From NCBI RefSeq assembly GCF_009730915.1, contig NC_052482.1, forward strand, positions 20,800,345 to 20,864,344: 64,000 nt of DNA, written 5' to 3'. The stretch is from Dioscorea cayenensis subsp. rotundata. Its lineage: Eukaryota; Streptophyta; Magnoliopsida; Dioscoreales; Dioscoreaceae. Both the position numbers and the translations under genes were made by a program. Below are positions 1 through 64,000 of this stretch, one piece after another; positions within the stretch are counted from its first letter, which is position 1, and each line of letters starts with the position of its first letter. The notes under the pieces were generated by a model. It saw nothing but the letters and a program-made list of their open reading frames with translations, searched no databases and had not been told where the DNA came from.

Positions 1-1013
1 TCATTGCACAACTGAGGGAATTGAAGAGTTCCAATGCAATGAAAGATGAAGAAATTCGATTGTTGAGAGAAAATTCTCATGAAAACAATGACCCCTCTCT
101 GATGAAAACCGGAAACCCATTCCTTAACAAGCTTGAGAGTTTTTCTCGGTTCTCTAAATTAACTGCTCTAAGTTCCAAGCGAAGAAACATTGAGACACCA
201 GAAGATCAAAATGCAGAGTCGAAAGCTGATGTTGCAGATGCTGCAACCCCTCCTTGTGAAGAAATCAGTGTACATTGTGCTGAAGAACCACACCTTCCTT
301 CGCCAATTGAAGAAAAATTCAGAAAAGACATTGATGCCGTGCTTGAGGAGAACCTCGAGTTCTGGTTGAGATTCAGTGCAACATACCACACTGTGCAGAA
401 ACTCCAGACTACATTTGAAGAACTACAGACTGAGGTTGAGAAGCTCAAGGATAGCAAGACACCAGAGAGCACCACAGCTTCAGGATCTTCTTCTTCTCCA
501 TTAGATAAACGGCTAAGAGAATTGAAGACTGAGCTCCAGGTATGGTTAGAACAAAATGCAATGCTCAGAGGTGAACTGAAGCAGAGATTCTCATCCCTCT
601 GCGAAATACAAGACGACATTGCCGGAGTTCTTAAGGAGAGTACAGAAGGCGGAGAAGTTCAACTCACTTCTTATCAAGCTGCAAAGTTCCAAGGTGAGGT
701 CCTGAACATGCAGCAGGAGAACAATAAAGTCTCAAATGAACTACAGGCAGGATTAGATCATGTGAGAGGTCTCCAAGTTGAAGTGGAGAAGGCATTATCA
801 AAACTGCAAGAGAGCTTTGAAATCTCTGGTCCAAGAAGCAGCCATGGCAATCACCACCAGTTCCCTCCCATGAGGAACTTTTCCAGCAAGACAAAGATAC
901 CTCTGAGATCCTTCCTTTATGGTGTCAAGCCTAAAAGGCCATCAATATTTTCATGCATGAGCCCTGCATTGCAAAAGCAATACAGTCACATGCGAGCTGG
1001 CTTTCCAACATGA
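1..1013 (+). CDS. NETWORKED 2-type (KIP1-like) actin-associated protein, 3' part
   Basis: Only the C-terminal ~337 codons are present; the frame is already open at the window edge (codons begin at base 3) and ends with TGA at 1011-1013, so the start and the NAB actin-binding domain lie outside. The visible part is a long, acidic, Lys/Glu-rich coiled coil. It contains the segment LEENLEFWLRFSATYH followed by QKLQTTFEELQTEVEKL, which I recognise from the conserved C-terminal region of plant NET2 proteins. A second conserved block, KRLRELKTELQVWLEQNAML, follows. The tail is basic and ends near SPALQKQYSHMRAGFP. NET proteins bind actin through an N-terminal NAB domain and link filaments to membranes; NET2 members act largely in pollen. 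Family assignment is from pattern recognition; the exact paralogue is uncertain. Confidence 0.82.
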   Translation, partial: IAQLRELKSSNAMKDEEIRLLRENSHENNDPSLMKTGNPFLNKLESFSRFSKLTALSSKRRNIETPEDQNAESKADVADAATPPCEEISVHCAEEPHLPSPIEEKFRKDIDAVLEENLEFWLRFSATYHTVQKLQTTFEELQTEVEKLKDSKTPESTTASGSSSSPLDKRLRELKTELQVWLEQNAMLRGELKQRFSSLCEIQDDIAGVLKESTEGGEVQLTSYQAAKFQGEVLNMQQENNKVSNELQAGLDHVRGLQVEVEKALSKLQESFEISGPRSSHGNHHQFPPMRNFSSKTKIPLRSFLYGVKPKRPSIFSCMSPALQKQYSHMRAGFPT

Positions 1014-1400
1014 ATTCACTTCCATTTTATAAAACTTTTTTGACTCAAACTTGTGGTTTGATTCACACACTGATGAGTCATTGCTTGTAATTCTGATTTT
1101 TAATGTGTTTGTGTGTGATGCATACATAGCTTCAGTGCTTCAAGTTGTGCTAAAAAAATAGCAGAAACTTCGTCTGTAAACTATTAAAGGCATATCATTC
1201 TACGGTGGTGATTCAGCAATTTTTTATTTTTTTTTAAATTATTCACATCACTTCCTCTCTCCATTCGAGTTACAGTTTGTAAATAACACTAAAAGAAATT
1301 CAGAGTTACAACTGTTTACTCAGTATCTAAATTTCATTGTCCAGTCTTAACGCATCTGCAACGCCGAACGCTCATTTCATTGTGTATTTATTCTTGAAGG
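1014..1400. other. 3' UTR and intergenic spacer
   Basis: AT-rich sequence after the NET2-type stop. The first ~200 bases probably serve as its 3' UTR. No other coding or RNA signal seen. Confidence 0.5.
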
Positions 1401-1452
1401 GACACGCGTCAATATCAGCAGTCCTTGTTTAACCCGCAACTGTCCACGTGGC
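1401..1452 (+). promoter_or_regulatory. ABRE (G-box) plus CE3-like element upstream of the glycine-rich gene
   Basis: GACACGCGT at 1401-1409 is the reverse complement of the CE3 coupling-element core ACGCGTGTC. CCACGTGGC around 1444-1452 is a perfect G-box/ABRE. They lie about 40 bp apart and 60-130 bp upstream of a long TA tract (1507-1533) that can serve as TATA box. Two further ACGCGT or CACGCG cores lie at about 1454-1490. An ABRE with a CE3 element is the known minimal ABA-response complex, so ABA or drought induction is inferred. Confidence 0.5.
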
Positions 1453-1595
1453 ACGCGTTCTATTCTAAATGCTACGCGTTGCTCACGCGGTTAAGTCAAT
1501 GGACAAATATATATATATATATATATATATATTCTGATGCCCTTCTTCTTTCTCGGAGGCCTTCGACCTGTTCCTTGATTTCTTTGAGGATTTCG

Positions 1596-2940
1596 GTGCG
1601 TGTTTCTTTACTCTCGTTTCAATTTATGATATTGTATAGATCTTTTTGTCTTTTAAGAATTATTTGAGTTTGTGATCTGTGTTTTAAGGGTTTTTTTAGA
1701 GAAAATTGGGATATATATGATTGTTGGATTGGATTTAGTTTTTGCTATTTTATCGTTTTGATCGAAATTAGCTGTTTTAAATATTGGTGAGCATCGTTTT
1801 TTCTTCATTTTTAATGGAAATTTTGGTGTGTGTGTGATCAGATCGTTGTTATGGGAAAAAAATGATGTGATTGTTGTATTGGATTTCGGTTTGCGATCAG
1901 ATCATTTTGATCTAATGTTTTTGATAAAGTGGATAAACCACAATTTATTAAAATCAAAAGAGAAGTACAGAACTGGAAAAATCTAATGTTTTTTGCTTTG
2001 GATGTTTGTGATTAACATGTTTTTCCATTTTTAATGAAAAAGATGTTCTTGCTTGTGATCTGTTCTAGGTTTTTCAAGAGAAAAAGAAAACACAAGATAT
2101 AATTGGTAAAGTGGATTTAGATCCAATTCTTTTTTATCTTCCGATTGTTTTGATGTAACTTGGTTGTTTTAGATAATATTCTTGAGAGATGATCAGTAAA
2201 AAAGTGAATTTGAGGCGGTGTTGTTGGATTCTTCTCATTGTAGATAGATCTTTTTGCATGAATTTTCGTGTTTCAAGGGCGATTTGAAAGTGCTCATACT
2301 AATTTCCCTTTTTTTTAAGTTATTGAACCAGGGAAAGTTTAGTTTGTGGACAAAAATGGATACTGTGGGTGCTGGATTTGCAAATTTCATTGTTTTACTG
2401 TGTTCATGGTGTATGTGTAAAGAGATGATGCCATTTTATATTTTTCTTGACAAAAGGCTAACTGTTAGAATGCATGTCTAGGCTTTATCTCTGAAGTTTT
2501 GATGATCATTTATTTAAAATCATTGAAATCTCTGAATGAGGAAGTGAAGAATTTTAGTTGGTGTATGGCATATGCCATTGGATGTTATTGGGCAGAAATC
2601 AGTCAAAAAAAGCCTGAGAGTTAGAATGCAAGTCTAGTTTTTATTTTTGAAGTTTCGACCATCTTTTATATCATAGAACTTAAGTAAGACAAGTGATTTT
2701 CTTTTTTAATTACCATTTAATATTATAGAACTTGAGTAAGAGAGGTAAAGATTTTTTATTGGTATATAGCATGTCATTGGATGTCAATGATAAAAAAAAA
2801 AAAATACAATTGAGACTTCTTTATCTATCATTCCTGCATTTTGGTTGAATTTTATTGGTGGTAAGAATTAGCACTGGCAAATAAAGTACTGGATAATATG
2901 CGGGCATTCTTATACTTCTATTGATACTCTCTTTTTACAG
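1596..2940 (+). other. Long 5' UTR intron of the glycine-rich gene
   Basis: A short leader exon (about 1535-1595) ends TTTCG and is followed by GTGCGT. The acceptor is a pyrimidine-rich CTTTTTACAG ending at 2940, 21 bases before the ATG. The interval is T-rich, typical of plant leader introns, which often raise expression. It contains several loose ~100-150 bp similarities to itself but no convincing ORF. Confidence 0.6.
1926..1975 (-). mobile_element. Short LINE 3'-end scrap inside the leader intron
   Basis: GTGGATAAACCACAATTTATT here is the reverse complement of the 3'-terminal motif seen in the LINE copies near 7.6-7.7 kb (TTTATTAA...GTGGTTTATCCAC). Only about 50 bp; weak support. Confidence 0.3.
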
Positions 2941-2961
2941 TTTCTGGTTTGGTAAAGAAAG

Positions 2962-3740
2962 ATGGGAGGTGGCAAAGACAAGCATAAGGAGGGGGAAAGT
3001 GACAAGGGCCTGTTTTCACATGGTCACTCTGGATATCCGCCTGCAGGTTACCCTCCACAAGGTTACCCACCACAACAAGGATACCCGCCACAACAAGGAT
3101 ACCCGCCACAAGGGTACCCACCTGCACCCGGAGGTTACCCTCCTCAAGGATATCCCCCCCAGGGCTATGGGGGTTATCCACCTCAATCAGGATACCCACC
3201 TGCTGGTTATGCACCTTATCCGGGTGGATCTTCTCATGGTAAGCCATAGTACTACATTTCAGATATTACAAACATCATTGCTAGTCGGCAAAACTAATGC
3301 ACCAATTCATTTACTTGATTACATTTGTTAGGATCGCTTATGATTGCAAAACTTTCATGTTAATATGCTATTGTCATTTTAGTACTCTTTGAGCAAGGTC
3401 AAGCAATAGATGTGATTGGAATGTTTATCTTTGTAATTGAGAAAATGAACTTTAATTTACAGGACAAGGACATGGGCATGGAGCCATGGGCGCGGTGCTA
3501 GCTGGGGGAGCAGCCGCAGCGGCAGCTGCTATGGGGGCACATCACTTATCCCATAGCGGCCACGGTGCTCACAATCTTGGCCATGGTGGATACGCTGGCT
3601 ATGGTGCTCCTCACTTTGGTGGCCATGGGGGCAAGTTCAAGCATGGAAAGCATGGAAAGCACCATGGGGGCAAGTTCAAGCATGGTAAACATGGAAAGCA
3701 TGGCATGTTTGGTGGTGGCAAGTTCAAGAAGTGGAAGTAA
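2962..3740 (+). CDS. Glycine-rich protein A3-like (XYPPX/GYPPQ repeats)
   Basis: Two coding exons, 2962-3238 and 3463-3740 (donor ATG|GTAAGC, acceptor TTTACAG|GA), give 184 residues. Start MGGGKDKHKEGESDKGLFS is followed by about a dozen GYPPQ/GYPPA/GYPPQQ repeats (residues ~25-85). Next comes an Ala-rich hydrophobic stretch (GAVLAGGAAAAAAAMG), then a Gly/His/Lys tail with repeated KFKHGKHGKH units ending GGGKFKKWK. This layout is that of plant 'glycine-rich protein A3' proteins. Their biochemical role is not settled; the repeats resemble those in annexin and other Ca/membrane-associated proteins, and the Ala/Gly stretch could associate with membranes. A long 5' UTR intron and ABA-type promoter elements lie upstream. 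The low-complexity repeats create spurious long ORFs on both strands, which I ignored. Confidence 0.88.
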
Positions 3741-4287
3741 CTTTGATTGTTTTCAATGGTCTTGAATCTTACTAGTATTATCCTATTGACTGAATGTTTG
3801 TGGTCTTATTGCTCTGAAAGAGGTGGATATGAACTCTTTACTGTTTTAGTTGTTTGTTATATTTATATAGGCAAATAAACCATCTTTGGATGCTAGTAAG
3901 GTATTTTCAACATTTTCATTTATGTGTTTGGTTTGTCTTGACGTATGATGACAAAATTTGTTGATTGGTTTGTAAAGTACCAGTTTGGATGTCTCTTGGT
4001 TGACTTGAGCTGAGATTATGTGTTTGGTTTGCATTTTGTTTGCAACATTGCTAGATATAAAGCAGCTAAAATTTTACATTTGTTTTGCATTGCAAACATT
4101 AACTTATCCTGCATATCACCTCCACACTGATGGCAACATTACATTAAGCAAACTGATACTGCATTTTAACACTGACAACATTACATTAAGCAAACTGATC
4201 CTGCATCATAACACTGGCAACATTACATTGAGCAAACTGAACCTGAATACTGATACATTACACAACTCTCGGAAGCCATAACTTGTG
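3741..4287. other. Intergenic spacer between convergent genes, with a 38-45 bp tandem repeat
   Basis: Contains the 3' UTRs of the convergent glycine-rich and ALS3-like genes. At about 4125-4245 a unit with ACATTAAGCAAACTGAT...AACACTG is repeated three to four times. No coding signal. Confidence 0.55.
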
Positions 4288-5997
4288 CTACTCTGCAGTA
4301 AAGACTTTAGTTTCCAACTGGTAAGCTTTGGTAAAGAACGATGGCCAGCAGAGATAAGTCGACAAGATGCTGCTAACTGTTGACGCACCGATGAGCATGT
4401 TCATGACTACTATCTGCAACTGAATCGCTTCCAATGGCGATGCCCCGCCCATTATCATCCCCGTCATTGCTCCCGGAAGAGAGATCAGCCCTACTGTCTT
4501 TGCATTGTCCAGAACTGGAGACAATGCAATCACCAGAGACCTCTTCACCTGCTGTAGTGTTGCTTGCCTTGGTGTTGCCCCTAGTGCCAATGCAGTCTCA
4601 ACCTGAAAACAAACAACTCTCTTATTAAGACTTTATAACATTAAGAATTACCAATGAGCAGTAGAAGAAGAGTTTAGAGGATTGGATAAAAACCAGGTTC
4701 ATTTGGATCTTGAGATCTTCGCGGAGCCTTTTCATGGTGACTCCAGTAACAGCCATGGCATTACCAACCATCATGCCTGCAATGGGGATGATGTACCTTG
4801 GAGTGAAGGGGAATACGTTCAACAAGACGAGCAAGATCATGGTCAGTGTAGTTCCTGCTAAAATTGATAGCCCGGCGATGCATTTCCCTCTAGGTACATG
4901 TTTTGCTCTCTGTCCTGCAGTGTAACCGGCAACAGAGACCTACAAATGAGTGCAAGCACCATTAGCTTCTACTACAACTGCAGTATACAACTTCATTACC
5001 ATGTTAGACAAGCAAATCTCAAACTGATTTCTTCCTAGCTAATACACACACACACACACACAAAAGAAAACTTCAATCTCTGTTTGTTTTCTTTTCTGAG
5101 TGCATTCACTTCCAATCACATACTAAATTATCAGAAAAAAAGCTAATCATAACCTAGTTTAGATACAAGACAAAAGAGAGAGAGCTTCAACAATTTATTA
5201 GAGTCACATGCTCTAAATCAATCTGGGACGAAGTACCAGGAGCTCTACAAGTGAGTAGACTTTTTACCGCATGTATTTTTTTTGTATATACAATGACTAG
5301 AACTCGAAACCACTTGTTTAAGCAAACCAACATTGCTTTTGTTTAATTACTTGACCAGTACCATGTTTGGCATGCAAATTTTAATCTCTGTTAGTTTAAC
5401 ATTGCATATTCCTTTTGAAATCACTATCAAAACAACCAATGAATCTGAACACACACTAAATTTCAACATTGAAATTCCAACACTTGCTTGTTTTTCAGCA
5501 AACTCTAAAGTCTAAAATCACATACTAAATCAACAATAAAAACAGATAAATTATCAGTTAAATATAGAAAACATGCTTCAATCTCTGTTTTGATTACCAG
5601 ATGCCATTTTTACTACTTATAATTAGTACAAAATAAAAAATAAAAAAAAGTACTTTTAATAGATGATGCAGAGGAAATCAAAATCATGAAACCAAAACCC
5701 TAGAAATCTCAAGAATGGTCAATGGAGTGCAAGCAAGTGATATACCATGAAGAGATAGGCGAGGATGATCCAAGCTGCGTTTTTTTGGGTGAAGATGAAC
5801 TCAAGGACGAATCCGATGATGGAGAGCTGAATAAAAGCTCTGACAATGGCGTAAACCATCTCACCTTCAAGGTTGAGCTTCTGAAGGAAGGAGAGCACGA
5901 CGGCCATGAGCACGACGGCGGTGGCCAGCGCCGGCTTGAGCATTCCTTTGAGGAATTCGATCCAGAAGGCCGAGCTCGAAGGGTCCAGCAACGCCAT
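4288..5997 (-). CDS. ALS3: ALS3/STAR2-like ABC-transporter membrane subunit (UPF0014)
   Basis: Three exons on the minus strand, 5746-5997, 4694-4939 and 4602 down to 4288, all joined in phase 0, give 270 residues, about the size known for ALS3. Recognisable blocks are VSVAGYTAGQRAKHVPRGK, LLNVFPFTPRYIIPIAGMM, ALGATPRQATLQQVKRSL and GLISLPGAMTGMIMGGASP, ending in YLCWPSFFTKAYQL. About seven hydrophobic segments are visible. In rice and Arabidopsis this half-transporter membrane protein pairs with a nucleotide-binding subunit (STAR1) and is required for aluminium tolerance, probably through cell-wall or UDP-glucose export. The first exon starts at the ATG giving MALLDPSSSAFWIEFLKGM, as in the family. 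Intron 1 is about 0.8 kb and contains a CA repeat (5043-5062). The STAR1 partner is not in this window. Confidence 0.94.
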
Positions 5998-7038
5998 GGT
6001 CGATCGAAGGAGCTGAAGAGTTGAGGATTGAAAGCTCGGAGTAGAAGAAGGCGATGAATAATAATTATTAATTATTATTATTATTATTAATTATTAATAA
6101 AAAAAAAAGAAAAAAAGAAGAAGAAGAGAATCTGGAAGAAGAAGTCTACTGGTGAGAGGTGGAAACTGGGGATTATTATTCTGGTGAATTTTTTATTTGA
6201 TTTTATTTTTTTTATATAATTTTCTTATTTATATAAAAAAATTATATATATATATATATTGGCAATAGCGATAATTATATGGTACAACAGTTACGATGGT
6301 TTAAAAATCATTTAAGAATTAATTAACTTAGCCCGATATAACGGGATGATTAGAGTCATATCATGTGTGTGTCCAGGTGATTTATCAGATCAAATTGAGC
6401 TAATGAATTTTTTTGCCAAACAATCTTAGAGTGAATGGAAACAACATCTTCCCACAAAGAACATAATAAACAGTGAATAAATAGTATTATCTATAGTACT
6501 ATAGTATTGTTTCTCAAAAATTTGACTTTAGATCTATCTAATATAAAAAATATTTATTTTTAGTTTTTGTATTCTTCAATATATTTATAAACATAAACCA
6601 ACAAAAAAAAATTGAAATATATGACTTATATTAAAGATTTTAAAAGTATTCAGTATTCTAACCTTGTATCACATGATAGCAAATTTTTGATGATTGGAAT
6701 TTTATATTAATAACCGCTGGAACAGTAGTACGGTGGAACATGATTGATTAAAAGATTGATATGAATGCACTTTGGTACATCCAATCATAAAATGTTTGGT
6801 TTTGTTTTGTTAAAAGATTATAAACTTTTTAAATTATAAAATTTTAGAATAAAACCAAAACTTTCCCAATTTTTTTAATGGTTTAGGCACTGATTCTAAA
6901 GTATTGGATTAAAATTTTCAGATCCCCTTATTCTGCAGCTAAAAACAAAAAAAATTTGACTCTTTACTCTATTTTCTAATGCATAGAACGGATTGATTAA
7001 AAAAAAAAACCATGTTTTTTTTTGTTTTGTTTTTTTTT
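5998..7038. other. Promoter/5' UTR of the ALS3-like gene and AT-rich intergenic DNA
   Basis: Bases 6000-6200 are GAA-rich leader/promoter of the minus-strand gene. After that the sequence is AT-rich, with TA and poly-T tracts, and I see no gene. Confidence 0.5.
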
Positions 7039-7699
7039 GGAAAAACCGTATCTCTTCCCTCGATAACCTTGAGAAGAGGAGATGTAACAAGTTGCCTACG
7101 GCAACTTGTGTTCTCTGCCACAAGGGTGTAGAATCCGTGGATCATCTTTTCTTACGCTGCCCCGTTGCTCGTAGCGTTTGGGCCCACTTTTGTAGTTTGT
7201 TGCAATTCCCTGATCCGCCTGACTCGATGACAACGCTTTGGGACTCTTGGAGGAGGTCCTTGCGTCAGGCCCAGAGGGGCGTTGGTGATCTGATGGTGAA
7301 AGCAATTGTGTGGAATGTTTGGCTTGCTAGAAATGACTGTGTGTTTAATGCCAATGTATTGCCATCACAGGATATTATTTTGAAAATTGATCGCATGTTA
7401 TTGCTTTGGTGTTCTTCAGACACGGACAATGATCAAGGAAGACTGGATGACTCCTTGAGGTGCATTCGTCGCAGCTTAGAGTTCCCGGGGCCGAGGGTGG
7501 AGGAGCTCAGTGTGGTTGATCCGATCGGTGGTGAGGAGTAGCTTTTTGTCTTATTTTGGGTTAGGAGGAGACCCGTTGTTCCTCCATTTATGTTCTTTTG
7601 CTTTTGTTTCCACATCTAGTGGAAGGTGTTTTCCTTTATTGTAACCTTGGTTCTTTTAATTAATGTTGTGGTTTATCCACCTTTTCAAAAAAAAAAAAA
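7039..7699 (+). mobile_element. 5'-truncated LINE (zf-RVT end), poly(A) tail
   Basis: Translates in one frame from about 7039 to a stop at 7541. It includes LEKRRCNKLPTATCVLCHK and VESVDHLFLRCPVARSVWA, the zinc-binding C-terminal domain of plant LINE reverse transcriptases (CxxC...HxxxxC pattern), then NVWLARNDCVFNAN, typical of the same tail. The 3' UTR ends GTGGTTTATCCACCTTTTC followed by an A-tract at 7687-7699. The rest of the element (endonuclease and most of the RT) is missing, as expected of a dead-on-arrival LINE copy. The last ~180 codons are open, suggesting a fairly recent insertion. Confidence 0.82.
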
Positions 7700-8030
7700 G
7701 TGGATGAACCACATTTATTAAAATAAGAAAGAACCAATACAAAAGGGGGCAAAGATGGAGCCGAGACTCTACAAAAGAACCACAAGGAGTGGTGAACATG
7801 GACTAAAACAACAAAGAACAATAAGGAAGAAAAACACGAAAACAACCCCTATAGGAAAAGGATCCCAAAGGGGTACAACATCCGGAAGATTAGATCTCGT
7901 CTGAACTGGGGGGGCGTTCCAAAGGTGCCTCTTGCTCCGCATTACTAGCAGACAGAAACTCAAGGCTACGCTTGACTTTTGCTAGTGGTTCCTCAATCTT
8001 TACCTTCTTAGTTTCTGGAGAAGCAGAAAA
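7700..8030 (-). mobile_element. Second 5'-truncated LINE end, opposite orientation
   Basis: Read on the minus strand, a coding tail containing KVKRSLEFLSASNAEQEAP ends at about 7890. It is followed by a 3' UTR that terminates GTGGTTCATCCAC, the same ending motif as the neighbouring plus-strand LINE; that LINE's tail contains RCIRRSLEFPGPRVEEL, which aligns with this one. The two copies meet at the A-tract, tail to tail. Only ~330 bp remain. Confidence 0.6.
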
Positions 8031-9928
8031 CCACAAAAGAACCAAAAACAAAAAAAACAAAAACAAAAAAAACAAAAAACCATGTTGATAAATAGAGTTT
8101 GGCAACATTGTTTGGATCTTAGCAAACAATTTTTTTTTACACTGATGAGACATCAATTTAATATGTCTCTAATTAATTAATTTTGGCAAGAGTTTGCGGC
8201 TGGACCTGAAAAAGTTCATAGTGAGACATGTGATTATTTTTCATTGGCTCCATCCCTCTTTTTAGGATTTGTTTAGAAATTTTAAGCCAATAAATCATAC
8301 TTAAAGGTAGAGTATTACAGTTTAAATCGAATTTATATTAACCTCTCTTGTAAGCGAATTTTATAAATTTAAAAATATTTTAGAATATTATTATGATGAA
8401 ATGATTCTGACAAATAAATCATGACGATTGAACTTAATTTTTTGTTCATTATCTTTTGTTATTTCTTTTGACTCTCGTGCTTTAAATTATTTTAATTTTA
8501 TATCGGAATGAATATACTAAATTAAACATATCTTACTAGACCATATAAAAGAAGCAAGTGGATCAATTATATACTACACATGCTAATCAATAAACTATAC
8601 AGTTTCGCCATGATCATTATCTTTATGACTAATCACAAGTGTTAAAACCTTTTTTTGAAAAACAAACAAATAAAATCTTGAGCACTAAAGATAATTGCTT
8701 GGTGGTGTAATATTTGTACCACAAAATCTTTAGACTTCAACCTTTGTTTTGATGCCACAATTGAAACAAAAGCCTATTGAAATCCCACTCACTCTCACTC
8801 ACATCAAAGGGTCAAAACATAAAAGAGAATATTTTTGCACTCCATTTCAAAAACTCTCATTCTCTCTTGTGCTTCTCATTCCAAATCAAGAATCAAATGA
8901 GGAAAGAGAAAAAAAAAAAAAAAGGTTTATTGCTCCTCCCACTCAGTGTTTCTAGTGCTTGTACTATTTTGCATGTTGACCTTATTCCATGAAACTCAAC
9001 TTGATGTTTTATGCACTGCTTGCTTATCTTTGAGATGTGGACTTATTTAACTCTAAAAAGGACAAGTCTTCTACTTGATAAGAATGGTACATTTTCTTCA
9101 AGTTATTAGATGAGTGTTAGAATCATTGAAGACATTTGAAATACAATGCAAAGCAATGTAATGTTTTCTTTTCTTCATCTTTGTTGAGACTATGATTAAT
9201 GAGAATTGAATTGATTGGGTGGAAATCTAGGACCTCACAAAGTCTTTAAAAGGCTTCAATATATATACAAAGTCTTACATGATAGACTATAACAGTCATC
9301 TCAAAGGCTGGTGGCCTAATTGATTGTAATCCTCTGTTCTTTATGGAGGCCTTTTCTACTCTTCCAATCATTCATGCCACTTATTTTTTTTTTTTAATGT
9401 CTCTTCTCAAACCATAAACACATCAATGCTTGTTTAATTTGAAACACTAATTAAAGACTATTTTCATCAAATACAATAGATAAATAATAGGCTTTTAATG
9501 AGGAAAAGATCAAGTGGTTCTTTATGATCATTTCATACTTATTTCTTGGTTGATTTTCATAATATTATTATAAGTGAATTTATAACTATTTTCATCTAAT
9601 GAGATCTTTAACAAAGAAAAAGAAAAAGTAATCAATCAAAAGAAAGGTTGACATTTTTTTCTTCAAAACAATGTATTCTTTCTTAATCTAATGATAAACA
9701 AACCGCCCCCTCATGTTGATAGATCTCAAGATATCATTAAATATAACTCTTAATGAATTTATTAGGCCATATCATTTGCCACGTCATCCTCAAGTGGGAC
9801 CTACATCTCTAACTCCTACCCTTTAAACACCACAAATCCCACTCTCTCATGCTTTCATACATACATCCTACTACAAACCCAAAAACACAAGAACAAGAAG
9901 AACAAGTAGAACAAGAAGAACTTCAACC
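8031..9928. other. Intergenic region and CCT gene promoter
   Basis: AT-rich with an A-rich block at 8040-8080. No coding frame of note. The last ~150 bases, rich in CATCC/CACAAG/AGAACAAG, look like the leader of the CCT gene. Confidence 0.5.
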
Positions 9929-10799
9929 ATGAACATGAACCATCACCACCAAATCTATTCCTATTCAACTGCACCCAAAGATGACTCCCCTGATCTCTTA
10001 ATCTCCAACACCTTCAATACTCCTCTCCCACCTTCTTTCAAACATCATCCCTTCTCCTCCTCCTCTTCTTCATCCTCTGATTTCATTGATTCCTCTTTGA
10101 GGCATTCTTTCAGTGCTGAAGACATTCAGGTACTTACATACATGCATCTATATCTATTTGATTAATATATCCTATCAATATATATATACATATATATATA
10201 CTTCTCCAACTAACTTAACTAACTTCTCTTGAACAAAGCTCATGAATGGCATGCAATCATTGAGTGACAATGGTGGCCAAGATGGCAACGCCATCTTCGG
10301 TAAAGTAGGCCGATACAGCGCCGAAGAACGGAAAGAGAGGATTGAAAGATATCGTAGCAAGCGTAACCAGAGGAATTTCCAAAAGAAGATCACTGTACTT
10401 CATTTTGCTTGTCTTTCTTAGATATATAAATAGAAATATACAAAGATAGTATACTAACATGATTAACAGTATGCATGTAGGAAAACATTAGCCGATAGCC
10501 GGCCTCGAGTAAGAGGCCGGTTTGCAAGAAATGGAGAGACGGAGACAGAGACAGAGGCCGAGACGGAGAGCAATATCGATAATGGTTATGCTTATGTCTA
10601 TGATTATGGTTATGGTTATGGATATGGTTCTTCTAGTGTGAATTACGATAATGGAGATGGCAATGGTGAGTATTTTTGGAGGCCGGAGAATACAGTGGTG
10701 AAAGAAGAGATCGAAACAGATGATCGTCGTCGATATGATGAAGATGATAGCATGTGGACAAGCTTTCTTGACGAGTTCTCCATGAACCTTCCTTCCTAA
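9929..10799 (+). CDS. CCT-domain protein (CMF-type transcriptional regulator)
   Basis: Three exons, 9929-10129, 10239-10394 and 10470-10799, all in phase 0, give 228 residues. The CCT motif spans the second intron: ERKERIERYRSKRNQRNF, QKKIT, then YACRKTLADSRPRVRGRFAR at about residues 87-131. This basic motif carries the nuclear localisation signal and binds HAP/NF-Y-like partners or CCACA-type DNA. No B-box zinc finger or receiver domain precedes it, so this is a CCT-motif-family protein, not CONSTANS or PRR. The N-terminus is Ser/Pro-rich (a run of nine Ser) and the C-terminus is acidic with a YGYGYGYG stretch and a final DDSMWTSFLDEFSMNL, likely an activation region. Members regulate flowering, sugar response or iron/chloroplast genes; the specific role here is unknown. 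Confidence 0.9.
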
Positions 10800-12288
10800 A
10801 GAGAAAGCATAAAGATGTCATGGTTGTAGTTGTAGTTTGAGATCTTTTTTTCTCTGCTTTCTTGTGACAAGTTTGTTATCTTTTTTTCACCGCATGTTTT
10901 CCGTGAACATCAAACTCAAGCTCTGATACCATATTAGATTTCGGCTTTTAGTTTAAAGGAGAGTGGTTTAAAAAACAGAAGAATCATATGTATTTACGAT
11001 TATATCTCTCCATACTAATTTGATAAGATTATAAAAAAAATTAAAAAGAAACATAAACAAGTTTTCACCTAATGTGAGTAAATTGGGCATGCCTTGGTGA
11101 ATGATGGCTCCCAGAAGTTGGGAATGTTTAAGGGTGTGTGATTGTTATTGAGACAAGGATTAACTCCACTAATTTGTATTATATTTAGAGTTAATAAAAA
11201 TTAGATGCACTTAATGAGAAAGAATCTGCAATAGATTTATTTATTAAGCAAGACTTGATTATCTTACAATATAGTATGCAATCCTTGATTGATACTCAAT
11301 AATATGAATGTTCTCATAATTGTGCACACTAAAGAGCTCAATTTCATCAGCAAAAAGCTTTCCATTTGGTTTGTATTGCTTTTATAAAAATGGAAAGGTT
11401 GAACAGCTCATAAGATTAAAAAGAGAGAATCCAATGAGGTGTTAATGAAAATCAAGATTTATATATATTTATATACACAGAAAGGTATACACACTCTTAG
11501 AGTGAAGCTGAAAAAAATATCCAAGCAAGTGCTGAGTGAAAAATAATATAAGAACATTCTATGGAGCACTAATAAAGTTTCTCTGATGAAAGATGCTCAC
11601 ATCTTGGATTAGAGCAACCAAAATAAGAGTTTCTAGTGCTTTCAAGGGATCTCTTGAATTGTGATGAGACAAAAGAACAACATATGATTAGAATGAGTTG
11701 ATTGGGTTTAGCTCTCTTTTATTTGAGCTTTTTGACTAAAGTGAAAGGCCAAGTGCAAAGAACTTTGGGTGGTTTTTTTCTTTTTAATTTTTTTTCAAAT
11801 TGGTCATGATATCAATCAATGTAATCTTGGATGATAAGAATATATTTTTAATATATATCTATTATTGAATCTCTTGTCATGGTATTCTTAGTGTTGTTAA
11901 AATAACTAGTTTTTAATCTTAGTCTAACCCCTCGTGGACATTTGATCTAAATGGAATAATATAAAGTTGATTCAAATGTCACTTTCCTTTGTAAATGCTG
12001 TGTCAATTTAGCTATTGATGTGTAATTAACATGCTTTGTAGGGGCATATATGCAAAGAACATCAAAAGTGTTTTACCTTTCGGTAAAACATACCTGTATT
12101 AATTTCATTATTCATTTCACTAGAATAACAAGAAAGGGCCAAACAAAATCAAGTACTAATAGAATGGAATTTACAGTTAGCTATGACTGTTTTGGTAAAA
12201 AAAAATTACTATGATGTGTTATAGGCCATTGCCTAACAGTTTGGTGTTGATGTAAAAAACCTAAAAGAACAAAGAACTGGAACAGAAA
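10800..12288. other. Intergenic spacer
   Basis: 3' UTR of the CCT gene, then AT-rich sequence with no convincing gene, RNA or element boundary. A lone CTCTGATACCA near 10921 is discussed under rejected items. Confidence 0.5.
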
Positions 12289-12456
12289 TTAATCATCGTC
12301 TTTCTTCCGCTTCCGATAAATTTCTTCAGTTTCTTTTGCCTTCTTGAGATAAGTATCCACCAACTTCTCAATATTTGGGACATTGTAATTCTGAGCAATG
12401 TAAATGCCACAACCAGTTCCAAAAAGAAATAAGAAACTGCTCCTGATTAGTCCCAT
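12289..12456 (-). CDS. Short conserved DUF4535-type membrane protein, 55 aa
   Basis: The single coding exon encodes MGLIRSSFLFLFGTGCGIY..., ending RKRKKDDD (55 residues). I recognise the family: very short plant proteins starting MGLIRSSF, with one N-terminal membrane segment (residues ~4-21), an AQNYNVPNI motif and a charged C-terminus. In this family the middle part typically reads AQNYNVPNIKKL; here it is AQNYNVPNIEKL. The function is not established; plant homologues have been suggested to be mitochondrial or stress-linked, which I cannot verify. An acceptor site (CTCAG|GAAC, exon from 12493) lies just upstream of the ATG, and a leader exon with TATA box lies ~1.6 kb away. The reading frame is easily missed by length cut-offs, but the match over the whole length is convincing. 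Confidence 0.78.
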   Translation of the reverse strand: MGLIRSSFLFLFGTGCGIYIAQNYNVPNIEKLVDTYLKKAKETEEIYRKRKKDDD

Positions 12457-12493
12457 TTTCAGATACCTTGCAATTAAGTGAACAATAGAGTTC

Positions 12494-14043
12494 CTGAGGA
12501 TTTGACATTATAAACAAAGCAGAATCAAACACTTATGTACACAAAACAATAGTACATTACATAATAAAAAATATTGGAATTTGCAAGGCAGAAGTCAGAT
12601 ATCAACTAACCGATAGGTATATAAAGCAAGCGGCAAACAGGCAGATATGAATCTTAAGAATTCTACATGACAATTATATTTTATATTGCCGATACCTCTC
12701 ACATAATAAAAATAATGGGATTTGCTAAGCAAAAGACAGACATCAATCTTCAAATAGGTATATAAAGCAAGCACACAGGCAGATAGGAATTTTAAGAATT
12801 CTACATGACTGTTATATTCTAGATTGCTGGCATCTTTCATATAATAAAAATAATGGAATTTGCTAAGCAAAAGACGGACATCAATTTTCAAATAGGTATA
12901 TAAAGCAAGCAAACAGTCAGATAGGAATTTTAAGAATTCTACGTGACAATTATGTTCTAAATTGCTGGCACCTTTTGATGCCAGAAACCTATTTTAAAAA
13001 CCTCAAAAGCTATGCATCTCCAAGTTGACAGTAAATGAATGATTAGAACTCATTAAAGTGGCTCAGTGGAAACATTACTTTCAGATACACTGTATGACTA
13101 ATAACTAAGTAAGTTGGAACATTAATTTGATCTTGTAATTAATGCAAATAATCAAGAGGGCAAGAGAAGCTTCTGAATATACTCAAAGAAAAAAATCACA
13201 AGGAGTAACACCGTAAGGAAAGTTAAAATTCACTAAAACAAAGACAATAAAAACACAGGATATAAGCAGGAAACTAATTTTGCAAAGATATCGAAAATAT
13301 CCTTGGGAATATGAACTGTTAACAACTCAATATGCTACACTGATGTGAAAAAAAAAATCATTTGACTAAGCACCGAACATTTATATGTATAATCCCATCC
13401 TAAATTGCCACTCTTGGTCAAAAATCATAACAATATATTTGATAATGGTCTTAAATCACTACTTAGGATCTAATGGCCTTAAATAAAATTGTATTCATAA
13501 TAAATCAGGCTCATACTCAACTATAGTGCACCAGATATGATATAATTAAAACCAAATACACATCCTTCATCAGGAATCCAGTATGATATCTGGTTGAAAT
13601 TCTTATATATTTGATTTCCAATTCATTGCCCTAATCTTGCTTCCCTATTCTTCAATGACTGAACCAAACAAAACCCAAAGTTCTAACAAAGGTAAAGCCA
13701 AAATTCACCTGCAATTTTCAGGACATGAACAAAAACAAATCAAACGCACATCCTCGTGAGAAAACTCAATTGAAAGATTTTCCCAAAAAAAAACGCTTTT
13801 GTGATATTCCATCATATTTGCTCTCCAATTCGATGCCCTAATCTTTCAATCAAATGAATTTACACCAAAATCAAACAATCTTATAACAATCAACCTTGAT
13901 TCAACATCCAGAATTCCAAATAACAAAAAAAATTCTAATTCAACAATCAAAAACACTAGAAGCCAAACAATCATATATCTTCAAACTAAAACCAAAAGAA
14001 TTCATCACAAGACACACAAAAAGAGTGATTCGAGAAGGGATAC
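12494..14043 (-). other. 5' UTR intron of the DUF4535-type gene
   Basis: The minus-strand donor TCTCTTG|GTATCC at 14044/14043 and acceptor CTCAG at 12494 bracket a 1.55 kb intron. The proposed leader exon (about 14044-14105) is CT-rich, ends in CTCTCTTG and lies downstream of a minus-strand TATATA box at about 14123-14129. The intron carries the 12558-12980 tandem repeat. Confidence 0.5.
12558..12980 (-). repeat. Three tandem copies of a ~139 bp repeat
   Basis: The block ATAATAAAAATAATGG-(A/G)ATTTGCTAAGC ... ATAGGTATATAAAGCAAGC ... TTAAGAATTCTAC recurs with starts near 12562, 12702 and 12840, a period of 138-141 bp. Copies differ by scattered substitutions. The repeat creates a false 105-residue minus-strand ORF. 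Confidence 0.85.
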
Positions 14044-14105
14044 CAAGAGAGAGAGCGAGAGAGGAAGCTGGAATTAGGGTTTCGTTTCGTTCCGGCGAGC
14101 GAGCG

Positions 14106-15430
14106 AGCTCTTCCGATCGTCGTATATAAATTTTTTTGTTTTTATTAAAAGAAAAAGAAAAAGTCTCTTTGATTTTATTATCGGGTCGGGTTTGTGATAT
14201 AGTACCCGGATCCGCTTCGTTTAGCTTGCTGGTCAAGCAAGCAGCAAGCCTAATCCAAACCGTTTAAAATCTTATTTTCAAACCCGAATCCGAACCGCAA
14301 ATTTGGTGTTTTAAAATTTTAAAATAACAAGGAAAATAGAGAATTTTTTTTTTATAAATGTTAATAAATCACTAATTCAACAAGAAAAACAATATAAAGA
14401 CGACAAACACCAAAACCAAATAAGGAAATAATAAGGATGTCACATTATATTTAAGGGAAAAATACAAAAAAAAAAGAACAAAATAAGAAAAAACACTAAG
14501 AGTCACTAGGGATGAAGAGGGAAAGCTAAAGTGACAAAAGATATAGAAAACAAAATTTCAAATAGCTGGGTTAGAGTATAACTTTGTGAAGTTGAAATGA
14601 TCAACTCTCCTAGCACATAGATCACTTGATGCGGAAATAATGCAACAAAAGGGATGTGACCCACCACCGATCGAAGTCCACGAACGGATACAGGATCTGT
14701 CAACTCATCACTCTTCGGATCTACCCAAAGAGATACAGAGTTGAGAGTTCTTCTCAATGGCCTGCACAAGCTCAGAGAAAAGAACCAAGAAAAAATGGGG
14801 GCACAACCTCCAACTCTCCAGCCAAACATTAGTCGCCCTTCTTTTGGCACCCAATTCAAGTATATAAATATAACTCTTGGAACAACCCTCCAAGAATAGG
14901 AAAATTTAAAGATAAACAGAGGTATTAAACTAACAAACACTTAAGAGATAATTAAGACTAAAAGAGAAGCTGCAGAAATAGAAAGAAAATGATTTTCTAG
15001 AAACCAGTCAACTTGATAGGTCTTTAGTCTAGCAGCTATAACTCCTTCTAGGAACATCCAATTAATATAAAATTTGTTGGGTTGGAAACTAGACTTCATT
15101 AGCTTTCCAACCATAATTATATGCATCTTTTGGACAACAAGTTGCTACAGTTTTCACGAAGAGTTTCACCTAGCTAGGTGTTCTTATGAAAATTCTTCAA
15201 TGTCCAATTGCTTAACACTTGGTCTGGTTTGTTCTACTCCTGCATCAAGCCTTGCTTGCTTTGCTCCTGCATCAAGTCTTGCTTGCTTTGCTCCTGCATC
15301 AAAAGGTCCTATAAACTCAAAACTCTTTTGGATGGTCGGGAGTGCCTCTTTAAATGTGGTCTTTCGAAAATCTGGAGTTAAATTTATCAAAGTAATGAGT
15401 ATGATCAATTTTATACATTAATAAAAATAA
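14106..15430. other. Probable transposon-derived spacer with a 27-bp tandem repeat
   Basis: No coding frame fits a known family. The stretch around 15020-15140 (TAACTCCTTCTAGGAACATCC, then GGTTGGAAACTAGACTTCA) resembles text commonly found in degenerate plant retroelements. Bases 15236-15303 hold two and a half copies of a 27-bp unit containing CTCCTGCATCAAG and CTTGCTTGCTTTG. I cannot set the ends of an element. Confidence 0.35.
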
Positions 15431-15528
15431 GATGCTGATGCCATGTATGAGAAAATGTGATTATTCCATTCTAGCCAGATATTTGTCAGTAAAAATTATT
15501 TTTAATGGACTATTTATTTTTTATTTTA

Positions 15529-15576
<48 letters not shown>
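15529..15576. repeat. (ATT)n microsatellite
   Basis: About sixteen uninterrupted TAT/ATT units. Confidence 0.95.
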
Positions 15577-16310
15577 AAATCAAACTAACTAAATCAAATT
15601 TCCCAAGTCAATCCCAGTGCTTTTAAAAGTGTAGCACTCAAGGGGATGCATGTTAATGTATTGTCTAATTTATACAAAACACTTAATTTAATAAATTTAG
15701 CATTTTAAACATGGAAAAATTTATAAAATTATAATAATTAAAAATATAGTAAAAAATTATTTTTTGAGGTTATTTAAATAATTATTTATCATTACTTAAG
15801 TTAGGGCACCACCAACCATTCACTTACTTAATCCCTAATAAAATCACTTTGTCAATAATTTATCATGCGTCTATTGTGAAGGCGGCCATGGTAAATTCAG
15901 AGACAAGCGACTTGCCCACTTTATTAAAAAAAATAATAAAAAAAATTCAATCTATTTAAAAATAAAAATAAGTTAGTAATTAAAACTAATATTTTTTTTA
16001 TAAAAATAATAGTTTGTTTAGGAATTATTTTTTAAAATTTTTTTAGAAGAAATACTACTTTTTCACTTCATTATAAAATAAAGCACTATATAAACATCTC
16101 AAAGAGGAGAAAAACAAATCAAAACATATAGTAAACCACCAAAACCAACGGCGAGGATGGGAGAATATTTAATATATGTGTATACATTTCAAAAATTATA
16201 GACAAATCACAACAAACTACCAATTGGATTTCAACCTTTGCTTTTTAAGTAAAGATTAGGGGAATAAGGTAGGTATTAATTAGCTTAATATATAGCGGTC
16301 ATTTTATATA

Positions 16311-16586
16311 CTCTCTCTGTTTCTTTTATCTGTCATAAACCCATGTTATTTTTTATATGTCATTCTTGAACATTAAAAAGCATTAATTATTATTTTTTTC
16401 TAAAATTACTCTAATACTATATTCAATTCTTTTCTTGAAATTTATTATAAGGGAGAAATGTGAAGATATAAATTATAGGTAATTTTAAAAAAATAACTAA
16501 TTTTTTTATTAAATTATATGAAATAACTAATTTTTTTGGTATGTGAGACTCGGTTATTCATGACAGATAATAAAAAACGGAGAAAG
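16311..16586. mobile_element. Stowaway-like MITE
   Basis: The left end CTCTCTCTGTTTCTTTTATC-TGTCAT and the inverted right end (reverse complement of ATGACAGATAATAAAAAACGG-AGAAAG) are matching terminal inverted repeats of the CTCC(G)TTT...TGTCAT type known from Tc1/mariner Stowaway elements. TA dinucleotides flank both ends. The internal ~220 bp is AT-rich and non-coding. Confidence 0.72.
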
Positions 16587-16622
16587 TAATTCTTAAAATT
16601 TAGTAATTTTGTTTTTCTTAAA

Positions 16623-16653
<31 letters not shown>

Positions 16654-19266
16654 AGAAAACACGTGAAACAATTAGAGTTGTAAAGCTAAAGCAGTGAACG
16701 AAACAACAACGACATCAACAACAACAGCAACAGCAAGGTGTAGTGTGCCAAATAGTTACCTTTTGTTGTGACTCATGCTTGCAACCAGTGAAGCCTCCTT
16801 AAAACCCAATACTGACACTCTCTGTGAGAAAAAGAAAAGCCACCATTATTGAATCTGTCCTCTAGTTCCACCCCCTCATGTTTACATCTTGCAGTCTTTG
16901 GAACTCTTCAAATTCCAATTTGTTTCCTTCTCATTATATATATACATATCCATAATTTTTTTTTATCAAAACTAATTTTGTTAGGATATTGTGTATCTAT
17001 ATACATATATAATAAATAAAAAGAATTCAATTCATGCAATGCAATAAAGTTCCTATAATTTATTTCCTTGCATGCATATGCATGCATCCTTCTTATTCCT
17101 TCTCAGGCATGCAGATGCAGAGAAGACAAAACAAGAGAGTTGCATGCATGCATGCAAGTCAAACAAAGCACACTGGTTGGACATATCATGAGCCATTTAT
17201 GATGTTCTTTAAAGTTTAAACCATTGGGTATAAAATATGTATATATATCTATGTAGACCAGAGAGAGAAAATGCATGCATATATGCATGCAAATCGAGGT
17301 AATGTTGTGGTGCTTTCCCACTGCTGTCATCTCAATAACTGTGAAATTGATTTCATTTCTCATTACTTCATCTTGTTTTGTTATGTAAAGAGAGAGAAGA
17401 TGATCACTGAGAATGTTATCGGTAAAGACAAGTGCTTCTTTTTTCTTTCTTCTTTTGGTTGATTGAAAGTGAAGTAAATAGTAAATATTTATTAGTTACT
17501 AGTATGGAAGCCTTGCAGTAGTAGGGTTACAGAGAAAGACACAGATAGAGAGAGAGAGAGAGAGAAGGTGGTGGCGTGTAGAAGGAGAGAATGAGGTGAT
17601 TTAAGGATGATGGGACACAAGTCATGTCATAAGCTGTGATTCCTTCGTACCCTCTGCAAGCTAATATTAGCATCTGCATGTCAGTATCTTATACGTATAT
17701 TAAACTCTAGTTTTCACCTTTTTATACAGAAAAAAACAAATTAAACTTTTTAGTTTTAGTTAGTTATAACTTATAAGCTTAATGTTGGTCTTCTTATTTG
17801 ATGTATAGTTTAAATGGTGCTTTGTTTTGTATTATGTTTTTGACTTAATGGATTTATGAAAACAAATCAAGCCTAGTCTTCATATATATATATATATATA
17901 TGTTGGCAAAGTTGACTTGTTTGAGGGAACAATACAGATACTTCAGAGTAATGGTAAGAGACACCATAAATCTCACAATAAATTTGCTTTTTTTCTTTTT
18001 TCTCACTGAGAGAGTGAGAATGAAGAGAAATAAAGAAGACTGAGTCAGAGGCTTTTAACAAAATGAAAGCACCTTCACACAATAAATATCTTTCATTTAG
18101 TAATCACAGGCACAGTAATTGTTTGCTCAAACAGTAAAAGAGATGTGGGAGCAGCAAACAGTAATTGTTTTTGTGACTGGACCAAGGGATATAATATATA
18201 TATATATATATATATAATCAATTCATTAAAAACTATATTCAGAGAATGATAAATTTTTCAAGCTTTCATATTTGTTTTACTAGTCTATATTCTTCACGTG
18301 GCATACGAACATTGTGGATGTGTTTGTGTGGCTAGGGAGAAGAGTTTTAAATTTCTTTGAATGCTGTTATAAAGAAGACAGGAAAATGGATTTATTATAC
18401 CCCCAATATATATATATATATATATTTATGAACATTATTACTAAAGAGCCCACAATTAGAAAAAATATATATCTATTATTAATTATTTGACATATAATTT
18501 ACTGAAAGAAAAATACAGTGTATGTATATAAATGAATTGTTTATGCAACTATATCATATCCTCATTGAAAGTAGGAGAGGATGCTAAAACCCTCAACTCA
18601 AAATTTAGGTATCTTTCACATAGGAAGGTACATGCATGAGATCTCTTGGTCTCAGAGTCTTTGAAGTTCTTCAAACAATACAATATCATCATGCAGAGGT
18701 TACATCAAGTCAAGTCAATGTTTGTTGGAGCCCATCTTAATTTGTTTCCTTTCATCCATACATATATATATATATATATAACCCTTCAAATAAACTTCAA
18801 ATAATTTTATAATTCTCTTCATATAATGCCATATTTCATCACTCTTGTTTTGCACATAAATCATGCACTAATGATACTAAAATTGTAACTTCTTGTCAAG
18901 TATAAAAGCAAAACAAAAACAGTTAAGAATGAAATTTATTATATATCAATGAAGATGATGATCTAATTCATAAAAATAAGCCTGTTATTTTACCAAATAA
19001 AAAATGTGTGTATGTTTGTATATATATATATATATTTATATATATATAATTAAGAAAGAGTTTGATATTCGGTCAACTCGCTTCTCCAGGCTCCATCAAA
19101 TCAAGAGGTTGCATGCGTCACTCTCATCAGGGCCACACCAAAGTACGTACTCAGGTCTTATTGTTTGCTTTCTTTTTAAGTTTTGATCTTCCCAAAATAC
19201 ACCCCACAAACAGGGACCTTCTTGTAAATTTCCCTTTTTTATCAGAGACAAGCTGAAAAATATGCC

Positions 19267-19290
19267 TTAGGGTTAGGGTTTAGGGTTTTA
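19267..19290 (+). repeat. Telomere-like TTAGGG/TTTAGGG motif
   Basis: TTAGGGTTAGGGTTTAGGGTT gives three G-strand telomeric units. Confidence 0.75.
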
Positions 19291-19437
19291 CAGAGGATGA
19301 AAAAGATACTTAGAAAGGCCAACGTAATCTCTGCTGATAAGACAAACCAGTCCTTTTTGTTTTTTGAACTCTATTGTCTGCTGTTTGAAGTGTGACTAGA
19401 CAGTTATAATCACTTCTCTCTTTCCATCTCTCCCTTC

Positions 19438-19467
19438 AAACCCTAACCCTAACCCTAACCCTAACTC
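19438..19467 (-). repeat. Telomere-like CCCTAA motif
   Basis: AAACCCTAA followed by three more CCCTAA units and CCCTAACTC. It is in the opposite orientation to the motif ~150 bp upstream. Confidence 0.8.
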
Positions 19468-20780
19468 TCACCCTATGCACTTGTGGTTAGATTTTGCATA
19501 GATTTTCTCTGGGAGTTCCCACCTATCTTTTTACCTACAATTTTGAGCATTTTCAAACCTGAAAGCTAACATTTTAGATAATAATAATATAAGTAATTAA
19601 ACTGTCTGAAAATTCAAATAAATATATTTGGTTGAAGCAATAACTTGGTCATTGGAACAACTTGAATCAATATATGCATGATATTATTATTGTTATGTCC
19701 CAGCGGAGAATGTAAATTCAGTTACAGCTGGAGTTGGTGTTTCAATTCACGTCTTCTGGAATTTCCATGTTGATTTAGTGGCTCTGTCTCTAATCTCTTT
19801 AATTTGAGTTGGTATGATGGAAAGAGACTTCAAAAAGTTAGATCTTGATTGAATGACCATTTAAACATATGTAGATCTAGAGGATTTTTCCATCCTATAT
19901 ATTAACTCACACATGAGGAATGATGACCCTTTTTCAACCCATTTTTCACAAATACTAGATTTATATATTATGCATAATATATATATATATATGAAATTTT
20001 ATTAATTGAAATAATTCTAATCTTATAATGGATGGGGTCTCTTGCATCTCCCGGCTCTCTTACCTTTTCCCCATTTACGTTGCTTCTGTTTTTGAATTCT
20101 TTCTGTAGTTTCATAGCTAGTGGACGTTAGTCTTGTTATTTTTTTGTATACTCTTTTTTAATTCTTGTGTTACAATACATATCATTTTTTTTTACAATAA
20201 GTTTATGGTTTATTTTTTTATCAAAAAATGGATGAGGTCTTATAAAAAATTGGGGAAAAATTATGGAAGAAAATTGATAATAATTAAGTAATATAATGGT
20301 TTAAAATACCAAAGACAACGAGGACACAAAGAAGAACATTGTGACAACCAAAACAATAATTAACAACAATTTTTTTCTCCTTCATCAAAACATATTATAA
20401 TACTGAAATAACATTATACAAAAAAAAGACAACTTGAAATCACAAATTAATGTTAATTAGTGATCTATGAAAAAGAGCATATATTAGAATTGATCTTCAA
20501 TGATAATAACAAATTTGACACTCTGAATCTTGCATCTCAAAAATTTATGCATTTATATGGTACTACATGTGGTATTTTCTTCTATTTCTATTGATTTATT
20601 TCAACGAATAAAGTTTATTATTTTCATTAAAATTAATAAAGAAAGAAATGTATCTTTTCTACACACATATTTAGACAAAGATCATTCTGAGAATTGATCA
20701 AAATAGATTAGTTTATATATATATCACAAGAGTGAACAGTGCTGAGAGAGTGAAAGCTGAACTTTGGAATGGAGAGACAC

Positions 20781-20817
<37 letters not shown>

Positions 20818-21436
20818 GATGATCAGGTAATAATTAATTTAGTCAGGCAAATGGAGAAAGAGGAGGACAGAAAGCATTGTGTAGTAAGAGCACTGCGTGT
20901 CATTCCTTCTCATCAATGACACTCTATCCCCACCACACCCCTCCTCACTAGTAACCAGATGTGACTTCACTCTTCTCTCTCTCTCTCTCTTTTCCTTCAA
21001 ACCTAACAACAAACAACCAATTATTAAAAACATACTAAACACTGCAAAAGCATGGTTGATAATGAACAAGATATATGTTTAATTTAACAACATCATGAAG
21101 AAGAAGAAGAAGAAGAAGAAGATGATGATGATGAAGAAGAAGAGAGAGAGCAAACATTGAAACCAAAATTGAATGCTTTTCTGAAAGAGCAACATCAGCA
21201 TGATGACAGTACTACTCCATCTCCTTTCCCCTTCCTCTCAGACCTTTTTCCTATAAACTCTCCCTCTCTGCCCCCCCTCAACCATGCCTTTTGTCTCTAT
21301 AACCCTTCTCTCTCTCTTTATATATATATATATATATATCTTTGTCCTCTCCCTTTCATGTATACTAGCTAGCATATAAGTAAAAAGGAAAAGGGGAAAG
21401 AGACAAAGAAAAAAACATCTTTCGATCATCAACATC

Positions 21437-23019
21437 ATGCCTCAGGCTCCATCAACAAGGTGGTGCCCAACACCAGAACAACTAATGATTCTGGAGGAGA
21501 TGTACAGGAGTGGGATAAGAACTCCAAATGCATCACAGATACAGCAGATAACAGCACACTTGTCTTACTATGGTAAGATTGAAGGCAAGAATGTCTTTTA
21601 CTGGTTCCAGAATCATAAGGCCAGGGACAGGCAGAAGCTCAGGAGGAGACTCAGCAGACATCATCAGCTACTGCACCAACAACTTCATACTTTGGATGAA
21701 GCTTCTGCTCCTCCTCCTCCTCCACCTTCTTGTCTTCCTCATTACCTCCATACTCCATCTCAGCTTCTTCACCAGGTCTATCTTCTTCTTCAATTCTTCT
21801 CATCATAAACAAAAAACAAACTATATATATATATGTATATATATGAAGATGAAGGTGATATAGGTATGCAAGAGGTTGATTTTAGGGTTAGGCAGTACTG
21901 TCACCTTAGTTTCTTCAGCAAGTTTTCTCATTTAGCTTCTTGTTTTATTTATTTGATGATAAGAAGTTGAAGAGACTTAGCTTTTGCTCAAGAAATAAGT
22001 AAAGGAAATGTTTTAAGGTTAATTTGGTTCTTAGGGTTTTGATAGAATGTATTGGCAGCTCAATTTCTTCAGTAGGTCTTCTCCTTTTGCTGCTACTTTC
22101 AGATAATTTTTTTCAGAATGAACAAGCTATATGATAACAAGTTGAAGAAATTTTTTAGGATTAGCTTAAATTTTAGGGTTTTGATCATAAGTAAGCACTG
22201 CTATCTGATCAGTTTCTTGAGTAGGTCTTCTACTTTGATATTTCCTTTGTCATAATGAATAAACTGAGCTTTGCTAACCAAGAAATAACAAGTACATGAA
22301 ATGGTAGAAGAAGTTTTAGCTAGGGTTTTGGATCAAAAGACTCAAAACTTAAAGCACTGCACTTCAGTTTCTTTGTCAGGTCTTCTCCTTCTGCTGCTGC
22401 TGCTGCTGCTGCTGCTCTCCTCTAATTTTCTCATAATGAACAAACTATAAGATAACAAGTTAAAGAGACTGAGCTTTTCTCAGAAAAGAAGTAAAAAAAG
22501 AAACTTATTTTCTAGGGTTTTAATCAAAAGCACTGCCATCTCAGTTCTTTCAACAGGTCTTCTCCTTTTGCAGTTCCTTTAATCTTTTCACATTGCACAA
22601 ACTATCTCATAACAAGTTCAAAACACTGAGTTTCTCAAAAAACAAGTAAAAAGAATTCTCTACAAGAGTCTTTTTAGGGTTCTGATAAAAGAAAAAAACA
22701 CACACAGAGACAATGCTGTATTTCATGGTTACACATTATGAATATTATATGAATTTTGATCACTCAGGATGCAAACCAACAAGCAATGAATTTACTGAGC
22801 AAGTTAGAAGCAGAAGGGATATCGGAAATGGCGACGACATCGAGCAGCATGAATTACAACAATGATTGGATGACGATGATGATGGCCGGTAACACCGGTA
22901 TAATACCTCCATGCTGCAAGCCTCTTGAAACTCTAGATCTCTTTCCTACTAAAAGCACTGGACTTAGAGATGAATGCAGCACCTCCAAATCCTCATCCTG
23001 CTCCACATCTACCAACTAA
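21437..23019 (+). CDS. WOX3: WUSCHEL-related homeobox 3 (PRS/NARROW SHEATH-type)
   Basis: Two exons, 21437-21775 and 22768-23019, in phase 0, give 196 residues. The protein begins [20 protein letters not shown], the typical WOX3 start. It continues through the homeodomain (residues ~5-68; third helix [20 protein letters not shown]), then a His/Gln/Pro-rich linker. The WUS box TLDLFP lies at residues ~168-173 in [20 protein letters not shown]. The C-terminus SSSCSTSTN matches NARROW SHEATH/PRS proteins. WOX3 acts in leaf and floral-organ margins, recruiting lateral-domain founder cells, partly by TOPLESS-dependent repression through the WUS box. A gene-free stretch of ~4.8 kb upstream may hold its enhancers. 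The intron is unusual: it is made of tandem copies of a unit that includes the exon-1 donor context. Start and both junctions are well supported. Confidence 0.95.
21761..22700 (+). repeat. Six diverged ~150 bp tandem copies filling the WOX3 intron, including the splice donor
   Basis: Each unit begins with a TTCTT(C/T)...(C/T)AGGTCTTCTCC-like string, continues with TCATAATGAACAAACTAT.AGATAACAAGTT.AAGAGACT.AGCTTT, and ends with TTTTAGGGTTTTGAT.A.AAGCACTG. Units start near 21765, 21911, 22065, 22214, 22369 and 22545 (spacing 146-176 bp). The first copy starts inside exon 1, so the real donor CAG|GTCT is part of the unit. Copy 5 has a (CTG)n expansion at about 22388-22416. Confidence 0.85.
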
Positions 23020-24815
23020 ATTTGCAACATTATTGCATCAATGTATGAATGTTATCACTAATTAATCCCTTGTTGTTCTTGTTCTTGTTCTTGTGCTGAT
23101 GTTGTTGTTGTTGTTGTTGTTGTTGTTGTAGTTTGTTAGTGTAGAAGAAACTAGTATTTTAACTTTGTACGTCAATCTACATGCAGTACTTGTTTTGATT
23201 CGCTTGTTAACAAAATGGAAGACTTAAGAGTCTCTCTTTCTATGAGTAAACCTTCTCTAGTTTCTAAAAGCTGGTCATATTCAGTACCCTGAGAATTGAA
23301 GGACTAGTATAGAACCAGCTTTTATTGAATTATGTGGTCAATCCTACACAAAAACCTAGGCTTTCTTCTTCTTTGTATCTTCATCTCTCTCCATCTCTTG
23401 TGTCTCACTTCTTATGCATGCATGCATTTATTGGAACAAGCAAAGCAAAAAAGGGAAAGCAGGAGAAAGAAGGAATTCACAAGGTTCCAAGCTAAATATA
23501 TAACTAGTTTTCTCTTCCTTGGGTTTTGGAGCTTTTTTTTAGCTGCCATTGCTAAGATGGGGAATAGCTCAAAACCCAAATCAGTTCTGATCAACAGTCA
23601 AGTACTTGTACAAATGTTAGCTTTTATTAGATTACTTGTAGATACTTTTTAATATATACTTGTCTTATTATAATAATAGATTTTTTTTTTTACTTGACAC
23701 ACTTGTAAAAGTAACAAAATTACTTGACAGTATTAATGTCCATTTACCCTTTTAATTTTTGTTTTACTTATAATATAATCCCTTTTTATAATGTATATTA
23801 TTAACTATGGATGAGAAATTATGATTTGTTCAAAACTAAAACTAGATGCACATATGTAGTTGGTTTGAGCATAAAACATAAGAGTTTTTTTAAGTAAGAA
23901 TAGAAAGGCATTTAAATATACTACTGTCCAGCTTTAAACATCAAAATCTATTTTTAGGGGGGAAATTCACAAAAGTGAAAGGGTGAAAAGTAATTTTGTT
24001 ACCTTACAGGGAGTCACAAGAAAAGACCCTTATGATAATGGATAATGGAGCCACAAGCTAGAATCTAGTGTACATAAAAGGCAGGGTATATAGACTCTAG
24101 TAACAAGTTAGAGTCTTCCCTTCTATTGAATTTAAGCACTAGGTATAGAATTAGAGTTCAGATGGATTTCACTACTCATGGATCATTAATTCTCTCTTAC
24201 CATGCAGTTTGAGACTTCAATGGAGTTCATTCAGTCTGCAAGGAAGTTGATGCTTTAATCACTGGTTTTTGCCATCTTGGGAAAGAAGAAAAAAAAAAAA
24301 AAGAATTAGGGTTTGTTGGTTCATAAAAATATAATCCCTAGGGCATAGACCAATCCCCCCATTCATTGGTTTAATTCTCTCTTACCATGCAGTTTGAGAC
24401 TTCAATGGAGTTCATTCAGTCTGCAAGGAAGTTGATGCTTTAATCACTGGTTTTTGCCATCTTGGGAAAGAAGAGAATTAGGGTTTGTTGGTTCATAAAA
24501 ATATAATCCCTAGGCATAGACCAATCCCCCCATTCATTGGTTTTATTGAAGTTTGTCTGTCCCTATGCTGCTTTTTAATCAAGTCCAAACCACCACATTA
24601 AATAAATAACTAAATAATAAAACAAAAAAATATATAAGAGAGTTTAGAACTAGGTAATATATAGTTTACATTTCACACAGCCACGCATGGAGTGGTAATT
24701 TTCACAAAATAATTGGAATATAATGAATCAATTGAAAGATACATCATGTATATATAAAATATATATATATATATACTGCATGAGATTTTTACCATTTACT
24801 TTTACCTCTGTTTCT
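23020..24815. other. WOX3 3' UTR and spacer to the kinesin gene
   Basis: GTT/CTTGTT repeats at 23073-23130 lie in the WOX3 3' UTR. The remainder is AT-rich. An open frame at 23332-23652 is considered and rejected elsewhere. A tandem duplication occupies 24187-24542. Confidence 0.5.
24187..24542. repeat. Recent tandem duplication, unit ~172-184 bp
   Basis: Bases 24187-24370 and 24371-24542 are near-identical (TTAATTCTCTCTTACCATGC ... CCCCCCATTCATTGGTTT). The main difference is a longer A-tract in the first copy, near 24290-24302. Confidence 0.92.
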
Positions 24816-27800
24816 TTAATTTATGGCACTAAGAGGTGGCCTTGAGGTGTCATTAGTATGCAAATAATGCTTTGCATCTCCATTGGCTGGCTTGGAAGGA
24901 GACTTAGCTTCCCAAAATGACTTCAATAGCTCTTCAAAGGGTGGAGTTATTAATTCCTCTATAGATGTCATGCTGGGCAGATTGATTCCTCTTTTCTTTG
25001 GGGTTGAACAAGTTGGTTCATCCACCTGGGTAAAATAGCAAGGAAACAATGAGAATGATGATGATGTTTCCTCTATAAATATTTATAATGCAGTAAGAGC
25101 CTTACCATGTAATCATCAACCAAACATTTCCCTGCATTCTCAGAAAGCTCCATGATCTTGTGATTATGGCCAACTTTCAATTCCCTCAACTGCTCGCGAG
25201 CAGGGGCAATTATGAAATCGACATTGGCACATGCATCATGATCGAGTTTCAGAGAACCTGGAAACAATTAATGTAAAATCAAGTTTAATCCTTTGATTGA
25301 TATATGTTAATAATAAAAGCAGAAATAGTTTTTACATTCAATGGAGGAGAGGATGGCTTTGTTTGCAACATCAACATCTTCGAGAGTAGTTGAGACTGCA
25401 GATGATAATCTTGAATGTAATTGTTGATTGTCTTCTGTTGCACTCCTGTTATGAGGAGAAAAAAGTTTTTCAAAAAACCAATGGAAATTAATATGGTCAG
25501 ATTGCAGTGATAGATATAAACTACCTGATAATGGATTCTACAGATGATAGATTTTCTTTCCCAAGGCTAACCAGAGCACTTTGAGCATTTTGCCATTGTT
25601 CTGATCCCATTCTTGCTTTAGCCAGGCTGCAAGGTCCCACATAAAGTAGGATGAGAAAGGCAGAATCCAAAGTTAAAAATGAAATAAAGGATTCCATTCC
25701 AGTATTTTTCATACCAGTGCCTAAAACCTTCTTCCATGGAGCATTTGCTGCTTTCCACCGCTGCTGTATTGTCTTTATAGTTATTTTCTGTTTCTTTCAT
25801 GTGAACAGCCCATTGTTCTTTGGCTGATAAAGTAAATTCCCGGGCAGTGGACATTTCTTTCTGTAGACTACTTGTTCTCTCAGCAGCAGCCTCTCGAAGA
25901 CCATCAACTGTTGTTTGTACCTAAAACAAATGTGGAATATCAGGCATATGGGAACTGTGGGCATTGCAACTGTTTTTTCATTCATTTTTGTTTAAGATTG
26001 TTCAAATATTGAAGCTTGCCCAAAAACTTGCCAACTTCTCACTCTCGGATGCCCATTAAAACACACCTCAATCGTTAGGCTCCTCTAAAACTTGAGCCAT
26101 CAAAAGCAAAAAGAAAGCTCAAAAGCTTGGGTGGAAATAAAGCAAGAGGAGATTTGAAGTACTTCCAAAGTAGAGTTAGCTTTGGAGAGTGATTCAACAA
26201 CTTTAAAAATGAAAGGATATTCACTCCAAAATCAAGAGGACAGCCATTCTACCAAAGGCAAGCGACAGTAAAGCCCAACCATTTCTCAGACAAGAGAGGT
26301 TTTAAAAAGGAGATTTATTCATGTTGATTTTAAGCAGAATGGCAGCTCAAAAGCTTGGGTGGAAATAAAGCAAGAGGAGATTTGAAGTACTTCCAAAGTA
26401 GAGTTAGCTTTGGAGAGTGATTCAACAACTTTAAAAATGAATGGATATTCACTCCAAAATCAAGAGGACAGCCATTCTACCAAAGGCAAGCGACAGTAAA
26501 GCCCAACCATTTCTCAGACAAGAGAGGTTTTAGAAAGGAGATTTATTCATGTTGATTTTAAGCAGAATGGCCGTTCTTCAAAACTTACCCTCGCTAAAAC
26601 CTACCCTCGCTCTAAAAAAAGGATACAAAATCCAACTACTATGTTCTAAATTAAAAAAATCCTTTTTTCTATTTTTGTGAAGAGTTCATGGCATTTTTCT
26701 CATTTATTTTTATATTTTAACATGTTAAGTTGATCTTAGAAATCCACGGTATGCATCTTCTTTGCAAGCATATCACCTTTTTGCACACCCTCTGTCTACC
26801 CTTGTTATCTACTCACCAATACAAGTGTCTGTTCAATATTCAGGGTTTGAGTTATAGTTCAAGTCGAGAATGTTTGAAGAAAAAGAAGATATGCACCAAA
26901 CTACGCATGCACACCTAATCAAGAGTGATCAGCATCACAATTGGCACTTATATTTGGGTTAAAGGGATGTTAAACATCAACCAAACATTTAAATATTATT
27001 ATGGATTTCTGTGCCTTTTCAAACAGTTTTCATGTATATTTCTGCCCAAAGGATTTAAAACTACTTGCTTAATGAAGCTAAAACCTAAAATAATTTACTA
27101 ATAAAAGATGACTGCATGCTTTTCAAATAGAAATAAATTTCACCATACCAAGTACAGATTTTGAAGCATATAATCAGAAACTGAAAATATTGATAAGAGT
27201 GTCAGGTACCAGTATTTTCTTCCTGGCATTTGAACCAGCTAGCATCTCCGCTACTTTCTCAAGCAGCTGCCTTTCTTCATTAGCAGCACACTCCTGCAAG
27301 CATAAAATACAAATTGTAAGAAATGGATTTCGTATTCCCATAACCAACTAACAGTTTATAGGGTTTGGTAGGTCACCTCAAATCTCTTCTCAAGCTGAGA
27401 GAGTTGCTGATCATGTATGACTTGTGTTTCCTTCAATATTTTGTTCAAATTAGAATCATGTACATCTAAAGTATGGAAGAAACCAGTCACAATCTTTGCA
27501 ATAGATCGCGTTGTTTCCATGGCTCTGAGATGCCCCTGTTTATAGTGATGAAAACAAATATATTTGAATCAGCAAAAATTAAGCTTTAGAAATGAACCTA
27601 TATAGTGAAATATCTTTTAGCTCTCTGAAGTAGAGAAGCCAACCTCTTGTTGCCGCTGTGCAAAAGCAGACAATTTATCTTCTTGCTTAATGAGGCCATT
27701 TTGAAGTTCATTAATTAACTGTCCAGCTTCTGCAACAATGTCCTTAAAGGACTGTAGCATAGACAAAGGTGATACACTTGCTAATCCACTAAAATTTGAA

Positions 27801-30800
27801 CAAGAAATGAAGAACAACTTGAAAAGTAATAGGTGGCGATGCTTACATCATCAAGTGCAGAGAAATGCAAGTTCACTTGAGAGTTCAGTTTCTCACAAGT
27901 TGATTGAGATTTCTTGTCAAGTTCACTGGCTAAATCATCCAACGTTCTAATGCCAGAACAGAACATAATTTGCAGTTTTTTGACCCTCCCTCTAAGCTCT
28001 TCTGTAGCCTATATGTGCATAACAGAGACATGAGAAGAATTTGCATGTATTACATCTAAAATGTTAGAGTGATAAGATCAAAACTACCTCAGATTTTGTA
28101 GATACAAAAGATCTCATTTCTTCTTCCATTTCTTGTAGATGGGTCTCATGTTGCATTACAGAATCTGAGACAGTTTTATGAAGCATATCCAGCTGCCGAA
28201 TCAACTGAGACTGGAATTTCTGAACGAGAATCTTGTTTCCATCCTCTATCTTATCTTTACGCTCTGCCCACAATGAGATATGGTAATTTTAGTAGAAAGA
28301 CATAGCAGTCTACAAGAAATAGCAGTATATCACCTACAAAATACCAGATTTCTTAGATTAAATAAATGACTGACCAATTTTAGAAAATAAGCCTGAAACA
28401 TCAGATGCAGTTTTCTCCAGCTCAGATCGAAGATCATATGTACGTTCCACAAGGGCTTTCTCTGCAAGAAAAGAAACAAAACATCATTATTTGAGTAATT
28501 GCATGTGAAGGAAAAGTTCCTTTCAAGAAACGAAATTCGCACCACAGGGTGAACCAGATTGAAATGTAAATGAATGATTAAGAGACTGATTGTTAACAAG
28601 CCATACCAGATACATAAATTTCTAATGTTTCAGTCCATGGCTCACCTGATTTTAGGAGATTAGATATTAAATATTCCTTTTCTTTAATCAAGGAATTTGC
28701 CTGTTTATATCTTCCTTCTAAGTCGCACAATGCATGTTCTGTGACTTCCAGCTTTTTCTGTTGTGGGAGCATAAAGCATTAAATAAAGAGCTTCCAAGGT
28801 TCAATATGCAGTTTGTGGAACCATAAGCAGAAACCTCACCTGGGACTTTTCCAGTTTGCCGCTCAACTCAGAAGTTAACAATAGCTGAGAATCATAGAGC
28901 TCTTCTACCCCAATCAATTTCTGTTTGAATCTTATACTATCAGCATTGGAACACTGCTAGCTGTTATCATATGAAGCATAAGATCAAATTACCAAAAAAT
29001 TACCTTCTCCTTGGATTCCAGATCAAGTTCCAAGCGCTCCATTTTCTCTGCCATGGCCTAAGGATACATTCAACAATTGATAACTATTTTCCTTAATGAA
29101 TCCTAACATTAAAATGAAAAACAACTAGAACCACAAACCTTCTTTTCAGCTTCTTCAAGCAGATAATGATCCCGTGGTATGTACACCCCATTTTTCTCTC
29201 TTGCAGCATAAACCTCTAAAAAGATTAGTATGTCAAAAAATTGTCCGTCTGAAGTCTGAACAACCAAGATATCTCATGCATGTATATATTACAGAAAGCG
29301 GTGCTGCTTGAGAACTATTCTAGCACCCAGTTTATTTATGACTCACAACTATCTTATTCCCCACATCAGATGCAAATGGCAGTTCAACTCTTTTCTAGGT
29401 CTGTTGGAGTTAATTATTTCAAAATTTATTAATTGGAAAGTTTAAAACTAGATGACTTCTACTGCATATACAGACAAATTCTTAGAATAACCATAGCTGA
29501 ATAACAGGGGAGTCCTTAGAAACTCCATTGAATATTGATGTCAAGGGTGAGGGATGAACAACATGGAGCTTTGTGTTTGAGAAAAAAGATCAATAGAATT
29601 CACTTTGCAATGCCAAAATAACCTTGTTTAAGGCGGTCAATTTCAGAGTACAAATCCTTCATCAGGGCAGATTTCATCATCTTCTGGTTTATCTGAATAA
29701 TAGGAAAACATATGGTATTAGGTATGATATCTAGAATAAACAATTTAAACTTGCAATTGGCAAAACTATAAAAGAAGCATTTACCTCTGGTTTATTCTTA
29801 ATATTTTTGGCACGATGTGCATAATCTAATGTGCTCAGGGTCTCTTCCAGACAGTAGATGGAGGGAGATATGGTAGCAATAATGCAAGTCTTTGTTTTCC
29901 CTCCCAAGGAATCCCTCAGCAATCTAGTCAACTTGCTATCCCTAAAAGATCCCCCAAAAAAAAAAATCTTTAACAAGAATTGCCTCAAAACAGCCTCAAC
30001 TTAAAAAGTTAAGAGCAAGATGATTACAAACAGAAGCACCTGTAAGGAATGTGGCAAGAGTGCTCAACAAGAGCATTTATGATACGACCAAGTGTAAGCA
30101 AGCTCTTATTAATCTCTCCTGCTTCCCTTGCTCTGCCCTGCATGGCAAATACATGGCACCCAGCACAAATAATAAGGATATGGTAAAGACTTGCGCAACT
30201 TAATAATTGAATTAATATATTTTAACTAAATTTAAATAAGTGTCCTTCCCACTTCAAATAGAATGGAGATCCACCCACCTCTTTAGCACCTGATCTTGAT
30301 ATGTTCTCTGAGCCAGCAAGATCCACAAGATTAAGCTTGCCACATCTGATCATCTCCTCTCCCTCAGGTGTACACTCCTTAATGTGAATTGTGATGGAAA
30401 ATATTGAGTGTGATCGGCTACTCTGCTTATTAAGCAGAGTTTCTGCAGTGCGCCTTTTTGCAGACCCTTTATCCAGAATCTTATAGATCTCTCCAGCGGA
30501 GCTAACTATCTCCTCCTCCAGTCCTCTCACAAGCACACCACCCTTCCCGTCCTCCATGAGAGCTATTGGTTTCCTAGACTTGTCATCAGGCAATTTCGAC
30601 TCTTCCATTGCCAAAAGATCAGTTATCTCCTCATTGTACAGTTCAAGAAATGTAACCTTCATATTGTAATCAGCACTCTGTGCCTCAAGTATATCAAATA
30701 TTCGCTGAACAGCCCTCGGAATAACACCGGCATCACTGGGGAGTTTTCCATTCTACAATGTAACTCCAAGATAACTAGTGAAGACCATAACATCAGATGA

Positions 30801-31484
30801 TTTAAATAAGATAAGAATATGACCAAATATACCTTCATCTTCCTCCCTCCTCCTTCCATAGTATAAGTTTTTCCAGTCCCTGTCTGACCGTAAGCAAAAA
30901 TGGTGCAATTGTAACCCTCAAGGACCTCATTCACCACCGGAGAAACAGCGGCATCAAACAAATCCTTCTGTTGAGATGTTGGCCCAAAGACCTTAATGTA
31001 TTCACCACAATTACAACTTTTTAGGCGATAAGTCAACAGATCATCTAAGAACTGAGATAAATAAAATTTACTATGACAAAAGAAACACAAGAGGCTTTGC
31101 ACCTTATCAAAAGCAAAGGTCCTGTCAATCTGCTTGTTGGCAATGTTCTGGATGGCTGTGACCTCTCGCCGTAGCTCATTGCAAGAGATGACTACCGGTG
31201 TGTTCACCCTCAACTCATCCTCGCTCAAGGGTCTTCAAATATCAAAATACCGCAAAAAGAAATCAAGAAAAAACACACGCACATGAGAATTTTTCATTAA
31301 ATTTGAATGCATTTGTGTTCCAATACCTGCATCGAAGAAGGACCTGGATATTGACCCCCTTATCCTTGTCATGCTTGCTCGCACTCCCATTCTCAGTGGA
31401 TCGGAGATCCCTTCCCCATTTCTCACTCGATTTAGGAGTGACCGAAGGCGACATCGTCACTGAGCCCCCTCTTCTATGCTCCAT
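24816..31484 (-). CDS. KIN5: Kinesin-5 (BIMC/Eg5-type) mitotic motor
   Basis: Twenty-two coding exons on the minus strand, all phase-consistent: 31327-31484, 31103-31232, 30833-30991, 30279-30752, 30040-30137, 29785-29941, 29623-29692, 29139-29215, 29004-29057, 28840-28920, 28646-28757, 28375-28461, 28088-28263, 27847-28008, 27644-27751, 27377-27535, 27210-27293, 25715-25920, 25525-25626, 25336-25445, 25106-25257, 24816-25025. They sum to 1041 residues, the usual kinesin-5 length. The motor has the P-loop [10 protein letters not shown], switch [12 protein letters not shown], switch [11 protein letters not shown] and neck [14 protein letters not shown] long coiled coil follows, and the BIMC-box tail [27 protein letters not shown] ends in RPPLSAIN. 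Kinesin-5 homotetramers cross-link and slide antiparallel microtubules in spindle and phragmoplast. I chose the upstream start (MEHRRGGSV) because it matches the family N-terminus. MSA-like motifs upstream fit G2/M expression. Confidence 0.95.
26117..26572 (-). repeat. 228-bp tandem duplication inside a kinesin-5 intron
   Basis: Units 26117-26344 and 26345-26572 are almost identical (start GCTCAAAAGCTTGGGTGG, end AAGCAGAATGG), lying in the 1.29 kb intron between exons 17 and 18. It enlarges the intron without touching splice sites. Confidence 0.93.
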
Positions 31485-31871
31485 TCAAACCAAGACCAAA
31501 AACTCGAAACTACTTGATTACCACAATAAACCAAGAAGAACAAAAAGTCAAAATCCATCCAATTCTAGCACCAAAACTCAAGATTCTCAAACCCTAATTC
31601 ATTCCATAAAACTACAATTCCAGCAACAAACCCCAACATTATTGAACCAAAACTCATTCTACAATTCAAAGATCAAAATCGATCACGAAAAAGAAAACAA
31701 ATTCAAAGAACAGCGCACCTGCGGATCGACGACTGCCGGAGATCAAGCTCGTTTGTGTGACTTTGATGAGCAATTCGAATGCCGAGAAAACTAGGGTTTC
31801 GAAGACAACGATGAGACGAGAGTGAGAACGATAGCTTCAGCTCGGAGACCTTGCTCTTCTCTCTCTCGGCG

Positions 31872-31993
31872 TTTATATATACAAGTAACTCTCCGTTATT
31901 AACGCCGTTAAAACGGAGCCTTTTTTTCGTGAAACAAAAGAAGGCATTCCTGACGGCGTCAAAGAGCCGTTGGAAACTGGGAATTCGACCGTT
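31872..31993 (-). promoter_or_regulatory. Kinesin-5 promoter: TATA box and clustered MSA-type elements
   Basis: On the minus strand TATATATAAAC (about 31872-31882) is a TATA box upstream of a leader of roughly 370 bases. Further upstream, AACGG cores occur in TTAACGG at 31905-31911, AATAACGGAG near 31891-31899, TCCAACGGCTC at 31965-31975 (fits the MSA consensus YCYAACGGYY) and ACAACGGTC near 31987-31996, plus one in the other orientation (31912-31916). MSA sites bind three-repeat MYBs and drive G2/M genes. Confidence 0.6.
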
Positions 31994-32375
31994 GTCACTT
32001 CAAATTCGTGACGGCGTGAGGGAGACGTTTTCCCTTCTATTGATTTGAAAAAATAAGACAAGAAAGCCATTGGTTTTTAAGATATTTACTAACCATGCCA
32101 CTGAATGTGATGATTATAAGGAATCTAATTGATTAAGGTGTGGTTTAATAATAACTACGCCAGATCATATCTAGTGATTCAGTTGTATGTCATGATTAAG
32201 ATTCCTTAATAAGTATATTGGTATTAATTAGGAGTATATCTCTATGAAAAGCTTTTAAGTTTTATAAGAAGCTAAGCACTAGTATTTTTAAACTTGAAGT
32301 AATTGCATTGGTTAGGAACAAATGCTAGTTTTATTTTTTTTTATTTAATTTTATTTTCTGAGAATGATGCCACAA

Positions 32376-32447
32376 TCCGTTGTAGTCTAGTTGGTTAGGA
32401 TACTCGGCTCTCACCCGAGAGACCCGGGTTCGAGTCCCGGCAACGGA
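32376..32447 (+). tRNA. tRNA-Glu (anticodon CTC)
   Basis: A 72-nt cloverleaf. The acceptor arms TCCGTTG and CAACGGA pair perfectly, followed by base A as discriminator context. The D-arm TAGTCTAGTTGGTTAGGATA contains the A box, the anticodon stem CTCGG/CCGAG encloses CTCTCAC with anticodon CTC (32410-32412), and the T-arm CCGGGTTCGAGTCCCGG contains the B box. No intron. A T5 stretch just downstream (32449-32453) is a suitable RNA polymerase III terminator. It looks functional and nuclear. Confidence 0.97.
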
Positions 32448-32453
32448 ATTTTT

Positions 32454-33364
32454 GTACAAATAATTATTATAGGCCTCGATTCTTATTCGAGAGATTAACT
32501 TATTATGATTTATATATATAAATTATTATTTATTTTTATTATTAATGAATATTTTTTTGACAGCAAGACATTGGTTGGAACTCAAAATACATGCTATTTA
32601 TATATAATAAATAAATAAAATAAAATAAATGTCATCAATCCCCAAATTAACAACACCCGGCCAAATACATTATGACATTTCAAGAAATTAAATAAAAATA
32701 TTTGCATCGCACCATAATATTACCATCCAAGACATAATGAACCTGATTACTTATTTATTTATTTTTCTTTTTTTTTTAATAATGGACAAGTAATTTTGTC
32801 AATTATATAATTGTCTATTAATGTGTTCAAATTGCCGTCCGGGTTCATCCAAACAATGTGTCTTATTCACCATTTATAACAATTAATACAGCTGTCAACC
32901 TTTCTATTGTTATCTTAATTTGAATTTATTTATTATCCATTGAAAATTAATCATTATTTCTGCCCCTAATTTTCAAAAACTAATTTTTCGATAAAATAAT
33001 ATTTGAAAATACGTATATCATCAAACTAATTGTCAATTAACACCGCACAATTTTTTTTAAAAAAATCAAACATTATTGTACCTTTTTGACTTACAAGTGA
33101 GGTGCAAAAAAAATCTCAGCCGTCAATTAAACATTAGGATCAATCCAACGGCGTAGAACATTCTTCGCTACGAAGATCGTAATTTATTGGTAGAAGTAAG
33201 GGTAATATTGGAATAAAATATGAGGAGTCCACGGAATCTCTACAATTGGGCTGCTGGAATCTTACGATAAACGCGCCAGCAAATTCACACTCTTGTCATG
33301 ATGCCCTGATTTGCATCTTATTACCAAAATACCCTTTTGCTTTTTATATATATGATCCCAGAGA
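32454..33364. other. Intergenic AT-rich spacer
   Basis: AT-rich with no gene. The final ~150 bases (TTTTTATATATATGATCCC at about 33340-33358) probably form the promoter of the DUF1218 gene. Confidence 0.5.
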
Positions 33365-33420
33365 TATACTCTTTGCTACTCTGGTTTCTCCGAGAGTCCC
33401 TCGTTCTTCTCCGAAATCAA

Positions 33421-34134
33421 GTATGAATTTTTATGCTTGTTCTTTGATTTTGTGTTTAATTCCTTGTGAAAAGTTGGTTTTTTTATGTGTTTCCTTTTGT
33501 GTTCTATGGTGATGTTTGTATGCCTGTGTTTCGCCAAGTTTTGTTGATGATCAGCCAAGGATGAGTGTTTTTAGGGCATCGAATTGGTTTTTAATTGTAA
33601 ATTTTTGAAATTTATTGTTTATTTCTCCTATAGTGTATTAAAACATGATTTTTTTTTGTTTATTTGTGTAATCTATGGTGTTGTGCTGGTCTGTATTTCT
33701 CTGTTTATTTGGCTGATAAATCACAAAGGGGTATTTTTTAGGGCATCAAACTGGTTTTCAGTGTGAATTGTTGAGATTTTTTTCTCAAATATTAATCTTT
33801 TGGTTGATCATGTTGATTTTATTTCTGAAAAGGCATTCTTTGGAATTGATTGGAAAGGTAAGTTTTTGGCACAATTCATAGATTCTAAATCATTAATTTC
33901 ACTCCATGATTTATGTTTTTCCTTTTATTTTTTGGTATCGGTGAATAAGTATGGAAATCAGGAGCATAATATGGAATATGGTTGTAATTTTGGTATGTGA
34001 AAAATTTGCTACTAATATTTTAGGAGTGTGATTGATTTTGTAGGAATACTGCATGATTTTTTTCTCCTTTCATTAATTCAAAAGATCAGGATGTTTTTCT
34101 CTTTATGTTTGTCACTTTCAATGATGATTTTCAG
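33421..34134 (+). other. 5' UTR intron of the DUF1218 gene
   Basis: Donor CCGAAATCAA|GTATGA at 33420/33421 and acceptor GATTTTCAG ending 34134, 19 bases before the ATG. T-rich, as in other plant leader introns. Confidence 0.6.
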
Positions 34135-34153
34135 GGGCTTTGCTAGATAAGCC

Positions 34154-35294
34154 ATGGCTCTTAGTCAGACTGCTCATTTTGCTCTTGCTGTGGCATTCTT
34201 TGGATCACTGGCTTTTATTTTGGGCGTAATTGCTGAAAATAAGAAGGTTAGATCTTTTTAATATTTGAGTTGTTCTAAGCTTGTTTTCTTCTTTGTTTCA
34301 TTAATTTCTCTGTCCAATATTTCTGAAAATGCTTGAATGTCCTGCTTTTCATGTATGGAGTAAGTTTTTATCTTTTTACAGAACTTGTTCACCAATCTCT
34401 TGGTTTTTTCGACTCGTTTGTGGGAGCATTCATCTTTGCTATGCTTCTTTTGTAGATATTTTTCTGACAAATTTATAATTGCCTTGATGAGTGATTCAAA
34501 ATGATGGAGCCTTTGTTCAATTCAATGTTGCTGAGTAACTAATTTTCTTTTTATCCCTTTTGAGCTGTTGAGTATAATTATTGCTTATAGTTTAATGCTG
34601 TTGAATTAACAAAATATATGTTTCATTTGTCTCTTTTCTCATGCCATCTTCTTTGCTTTGTTGATTTTATACACTTGTTTTCTCATTCATGTCCATGCAG
34701 CCGCCTTTCGGAACGCCAATTCCAGGAAAAGGTGTGATTGTTTGCAGCTACCCGAGCGATCCGACTATCGCATTGGGTATCTTATCTGTAGTGTGTCTTT
34801 TCGTTTCAACAGCCATTGGCTTTGTTTCTGTGTTCTACCCATACAAAGGGAAGCCTATTGAAAAGAAGGTTTTGTTCCAGAATACTACATTGCTTGTATT
34901 CTTCATTATTGCGATGTAAGTTACTCTCCTCCTGATAATCTTCACAATGATTATTATACCCGAGAACTTGAAAAGTGGGCTTTGTGAATTCAGGGCAGTG
35001 TTTGCTCTAGCTGAGGGAATGATGATGTGGGCTACCATCACCGAAGGCCTTCATCTATCCCGCAAAGTGCATCATGATCTTCAGACAAAATGCCCGACTG
35101 CGAAGACCGGCCTCTTTGGCGGAGCAGCATTCTTGGCTCTTGATGCTGCTCTGTTCTGGCTTGTCTGCCAAATGCTGACACAGAATGTGAGGGCTGATCA
35201 CTTCGAAGAGGACGATCCGAAAGGTGACTATGGGCAAGTGCTTGCCACCGATTACGACACCAATGGACTCGGCCAGGCAGGAGGCAAAGTGTGA
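34154..35294 (+). CDS. DUF1218 four-helix membrane protein (MWL-related)
   Basis: Three exons, 34154-34246, 34701-34915 and 34994-35294, give 202 residues. The protein starts MALSQTAHFALAVAFFGSL and shows four hydrophobic helices at about residues 8-27, 53-76, 90-115 and 143-164, with conserved Cys in VIVCSYPSDPT and TKCPTAKTGLFGGAAFLALD, the DUF1218 pattern. The C-terminus is hydrophilic and acidic (HFEEDDPKGDYGQVL). Some DUF1218 members (MODIFYING WALL LIGNIN) affect lignin in secondary walls and are in the ER or plasma membrane; others are uncharacterised, so the exact role is open. The second intron, upstream of exon 3, is short (78 bases) and the splice phase (AT|G) is restored cleanly. 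Confidence 0.9.
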
Positions 35295-36199
35295 TCCAAA
35301 ATTGGGATCATTAGGGTGCAAAGACTTTGTCATTGATATTACTACCATTTGTAGCTATCTGGACAGAAATGAAGTTATATATGCTCTGTAGTTTGTCAGG
35401 TTTGTGTTAAGTAAAGAATCAGAACTAAGAAATCAATAAGATCATCTTGGTGTTAAATACATTTGTTTTCTGCATGGCTTTTATAAGTTCAATTCGGTAT
35501 CATTGCATTACAACATGATTAACTTTTTGATAAGAACCTATAGTCCGATTAATATTAGGTAGCATAATTTTGCAGGACAGAATCAGATGCTTAACCCATG
35601 TTAAGATTATATTCAATCTGTTGGTGATTACAAACAGGTAACCAATATTTGTACAAAAGAGATTTATGATAAAAAATGTCACCATCAAACATGAGGAACC
35701 TAGTATTTATTGCATATATATTCCCGTACATCAACATGCCATCACCAATATCACCATCAAACATGATGAATTTAGTATTTATTATACATATTCCAGTGCA
35801 TCAACAAGCCAGACTAAGAAACTTAGATACTTGTTCACAAGGATGATACATCAAACAACTAAGACACGGTGGACAACAAACAACAAACACCAAACTGATC
35901 CTTCCTGCAATCTTCAGATTCCTTATTTAAAATATTTAATATTTTTTACTTGATGACACTCTTAATGCTTCGCAAATGCCTACGATACAGAGACGCATTC
36001 ATGCCACCTGCATCATAAGATGCTTATTATCATCAGGGATGAAAAATAATCGCGTGAAATTTAGACAATTATAAGAGTTAATGATTAAACCTGCGAAGAA
36101 CACGGAGGTCTCTTTATTCAATCTGAGACGAAGGGAAGAAAAATAAAAAAAAGAGCAAGAGAAAAATGAATTAGGCAAACTTTGTAATCAATGACTAAT
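35295..36199. other. Spacer between convergent genes, with possible extra exons of the GST gene
   Basis: Contains the DUF1218 3' UTR, then a repeat near 35675-35800 in which ACCATCAAACATGA(G/T)GAA occurs twice. On the minus strand, an acceptor/donor pair around 36104-36140 and an open tail with NASLYRRHLRSIKSVIK ending near 35950 look exon-like and may belong to an alternative 3' end of the GST gene. Confidence 0.35.
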
Positions 36200-38089
36200 T
36201 TATGAATTTGAGACAGGTGATAAATAACGCACTCCAAATCGCTTCTTAGTTACGGCAAGCAGCTCCTGAGGATCATGGCGGGTTTGAGTGTAGGCATCTA
36301 TGTTGTTTGACTCCTAAAAAGAGGTCATGCTTATAATTAACAAATGTCGAATGCCAATCAAGAAAACAACCAAAATTATGTACTTGTCAACCAATGTATT
36401 CACAGAACCAAACATATGAACCAAGTAGACAACATATAAAGCTGTGGTTCTTTGATTAGTGGAGTGAGCTAGAAGTGATCTTGGCCATACCTTAATCCAT
36501 AAATCCAGCTTGGGCCTGCCTTTGGTAATATCATAGTTCTTAACCTCCAACCAGAAAGTTTGAAATCTTTCAATAAATGGGGCATATGCTATATCCACCT
36601 GCAATTAGCATTCACCAAATCATCAGAATTCTGGATAGACAAAAGGAGAGCCTTAACACAATTCAGTAGTCATTTGCTCTAAAACATTTCTGTTGGATAT
36701 CCAGCAAAAGATGAACAATAAGCCAGAATCTTGTTGCATTAAATCGTTTATCAGGACTGTCGATGATTTTTCCTTAAACATGAATTGGTTCACAACAGAA
36801 AGACTATATAATCTAATAATCAATATCCCAAGCAAAAGGAAGTAAATTAAGAAGAAACAGAACTATAAGCTTCTTACCAGACTGAATGGACCGAGAAAGA
36901 AAGGCCCATCATCAAATTTCGACAGCGCATCCTCTATCTTATCATAAGCAGGACCTATAATACAAAGCAACCTCGCAAATCAATATATATCAGAACAAGG
37001 CCTTTCTCACGTTTCCTCATTCCAAGAAACAATGCTGATAATAGGAAAAAGTCAAGTTAATTTTTCTCACCAATTTCTTTCTCCACATCTCCAGTGGAAG
37101 TAAAGGCTTTATAATTAACAAGATTGAAGGTGTCCGAGTAAGAGAACAATTCCTCGGCAAACTCCCTCTTTGCAGGATCCTATATAGATTTTAAGACCAA
37201 TCTTTAGTCTTGAGCTTCTTAAACAGTTTGCAACTTTTTTTAAAAAAAAAAAACACTAAATGTGATACTTCAGATCATGTTAATCATACATCAGGAAGCA
37301 AAGCAGGGCCTTCAAACTGCTCATCAATATATTTGATCAAATCCAAACTCTCTCCTTTTACCTCATTGTTATGCTCCAAAGAAGGTACCTAAATTGAAAG
37401 CATCATCTATCAGTGAGCCCTAGAGACATCATCGTTGGAAAAATTAAACATACACACAAAATGTTGATGAACAACACCAGCACTAAATAAACCAAAAGGA
37501 TCAAAAACAAGCTATGCACAATCCAAAAGACAAATCTGCATCCAAAAGAACATAAATCTAATACCTTATTTCCAGGGTAAACTTTCTCCTTGTACCAAGA
37601 AGGCCTATTTTGCAGATCAATAGGGACCAATTTTATCTTCTCCTGCAATCCCTGCTCACAATAATAATCAAACAACAACACTCAAACATCAAAACCCCCA
37701 TCTCCCAAACAAAATTAAAGAAATCTCAGATCAAAAGAAGAACCTTGACGTTTCTAGCAATCCAAGTGCGTTGGGCATAAGGACATATATAAGATACATA
37801 CAACCTTCAATCCATAAACCACAAAATCACCAAATCATACAACAAAATCACAACTTTAATCAACCACAAAGAAAAAAAAAAACAGAAGAAAAATTCACCT
37901 CGTTGTTCCATCAAACAAATTTGGTGGACTGGAAGTGGAATCCAACACAGGAGGCAGCACTTCCTTCACAAATCTATAAAATTCATCAAAAAAAAACAAC
38001 AGAAATCAATCAAAAACAATGAATAAATTCAAGAACTGAATCAAAGTTCACAAATTTCTAGCACTTTACCCGCTTGACAGTGTTGCCAT
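36200..38089 (-). CDS. GSTL: Lambda-class glutathione S-transferase
   Basis: Nine exons: 38070-38089, 37899-37973, 37744-37804, 37565-37651, 37290-37388, 37071-37179, 36878-36954, 36491-36598, 36200-36313, all phase-consistent, giving 249 residues. The thioredoxin-like N-terminal domain has RLYVSYICPYAQRTWIARN, where the Cys of CPYAQR marks lambda GSTs (Cys replaces the Ser of other classes), and VYPGNKVPSLEHN and GESLDLIKYID form the glutathione site. The all-helical domain has DIAYAPFIERFQTFWLEVK. Lambda GSTs reduce glutathionylated flavonols and similar quinone-type adducts rather than conjugating glutathione, in cytosol or plastid. No transit peptide is obvious (MATLSSGFVKEVLPPVLDST), suggesting cytosol. 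The final exon as read ends KKRFGVRYLSPVSNS; most lambda GSTs end soon after KKRF, so the last residues are uncertain. Confidence 0.92.
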
Positions 38090-39586
38090 TCTCGTTCTCA
38101 ATCTCTTAACCTTTTTCGTGTGTGTTGGGATTCGAGAGCTTGGTGGAGTTAATATATGCATTTGGGTCCAGTGAATGGGGCCGGATTGGCGTCTTGATTC
38201 AGTGGAGGAGGTTAGAGAAAGGGTCCAATTGGCAGGTTAATGCAGAATATGATAAAATGAATGTGACAAACATTGGAAATGGATGAAATTTTCATTTTTG
38301 TCAAGCCATTATATCACATTTGCTAATCAGTGACATCATTTATATGATTTTAAATTAATTTTACTTCATGTTTCTGTATGCGTACAAATATTGGTACAAA
38401 TTCAGATATATATATATATATAATGAATAAATCATAATTTATTTATAAAAAAAACAACAACAATAAAATTTTGGTAAAAAAAATAATAATAAAACTAGAC
38501 CGACAAACATAAATGATAAACATAACACAACAAATTAAAAAGTTAAGTTACAAACTAGAAAAAAAATATTAAAACTATCATTTTTTTATCCGTCAGAATT
38601 TTTTTAAAAAAATAGATAAATCACATTATAAAAAAAGGTAGTACAATTTATTACAATAAAAGTCAAAAAAACAAACCAACGAAATAAAGCAAGTAAGAAA
38701 TTAAATCACCAGAAATGATCCGGACAAAAATTCTCAAAAACAACCCTGGAAAAAGGATCTTCTACTAAAGAGACCCTAAAATTAAATTTAATATGCCAGA
38801 AGTGAAAATAATTAAATAAAATAAAAACTAAAATATATACAGAGAAACAACGAAACAATGAAGAAATTAAAAGAAGAAAGTTGGGGCAGCAGATCGCAAA
38901 AAATGGATTTATTTTTTTATCAGTTATAAAATATAACTCATTTTTTATTGTACCAATTAATTATATGAATTTTTTTATAAAAAAATTGCATGTGGTTCAT
39001 AAACTGAACATTTAAAGAGATTTAAATTTAGGGATTGATGACTCGATTTTTATGCACAGCTTTTAATATGGCGGATGTTCTTTACCGATTGTATATTTTA
39101 TCGAAAACCTTTGAGACACATTGAGAGAGCAATAAATAAATAAGTTTATTTTATTTTCTAAAACCCCGTTAAACTTTTTATTTTGTCAATTTTCTTTGTA
39201 AGGCCACTTAACCATCTCAGTGGTTTTGTGCAACGCATACAATTTTGTTTTGCATGCTACTTTATATTTATACTTTTTTTTTTTAATATTTTGAATTTTT
39301 TTTTTTTGGGATGAACGGACAGGTCACAATTAAAGAGGAGCTCTCACCTTGAGATGGGATTCAACCTTCCGTGTTTGTCTTAGTGTTAATAGACTAAGAA
39401 TGTTGGTATATTTTTGGAGGTTTATCTGTTTTTTTTTTAAATTACATATTAGGTATTCCATTGCCTTATGAAACGTCATGCATGATGAGATATGGTGCAC
39501 AATGACTAAATTCTCTCAAAAATTCATGGGGAAAAAGTTTGGAGCGGGAATAACGCTCAAATTGCAAATCCCCAGGCAAAATCTAT
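38090..39586. other. GST promoter and AT-rich spacer with a LINE-like 3' scrap
   Basis: Promoter region of the GST gene, then AT-rich DNA. Around 38600-38790 the text (AATAGATAAATCACATTAT ... AACAACCCTGGAAAAAGGATC) resembles, in the same orientation, the minus-strand LINE 3' UTR at 7.70-7.86 kb, so it is probably an older copy of that family. No gene. Confidence 0.4.
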
Positions 39587-40386
39587 GTTGTCAAATCCAA
39601 TCTGGTCATACCAGTTTGGCCAAAAAAAAATCAGAAACCGGCCATGAGATCGGTCCGGCTACCTCTTTGACTCGGTGTTGAATTAACTCAAGTAAAAACG
39701 GGTGATTTGGCCGGTTAGCCTAAAAACCGGTCGGCCCGGCCAGATCTCCCAGGCTAAAAGAAAATATTTTTTTTAAAAAAAAATTTCGGTGGTGCAAAAG
39801 AAGTGAAAGAGCGGAGGAGACGAGGGAGAAGCTGGTGGTGAGACGAGGTGAGGGAGAGGCTGTGAGAGGGACAAAAATAAAAAAAAACTGAGAAAGTGAG
39901 GATATGGCTGGAGAGAGAGAGAAAGAACGCCCGTATGAGAGAAAGTGCGGATCTGGCCGAAGAGAGAGAGAGAGTGTGTATGTGAATGTGTGCACGTGAT
40001 TATTTATATATTTATTTATTTATTTTGTAAGTCCCGAAAGTATCCTAGGGGTGAGACAATGTGATGTGATTAGAATTATTAGGGTGTTTTTAAAATATTT
40101 TATATTTTTAAAAAATCAGTATATAAAATTAAAATTTTAAATATTAAGATTAATTGTAAATCAAAGAAAAGATATATGTAAATAAAGGTTTAATTATCAT
40201 ATTTAATTAATTGTATTTTTTTAATTATTAAATTATAAGTTATATTATTTTTATTATTATTAATTATTATAATATATTTTTTAATTTTTTTTATTAATCT
40301 TGGTTCAACCCCGGTTTAATCTGGTCAAACCTATTGATCCCTGATTACTGTGAATGATCAGGTCAATGTCCGGGTCTGACAACCTT
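39587..40386. mobile_element. Possible non-autonomous TIR DNA transposon (~0.8 kb)
   Basis: The left end GTTGTCAAATCCAATCTGGTC and the reverse complement of the right end (GTTGTCAGACCCGGACATTG) share a GTTGTCA start. Subterminal CCGG-rich motifs (ACCGGCC, GGTCCGG, GGCCCGGCC at 39638-39740; CCCCGG, CCGGGT near the right end) are typical of such elements. The interior is AT-rich and non-coding. No convincing target duplication seen, so the ends are tentative. Confidence 0.4.
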
Positions 40387-40392
40387 GATAAT

Positions 40393-40397
<5 letters not shown>

Positions 40398-40429
<32 letters not shown>
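40398..40429. repeat. (TA)n microsatellite
   Basis: Long alternating AT tract, with AATAATAATA just before it. Confidence 0.9.
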
Positions 40430-40430
<1 letters not shown>

Positions 40431-40435
40431 CGGGT

Positions 40436-40812
40436 GTGTGCAGTGCAACAACAACACAAACACCGGCGATACCGGCCTTAATCACTCCGGCCAATCTATG
40501 CAAGGCAACCTCACTCCATCCGTGCTCATCCTCAATCATCTCCACCACCTTCATCTCAATCCCCATCCCTGAATTCCTCAGTTCCTTCAAGCACTTGTCT
40601 AATCTTGACCTCAGCTGAGCAGTATCTGAGCCTAGTCGGCAACTTCAGCTCCTCATGTTCATTGCTAATTAAAACTGATGACGAGCAAGTTGAAAGGAAT
40701 GGTGGAATATGTTTTGGATCAGCATTTGGTTGGTGCTGGGATTTGCAGTTTAGTTTGTGGCGTATTAATGTTCAACAAACCCCGGATAAGGAATCGCAGG
40801 AGGCGTAAGAAG
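40436..40812 (+). pseudogene. Deleted relic of an LRR receptor-like protein gene
   Basis: The first part reads GVQCNNNTNTG...GQSMQGNLTPSVLILNHLHHL, aligning with GVHCNSNNSG...QLLQGNLTESLLNLTHLHYL in the RLP copies downstream; a shifted frame continues IPEFLSSFKHLSNLDLS. The sequence then jumps to a segment resembling the acidic juxtamembrane/transmembrane end (DDEQVERNGG, then a tryptophan-rich hydrophobic run). Nearly all LRRs between them are gone, and the frame shifts several times. This is an old, internally deleted member of the RLP cluster. Confidence 0.68.
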
Positions 40813-42589
40813 ATGCAGGTTAACTGTTTGAAGAAATGCCTTTTAAAGATGTAGATTAACTGTTTGAAGAAATGCCTTTTAGAGGAATCCTTATTCAAGA
40901 AAGCTTTGTTTTTTCACTTCATGCAGTTCATTTAATTGTTCAGCTACAAAGCCAAGGCTTTCGGTGTTCCTGTTCCAGAAAGCAATTGTACGCCATGCTT
41001 GTCGATTATCAGAACTAGAAGACACTATTCTATGCAAGTACTCTGGAGAAATCCATTCTACAAGATCTTTTCTTGCAGCACCACAGTGAGTACCATGTGC
41101 TTATAATTTTATATACTATTATAAGTTTGATTTTGTATTAGTTTTATAAACATCTAGAAGTTATTTAGTTTTTATGATGATATCAAAAGGTAACCAAACT
41201 GCAACTTCAATTGCACTCTATGTCACATTTGCGTAGGCTGCTCGCTTCTGTGTCACTCTACATCCTGCACATCAATGGTCATCTTTACCGTCTTGATTCA
41301 CTCTATTATACATTGATATTACAGCGAATTTCATTCCCCAACTAAAGCCAGGCGTGTATCATGTGCCATTGCATCTTTCTTTATCATGATTTCATTTAAT
41401 GTTAGTTTTGTTATCATCTTCAATTACTAATATTTTGTTGTTAAACTATATGCCTATATATGTATCTTCTTTTATTAAGTTATTTCAGTTCTATCTATTT
41501 ATCCTGAGAAGTGGTTAGACATATGTGAGAAATGCTATGTCAAACAAAAAGCTTTCCTGAAATCCCGTCCCGAATGATGTGGCATCCACGTCAGATGGTG
41601 TGAGATGTGGTTGTGACGTGGATGCCCCGTCACTCAAGATGTAATTTTGGGAAAGCTATTTAATTGATTTAACATTATTTAACATGCATATCTATATATC
41701 TATAAACTGGGAGAGGATGGCCGCATTTGAGATTGTGATCTTGCAGCATGAATTCTTGCTCCACTAGCAACTAGTGTTCATGGTCCACAAACTCCATTCT
41801 CTTCTCTTTTTTTTTTATCTCTCTCTCTGCAAAACGGAATATTTAGCTTATGGGTTAGGCCGTACAACAAACAAACAAGTTCCAACAACAACCTCTGAAC
41901 TTCAACACCTGTTGATCAGTTGCAACCGCTAAACTTCTAACCAGCTTCCCTTTTCATTCCTTGTCCCTCACTTGCCATGGCGGTTGGGGGTGGGGCTTTA
42001 GTACCTAGTCTAGGATAGTTTGAGAGAGCTTAAAATGACAGCAACCCTTATACCAAAAGATCCTGGGCCAACCAGAAACAGAGAAACTTTCAGAAACCCC
42101 TCCTATCTTAAAGGAGACTATGGAGAAAATGAAATCCTTTGTGTGAGAGTGTGTGAACTAATATGGAGTTACCTTTATGAACACAGAAAACAATGCAGAC
42201 CTTGCTGTTCGGCAAGTTTTTGGAGAGAGCCCTGCTAGTGGACCTAGTTTAGCTTCCGCTTAAACTGTCGATATTCAAGCCATCTTATGGCAGGGGCCTT
42301 GGACTAGGGCTAGCACAATCCTCCAACTTGTCCCCTAGACAGAGAATTTCCAACACATTTAAAAAATTTCATACTTCAGCCATCTGGATCCTACTTCACT
42401 ATCTTCATGTTGAATATCGGAATGTAGAGATGTTTGAAATTATTGGCTCTAATTTTTGAAAACTTCTAAAGGTTGATGAGTTCACTACAAATATTTTCAG
42501 GGTAAAGTTTGTCAGAATTTGGGCTGAAATAGATTTAGCTCGACTGTTGAAGAGGGGATATACATCATGTGGTAGCTATCTTGTAAGTA
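40813..42589. other. Spacer with small repeats and a foldback element
   Basis: A 37-bp unit (GTTAACTGTTTGAAGAAATG-CCTTTTA) is tandemly doubled at about 40818-40881. A foldback element lies at 41550-41657. No gene identified. Confidence 0.45.
41550..41657. mobile_element. Small foldback MITE
   Basis: The left arm AGCTTTCCTGAAAT...TGTGGCATCCACGTCA and the right arm TGACGTGGATGCCCC...TTTTGGGAAAGCT are inverted copies of ~44 bp (the inner 13 bp GGCATCCACGTCA are perfect), separated by about 20 bp. A single element of 108 bp; superfamily not determined. Confidence 0.55.
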
Positions 42590-42900
42590 ATCCAGTGTAT
42601 TTCTCATTTCTTTGTCCCCCATGGCAAGTGGGGGACAAGCTCCTCCACCTCCTCCTCAAGCTTCACAATCCTGGGCTAAGGTTGCTTCCTCAGCCATTCG
42701 TAATTCTGATATTTTTCCTCTCCATAATCCCCAAATCCTAGCCAAACTTAAAGACTCCTCTTCTGATTTCATTAAACTAGATGGAGATACCTTCTCCTGA
42801 GCTCCGCCTGAGATTCCAAAACTCGCTGATACTACTGGTGTTGGTGTTTTGGTGGGAGCTTCCTTCATGGACACGATTTAAAAATTTGAGGCTTAAAATT
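42590..42900 (+). mobile_element. LINE ORF1 (Gag-like, DUF4283) N-terminal fragment
   Basis: One frame reads PPQASQSWAKVASSAIRN and FPLHNPQILAKLKDSSSDFI, then IKLDGDTFS and, after a stop, RLRFQNSL-like sequence. SWAKV near the start and an LRFQNSL motif are characteristic of the N-terminal part of plant LINE ORF1 proteins. Only ~300 bp remain, with stops. Confidence 0.5.
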
Positions 42901-43031
42901 GACAAAACAACCATGGATTGATGATCCTTTTGATGGTTACTTCTAAAAAATCTTGTCACGTTTTTTTACATCTTATCTTTTTATGGTAGAGTTAATTAAT
43001 TTTAATAATTTTACGTGATTCTTGCATCAGC

Positions 43032-43202
43032 CACAATTGCTATAAATTGAGTATTTATGTTTGACTATATATGTACATAATAAACCTTCATATAAACTTT
43101 TTTTTTTTTTTGATAAATCTTCATATGAACTTTGTATCTATATATCTTTGGATTGAGGGAAAGAGAGATGAAAGAAATCCTGTGTTGTGACTTCAAACAT
43201 TT
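43032..43202 (+). other. Left end of the duplicated RLP block (copy 1)
   Basis: The sequence from GCCACAATTGCTAT...TTGAGTATTT...TTTGAC.ATATATG matches 48818-48864. The first bases also match the tail of the RLP relic there (ATIAIN-stop). Contains a T-tract at 43099-43110. No gene. Confidence 0.55.
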
Positions 43203-43935
43203 GACTTGAATGTTTGGAATTCACTAGTTAGTATGTATTCTTCATTTCATTAATATATGCTCAAGATAAAGATTAACATTACCAATTCATTAAAATCTCT
43301 AAAATGGTGGTGCAATATAGTCTTATCTACAAGCTTGGATTAAAAATTACCACTCTTTTTCTGATAAGCCACCATGAAGATGACTAAAGAGTAATCAATC
43401 TCATGGACAATCTCAATCTTTAAACACAACATTGACTTGAATGTTTAAAAGTCAATTGAATGCCATCTAATTATTAATATTTATTCTTCATTTCAGTTGT
43501 ATATCCTCAGGATAAGGATAACATTACCAGTTGATTATAACGTCTAACATGGTTGTGCAATGTATTCCCACCTACAAGCTTGGATTAAAAATTACCACTC
43601 ATTTTCTAAATGAACCACCATGAAGATGACTGAAAAGTAATCAATCTCATGTCTAATCTCAATCCTTAACATTGGCTTGAATCTTTAAAAGTCAATTGAA
43701 TGTCATTCGATTATTCTTATTATTATTCTTCATTTCAGTTGTATATTCTCAGGATAGTGATAGCATCACTAATACATTACAATCTTGGGCATGGTTGTGC
43801 AATGTATTCTCATCTACAAGTTAGGATTAAAAACTACCACTCATTTTCTGATGAACAAACTTGGGCCATTATGAAGATGACTGAAGAGTGATCAATCTCA
43901 TGCCTAACCTCAATCCTTAAACATAGCATTGACTT
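43203..43935 (+). repeat. Three ~240 bp tandem repeats upstream of RLP copy 1
   Basis: Each unit has GACTTGAATGTTTAAAAGTC, TTCTTCATTTCAGTTGTATAT-CTCAGGATA, ATGGTTGTGCAATGTATTC, CTACAAGCTTGGATTAAAAA and ATGAAGATGACTGAA.AGT. Starts near 43203, 43434 and 43676; a fragment of a fourth begins about 43929. Unit divergence is roughly 10-15% by eye. Confidence 0.88.
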
Positions 43936-44147
43936 AGAATGTTTCTCTCTTATTATCTCATATATGTATATCATGCTTCAAAGTTGACCATCCAAATAGG
44001 TGATTATCAATTGGTTGTAAGGCTATCAGCTAGTGACATGGTTGTGCACTGCCTCAGCTGTTTACAACATGAAATTAGAAAGGAAGAATCTCTATATATA
44101 TGGAACAAACAAAACAGGGATTATTCATTAATCAATAATTGGATCAA

Positions 44148-47100
44148 ATGGCTGATAAATCAGTATTACTCATTCTAGCTCTCATGCTCATTCATGGCAG
44201 CCAAGTCAGTGGTTGCCTAAAGTCTGAACACAATGCTCTTCTTAACTTCAAAGCAAACCTCATAGACCAACATGACAGTCTCTCATCCTGGAACGAGAGT
44301 AGCAAAGACTGCTGCAAATGGGCAGGTGTTCACTGCAACAGCAACAACTCTGGCCACGTCGTTCGCCTTGATCTCTCCAGCCAGTTACTGCAAGGCAACC
44401 TCACTGAATCCCTACTCAACCTCACTCATCTCCATTACCTTGATCTCAGCTTCAACTGCTTCAAGAACAATCCAATTCCCAAGTTCATTGGCTCATTAAA
44501 GCACTTGGTTTATCTCAATCTTCGTATCTCATGTTTCACCGGAGTTATACCTCATGAGCTCGGCAACCTCTCCAGGCTAAAGTTTCTTGATCTCAATGAC
44601 TATTATTTGTATGACTATTATTATTATGGCAATTATAATTATGACACCATAATTGATGATGCTGCATGGCTATCTCATCTCTCTTCTTTGAGATACTTAA
44701 ACATGCAAAGCGTGACACTCACTGGAGTGACAAACATCATGCAATCTCTCAACAATCTTCCACACCTTGAAGAAGTTTATCTAAGGCAGTGTTCCATGGA
44801 AAAGTCTTCCTCAGTCTTTCCCAGACCTCAACTTCACATCCTTAACTATCATGGACATTGGAGCGAACAACTTGGATAACATTAGTATTCCAGACTGGCT
44901 TTTCAGAATACCCAACCTGGTTCTTCTGTATTTGGATGTCTGTGGCTTCACTGGCACCATCCCTTCCTCTGTTGGCAATGCAACAAAGCTCGAGTTTCTA
45001 GACTTGAATCAGAACATGGACATGTCTGGTGACATTCCAAGAGAACTTTGGGAACCTCTGCAAAATCCAGCAACTTTATTTTGGTGGTTATACTTTCTCT
45101 GGTCAGAGCTTGGTGGATTTTGAACATGCATTCTCTGGATGCATCAAGAACAGTTTGAGTGTGTTATCATTCAAAGGTGGCTGGATGACGGGTATTTTGC
45201 CAGATTGGCTGGGTGATCTCGGAAACCTCACTGAGCTTGACCTTTCAGAGAATCACTTCTCTGGCTCTATACCTGAATCCCTTGGAAGACTTTCAAGGCT
45301 GAAATCCGTGGATCTTTCAGACAATGATTTGAGTGGCACCATCCCTGTCTCCATTGGAAGACTCTCATCACTGCAAAATTTGAACCTCGCATCTAACCAG
45401 TTGACTGGTATTATTCCTCAGAGTTTGGGACAGTTCTCGGAGCTAGAAACTTTGGATCTCAGTGACAACAACTTCAACTTCTCAGTCATCACTGAAGCTC
45501 ACTTTGCTAATCTAACCAGTCTCAAAGATTTAAACCTGCGGGAAGCTTACTTAGTTCTTAATATAAGCTCTGATTGGCTTCCAAGGTTTAAAGCCAACAG
45601 CATAGACTTGAGGTCCTGCAAAGTAGGGCCTAAGTTTCCTGCATGGCTGGAAAATCAGGTGAACCTTTCAACACTGATGATGTCTAGTGCTTGGATCGAG
45701 GACTCCATGCCTGACTGGTTCTGGAACATCACATACACCATGACTTTCTTGGATCTCGCTTACAATGAGATCACTGGATTTTTGCCTACTCACTTGAACT
45801 TTCAACCTCAACTACAGAGAGTTGCTCTTTTGCTAGGCTTCAATCTCTTTGAGGGTTCTGTGCCAAATTTTCCTCCTAATCTTGCAGTACTGGACTTAAC
45901 CAACAACTCACTATCAGGAACCATTCCTTCTGACCTTGGAGACATGATGAATTCATCTCAACTCGTTCTCCTCTCTTTCTCTTCAAACAACCTGGAAGGT
46001 GGTATTCCAAATTTTCTTTGTAACTTCATAAGCCTTGCCATTCTGGACTTGTCGAAGAATCATTTGACCGGAGGGATCCCAGATTGCTGGAACAATTCCA
46101 AAACACTGGGACACCTGAACCTGGCTAATAACATGCTCGAAGGTGGTCTTCCAGGTTCTATAGGTTCTCTGCAATCACTTCGAGTGTTGGACTTAAATAA
46201 CAATAATTTGCATGGAGAGTTTCCATCTTTTCTAAAAAACTGCACTTCTCTAATCACTATTGATCTTGGCCACAACAAGTTCACTGGCAAAATCCCAACT
46301 TGGGTGAACCAAGTCATGATTTCACTCATGATACTCAACTTGGGATCAAATGATTTCTCAGGTGATTTACCTTTATTATCTAATCTCACTCTGCTTCATT
46401 TCTTGGATCTTTCCCATAATAGTTTCACAGGAATTATACCGAAATCTTACGGGAACTTCAGCAACATGGTAAATGGTAGTCAGGATGGTGGAGCATCATT
46501 TTTTTATCAATGGGTTTTCGCATTTTTTTGAACATGTCTGTGCAAACAAAAGGGGCAAATTTCCAGTTCGGCAATTTGCTATCATTTTTAAGACTCATGG
46601 ATCTCTCCGCCAACCATTTGTCAGGCCAAATCCCTGAAGAAATACCTGACTTGCTTGCCTTGCAAAGCTTGGATTTATCAGGTAATCATCTGACTGGTCA
46701 AATTCCAGCAGATATTGGTCTTATGCGTTCACTGGAGTCTCTTGATCTCTCAAGAAATGGCCTTACTGGACCTATTCCAACAAGCCTGTCTACATTGGAT
46801 TCACTTGGTTACTTGAACTTGTCTTGCAATAATCTGTCAGGAGAAATTCCATTTATTGACCATTTGACAACATTCGATGACCCATCTATTTATGTTGGTA
46901 ATCTCAATCTTTGTGGATCTCCATTGCAAAAGAACTGCACAAGTAATAGTACAAGCCAAAATGAAGATGAAGAAGATGAAGGTGGAAATGATGGAATGCT
47001 TTGGATATATATTGGTTTGGTATCAGGTTTTGTTGTTGGTTTCTGGACAGTGTTCGGCATAATTCTGTTCAACAAGATGTGGAGGTATGCTTATTTTAGA

Positions 47101-47223
47101 TTTGTGGATTATTTATTTGACAAGGTTTATGTGATGGTTGCTGTGGCCATATCAAAGCTCAGGAGGAATTTGGTGAAGATGAAATTAAGGTTGATGGGAG
47201 CTCTGCTTGCTGCTAATAATTAA
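44148..47223 (+). pseudogene. LRR receptor-like protein (RLP), copy 1, frame-broken
   Basis: Encodes an RLP of about 1020 residues. It has a signal peptide (VLLILALMLIHGSQVSG), a Cys-rich LRRNT cap (SSKDCCKWAGVHCNSNNSG) and about 25 plant-type LRRs (LxxLxLxxNxLxGxIP). After a short island come the last LRRs, LCGSPLQKNC, an acidic NEDEEDEGG juxtamembrane, one membrane helix (WIYIGLVSGFVVGFWTVFGI) and a short basic tail with no kinase. It is of the EIX/Cf class that binds microbial or peptide ligands and signals through SOBIR1/BAK1. The frame breaks three times against copy 2: one extra base near 44802 (GGAAAAGT versus GACAGT), one near 45047 (AACTTTGGG versus GCTTGGG), and a shift by 46531 in T-tracts. 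All lie in or next to homopolymers, so real decay and assembly error are both possible. The true ATG is at 44148. Confidence 0.85.
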
Positions 47224-47775
47224 TGTTGTTGTGTTGGCTTCTTAAGGAATTAGTATGCAATGTATCTTTATTGAAGAACATATTGTTATTTCAGAATTAG
47301 TATGCTTAACGAGATTGTACCTTTATTGAAGAACATATTGCATAGTTTAATATATGAATAGTGTGCATGCTAGATTTGATTTGAAGCTTAGTAGTCATTT
47401 TATGTTTTATGTTTTGGTTTTTATTGGATCCTTTTGCCTGTTTTATGTTTTTTTTTTAATAAAAGTGTAGAAAAATCACATACATGTAGTTTTGTAGTGC
47501 ACCCTTATATATTTCAGTTCAAAGTCTAATGGATCTAGTTTTATTCTTTGCTTTTCTTATGTTCTATACTCTTGTACCTTGTTGTTTGTTCTTTTAATAA
47601 ATATGATTTATCTATTTAAAAAAAACACACAGACAATATTCAAGCCCTTGTGAGTAGGAAGAGAATGGGGTAACCTTGTAAAGCGGAAAAAATCTAAAAA
47701 AAAAAAACTGCATTCATATGCGCAGTTAACCATCAGTTTAATTGATATCAATTCAAAATATATTTCCAGAAGCGT
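47224..47775. other. RLP copy 1 3' flank
   Basis: 3' UTR, then AT-rich sequence with a LINE-like end (TTTTAATAAATATGATTTATC with A-tract near 47594-47626). It matches the flank of RLP copy 2 (58354-58800). Confidence 0.5.
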
Positions 47776-48233
47776 AGTACACATTAACGGGGAAAATTAC
47801 TCAATTCAAAAGCAAACTTCAGACTGGCCCATGGCATTCATGCAGGATAATACATGCAACAATAGAATAAGAAGCAACTTCTCCATGCCTACCCAGCATA
47901 GATTTAAATCAAAAAGCCAAATAAGTAACATGCCGGTGTTTCTGTGAATACATGCTTACAGATAGTATTGGTCATCACAAATTACAGTACTCTTCGCACT
48001 TGTGCTAGGGTAATGTTAGCGGTCATTGGTCATGCATGGATAGAAAGTTAAGCATTTGAGATTGTGTTGCATCTTCAAAACAGGATTAAACCATGGTCTG
48101 ATGGGAGTAAGAGGGAACCTGAAGCCTGGACTTCAAATAGCATAAATTGGATTAATATCGGAATCAGAGAATTCTGAATTAGGATGCCATGGGTTTGAAC
48201 CACTCCTAGATGACTTCCTCCTTTTCATGATTA
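47776..48233 (-). pseudogene. Truncated duplicate of the ankyrin-gene 3' end
   Basis: From about 47793 the sequence matches the 3' UTR and last ~33 codons of the ankyrin/PGG gene at a constant offset of 11400 bases over the last ~300 bp (for example 48121 matches 59521, 47941 matches 59341). The stop codon equivalent is at 48133-48135 and similarity ends at about 48233/59633, inside the last exon. This fragment has no promoter or upstream exons and cannot be a working gene. Confidence 0.9.
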
Positions 48234-48689
48234 CCAATTTGAATTCTCCTTGCAAAGATTGTATTGATTTACATTTACTGTTATAGTTGCTGCAACATTG
48301 TCTCTGATTTTCTGCAATTCTACTAGAGATTTATGACTGTATTTAGCTTTCGGAAATCTAAATGATCATTGTCCCGGTATCGATTGGTAATTGAATCATT
48401 TCTATTCAGTGAAGATTCACATTGATGGGTGTTTGATTGCTTAAATTCTGTAATTTTTTATTCTTCAAGGTTGTGACAAAAATAAACTCATCCAAATATT
48501 CGATTGGTGATTGAATCATTTCTGTTCAGTGAAGAACATTAAGATTTTTTACTCTTAATGGGTCCAAAAAACTCATCCAAATAGTTAGTGACAAAAAATA
48601 ATATGTAAGTGTGTGAAATTTTTATTTATTATCTAATATGAGACTATTTTTGGAAGGAAAAAGATTTTTTTAATTTGGGTTTGGTTGTC
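48234..48689. other. Spacer between the duplicated blocks
   Basis: Contains a diverged direct repeat (CGATTGGTAATTGAATCATT-TCTATTCAGTGAAGA near 48379-48414 and again near 48502-48536). No gene. Confidence 0.5.
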
Positions 48690-48842
48690 AAAGTAATATA
48701 AGTCAAGCCAAACCAAGAAACTAGCTTGGACCAATGCAATTCCAACATATGCAATAGATGCAATAGTCATATCCAAGTTGTAGACGAATTTGGTGGAGAT
48801 GAGGTTGAGGTTTAGAAGAGCCACAATTGCTATTAATTGAGT
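48690..48842 (+). pseudogene. Relic of the C-terminal tail of another RLP
   Basis: The frame AIDAIVISKL-stop-TNLVEMRLRFRRATIAIN aligns with MVAVAISKLRRNLVKMKLRLMGALLAANN, the extreme C-terminus of the RLP copies. The upstream hydrophobic/WRY part is not recognisable. It implies that a further RLP once stood here. Confidence 0.55.
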
Positions 48843-48844
48843 AT

Positions 48845-49455
48845 TTTTGTTTGACCATATATGTTTACAAGTCAATTGAATGCCATTTAATTATTAATAT
48901 TTATTCTTCATTTCAGGTGTATATCCTCAGGATAAGGATAACATTACCATTTGATTATAACCTCTAATTAGCATATAGGTTTGTGCAATATATTCCAATC
49001 TACAAGCTTGGATTAAAAATTACCACTCATTTTCTGATGAACGATCATGAAGCTAGGTGACTGAAAGGTAATCAATCTCTAGTCTAATCCATAATTAATT
49101 AAACATAACATTGACTTAAATGTTTAAAAGTCAATTGAATGTCATTTGATTATTATTGTTCTTCATTTCAATTGAATATTCTCAGGATAGTGATAACATC
49201 AGAAACACATTACAATCTCGGACATGGTTGTGCAATGTAATCTTATCTACAAGTTTGGATTAGAAACTACCACTCATTTTAATTCTGATGAACAAACTAA
49301 TTAGGCCATCACGAAGATGACTGAAAAGTGATCAATCTCATGCCTAACCTCAATCCTTAAATATATACAGCATTGATTTAGAATGATTCTCTCTTATTAT
49401 CTCATATATCATGCTTCAAAGTTGACCTTACGTCTAAATATATGATTCTCAATCT
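48845..49455 (+). repeat. Two to three ~240 bp tandem repeats upstream of RLP copy 2
   Basis: The same units as at 43203-43935, with starts near 48868 and 49110 and a partial one near 49372. The block continues with the same AGAATGATTCTCTCTTATTA-TCTCATATATCATGC text that precedes RLP copy 1. Confidence 0.85.
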
Positions 49456-50152
49456 GTCAGAGATTTAATACTCAGGCTAATGATCCCAAGATCAAGGCTA
49501 TTATTGCCACTTGTGCATGCATGGTTTATCTGGAGGGCAAGATGAAACTCAGCTTCAATTTGATTACCCAAAATTGGCCTAGAAACTGCCTCTCAATGCT
49601 ATTCAGTTTGCCATGGCTAGATTCCAAGATCAGCAAAACAATATCAGGGAGTGGTACTCTATCACAAGACAATTCCCAGGAAACATATCCATTATGTCAG
49701 ATTCATGCTGGTCTTCAACTGAAACATATCCTTGTTGATTTTAGATATATATTATAATTGCAGGATCTTGTGGTGCAAGTGCTGTCTCTTCCTTACATGC
49801 TGAAGCTATTGCGATGGTGATTGCTTTCGGAGCAGTGCTCGAAGTGTGGATTGAAGCCAGTTAATATATACCTTCACTGATTGTAATCAAAGCATTGGTG
49901 ATTGGTGGATATAATCCAAGAGGATAACCCAATTGTCATTTGGAAAATTCAAGGCACTATCAAGGAGATCCGATTCTGGCTTAACCAATTTCCACGTGCT
50001 AAAGTAGGAACCATTCCCCTGCAACCTAAATGATCTCCCAGATATATAGCTTGGCCGGCGTGGATTTTTTATGAGGCTTCTGAAGCCGGTTTTGAATTTT
50101 AATTGTTGTAGTTTATGTTGTGTTTCTTAGCGTGTTTTCCACATGAAAAAAA
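49456..50152 (+). mobile_element. LINE-type RNase H fragment inserted upstream of RLP copy 2
   Basis: This ~700 bp interrupts text that is continuous in copy 1 (between GATTATCAATTGG and CTATCAGCTAGTGACATGG). It contains GASAVSSLHAEAIAMVIAFG and IFTDCNQSI, the RVT_3/RNase H pattern (AEAxA, TDC). Stops interrupt it, so it is a decayed retroposon fragment. Confidence 0.55.
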
Positions 50153-52729
50153 CCTATCAGATAGTGACATGGTTGTGCACTGCCTCAGCTGGTTTACCAC
50201 GTGAAAGAAAGAAAGAAAGAGCCTCTATATCTATCGAACAAACAAAAACAAGGATTATTCACTAATCAGGAATTGGATCAAATGGCTGATAAATCATTAC
50301 TATTCATTCTAGCTCTCATGCTCATTCATGGCAGCAAATTTAGTCAATGGTTGCATAAGGTCTGAACACAATGCTCTTCTCATCTTTAAAGCAAGCCTCA
50401 TAGACCAACACAACAGTTTCTCACCATGGAATGAGAGTAGCAAAAACTGCTGCAAATGGGCAGGTGTGCACTGCACCAGAAACAACACCGGCCATGTCGT
50501 TCACCTTGATCTCTCTGGCTGGTCTCTGCAGGGCAACCTCACTGAATCCCTACTCAATCTCACTCATCTCCAGTACCTTGATCTAAGCAATAACTGCTTC
50601 AATAGCAAACCAATTCCCAATTTCATTGACTCGTTAAAACACTTGGTTTATCTCAACCTTGGTGTCTCATGGTTTCAAAGGAGTTATACCCCATGAGCTC
50701 GGCAACCTCTCAAAGCTAATGTTTCTTGATCTCAATGCCAATGATAATTATGACGCCAGTAGTTGATGATGCCACATGGCTATCTCATCTTTCTTCTTTG
50801 AAATATGTAACCATGAATGGTGTGGGACTAACTAGAGTAACAAACATCATGCAATCTATCAACAATCTTCCCCACCTCGAAGAAGTTTATCTAAGGCAGT
50901 GCTCCATAGACAGTCTTCCTCAGTCTATCCCAAATCTCAACTTCACATCCTTAACTATCATGGACATTGGAAAGAACTTATTGCATAACACTAGTATTCC
51001 AGACTGGCTTTTCAGAATACCCAACCTGGTTGTTTTGAAAATGGACTGGTGTGGCTTCAATGGCACCATCCCTTCCTCCATTGGCAATGCAACAACGCTT
51101 GAGTTTCTAGACTTGCAGTGGAACCAGTACATGTCTGGTGACATTCCAAGAGAGCTTGGGAACCTCTGCAAAATCCAGCAACTTAATTTTGGTGGTTATA
51201 CATTCTCTGGTCAGAGCTTGGTGGATTTTGAAAATGCATTTTCTGGATGCATCAAGAACAGTTTGAGTGTGTTATCATTCTATGGTAGCTACATGACAGG
51301 TCATTTGCCGGACTGGTTGGGTGATCTCAGAAACATCACTAAGCTTGTTCTTTCGCTGAATTACTTCTCTGGCTCCATCCCTGAGTCTCTTGGAAGACTT
51401 TCAAGGCTGCAATTCATGGATCTTTCATTCAATAATTTGAATGGCACAATCCCTATCTCCATTGGGAGACTGTCATCACTGCAATCTTTGAACCTTGAAC
51501 AAAATCAGTTGAATGGTGTTATTCCTGAGAGTTTGGGACAGCTATCAGAACTAGAAATTTTGGCTCTCGGAAGCAACAACTTCAACTTTTCAGTCATCAC
51601 TGAAGCTCACTTTGCTAATCTTACCAGTCTCAAGAATTTATACCTAAGTGACTTAGTTCTTAATATAAGCTCTAATTGGCTTCCCAGGTTTAAAGCTGAC
51701 ATCATAGACTTGAGCTCCTGCAAAGTGGGGCCCAAGTTTCCTGCATGGCTGGAAAACCAGGTGAACCTTTCAACACTGATGATGTCTAGTGCTTGGATCG
51801 AGGACTCCATGCCTGACTGGTTCTGGAACATCACATACAACATGACTCTCTTGGATCTCACTTACAATAAGATCAGTGGAAGCTTGCCTTCTCACTTGAA
51901 CTTTCAACCTCAACTGCGGAGTGTTATTCTTTACCTGGGCTTCAATCTCTTTGAGGGTTCTGTGCCTAATTTTCCTCCTAATGTTGCAATTCTGGACTTA
52001 ACCAGCAACGCACTCTCAGGAACCATTCCTTCTGACATTGGTGAAGTGATGAATTCATCTCAACTCTTGCTCCTCTCTTTCTCTTCAAACAACCTGCACG
52101 GTGGCATTCCAAATTCTCTTTGTAACTTCCCAAACCTTCACATTCTAGACCTGTCGAATAATAATCATTTGACAGGAGAGATCCCAGATTGCTGGAACAA
52201 TTCACAAGCACTGGGATACCTGAACCTGGCTAACAACATGCTCGAAGGTGATCTTCCAATTTCTTTAGGTTCTCTTCAATCACTTCAAGTGTTGGACTTA
52301 AACAATAATAGTTTGCATGGAGAGTTTCCATCTTTTCTAAAGAACTGTACTTCTCTGATCACTATTGATCTTGGTCACAACAAGTTCAGCGGTAAAATAC
52401 CAACTTGGGTGAACCAAGACATGATTTCACTCATGATACTCAACTTGGGATCAAATGATTTCTCAGGTGATTTACCTTTATTATCTAATCTCACTCTGCT
52501 TCATTTCTTGGATCTTTCCTATAATAGTTTCACAGGAACTATACCGAAATCTTACGGCAACTTCAGTAACATGGTGAATGTTATTGACAATGAAGGAGCA
52601 TCATTTTCTGAGTACAGTGACTACAGTCTGTGGACATCATTTTCTAAGGCCAGTCTCTGGACATCATTCAACACATATGTTGCTGTCAGTGCTGGAGCAT
52701 CATTTTCTATGCCAAGTCTGTGGACATCA

Positions 52730-53164
52730 TGTTAGCATCGGGTGAAAAAGAATGTGAATGAACTCTCACAAAACACTCAGATTTCACACTCGAAATGAGT
52801 TCTTAATGTAACAATGGAATGAAGGAAGAAATGTAAAGAGGAAGGAGATAAATCAGATGCTCTGAAATTCCTTACTACCGTTTCATTAATTCATTCAAGC
52901 ATTTAAACAAACAACTGATATGCATGCCAGTGAAGCAGCATAGTTCATACCACCAGAACAATTGAAACATAAGAATACAAACATACAGTGAAAGTAAATA
53001 CAACAATAAGATAAATTTAGCTTGATGTGATTCCCAATTCAGTGCTGAATTGAAATCTCTTCGGCTGTGGTGGAGAGTGAGCTGGAGACTGGGAGTGAGT
53101 GAAGGAAACCTGGGGAGCAAGCCTCAGTGGCTTCAGTGAAGTGTCTGATCAAACATCCTCAACA
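52730..53164 (-). repeat. Copia 3' LTR (left copy)
   Basis: 435 bp, begins TGTTAG and ends CAACA; preceded by CATCA. A purine-rich AAGGGGAGGA (minus strand) directly adjoins its inner edge (about 53165-53174) as polypurine tract. Confidence 0.95.
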
Positions 53165-56100
53165 TCCTCCCCTTGATCAGAGAAGTCTCTAATTCCCAGC
53201 TCAAGTCTCAGTGCTTCAAACTTGCATCTTGGCAATGGTTTGGTAAACGAATCGGCAAGGTTCTTTTCAGTCCTGCAGTGTTTAACATCAATTGCTTCAT
53301 CTCTTATAAGATCCCGGATGAAGTGAAAGCGGGTGTCAATGTGCTTTGTACGCCCATGGTGGACAGGGTTTTTGGCGATACAAAGTGCAGACCGATTATC
53401 ACACCAGATGAAAGTGGAGCCAGATTGTGCTTCATTCAAATCTCCCAACAAACGCCTCAACCAAACGACTTCACAGAAAAGCAGCGATCAAAAGAAATAT
53501 ACTACGCTTGCGTGCTAGACAGGCGATGATGGCTCGTTTCTTGGAGCACCGGGGCTATAGCTCCTGAACCAAGTGAGAAAATCCATCCCGTGGTACTCTT
53601 CCGGTCATCCTGAGAACCGCTCCAATCACTGTCAAAATAACCAAATAATTTAAAAATTCTCACCTCGTTATAATGAATCCCATAATTAATCGTTCCATCG
53701 ATATAGCGTAGGATTCTCTTCAAGGCTCCCAAGTGATGCATACTTGGTTTTTTTGCATGAACCGAGATGACAAGGAAGCGACTTGAGCTATGTCTGGTCG
53801 AGTATGAGATAAATATAATAGCCCCCCAATTAACCTTCGGTATCTCACTGGATCGGGTTTCTCCCTGAATCGTCAAGCAGAGAGAGTTTTTCATTTGCAT
53901 TCATAGGTGTATCAATTGATTTGCAATTCTCCATCCCGACTGCTGAAAGTAAATCAGCAGATGAATCGTGTTGAGATACAAAGATTGATCCTTTCTTCTG
54001 AGTAATTTCAAGACCAAGAAAGTACCTCATTGGTCCGAGATCAGACATCTCGAAGGTATTCATCATGGAGTTCTTGAATTCCCTTAGCTGCATCTCAGAA
54101 GAACCCATATAAAGGATGTCATCGACATATAAACAGAGTAGCAGAACACTATGATCTTCTCCCTTCTTACAATACACAGTCGGTTCATTTGGACTGCGAA
54201 CGAAGCCCAACCGAGTGAAATATGCATCGATGTGACTGTACCAAGCTTGAGGAGCTTGACGGAGGCCATACAAGGCTTTGTGAAGTCGATACACACAAGC
54301 TTCTTTTCCTTTCACTATAAACCCTTCCGGCTGTGTGACAAAGACCTCTTCCTTGAGCTCTCCATTAAGAAAAGCCGATTTAACGTCAAGTTGATAAACT
54401 GTCCATTCTCGTTGAGCACCAATGGACAGAAAAATCCTCACTGTCTCCATGCGAGCAACTGGAGAGAAGATTTCTTCGAAATCAACTCCCTCCTGCTGAG
54501 AATACCCTTTTGCCACAATACGAGCTTTCTTCCTTAACAGTGTTCCATCTGGATTAAACTTCGATTTGAAGACCCATTTCAAACCGATTGTTTTCTTCCC
54601 TTCTGGTAGAGAGGTTAAACTCCATGTTTTGTTTTTAGTAATTGCAGTAACTTCTTCCTTCATGGCTGCAATCCAATCTTTATGCATCGCAGCATCTTCG
54701 TAAGTGATGGGATCTCCAACAGTGAGAGCAAAAGAGCAAGAGTGATAGATTTCAGAGAGATTTCGGTACCTCATCGGAGCGCCACCGTCTTCTCCGACGA
54801 GTTCTTCAATATCTGGAGAAGAAGAGCAATTTGGAAGATGACAATCCAGCCGTTCAGAGAACTGATCGAACGGTGTGGATTGTGCACGAGTTTTGGTCTT
54901 TGAAGTCACGTTTTCCTCACGTGCGGGCTCACAGTTTGATGGAGCTAACTCAGCACGCTTCAGCCAATCCCACGCCTTTTCTTCGAAAAAGCGAACGCTT
55001 CTGCTGACGTGTACGCGTTTAGAATCCGGAACGATGATCTTATAGGCTCTCGAGATTCCGCTGTAGCCAATGAAAACACCGGCAAGTGACCCGGAGTCAA
55101 ACTTCGACCTGAGTTGCGGGTCAACGAGTATGAACGCCAGGCACCCGAAGACTCTGAAGTGATCCACACTCGGTTTCTCTCCGGTCAAGGCTTCCAAAGG
55201 CGTTTGGAGCTTCACAGCAGAGGTGGGAGACCGGTTGAGAATATAGACGGCGGTGGCGACTGCTTCGGCCCAGTACTCCGGCGGCACAGACATTTGCCTT
55301 AACAGGGTGCGCGCCATCTCTGTTACAATCCGGTTCTTCCGCTCGGCCACTCCGTTCTGCTGAGGTGTTCGAGGAACAGATAGTTGATGCCGAATACCTG
55401 CATCTCTGCAAAAGGTATTGAATTCGGTGGAGGTGAACTCTCCCCCACGGTCAGTGCATAGTATCTTCACTGGGAGAGACAATTGCTTCTCCACCAACAC
55501 TTTGAACTCTCTGAATTTTTCAAAAGCTTCTAGCTTTCTTTGTATAAAGAACACCCAACTGTGTCTTGAGTAATCATCAGTTAACAAAAGGAAATAGATA
55601 TTACCTCCTATGGATGGAGTATTGATTGGTCCGACGAGATCTGCATGAATTAACTCCAATGGAGCTGCTGCTCGCTTTGCCATTCCTTTGGGAAACTTCG
55701 TCTGTGTTTGCTTTCCTTGAGAGCAAGCTTCGCGAGGTTGTACATTCGTCGATGTTTGGTATCCCCGACACCAGCTCGTTGCTCTGTCCGGTTGCTTGAC
55801 TTCTTCACATTTATATGACCATACCTTTTTATGCCGAGGTCGGGAGACCTCTCCAATTTGATGCCGAATAGGCAAATCCGACATCATCTGCTTCCAAAGG
55901 GAAAAGGTTGTGGGTGGTCATGCATACCTGTGCTATTCGAGCTTTGGATTCGACATTCTTGATGTTGCACACTCCTTCGGTGAACTCAACATCATACCCG
56001 GAATCCATTAATTGTCCAACGCTTAATAGGTTATGAGCAAGGTTGGGGACGAATTGCACATCATTCAAGGTAGTTAGTCTTCTCTGCTTGAACAGAGAAC

Positions 56101-57189
56101 CACACTTCCAATTCCCTCGACTTTGAGAGCATTCCCATCTCCCATCGTGATTGATCGACATGGGAATCGCTTCAAGACTTTGAAGCATTCACATCTCCCG
56201 GTCATATGGGTCGGAGCAACCGCTATCAATGAGCCAAACTCCTCCCTGCTTTTCTCGCTTTCTTCACTAATGGCCATAAATGCAACTGTCTCCTCTTTTC
56301 TTTTCCTTTCTCCTTTTTCTTCTTTTTACAATGTTGGCTTCTCGTTTCTATACCAACACCGGGCTTTCACATGCCCAAATTTCTTGCACACAAAGCATTG
56401 AACATCTTTGTGTGTCTTGCTACCTTCTATTTGGGCGACTATCCTCCATGCGACCCGACGATCGAAAGCTTCTGCCGCCCTCTTCCTCTTCCTCTGTTGT
56501 ACTGACGACCACGTCCTCTTCCTCCGGCTTGAGCATATCCTCTTCCAATGTGAAGAGCTTTTTCTCCTTCCTGATGTTGTTCTCCTTCGATATTTAGTAT
56601 GGACTCATGGTTCTTCAACAAGCCACTGAGTTCTTCTACCGTGAGAGTGCTGAGGTCTTTTGCGGATATGATGGAGTGAACCACCTGAGAGAACCTTGAT
56701 GTGAGACCTCTCAAGAGTTTGGACACAACAGTCTTCTACGGGAGTTCTTCTTTCATAGCTCTAATCTGGTATACAATGTCCAGGACCTTGCTAATATAAT
56801 CTTGGACTGTTTCTCCATGCTTCATCTTGACAGCATCAAATTCCCGTTGAAGAGAATGAATCTGGACAGTTTGATTAGTTGTATTTCCTTGGAATTCTGT
56901 TTTGATGGTTTCCCAAGCTTGCTTTGCTGTTTTAGCTTCTGAGATTCTCACAAGGATTCTGGTGTCTAGAGCCTGTTGAATGAGATACAAGGCCTTTGCA
57001 TCCTTTTTAATACATTCATTCAAACGAGCTCCGTCACCTTCTTCGCTGAATCCTTTCTCCACTAGTGTCCACAGATCCTTGGACCTGAACATCGTCTTCA
57101 TCATCAAGCTCCAGAGATTATAGTTTTCTCCTTTGAAGAATGGGACATTGGCATCCCGTGCAGATGAAGAGCCAGACATTCTAACTGTT

Positions 57190-57200
57190 CTCTGATACCA
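57190..57200 (-). other. Primer-binding site of the Copia element
   Basis: The minus strand reads TGGTATCAGAG, complementary to the 3' end of initiator tRNA-Met, one base inside the 5' LTR. Confidence 0.85.
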
Positions 57201-57201
57201 C

Positions 57202-57636
57202 TGTTAGGATCGGGTGAAAAAGAATGTGAATGAACTCTCACAAAACACTCAGATTTCACACTCGAAATGAGTTCTTAATATAACAATGGAATGAAGGAAG
57301 AAATGTAAAAAGGAAGGAGATAAATCAGATGCTCTGAAATTCCTTACTACCGTTTCATTAATTCATTCAAGCATTTAAACAAACAACTGATATGCATGCC
57401 AGTGAAGCAGCATAGTTCATACAACCAGAACAATTGAAACATAAGAATACAAACATACAGTGAAAGTAAATACAACAATAAGATAAATTTAACTTGATGT
57501 GATTCCCAATTCAGTGCTGAATTGAAATCTCTTCGGCTGTGGTGGAGAGTGAGCTGGAGACTGAGAGTGAGTGCAGGAAACCTGGGGAGCAAGCCTCAGT
57601 GGCTTCAGTGAAGTGTCTGATCAAACATCCTCAACA
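57202..57636 (-). repeat. Copia 5' LTR (right copy)
   Basis: 435 bp, same ends as the left copy and differing from it at about eight positions; followed by CATCA. Confidence 0.95.
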
Positions 57637-58353
57637 CATCATTCAACCCATACTTGAACATGTCTGTGAAAACAAAAGGGGGAAACTTCCAGTTCGGCAA
57701 GTTGCTTTCATTTTTAAGACTCATGGATCTCTCCGCCAACCATTTGTCAGGCCAAATCCCTGAAGAAATACCTGACTTGCTTGCCTTGCAAAGCTTGGAT
57801 TTATCAGGTAATCAGCTGACCGGTCAAATTCCTGCAGATATTGGTCTTATGAGATCACTAGAGTCTCTTGATCTTTCAAAAAATAACCTTACTGGACCTA
57901 TTCCGACAAGCCTGTCTTCACTGGATTCACTCGGTCACTTGAACTTGTCTTACAATTAACTGGTCAGGAGAAATTCCGTTTATTGACCATTTGACAACTT
58001 TTGATGATCCATCCATCTATGTTGGTAATCTCAATCTTTGTGGATCTCCATTGCAAAAGAACTGCACAAGTTATGTTACAAGCCGAAATGAAGATGAAGA
58101 AGAAGATGAAAGTGGAAATGATGGAATGCTTTGGATATATATTGGTTTGGTATCAGGTTTTGCGGTTGGTTTCTGGACAATGTTCGGCATAATTCTGTTC
58201 AATAAGATGTGGAGGTATGCTTATTTTAGATTTGTGGATTATTTATTTGACAAGGTTTATGTAATGGTTGCTGTGGCCGTATCAAAGTTCAGGAGGAATT
58301 TGGTGAAGATGAAACTAAGGTTGATCGGAGCTCTGCTTGCTACTAATAATTAA

Positions 58354-59532
58354 TAATTAATGGTATTGTATTGGCTTCTTAAGATAAACAGTATGCAATA
58401 TTGATAATGACGAGATTGTACCTTGATTGAAGAACATGTTGCAATATTTAATATATGAATAGTATGCATGATACAGTTGATTTGAAGCTTAGTAGTCATT
58501 TTATGTTTTATGTTTTTTTTTTATTGGATCAGTTTGCTTTTATCATGTTCTCCCTTTCTTTTAATAGAAATGTAGAAACACCATAGACATTATTCAGGCC
58601 TTCAGCTTTTGAGTTGGGAGAGAATGGGATACCCTTGTGAAGGGATGATATTTTATATTATATCTTTTCTTCTTCTTAAAGTGGTTTATCTATTTTCATG
58701 AAAAAAGATTTTTAAAAAAATTCTAAATGAAACTGCATTCACATGCACAATTAGTTAACTATTAGTTTAATTGAATTCAATTCAAAATATATTTGCAGAA
58801 GTGTACAAAATTTAAGATACACATTAAAAAAAAACCCATAATCATCCACCATCAAAATACAATGAATGTAATTTGTCCACTTTCATCAAGCATATATCCA
58901 CCATATCATGAATGGCATTCTTATCAAGAACCATATCAACATAAAATCAAGGTTGAGGCTCAGGTTTCACCCAAAACAGAGTTGTACATGTTCTGATCAT
59001 GAAGTTCTTTGATGCAACAGGGTCAAGCAAAAAAGAAATGTAGCGGCTAAATCTATTAACCATTAACATCATACATAAACCAATATAGACACATTGTAAA
59101 ATTAAGTACAAGGATTGCTCAAACCTCCCAAATGCAACTGTTTCAAACAACCTCTACAGAAAAGGAAAAGGATAATGCATGCAACAAGCTGCTGACAATA
59201 CTCAATTCAAAGCAAAGTTCAGACTGGCCCATGGCTTTCATGCAGGATAATACATGCAACAATTGAATAAGAAGCAACTTCTCTATATCTACCCAGCATA
59301 CATTTAAATCAAAAGGCCAAATAAGTAACATGCTGGTGTTTCTGTGAATACATGCTTACAGATAGTATTGGTCATCACAAATTACAGTACTCTTCGCACT
59401 TGTGCTAGGGTAATGTTAGCAGTCGTTGGTCATGCATAGATAGAAAACTAAGCATTTGAGATTGCGTTGCATCTTCAAAACAGGATTAAACCATGGTCTG
59501 ATGTGAGCAAGAGGGAACCTGAAGCCCGGACT
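58354..59532. other. Shared 3' flank of RLP copy 2 and the ankyrin gene
   Basis: RLP 3' UTR to about 58560, then spacer, then ankyrin-gene 3' UTR from about 59200. Compared with the copy 1 flank, about 370 bp (roughly 58830-59200) are present only here; the rest aligns. No separate gene recognised. Confidence 0.5.
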
Positions 59533-62492
59533 TCAAATGGCATAAATTGGATTAATATCGGAATCAGAGAATTCTGAATTAGGATGCCATGAGTTTGAAC
59601 CACTCCTAGATGACTTCCTCCTTTTCCTGATTGACCGGCTGCGCTTAGATTTCACAACAAAATATGTCATGGTACCCAATACACCAGCCATTATCACTCC
59701 CCCAATCAATGTAACTAGAATTGCTGCCCACTGGAAACGCCGCCCAACAACGATATACGAGGAGGCGATGAAAGCAACAGTAGTGCACACAGAAGCCAAC
59801 CACATCAATTTATTGATCACCCCAACAACCCGCCTCTCAGACTTTGTTTCTCCCCTGACAAGAGTTATTTGAACCACCACAACAGCCAATGAGGTAAAAA
59901 GAGCTATGGCGTTGAAGATGAAGAAGACCTTGAAAGAGACGGTGTTGATAGCTACTGCTACACCATTGTTAAGGTTTCCACCAGGTACAGTAAAGATAGC
60001 AGCAAACGCAACAGTTGCAAAGAGCACAGCAACAACAGTGACAGAGTTAGTGGCATTATTGATGCCTTCACGATGGAGCTTCCTAAGCTCCTTGGCAATG
60101 CCATGGACATTCTTATTGGTTTTCCTCGTCTGTTCCAGCTGTGTATGAACATCCTTCTTAATTTCAGTTACAGTCTTCCTCAGTTCATCTCTGGGTTGAT
60201 TTAGCTCATTTGCTCTGACTGCACCATAACGTGCTAAACATTCCTTTATGTCAGCAGATTCTTCAGAAAGGGCGAGTCCTTCAGCAATGTCATAGGCTGT
60301 TTTGTGATCTCGCGTCAAAGCATTCACATGGGTGTCTGGAAGGAGTAAAAGAACACTTACTATCTGCAGAAGAGAAATTGAAATTAGAAAAAGCAAAAGC
60401 AAATTATAATGATTTATAACTACATCATATATGCCACGGCACAATCAGAGTTTGGGATAAAACAGGATAAGATTTTTTTTTTTTAAAAAAAAAAAATCAA
60501 CCTTTAGCACAATGGATCAATAAGCCATGGCAGCTGTGGCAGCAGACACTCTACAGATAATTAAGACAACCTAAACAGTAATGACAGATGAACTTATGAA
60601 GCATAAACACCACAATTTACAACCATAAAAGAATGTCAAACAATCGAGATCAACCGTACCTAATTTATTTCTTCGTCATAATCAACTAAATTTCAGATTA
60701 TAGTAAATATTCATTTCTAGAATTTACAGAAACTGTTGGATTGAAAACAGAAAATTCAGCTAACATCCACATGCAAAGAAAATGAAGATGGAGAAAGGCT
60801 TAATAGTGATTGCCCAATCACAAAATAAAGCATTGCGGCTAATATAAACAAAACAAAGCAAAAGTGTCATAGATTGTTGCCACAGCATACAAAGTTACAA
60901 ACACCATAAAGCAACTTTTATGCCAGTAATATATTATGAAGCATGAACACCATATGCAAATACCTCTGCTCTTTTTTTTCTTGTTGCCACATGCAAGGCT
61001 GTATTTCCAAACTTGTCTGGTAGCATCACTATAGCAGGATCAGCCTCTACAAGAGATTTAACAACATCACAATTTGTTCCTTTCACTGCCATGTGTAAAG
61101 CAGTTTGTCCTTTCTTGTCGGTCCTTCGGGCAAGCTGTGGATCTTTATCAAGCAACGCTTTCACAATATCAACATGTCCTTGCCGGGCAGCAAAATGCAG
61201 AGCATTTTTGCCGTTGGCTTTAGATAACTCAATCATGCTAGAGTCCTGTTCTAATAGTAGATTAACCACCTCAGTATGGCCCCTTGTAGCAGCTTGAATC
61301 AGGGGAGTTGTATTTGAAGGGCCAAATGTTTTGCTTAATGTTGGGTCATGGTCTAGAAGCACCTGGACAACATCTGCACATAATGAGTTAGCAACGTATA
61401 TACCATGCCAGGGGCAAAATCAAATTGACAAAAAAGCAGTAAATTGTGAAGCATCTTACTCATTGTTATCTAAAACTTAAGAATTATTTCAACAGCATGC
61501 AAAAACAATCTTCTCAGAATATAGGCCAAAGACTGCCATACAGAACAATACAAAGTAAAGGTCGAATATTTCCATCTTAAGCCAAGTGTTTGGCTCACAA
61601 CATCATTCCCATCATTGAGATTAATCAAAATTACACTTGAACACTATTCTCAGTTCATGTTATTCTCTAATGAAGATCAGCTACAACAAGCAACGAAATT
61701 TATCATCAGGCCTCATAAGTAATACAAGAAAGATATCAATTATACAATAAAATACAAGAAAAAAAAATTTACAGCTAAAATTGAAAATAAAATAAAATAA
61801 AATAAAAGATTACTAGAGAACACTATAAGCAAATATATAAGCTTAGAAATATCTTTAAATGCTTAGTGTTTCCCCCTCACCTTTATGCCCTTCTTTGGCG
61901 GCCGCATGAAGCGCATCATACTCTGATCGGTTCTTTCTCGCTATGCTCTCTCTATCCGAGTACTTCAACAGCTCAACCACAACATCCAGAAACCCTCTCT
62001 CAGCAGCAGCAAAGAGCGCCGTCTCATCAACCTCGTTTACCTCATTGACCATCGCTGACCGGATTTCCGCGACCTCAGCATCGAAATCAGCCCCGCTAGC
62101 AGTCCCCGTCATCTGCGCATCAATCTCTCTGAGTATCTGGCGCACAGCAGCGAGGTCCCCGCGTTTGGCCGCTATGTGGAGCTCAGTATCGTTGTGCCTC
62201 CCCGTGACTTGTTTCACATACTTCTTCTTCCCCGACTGATCCATCCGTTTCCCGGAGTTCGACAGCACCAACGCCGGCGCCGTCGTCGGCGACGGCGCAG
62301 GCGAAGGAGAAGGCAACGATGATGTCGCCGACGTGCTCGGCGACGGCGTCGTCAACCCCATCTCCAGATCCCTCACTCCTAATCCATCAAAAAAAAATAA
62401 TCAAAAAATCACCCAAAAAAACATCAAAATTCAACAAAGAAAGCAGCAAAAGGTGTGAAATCGGAAGTACCCTTCTCGATTTGGAGGCCCAT
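59533..62492 (-). CDS. Ankyrin-repeat/PGG-domain membrane protein (ITN1-like)
   Basis: Four exons, 62471-62492, 61881-62378, 60964-61373 and 59533-60363, phase-consistent, give 586 residues. It starts MGLQIEKGVRDLEMGL, then a Ser/Pro-rich head. About six to seven ankyrin repeats (residues ~75-330) include NDTELHIAAKRGDLAAVRQ, DETALFAAAERGFLDVVVE, NTTPLIQAATRGHTEVVNL, GKNALHFAARQGHVDIVKA, GQTALHMAVKGTNCDVVKS and GNTALHVATRKKRAEIVS. The C-terminal PGG/DUF3447-type domain has VTVVAVLFATVAFAAIFTVPGG and four membrane helices ending in a KRRKSSRSG tail. ITN1 and relatives sit at the plasma membrane and influence salt or ABA signalling. The GC-rich first exons and CT-rich promoter region fit a normal expressed gene; I see no break. 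Confidence 0.93.
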
Positions 62493-62643
62493 GGCGGAGA
62501 TGAAACCCTAGATGGAGCGAATAAGGGCGGCTAGGATTTGGGGGCAGCTAGGGCTTTTGAAGCATAGGGAATTGGATTTGGGGGGATCGAGACATCGCGG
62601 GGAAGGAGGGAGGAAAGCGCGGGGAATGAGAAACGTACGGTGT

Positions 62644-62668
<25 letters not shown>
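62644..62668. repeat. (CT)n tract in the ankyrin-gene promoter
   Basis: About 12 CT units, read as GA on the gene's strand, ~150 bp upstream of the ATG; such GA/CT tracts are frequent near plant start sites. Confidence 0.85.
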
Positions 62669-62675
<7 letters not shown>

Positions 62676-62753
62676 AATTCTCTTGTGGGGAATTATTCTC
62701 TTTCTTTAAAAGTCCAAGGACTTTCATGTAATTTTCATTATTATTATTTTTTT

Positions 62754-63507
62754 AACTAATGGTGACAAGTGCTGTGAAAGAGACAAGTAAATACAGTAGT
62801 GCATAAGTTATAATCCTGAAAAATTTACCATATAAAAACAAGCTAACACATAAGGTGATACATCAAAAATCATAATTCCAAAGTTATAAACCCTATATAA
62901 GATTTCTCTTTACAAATAATTTGGTGAACAGTTAATGAATAATACTGATATTGTATTTATAATATATATGTATAGTTTTATACAATACTGCGACACAAAG
63001 ATTCAACTAATGGTGACTAATGCTGTGAAATAGACAGATAAATACAATAGTGCATCAATTATGATCCCAAAAAACTTATCATATAGAAATGGACTAACAC
63101 ATAAGGTGATATATCAAAAATCACAATTCCACAGTTATAAACCCTATATAAGATTTCTCTTACAAAAAAAAATGGTGAACAGTTAATGAATAATACTGAT
63201 ATTGTATTTATAATATTTATGTATAGTTTTATACAATATTGTGACACAAAGATTCAACTAATGGTGACCAGTGCTGTGAAAGAGACAGATAAATACAATA
63301 GTGCACCAATTATAATTCCAAAAAATTTACCATATAAAAGTTGACTAATATATAAGGTGATACATCAAAAATCACAATTCCACATTTGTAAACCCTATAT
63401 AAGATTTCTCTTACAAAGAATTTGGTGAACAGTTAATAAATAATACTGATATTATATTTATAATATTTATGTATAGTTTTGTTACATAATACTGCGACAT
63501 AAAGATT
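62754..63507. repeat. Three 251-bp tandem repeats
   Basis: Unit start AACTAATGGTGAC...TGCTGTGAAA at 62754, 63005 and 63256; unit end ...ATACTGATATTGTATTTATAA...TACAATACTGCGACACAAAG. Divergence between copies is low (about 5-8% by eye), so the array is fairly young. No coding frame. Confidence 0.93.
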
Positions 63508-64000
63508 TAATCTTGTATTACTCATCCATCATTTAATATGACTTACATTAGGCTATGTAATGGTTGTCAATTTGCGGAGAATTCATGGCGGGCGAAGTGC
63601 AAAATATATATATAATATCTATATACACATACATATATATTGGTTGAAATTTGTGTGACTAAAAATAAAGAGCAAGAAAGAACACGTGAGTGAATAAAAA
63701 TGCACGTGGAAAATTTTATATAATATTATTGTCTCATTTGTCTTTGTGATCTAAGTGTGTCCATAAATTATTGATAGGTTTGTCTTGTCATCACCCCATG
63801 GTTCAGAATTCCATCCGACACATCATGTTGGTCAATTTGTGGAGGCTTTTTTTTATCTAAAATTATAAATTATATGCCCACATAACTATTTTAAAATCTT
63901 ATTTTTAAAAAATTTATTTTATAAATTTGTTTAAATACATTATCCTCAATACTCCCACTACTATTGTAATATTAAAATATAACCTTCAAATAAATCAAAA
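63508..64000. other. AT-rich end of window
   Basis: AT-rich sequence, with TA tracts near 63605-63640. No gene or element boundary recognised. Confidence 0.5.

Follow-up and report, generated by a model that had tools for sequence, protein, structure and literature searches.

New introns can arise from duplicated segments that carry splice signals, a route set out in the Rogers model and exemplified by a potato RdRp gene, both of which we cite from excerpts of one report (PMC4974935). According to these excerpts, the tandem duplication in the potato gene includes splice signals and extends over an exon-intron boundary; the first intron contains another tandem duplication, of 83 bp. Via the same source, the fission-yeast genes SPOG_01682 and SOCG_00815 have one intron extending over several tandem 24-bp AGGT segments (excerpts of PMC4974935). 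The intron analyzed here lies in a window of 64,000 nucleotides, i.e. the whole stretch of DNA under study, and shares features with both systems: as in potato, tandem duplication includes splice signals, and as in fission yeast, one intron spans several tandem AGGT units. It differs from the potato case, as far as the excerpts describe it, by affecting the 5′ boundary, by having six units and by the probable lengthening of an existing intron without formation of a new one. The fission-yeast unit is short and wholly exonic in the excerpts, whereas the unit found here consists of about 20 nt of exonic and about 130 nt of intronic sequence. With respect to the Rogers model, AGGT is present in the duplicated segment (at the true junction and in four of the five later units); the segment is, however, largely intronic, and no new intron was made, since three paralogues share the place of the intron. 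In searches of open-licence papers, we found no report of intron growth by a duplicated 5′ boundary in this form, and we regard the intron as clearly exemplifying a known process, though at a position where it is not often seen.

The gene is taken by us to be a WOX3-class WUSCHEL-related homeobox gene and presumably acts as a regulator of the plant leaf margin. It encodes a protein of 196 aa with a homeodomain (Pfam PF00046, E 1.4e-14). Near the C terminus, the sequence TLDLFP was spotted by eye in the translation, which we take to be a WUS-box-like motif. The features of the gene and of its intron are as follows (supporting evidence in brackets; a slash marks a splice junction or the corresponding junction in a unit).

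21437..21775, plus strand: exon 1 of the WOX3-like gene, 113 codons, with the homeodomain (PF00046, reading frame, paralogues)
21756..21775, plus strand: the portion of unit 1 that lies in the exon, formed by the final 20 nt of exon 1, CATCTCAGCTTCTTCACCAG (unit-profile scan; rotated model)
21776..22767, plus strand: intron, phase 0, 992 bp, donor CAG/GTCTAT, acceptor CTCAG/GATG (open frame, splice phase, paralogue introns)
21776..21921, plus strand: intronic part of unit 1, decayed, with an AT microsatellite inside (weak)
21806..21808, plus strand: first in-frame stop codon (TAA) when the true donor is skipped
21922..22075, plus strand: unit 2, junction decayed to AAGT
22076..22224, plus strand: unit 3, TAG/GTCTTCT
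22225..22379, plus strand: unit 4, TAG/GTCTTCT
22380..22556, plus strand: unit 5, CAG/GTCTTCT, with an internal CTG run at 22391-22416
22557..22720, plus strand: unit 6, CAG/GTCTTCT, the last unit, cut short, end approximate
21883..22681, minus strand: six telobox cores (AACCCTA), one per unit, at 21883, 22032, 22174, 22321, 22513 and 22675
22768..23019, plus strand: exon 2 with TLDLFP, presumably WUS-box-like (reading frame, paralogues)

The array thus comprises six units, five clear ones (units 2-6) and a decayed first one. In the repeat search, the unit junctions (AGGT; AAGT in unit 2) were located at 21776, 21922, 22076, 22225, 22380 and 22557, corresponding to spacings of 146, 154, 149, 155 and 177 bp. 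Chance similarity of the copies, named beforehand as the outcome that would speak against an array, was excluded for units 2-6, as all ten pairwise alignments surpassed every one of 200 shuffles with preserved dinucleotides (z 3.9-19.7). The similarity of unit 1 to units 2-6 is weak, exceeding the shuffle maximum in one of five comparisons (z 1.6-5.0). Jukes-Cantor distances were 0.23-0.81 among units 2-6 and 0.57-0.94 between unit 1 and units 2-6. Because the units have diverged, the array is missed by Tandem Repeats Finder, which at a score of 50 reported only the CTG run within it. AGGTCTTCT is intact in four of the five later units, while unit 2 has AAGTTTTCT. The recognizable end of the array lies near 22694-22720; the sequence-only reading, according to which the whole intron of ~990 bp is an array, therefore holds for the six units but not for the final ~50-70 bp of the intron. 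Most likely, the copies are old, decaying and passive. For the intron, RNA folding was no better than that of 20 shuffles (z 0.43; at least as good in 13 of the 20), and Rfam searches at gathering thresholds gave no match, the only match in the window being a tRNA elsewhere.

According to the same reading, the first copy begins inside exon 1. For this aspect, the window was searched with a profile derived from units 2-6 under eleven flank settings, and a larger background consisting of the window outside the gene and 20 genome stretches under four. In the window scan, the end of exon 1 scored higher than all 125,960 other positions when the 20 nt preceding the donor were used. It was equalled or surpassed by 1,338 of 125,880 positions when the upstream flank was extended to 60 nt, and by 11,138 of 125,950 with 25 nt downstream alone, ungapped. 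In the larger background, one of 523,164 positions was as good as the exon-1 end with 20+0 nt and none of 522,812 with 20+8 nt, while 133 of 523,164 were as good with 12 nt upstream and 8 nt downstream and 12 of 522,856 with 15 nt upstream and 12 nt downstream. Therefore, the homology extends over ~20 exonic nt and the GTCT, beyond which gaps are needed; it is short, pyrimidine-rich and dependent on the flank chosen. A model of the rotated units from which the exon end was left out matched 21756-21801 (E 0.01), and the model from units 2-6 in unrotated form matched 21876-21920 only (E 0.097). The start of the first copy inside exon 1 is thus supported by the profile match at 20+8 nt, and the view that the true donor was part of the unit, with a donor-like version in later copies, agrees with the occurrence of AGGT at the true junction and in most of the later units.

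Paralogue loci were sought in the 584-Mb assembly in which the window sits. The closest relatives are L016 (91% in the query), L017 (71%) and L018 (74%) on contig C7, three WOX3-like genes arranged in tandem within ~17 kb (G000:C7:30138500-30160400). Searches of viral contigs and genome contigs confirmed no WOX relatives. At the shared position, the paralogues have introns of 83 bp (L016), 81 bp (L017) and 89 or 95 bp (L018, with two possible donors), in none of which array units were found by the unit model. The donor region of L018 is changed (TCTTCAAGTACTGGTCTC). As these array-free introns of 81-95 bp occupy the same place, an existing intron would have been lengthened after the split from the paralogues. 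Synonymous distances between the window gene and L016, L017 and L018 were 1.25, 1.60 and 1.37, respectively, values above 1 being near saturation, and 0.18-0.33 among the three paralogues. Since the Jukes-Cantor distances of the units (0.23-0.94) are smaller than the synonymous distances to the paralogues (1.25-1.60), the array is probably younger than this split. No homology of the window intron to the paralogue introns was detected in twelve of twelve comparisons (z -1.7 to 1.7), so that the ancestral intron length is not directly readable from them. The unusual donor CAG/GTCT is common to L017 and the window gene, while L016 has CAG/GTAA. An unrelated donor context in orthologues whose intron is free of repeats had been named as a finding that would contradict the proposed origin. 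Tried on the paralogues, which are not orthologues, the donor context was clearly common to one of the three. At the other end of the intron (22763-22773), exon 2 of the window gene is without the four or five codons that precede the shared DA(N/D) start and that read GGAQ, LGGAQ and EGTQ in the paralogues; it seems that either the acceptor of the window gene moved ~12 nt downstream or those of the paralogues moved upstream.

Taken together, the units, the match at the exon end and the array-free paralogues support the proposal that the intron was lengthened by repeated duplication of the exon-end/donor segment. We consider it likely that this was an ordinary spliceosomal intron whose 5′ boundary segment was repeatedly duplicated in tandem. 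The duplicated segment of ~150 bp would have started ~20 nt before the end of exon 1 and run across the 5′ splice site into the intron for ~130 bp. The first copy would still supply the true donor, which is presumably the one used, together with the end of the exon, while the five later copies, each with a replica of the exon end and donor, would sit in the intron and be spliced out with it. Growth would then correspond to the interval between the junctions of units 1 and 6, i.e. 781 of 992 bp, and the remaining ~211 bp would represent the single-copy ancestor intron. Creation of the intron by duplication was rejected, since this intron position is occupied in the three paralogues as well. If duplication of the boundary is the correct explanation, orthologues are expected to differ in the number of units, and those with a short intron to have retained an exon end similar to TCTTCANCAG/GT.

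As a measure of how common such repeats are, tandem pairs or arrays with a period of 80-320 bp were counted, a number that takes in two-copy pairs and low-complexity stretches. They are frequent in this genome, with 44 in 193 kb of sampled sequence (20 stretches on four contigs, positioned manually); the window contained 18, compared to none at the same score in one block-shuffled control, which applies to the window scan only. Repeats spanning at least 600 bp were less frequent and accounted for 3 of the 44 in the sample and for 3 of the 18 in the window, this array included. Another part of the window (26104-26576) contains a 228-bp tandem duplication, which is recent, given its 99% matches. 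By inspection, a leucine-rich-repeat receptor-like gene at 50313-58353 is apparently split by a Copia-like retroelement, which has minus-strand reading frames at ~53149-57203; the C-terminal part of the receptor-like gene resumes at 57621.

Instead of the boundary, the interior of the intron could have been duplicated: the array would have been born within the intron, and the end of exon 1 would then have been extended into unit 1 by a downstream shift of the donor. We consider this order of events unlikely. It would fit the length of exon 1 in the window gene (339 nt), which is longer than in L017 (300 nt) and L018 (297 or 303 nt), and the fading of the profile match ~20 nt before the donor. 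However, in the array-free L016, whose exon 1 measures 327 nt, the exon ends in a related sequence (TCTTCAACAG/GT), for which only 2 of 522,812 background positions matched the unit profile as well (20+8 nt), and the intron position is common to the paralogues. The exon ends of L017 (120 of 522,812 positions as good) and L018 (1,381 or 2,858) gave weaker matches.

A further explanation, compatible with an origin by boundary duplication, concerns the retention of the array, which may have been kept as a cis-regulatory cluster whose teloboxes bind TRB/AZF-type factors that recruit PRC2 to the gene. Although doubtful to a still higher degree than the donor shift, it has several points in its favor. 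For Arabidopsis, recruitment of PRC2 via teloboxes and TRB has been reported (excerpts of PMC8948837 and PMC8408475). The telobox core TAGGGTT is the only 7-mer present in all six units; read as AACCCTA, the core occurs in six of six and AAACCCTA in four of six units. The run of seven invariant columns at TAGGGTT had a permutation p of 0.004 for the six units and of 0.024 for units 2-6. In the window, AACCCTA was observed 25 times compared to 6.5 expected occurrences. Telobox clusters were also denser at 14 other loci found with the homeodomain query (23 in 44.9 kb) than in the sampled sequence (54 in 193 kb; p 0.013), but these loci are mutually related and the background is sampled sequence, not a genic control. 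Moreover, the six copies derive from one duplicated motif and their count is therefore not independent. In the rotated five-unit alignment, which misplaces the motif of unit 5, the conservation of TAGGGTT (0.74) is no better than the average (0.74), and the three short paralogue introns contain neither AACCCTA nor TAGGGTT. A link between WOX3 and H3K27me3 was sought and is absent from the excerpts of PMC5442315 and PMC5483022.

With the telobox-containing Polycomb response elements of plants, the window intron has in common the repeated AACCCTA cores and the developmental homeobox gene. It differs from them in that its motifs are intronic, were multiplied by duplication and are known from sequence alone. 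Marginally less probable again is an extended version, in which boundary duplication would have built a telobox cluster with distances of about one nucleosome (142-192 bp), so that intron growth would have created a Polycomb recruiting element, with the telobox of each unit under selection and the rest decaying. Telobox cores are also found elsewhere in the window, namely one per unit in arrays of 185-bp and 251-bp units at 24186-24547 and 62751-63480, respectively. About 2 kb upstream of the gene, two telomere-like stretches of opposite orientation (19267-19289 and 19438-19467) are situated ~150 bp apart. In the paralogue L016, exon 1 includes the telomere-like sequence CTAACCCTAACCCTAACCCTAATCC (L016:1323-1347) in its coding portion, where it is translated into a run of Asn-Pro.

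With regard to splicing, pairing with U1 was calculated for 48 GT sites in 21700-22767. The true donor (-5.6) ranked third of the 48, tied with 21864 and with the donors of units 5 and 6. It was surpassed by two GT sites outside the unit junctions, 21855 (-6.7) and 22375 (-5.7), and the donors of units 3 and 4 (-4.0 each) and of unit 2 (-1.4, poor) were weaker. The several cryptic donors of the sequence-only reading are accordingly to be understood as predicted sites. Read-through past the true donor is predicted to reach the TAA at 21806 after ten codons and to give a protein of 123 aa without the WUS box. Because of this in-frame stop codon, the idea that use of a downstream copy would add residues to the linker between the homeodomain and the WUS box had to be abandoned. 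Unit 2 has lost its AG. When the four later AG sites were considered as acceptors, one was in frame with nine stop codons and three were out of frame.

Recursive removal around a tiny exon has been discussed for Arabidopsis (excerpts of PMC4674806), and the units might likewise represent recursive splice (ratchet) points, although this is very unlikely. Since in a later unit a pyrimidine stretch and AG are joined to GT, stepwise removal would leave the protein unchanged, whereas stop codons or the wrong frame result if splicing uses a later donor or takes one of the four later AG sites as acceptor. By inspection, AG/GT is preceded by a pyrimidine-rich stretch in four of the five later units, as in recursive splice sites, and AGGTCTTCT is the best-kept block of the rotated alignment, its own window being the only one of 111 with four of five copies intact. 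On the other hand, AGGT alone is unremarkable, as 11 of 116 windows are equally well kept. The consensus of a good donor half is GTRAGT, and all five later units have GTCTTC or GTTTTC, which is far from it, with U1 pairing of -1.4 to -5.6. A weak, non-consensus donor half and a short intron thus separate the units, which are defined by their nucleotide sequence only, from recursive splice sites.

Plant introns frequently gain dispersed repeats or transposons, but the landing of such an element in the intron hardly comes into consideration as the source of the array, since the units form a tandem series whose register matches the splice junction and the profile search found no further unit copy in the window. 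Likewise, no other unit copy was obtained when the whole intron served as DNA query against the 584-Mb assembly, in a search that scores the best candidates only and skips very common words. Beyond the intron itself, it returned five matches of 35-44 bp to positions 30-86 of the query, i.e. the AT-rich microsatellite of unit 1.

Duplication of the 5′ boundary is therefore the explanation we prefer. Judging from the sequence and from the three paralogues of this genome, an intron can become several times longer when its 5′ boundary is duplicated, with no new intron gained. Replicas of a splice site within an intron are apparently tolerated, and those described here would offer a natural test of how the spliceosome chooses one donor among near-identical ones.
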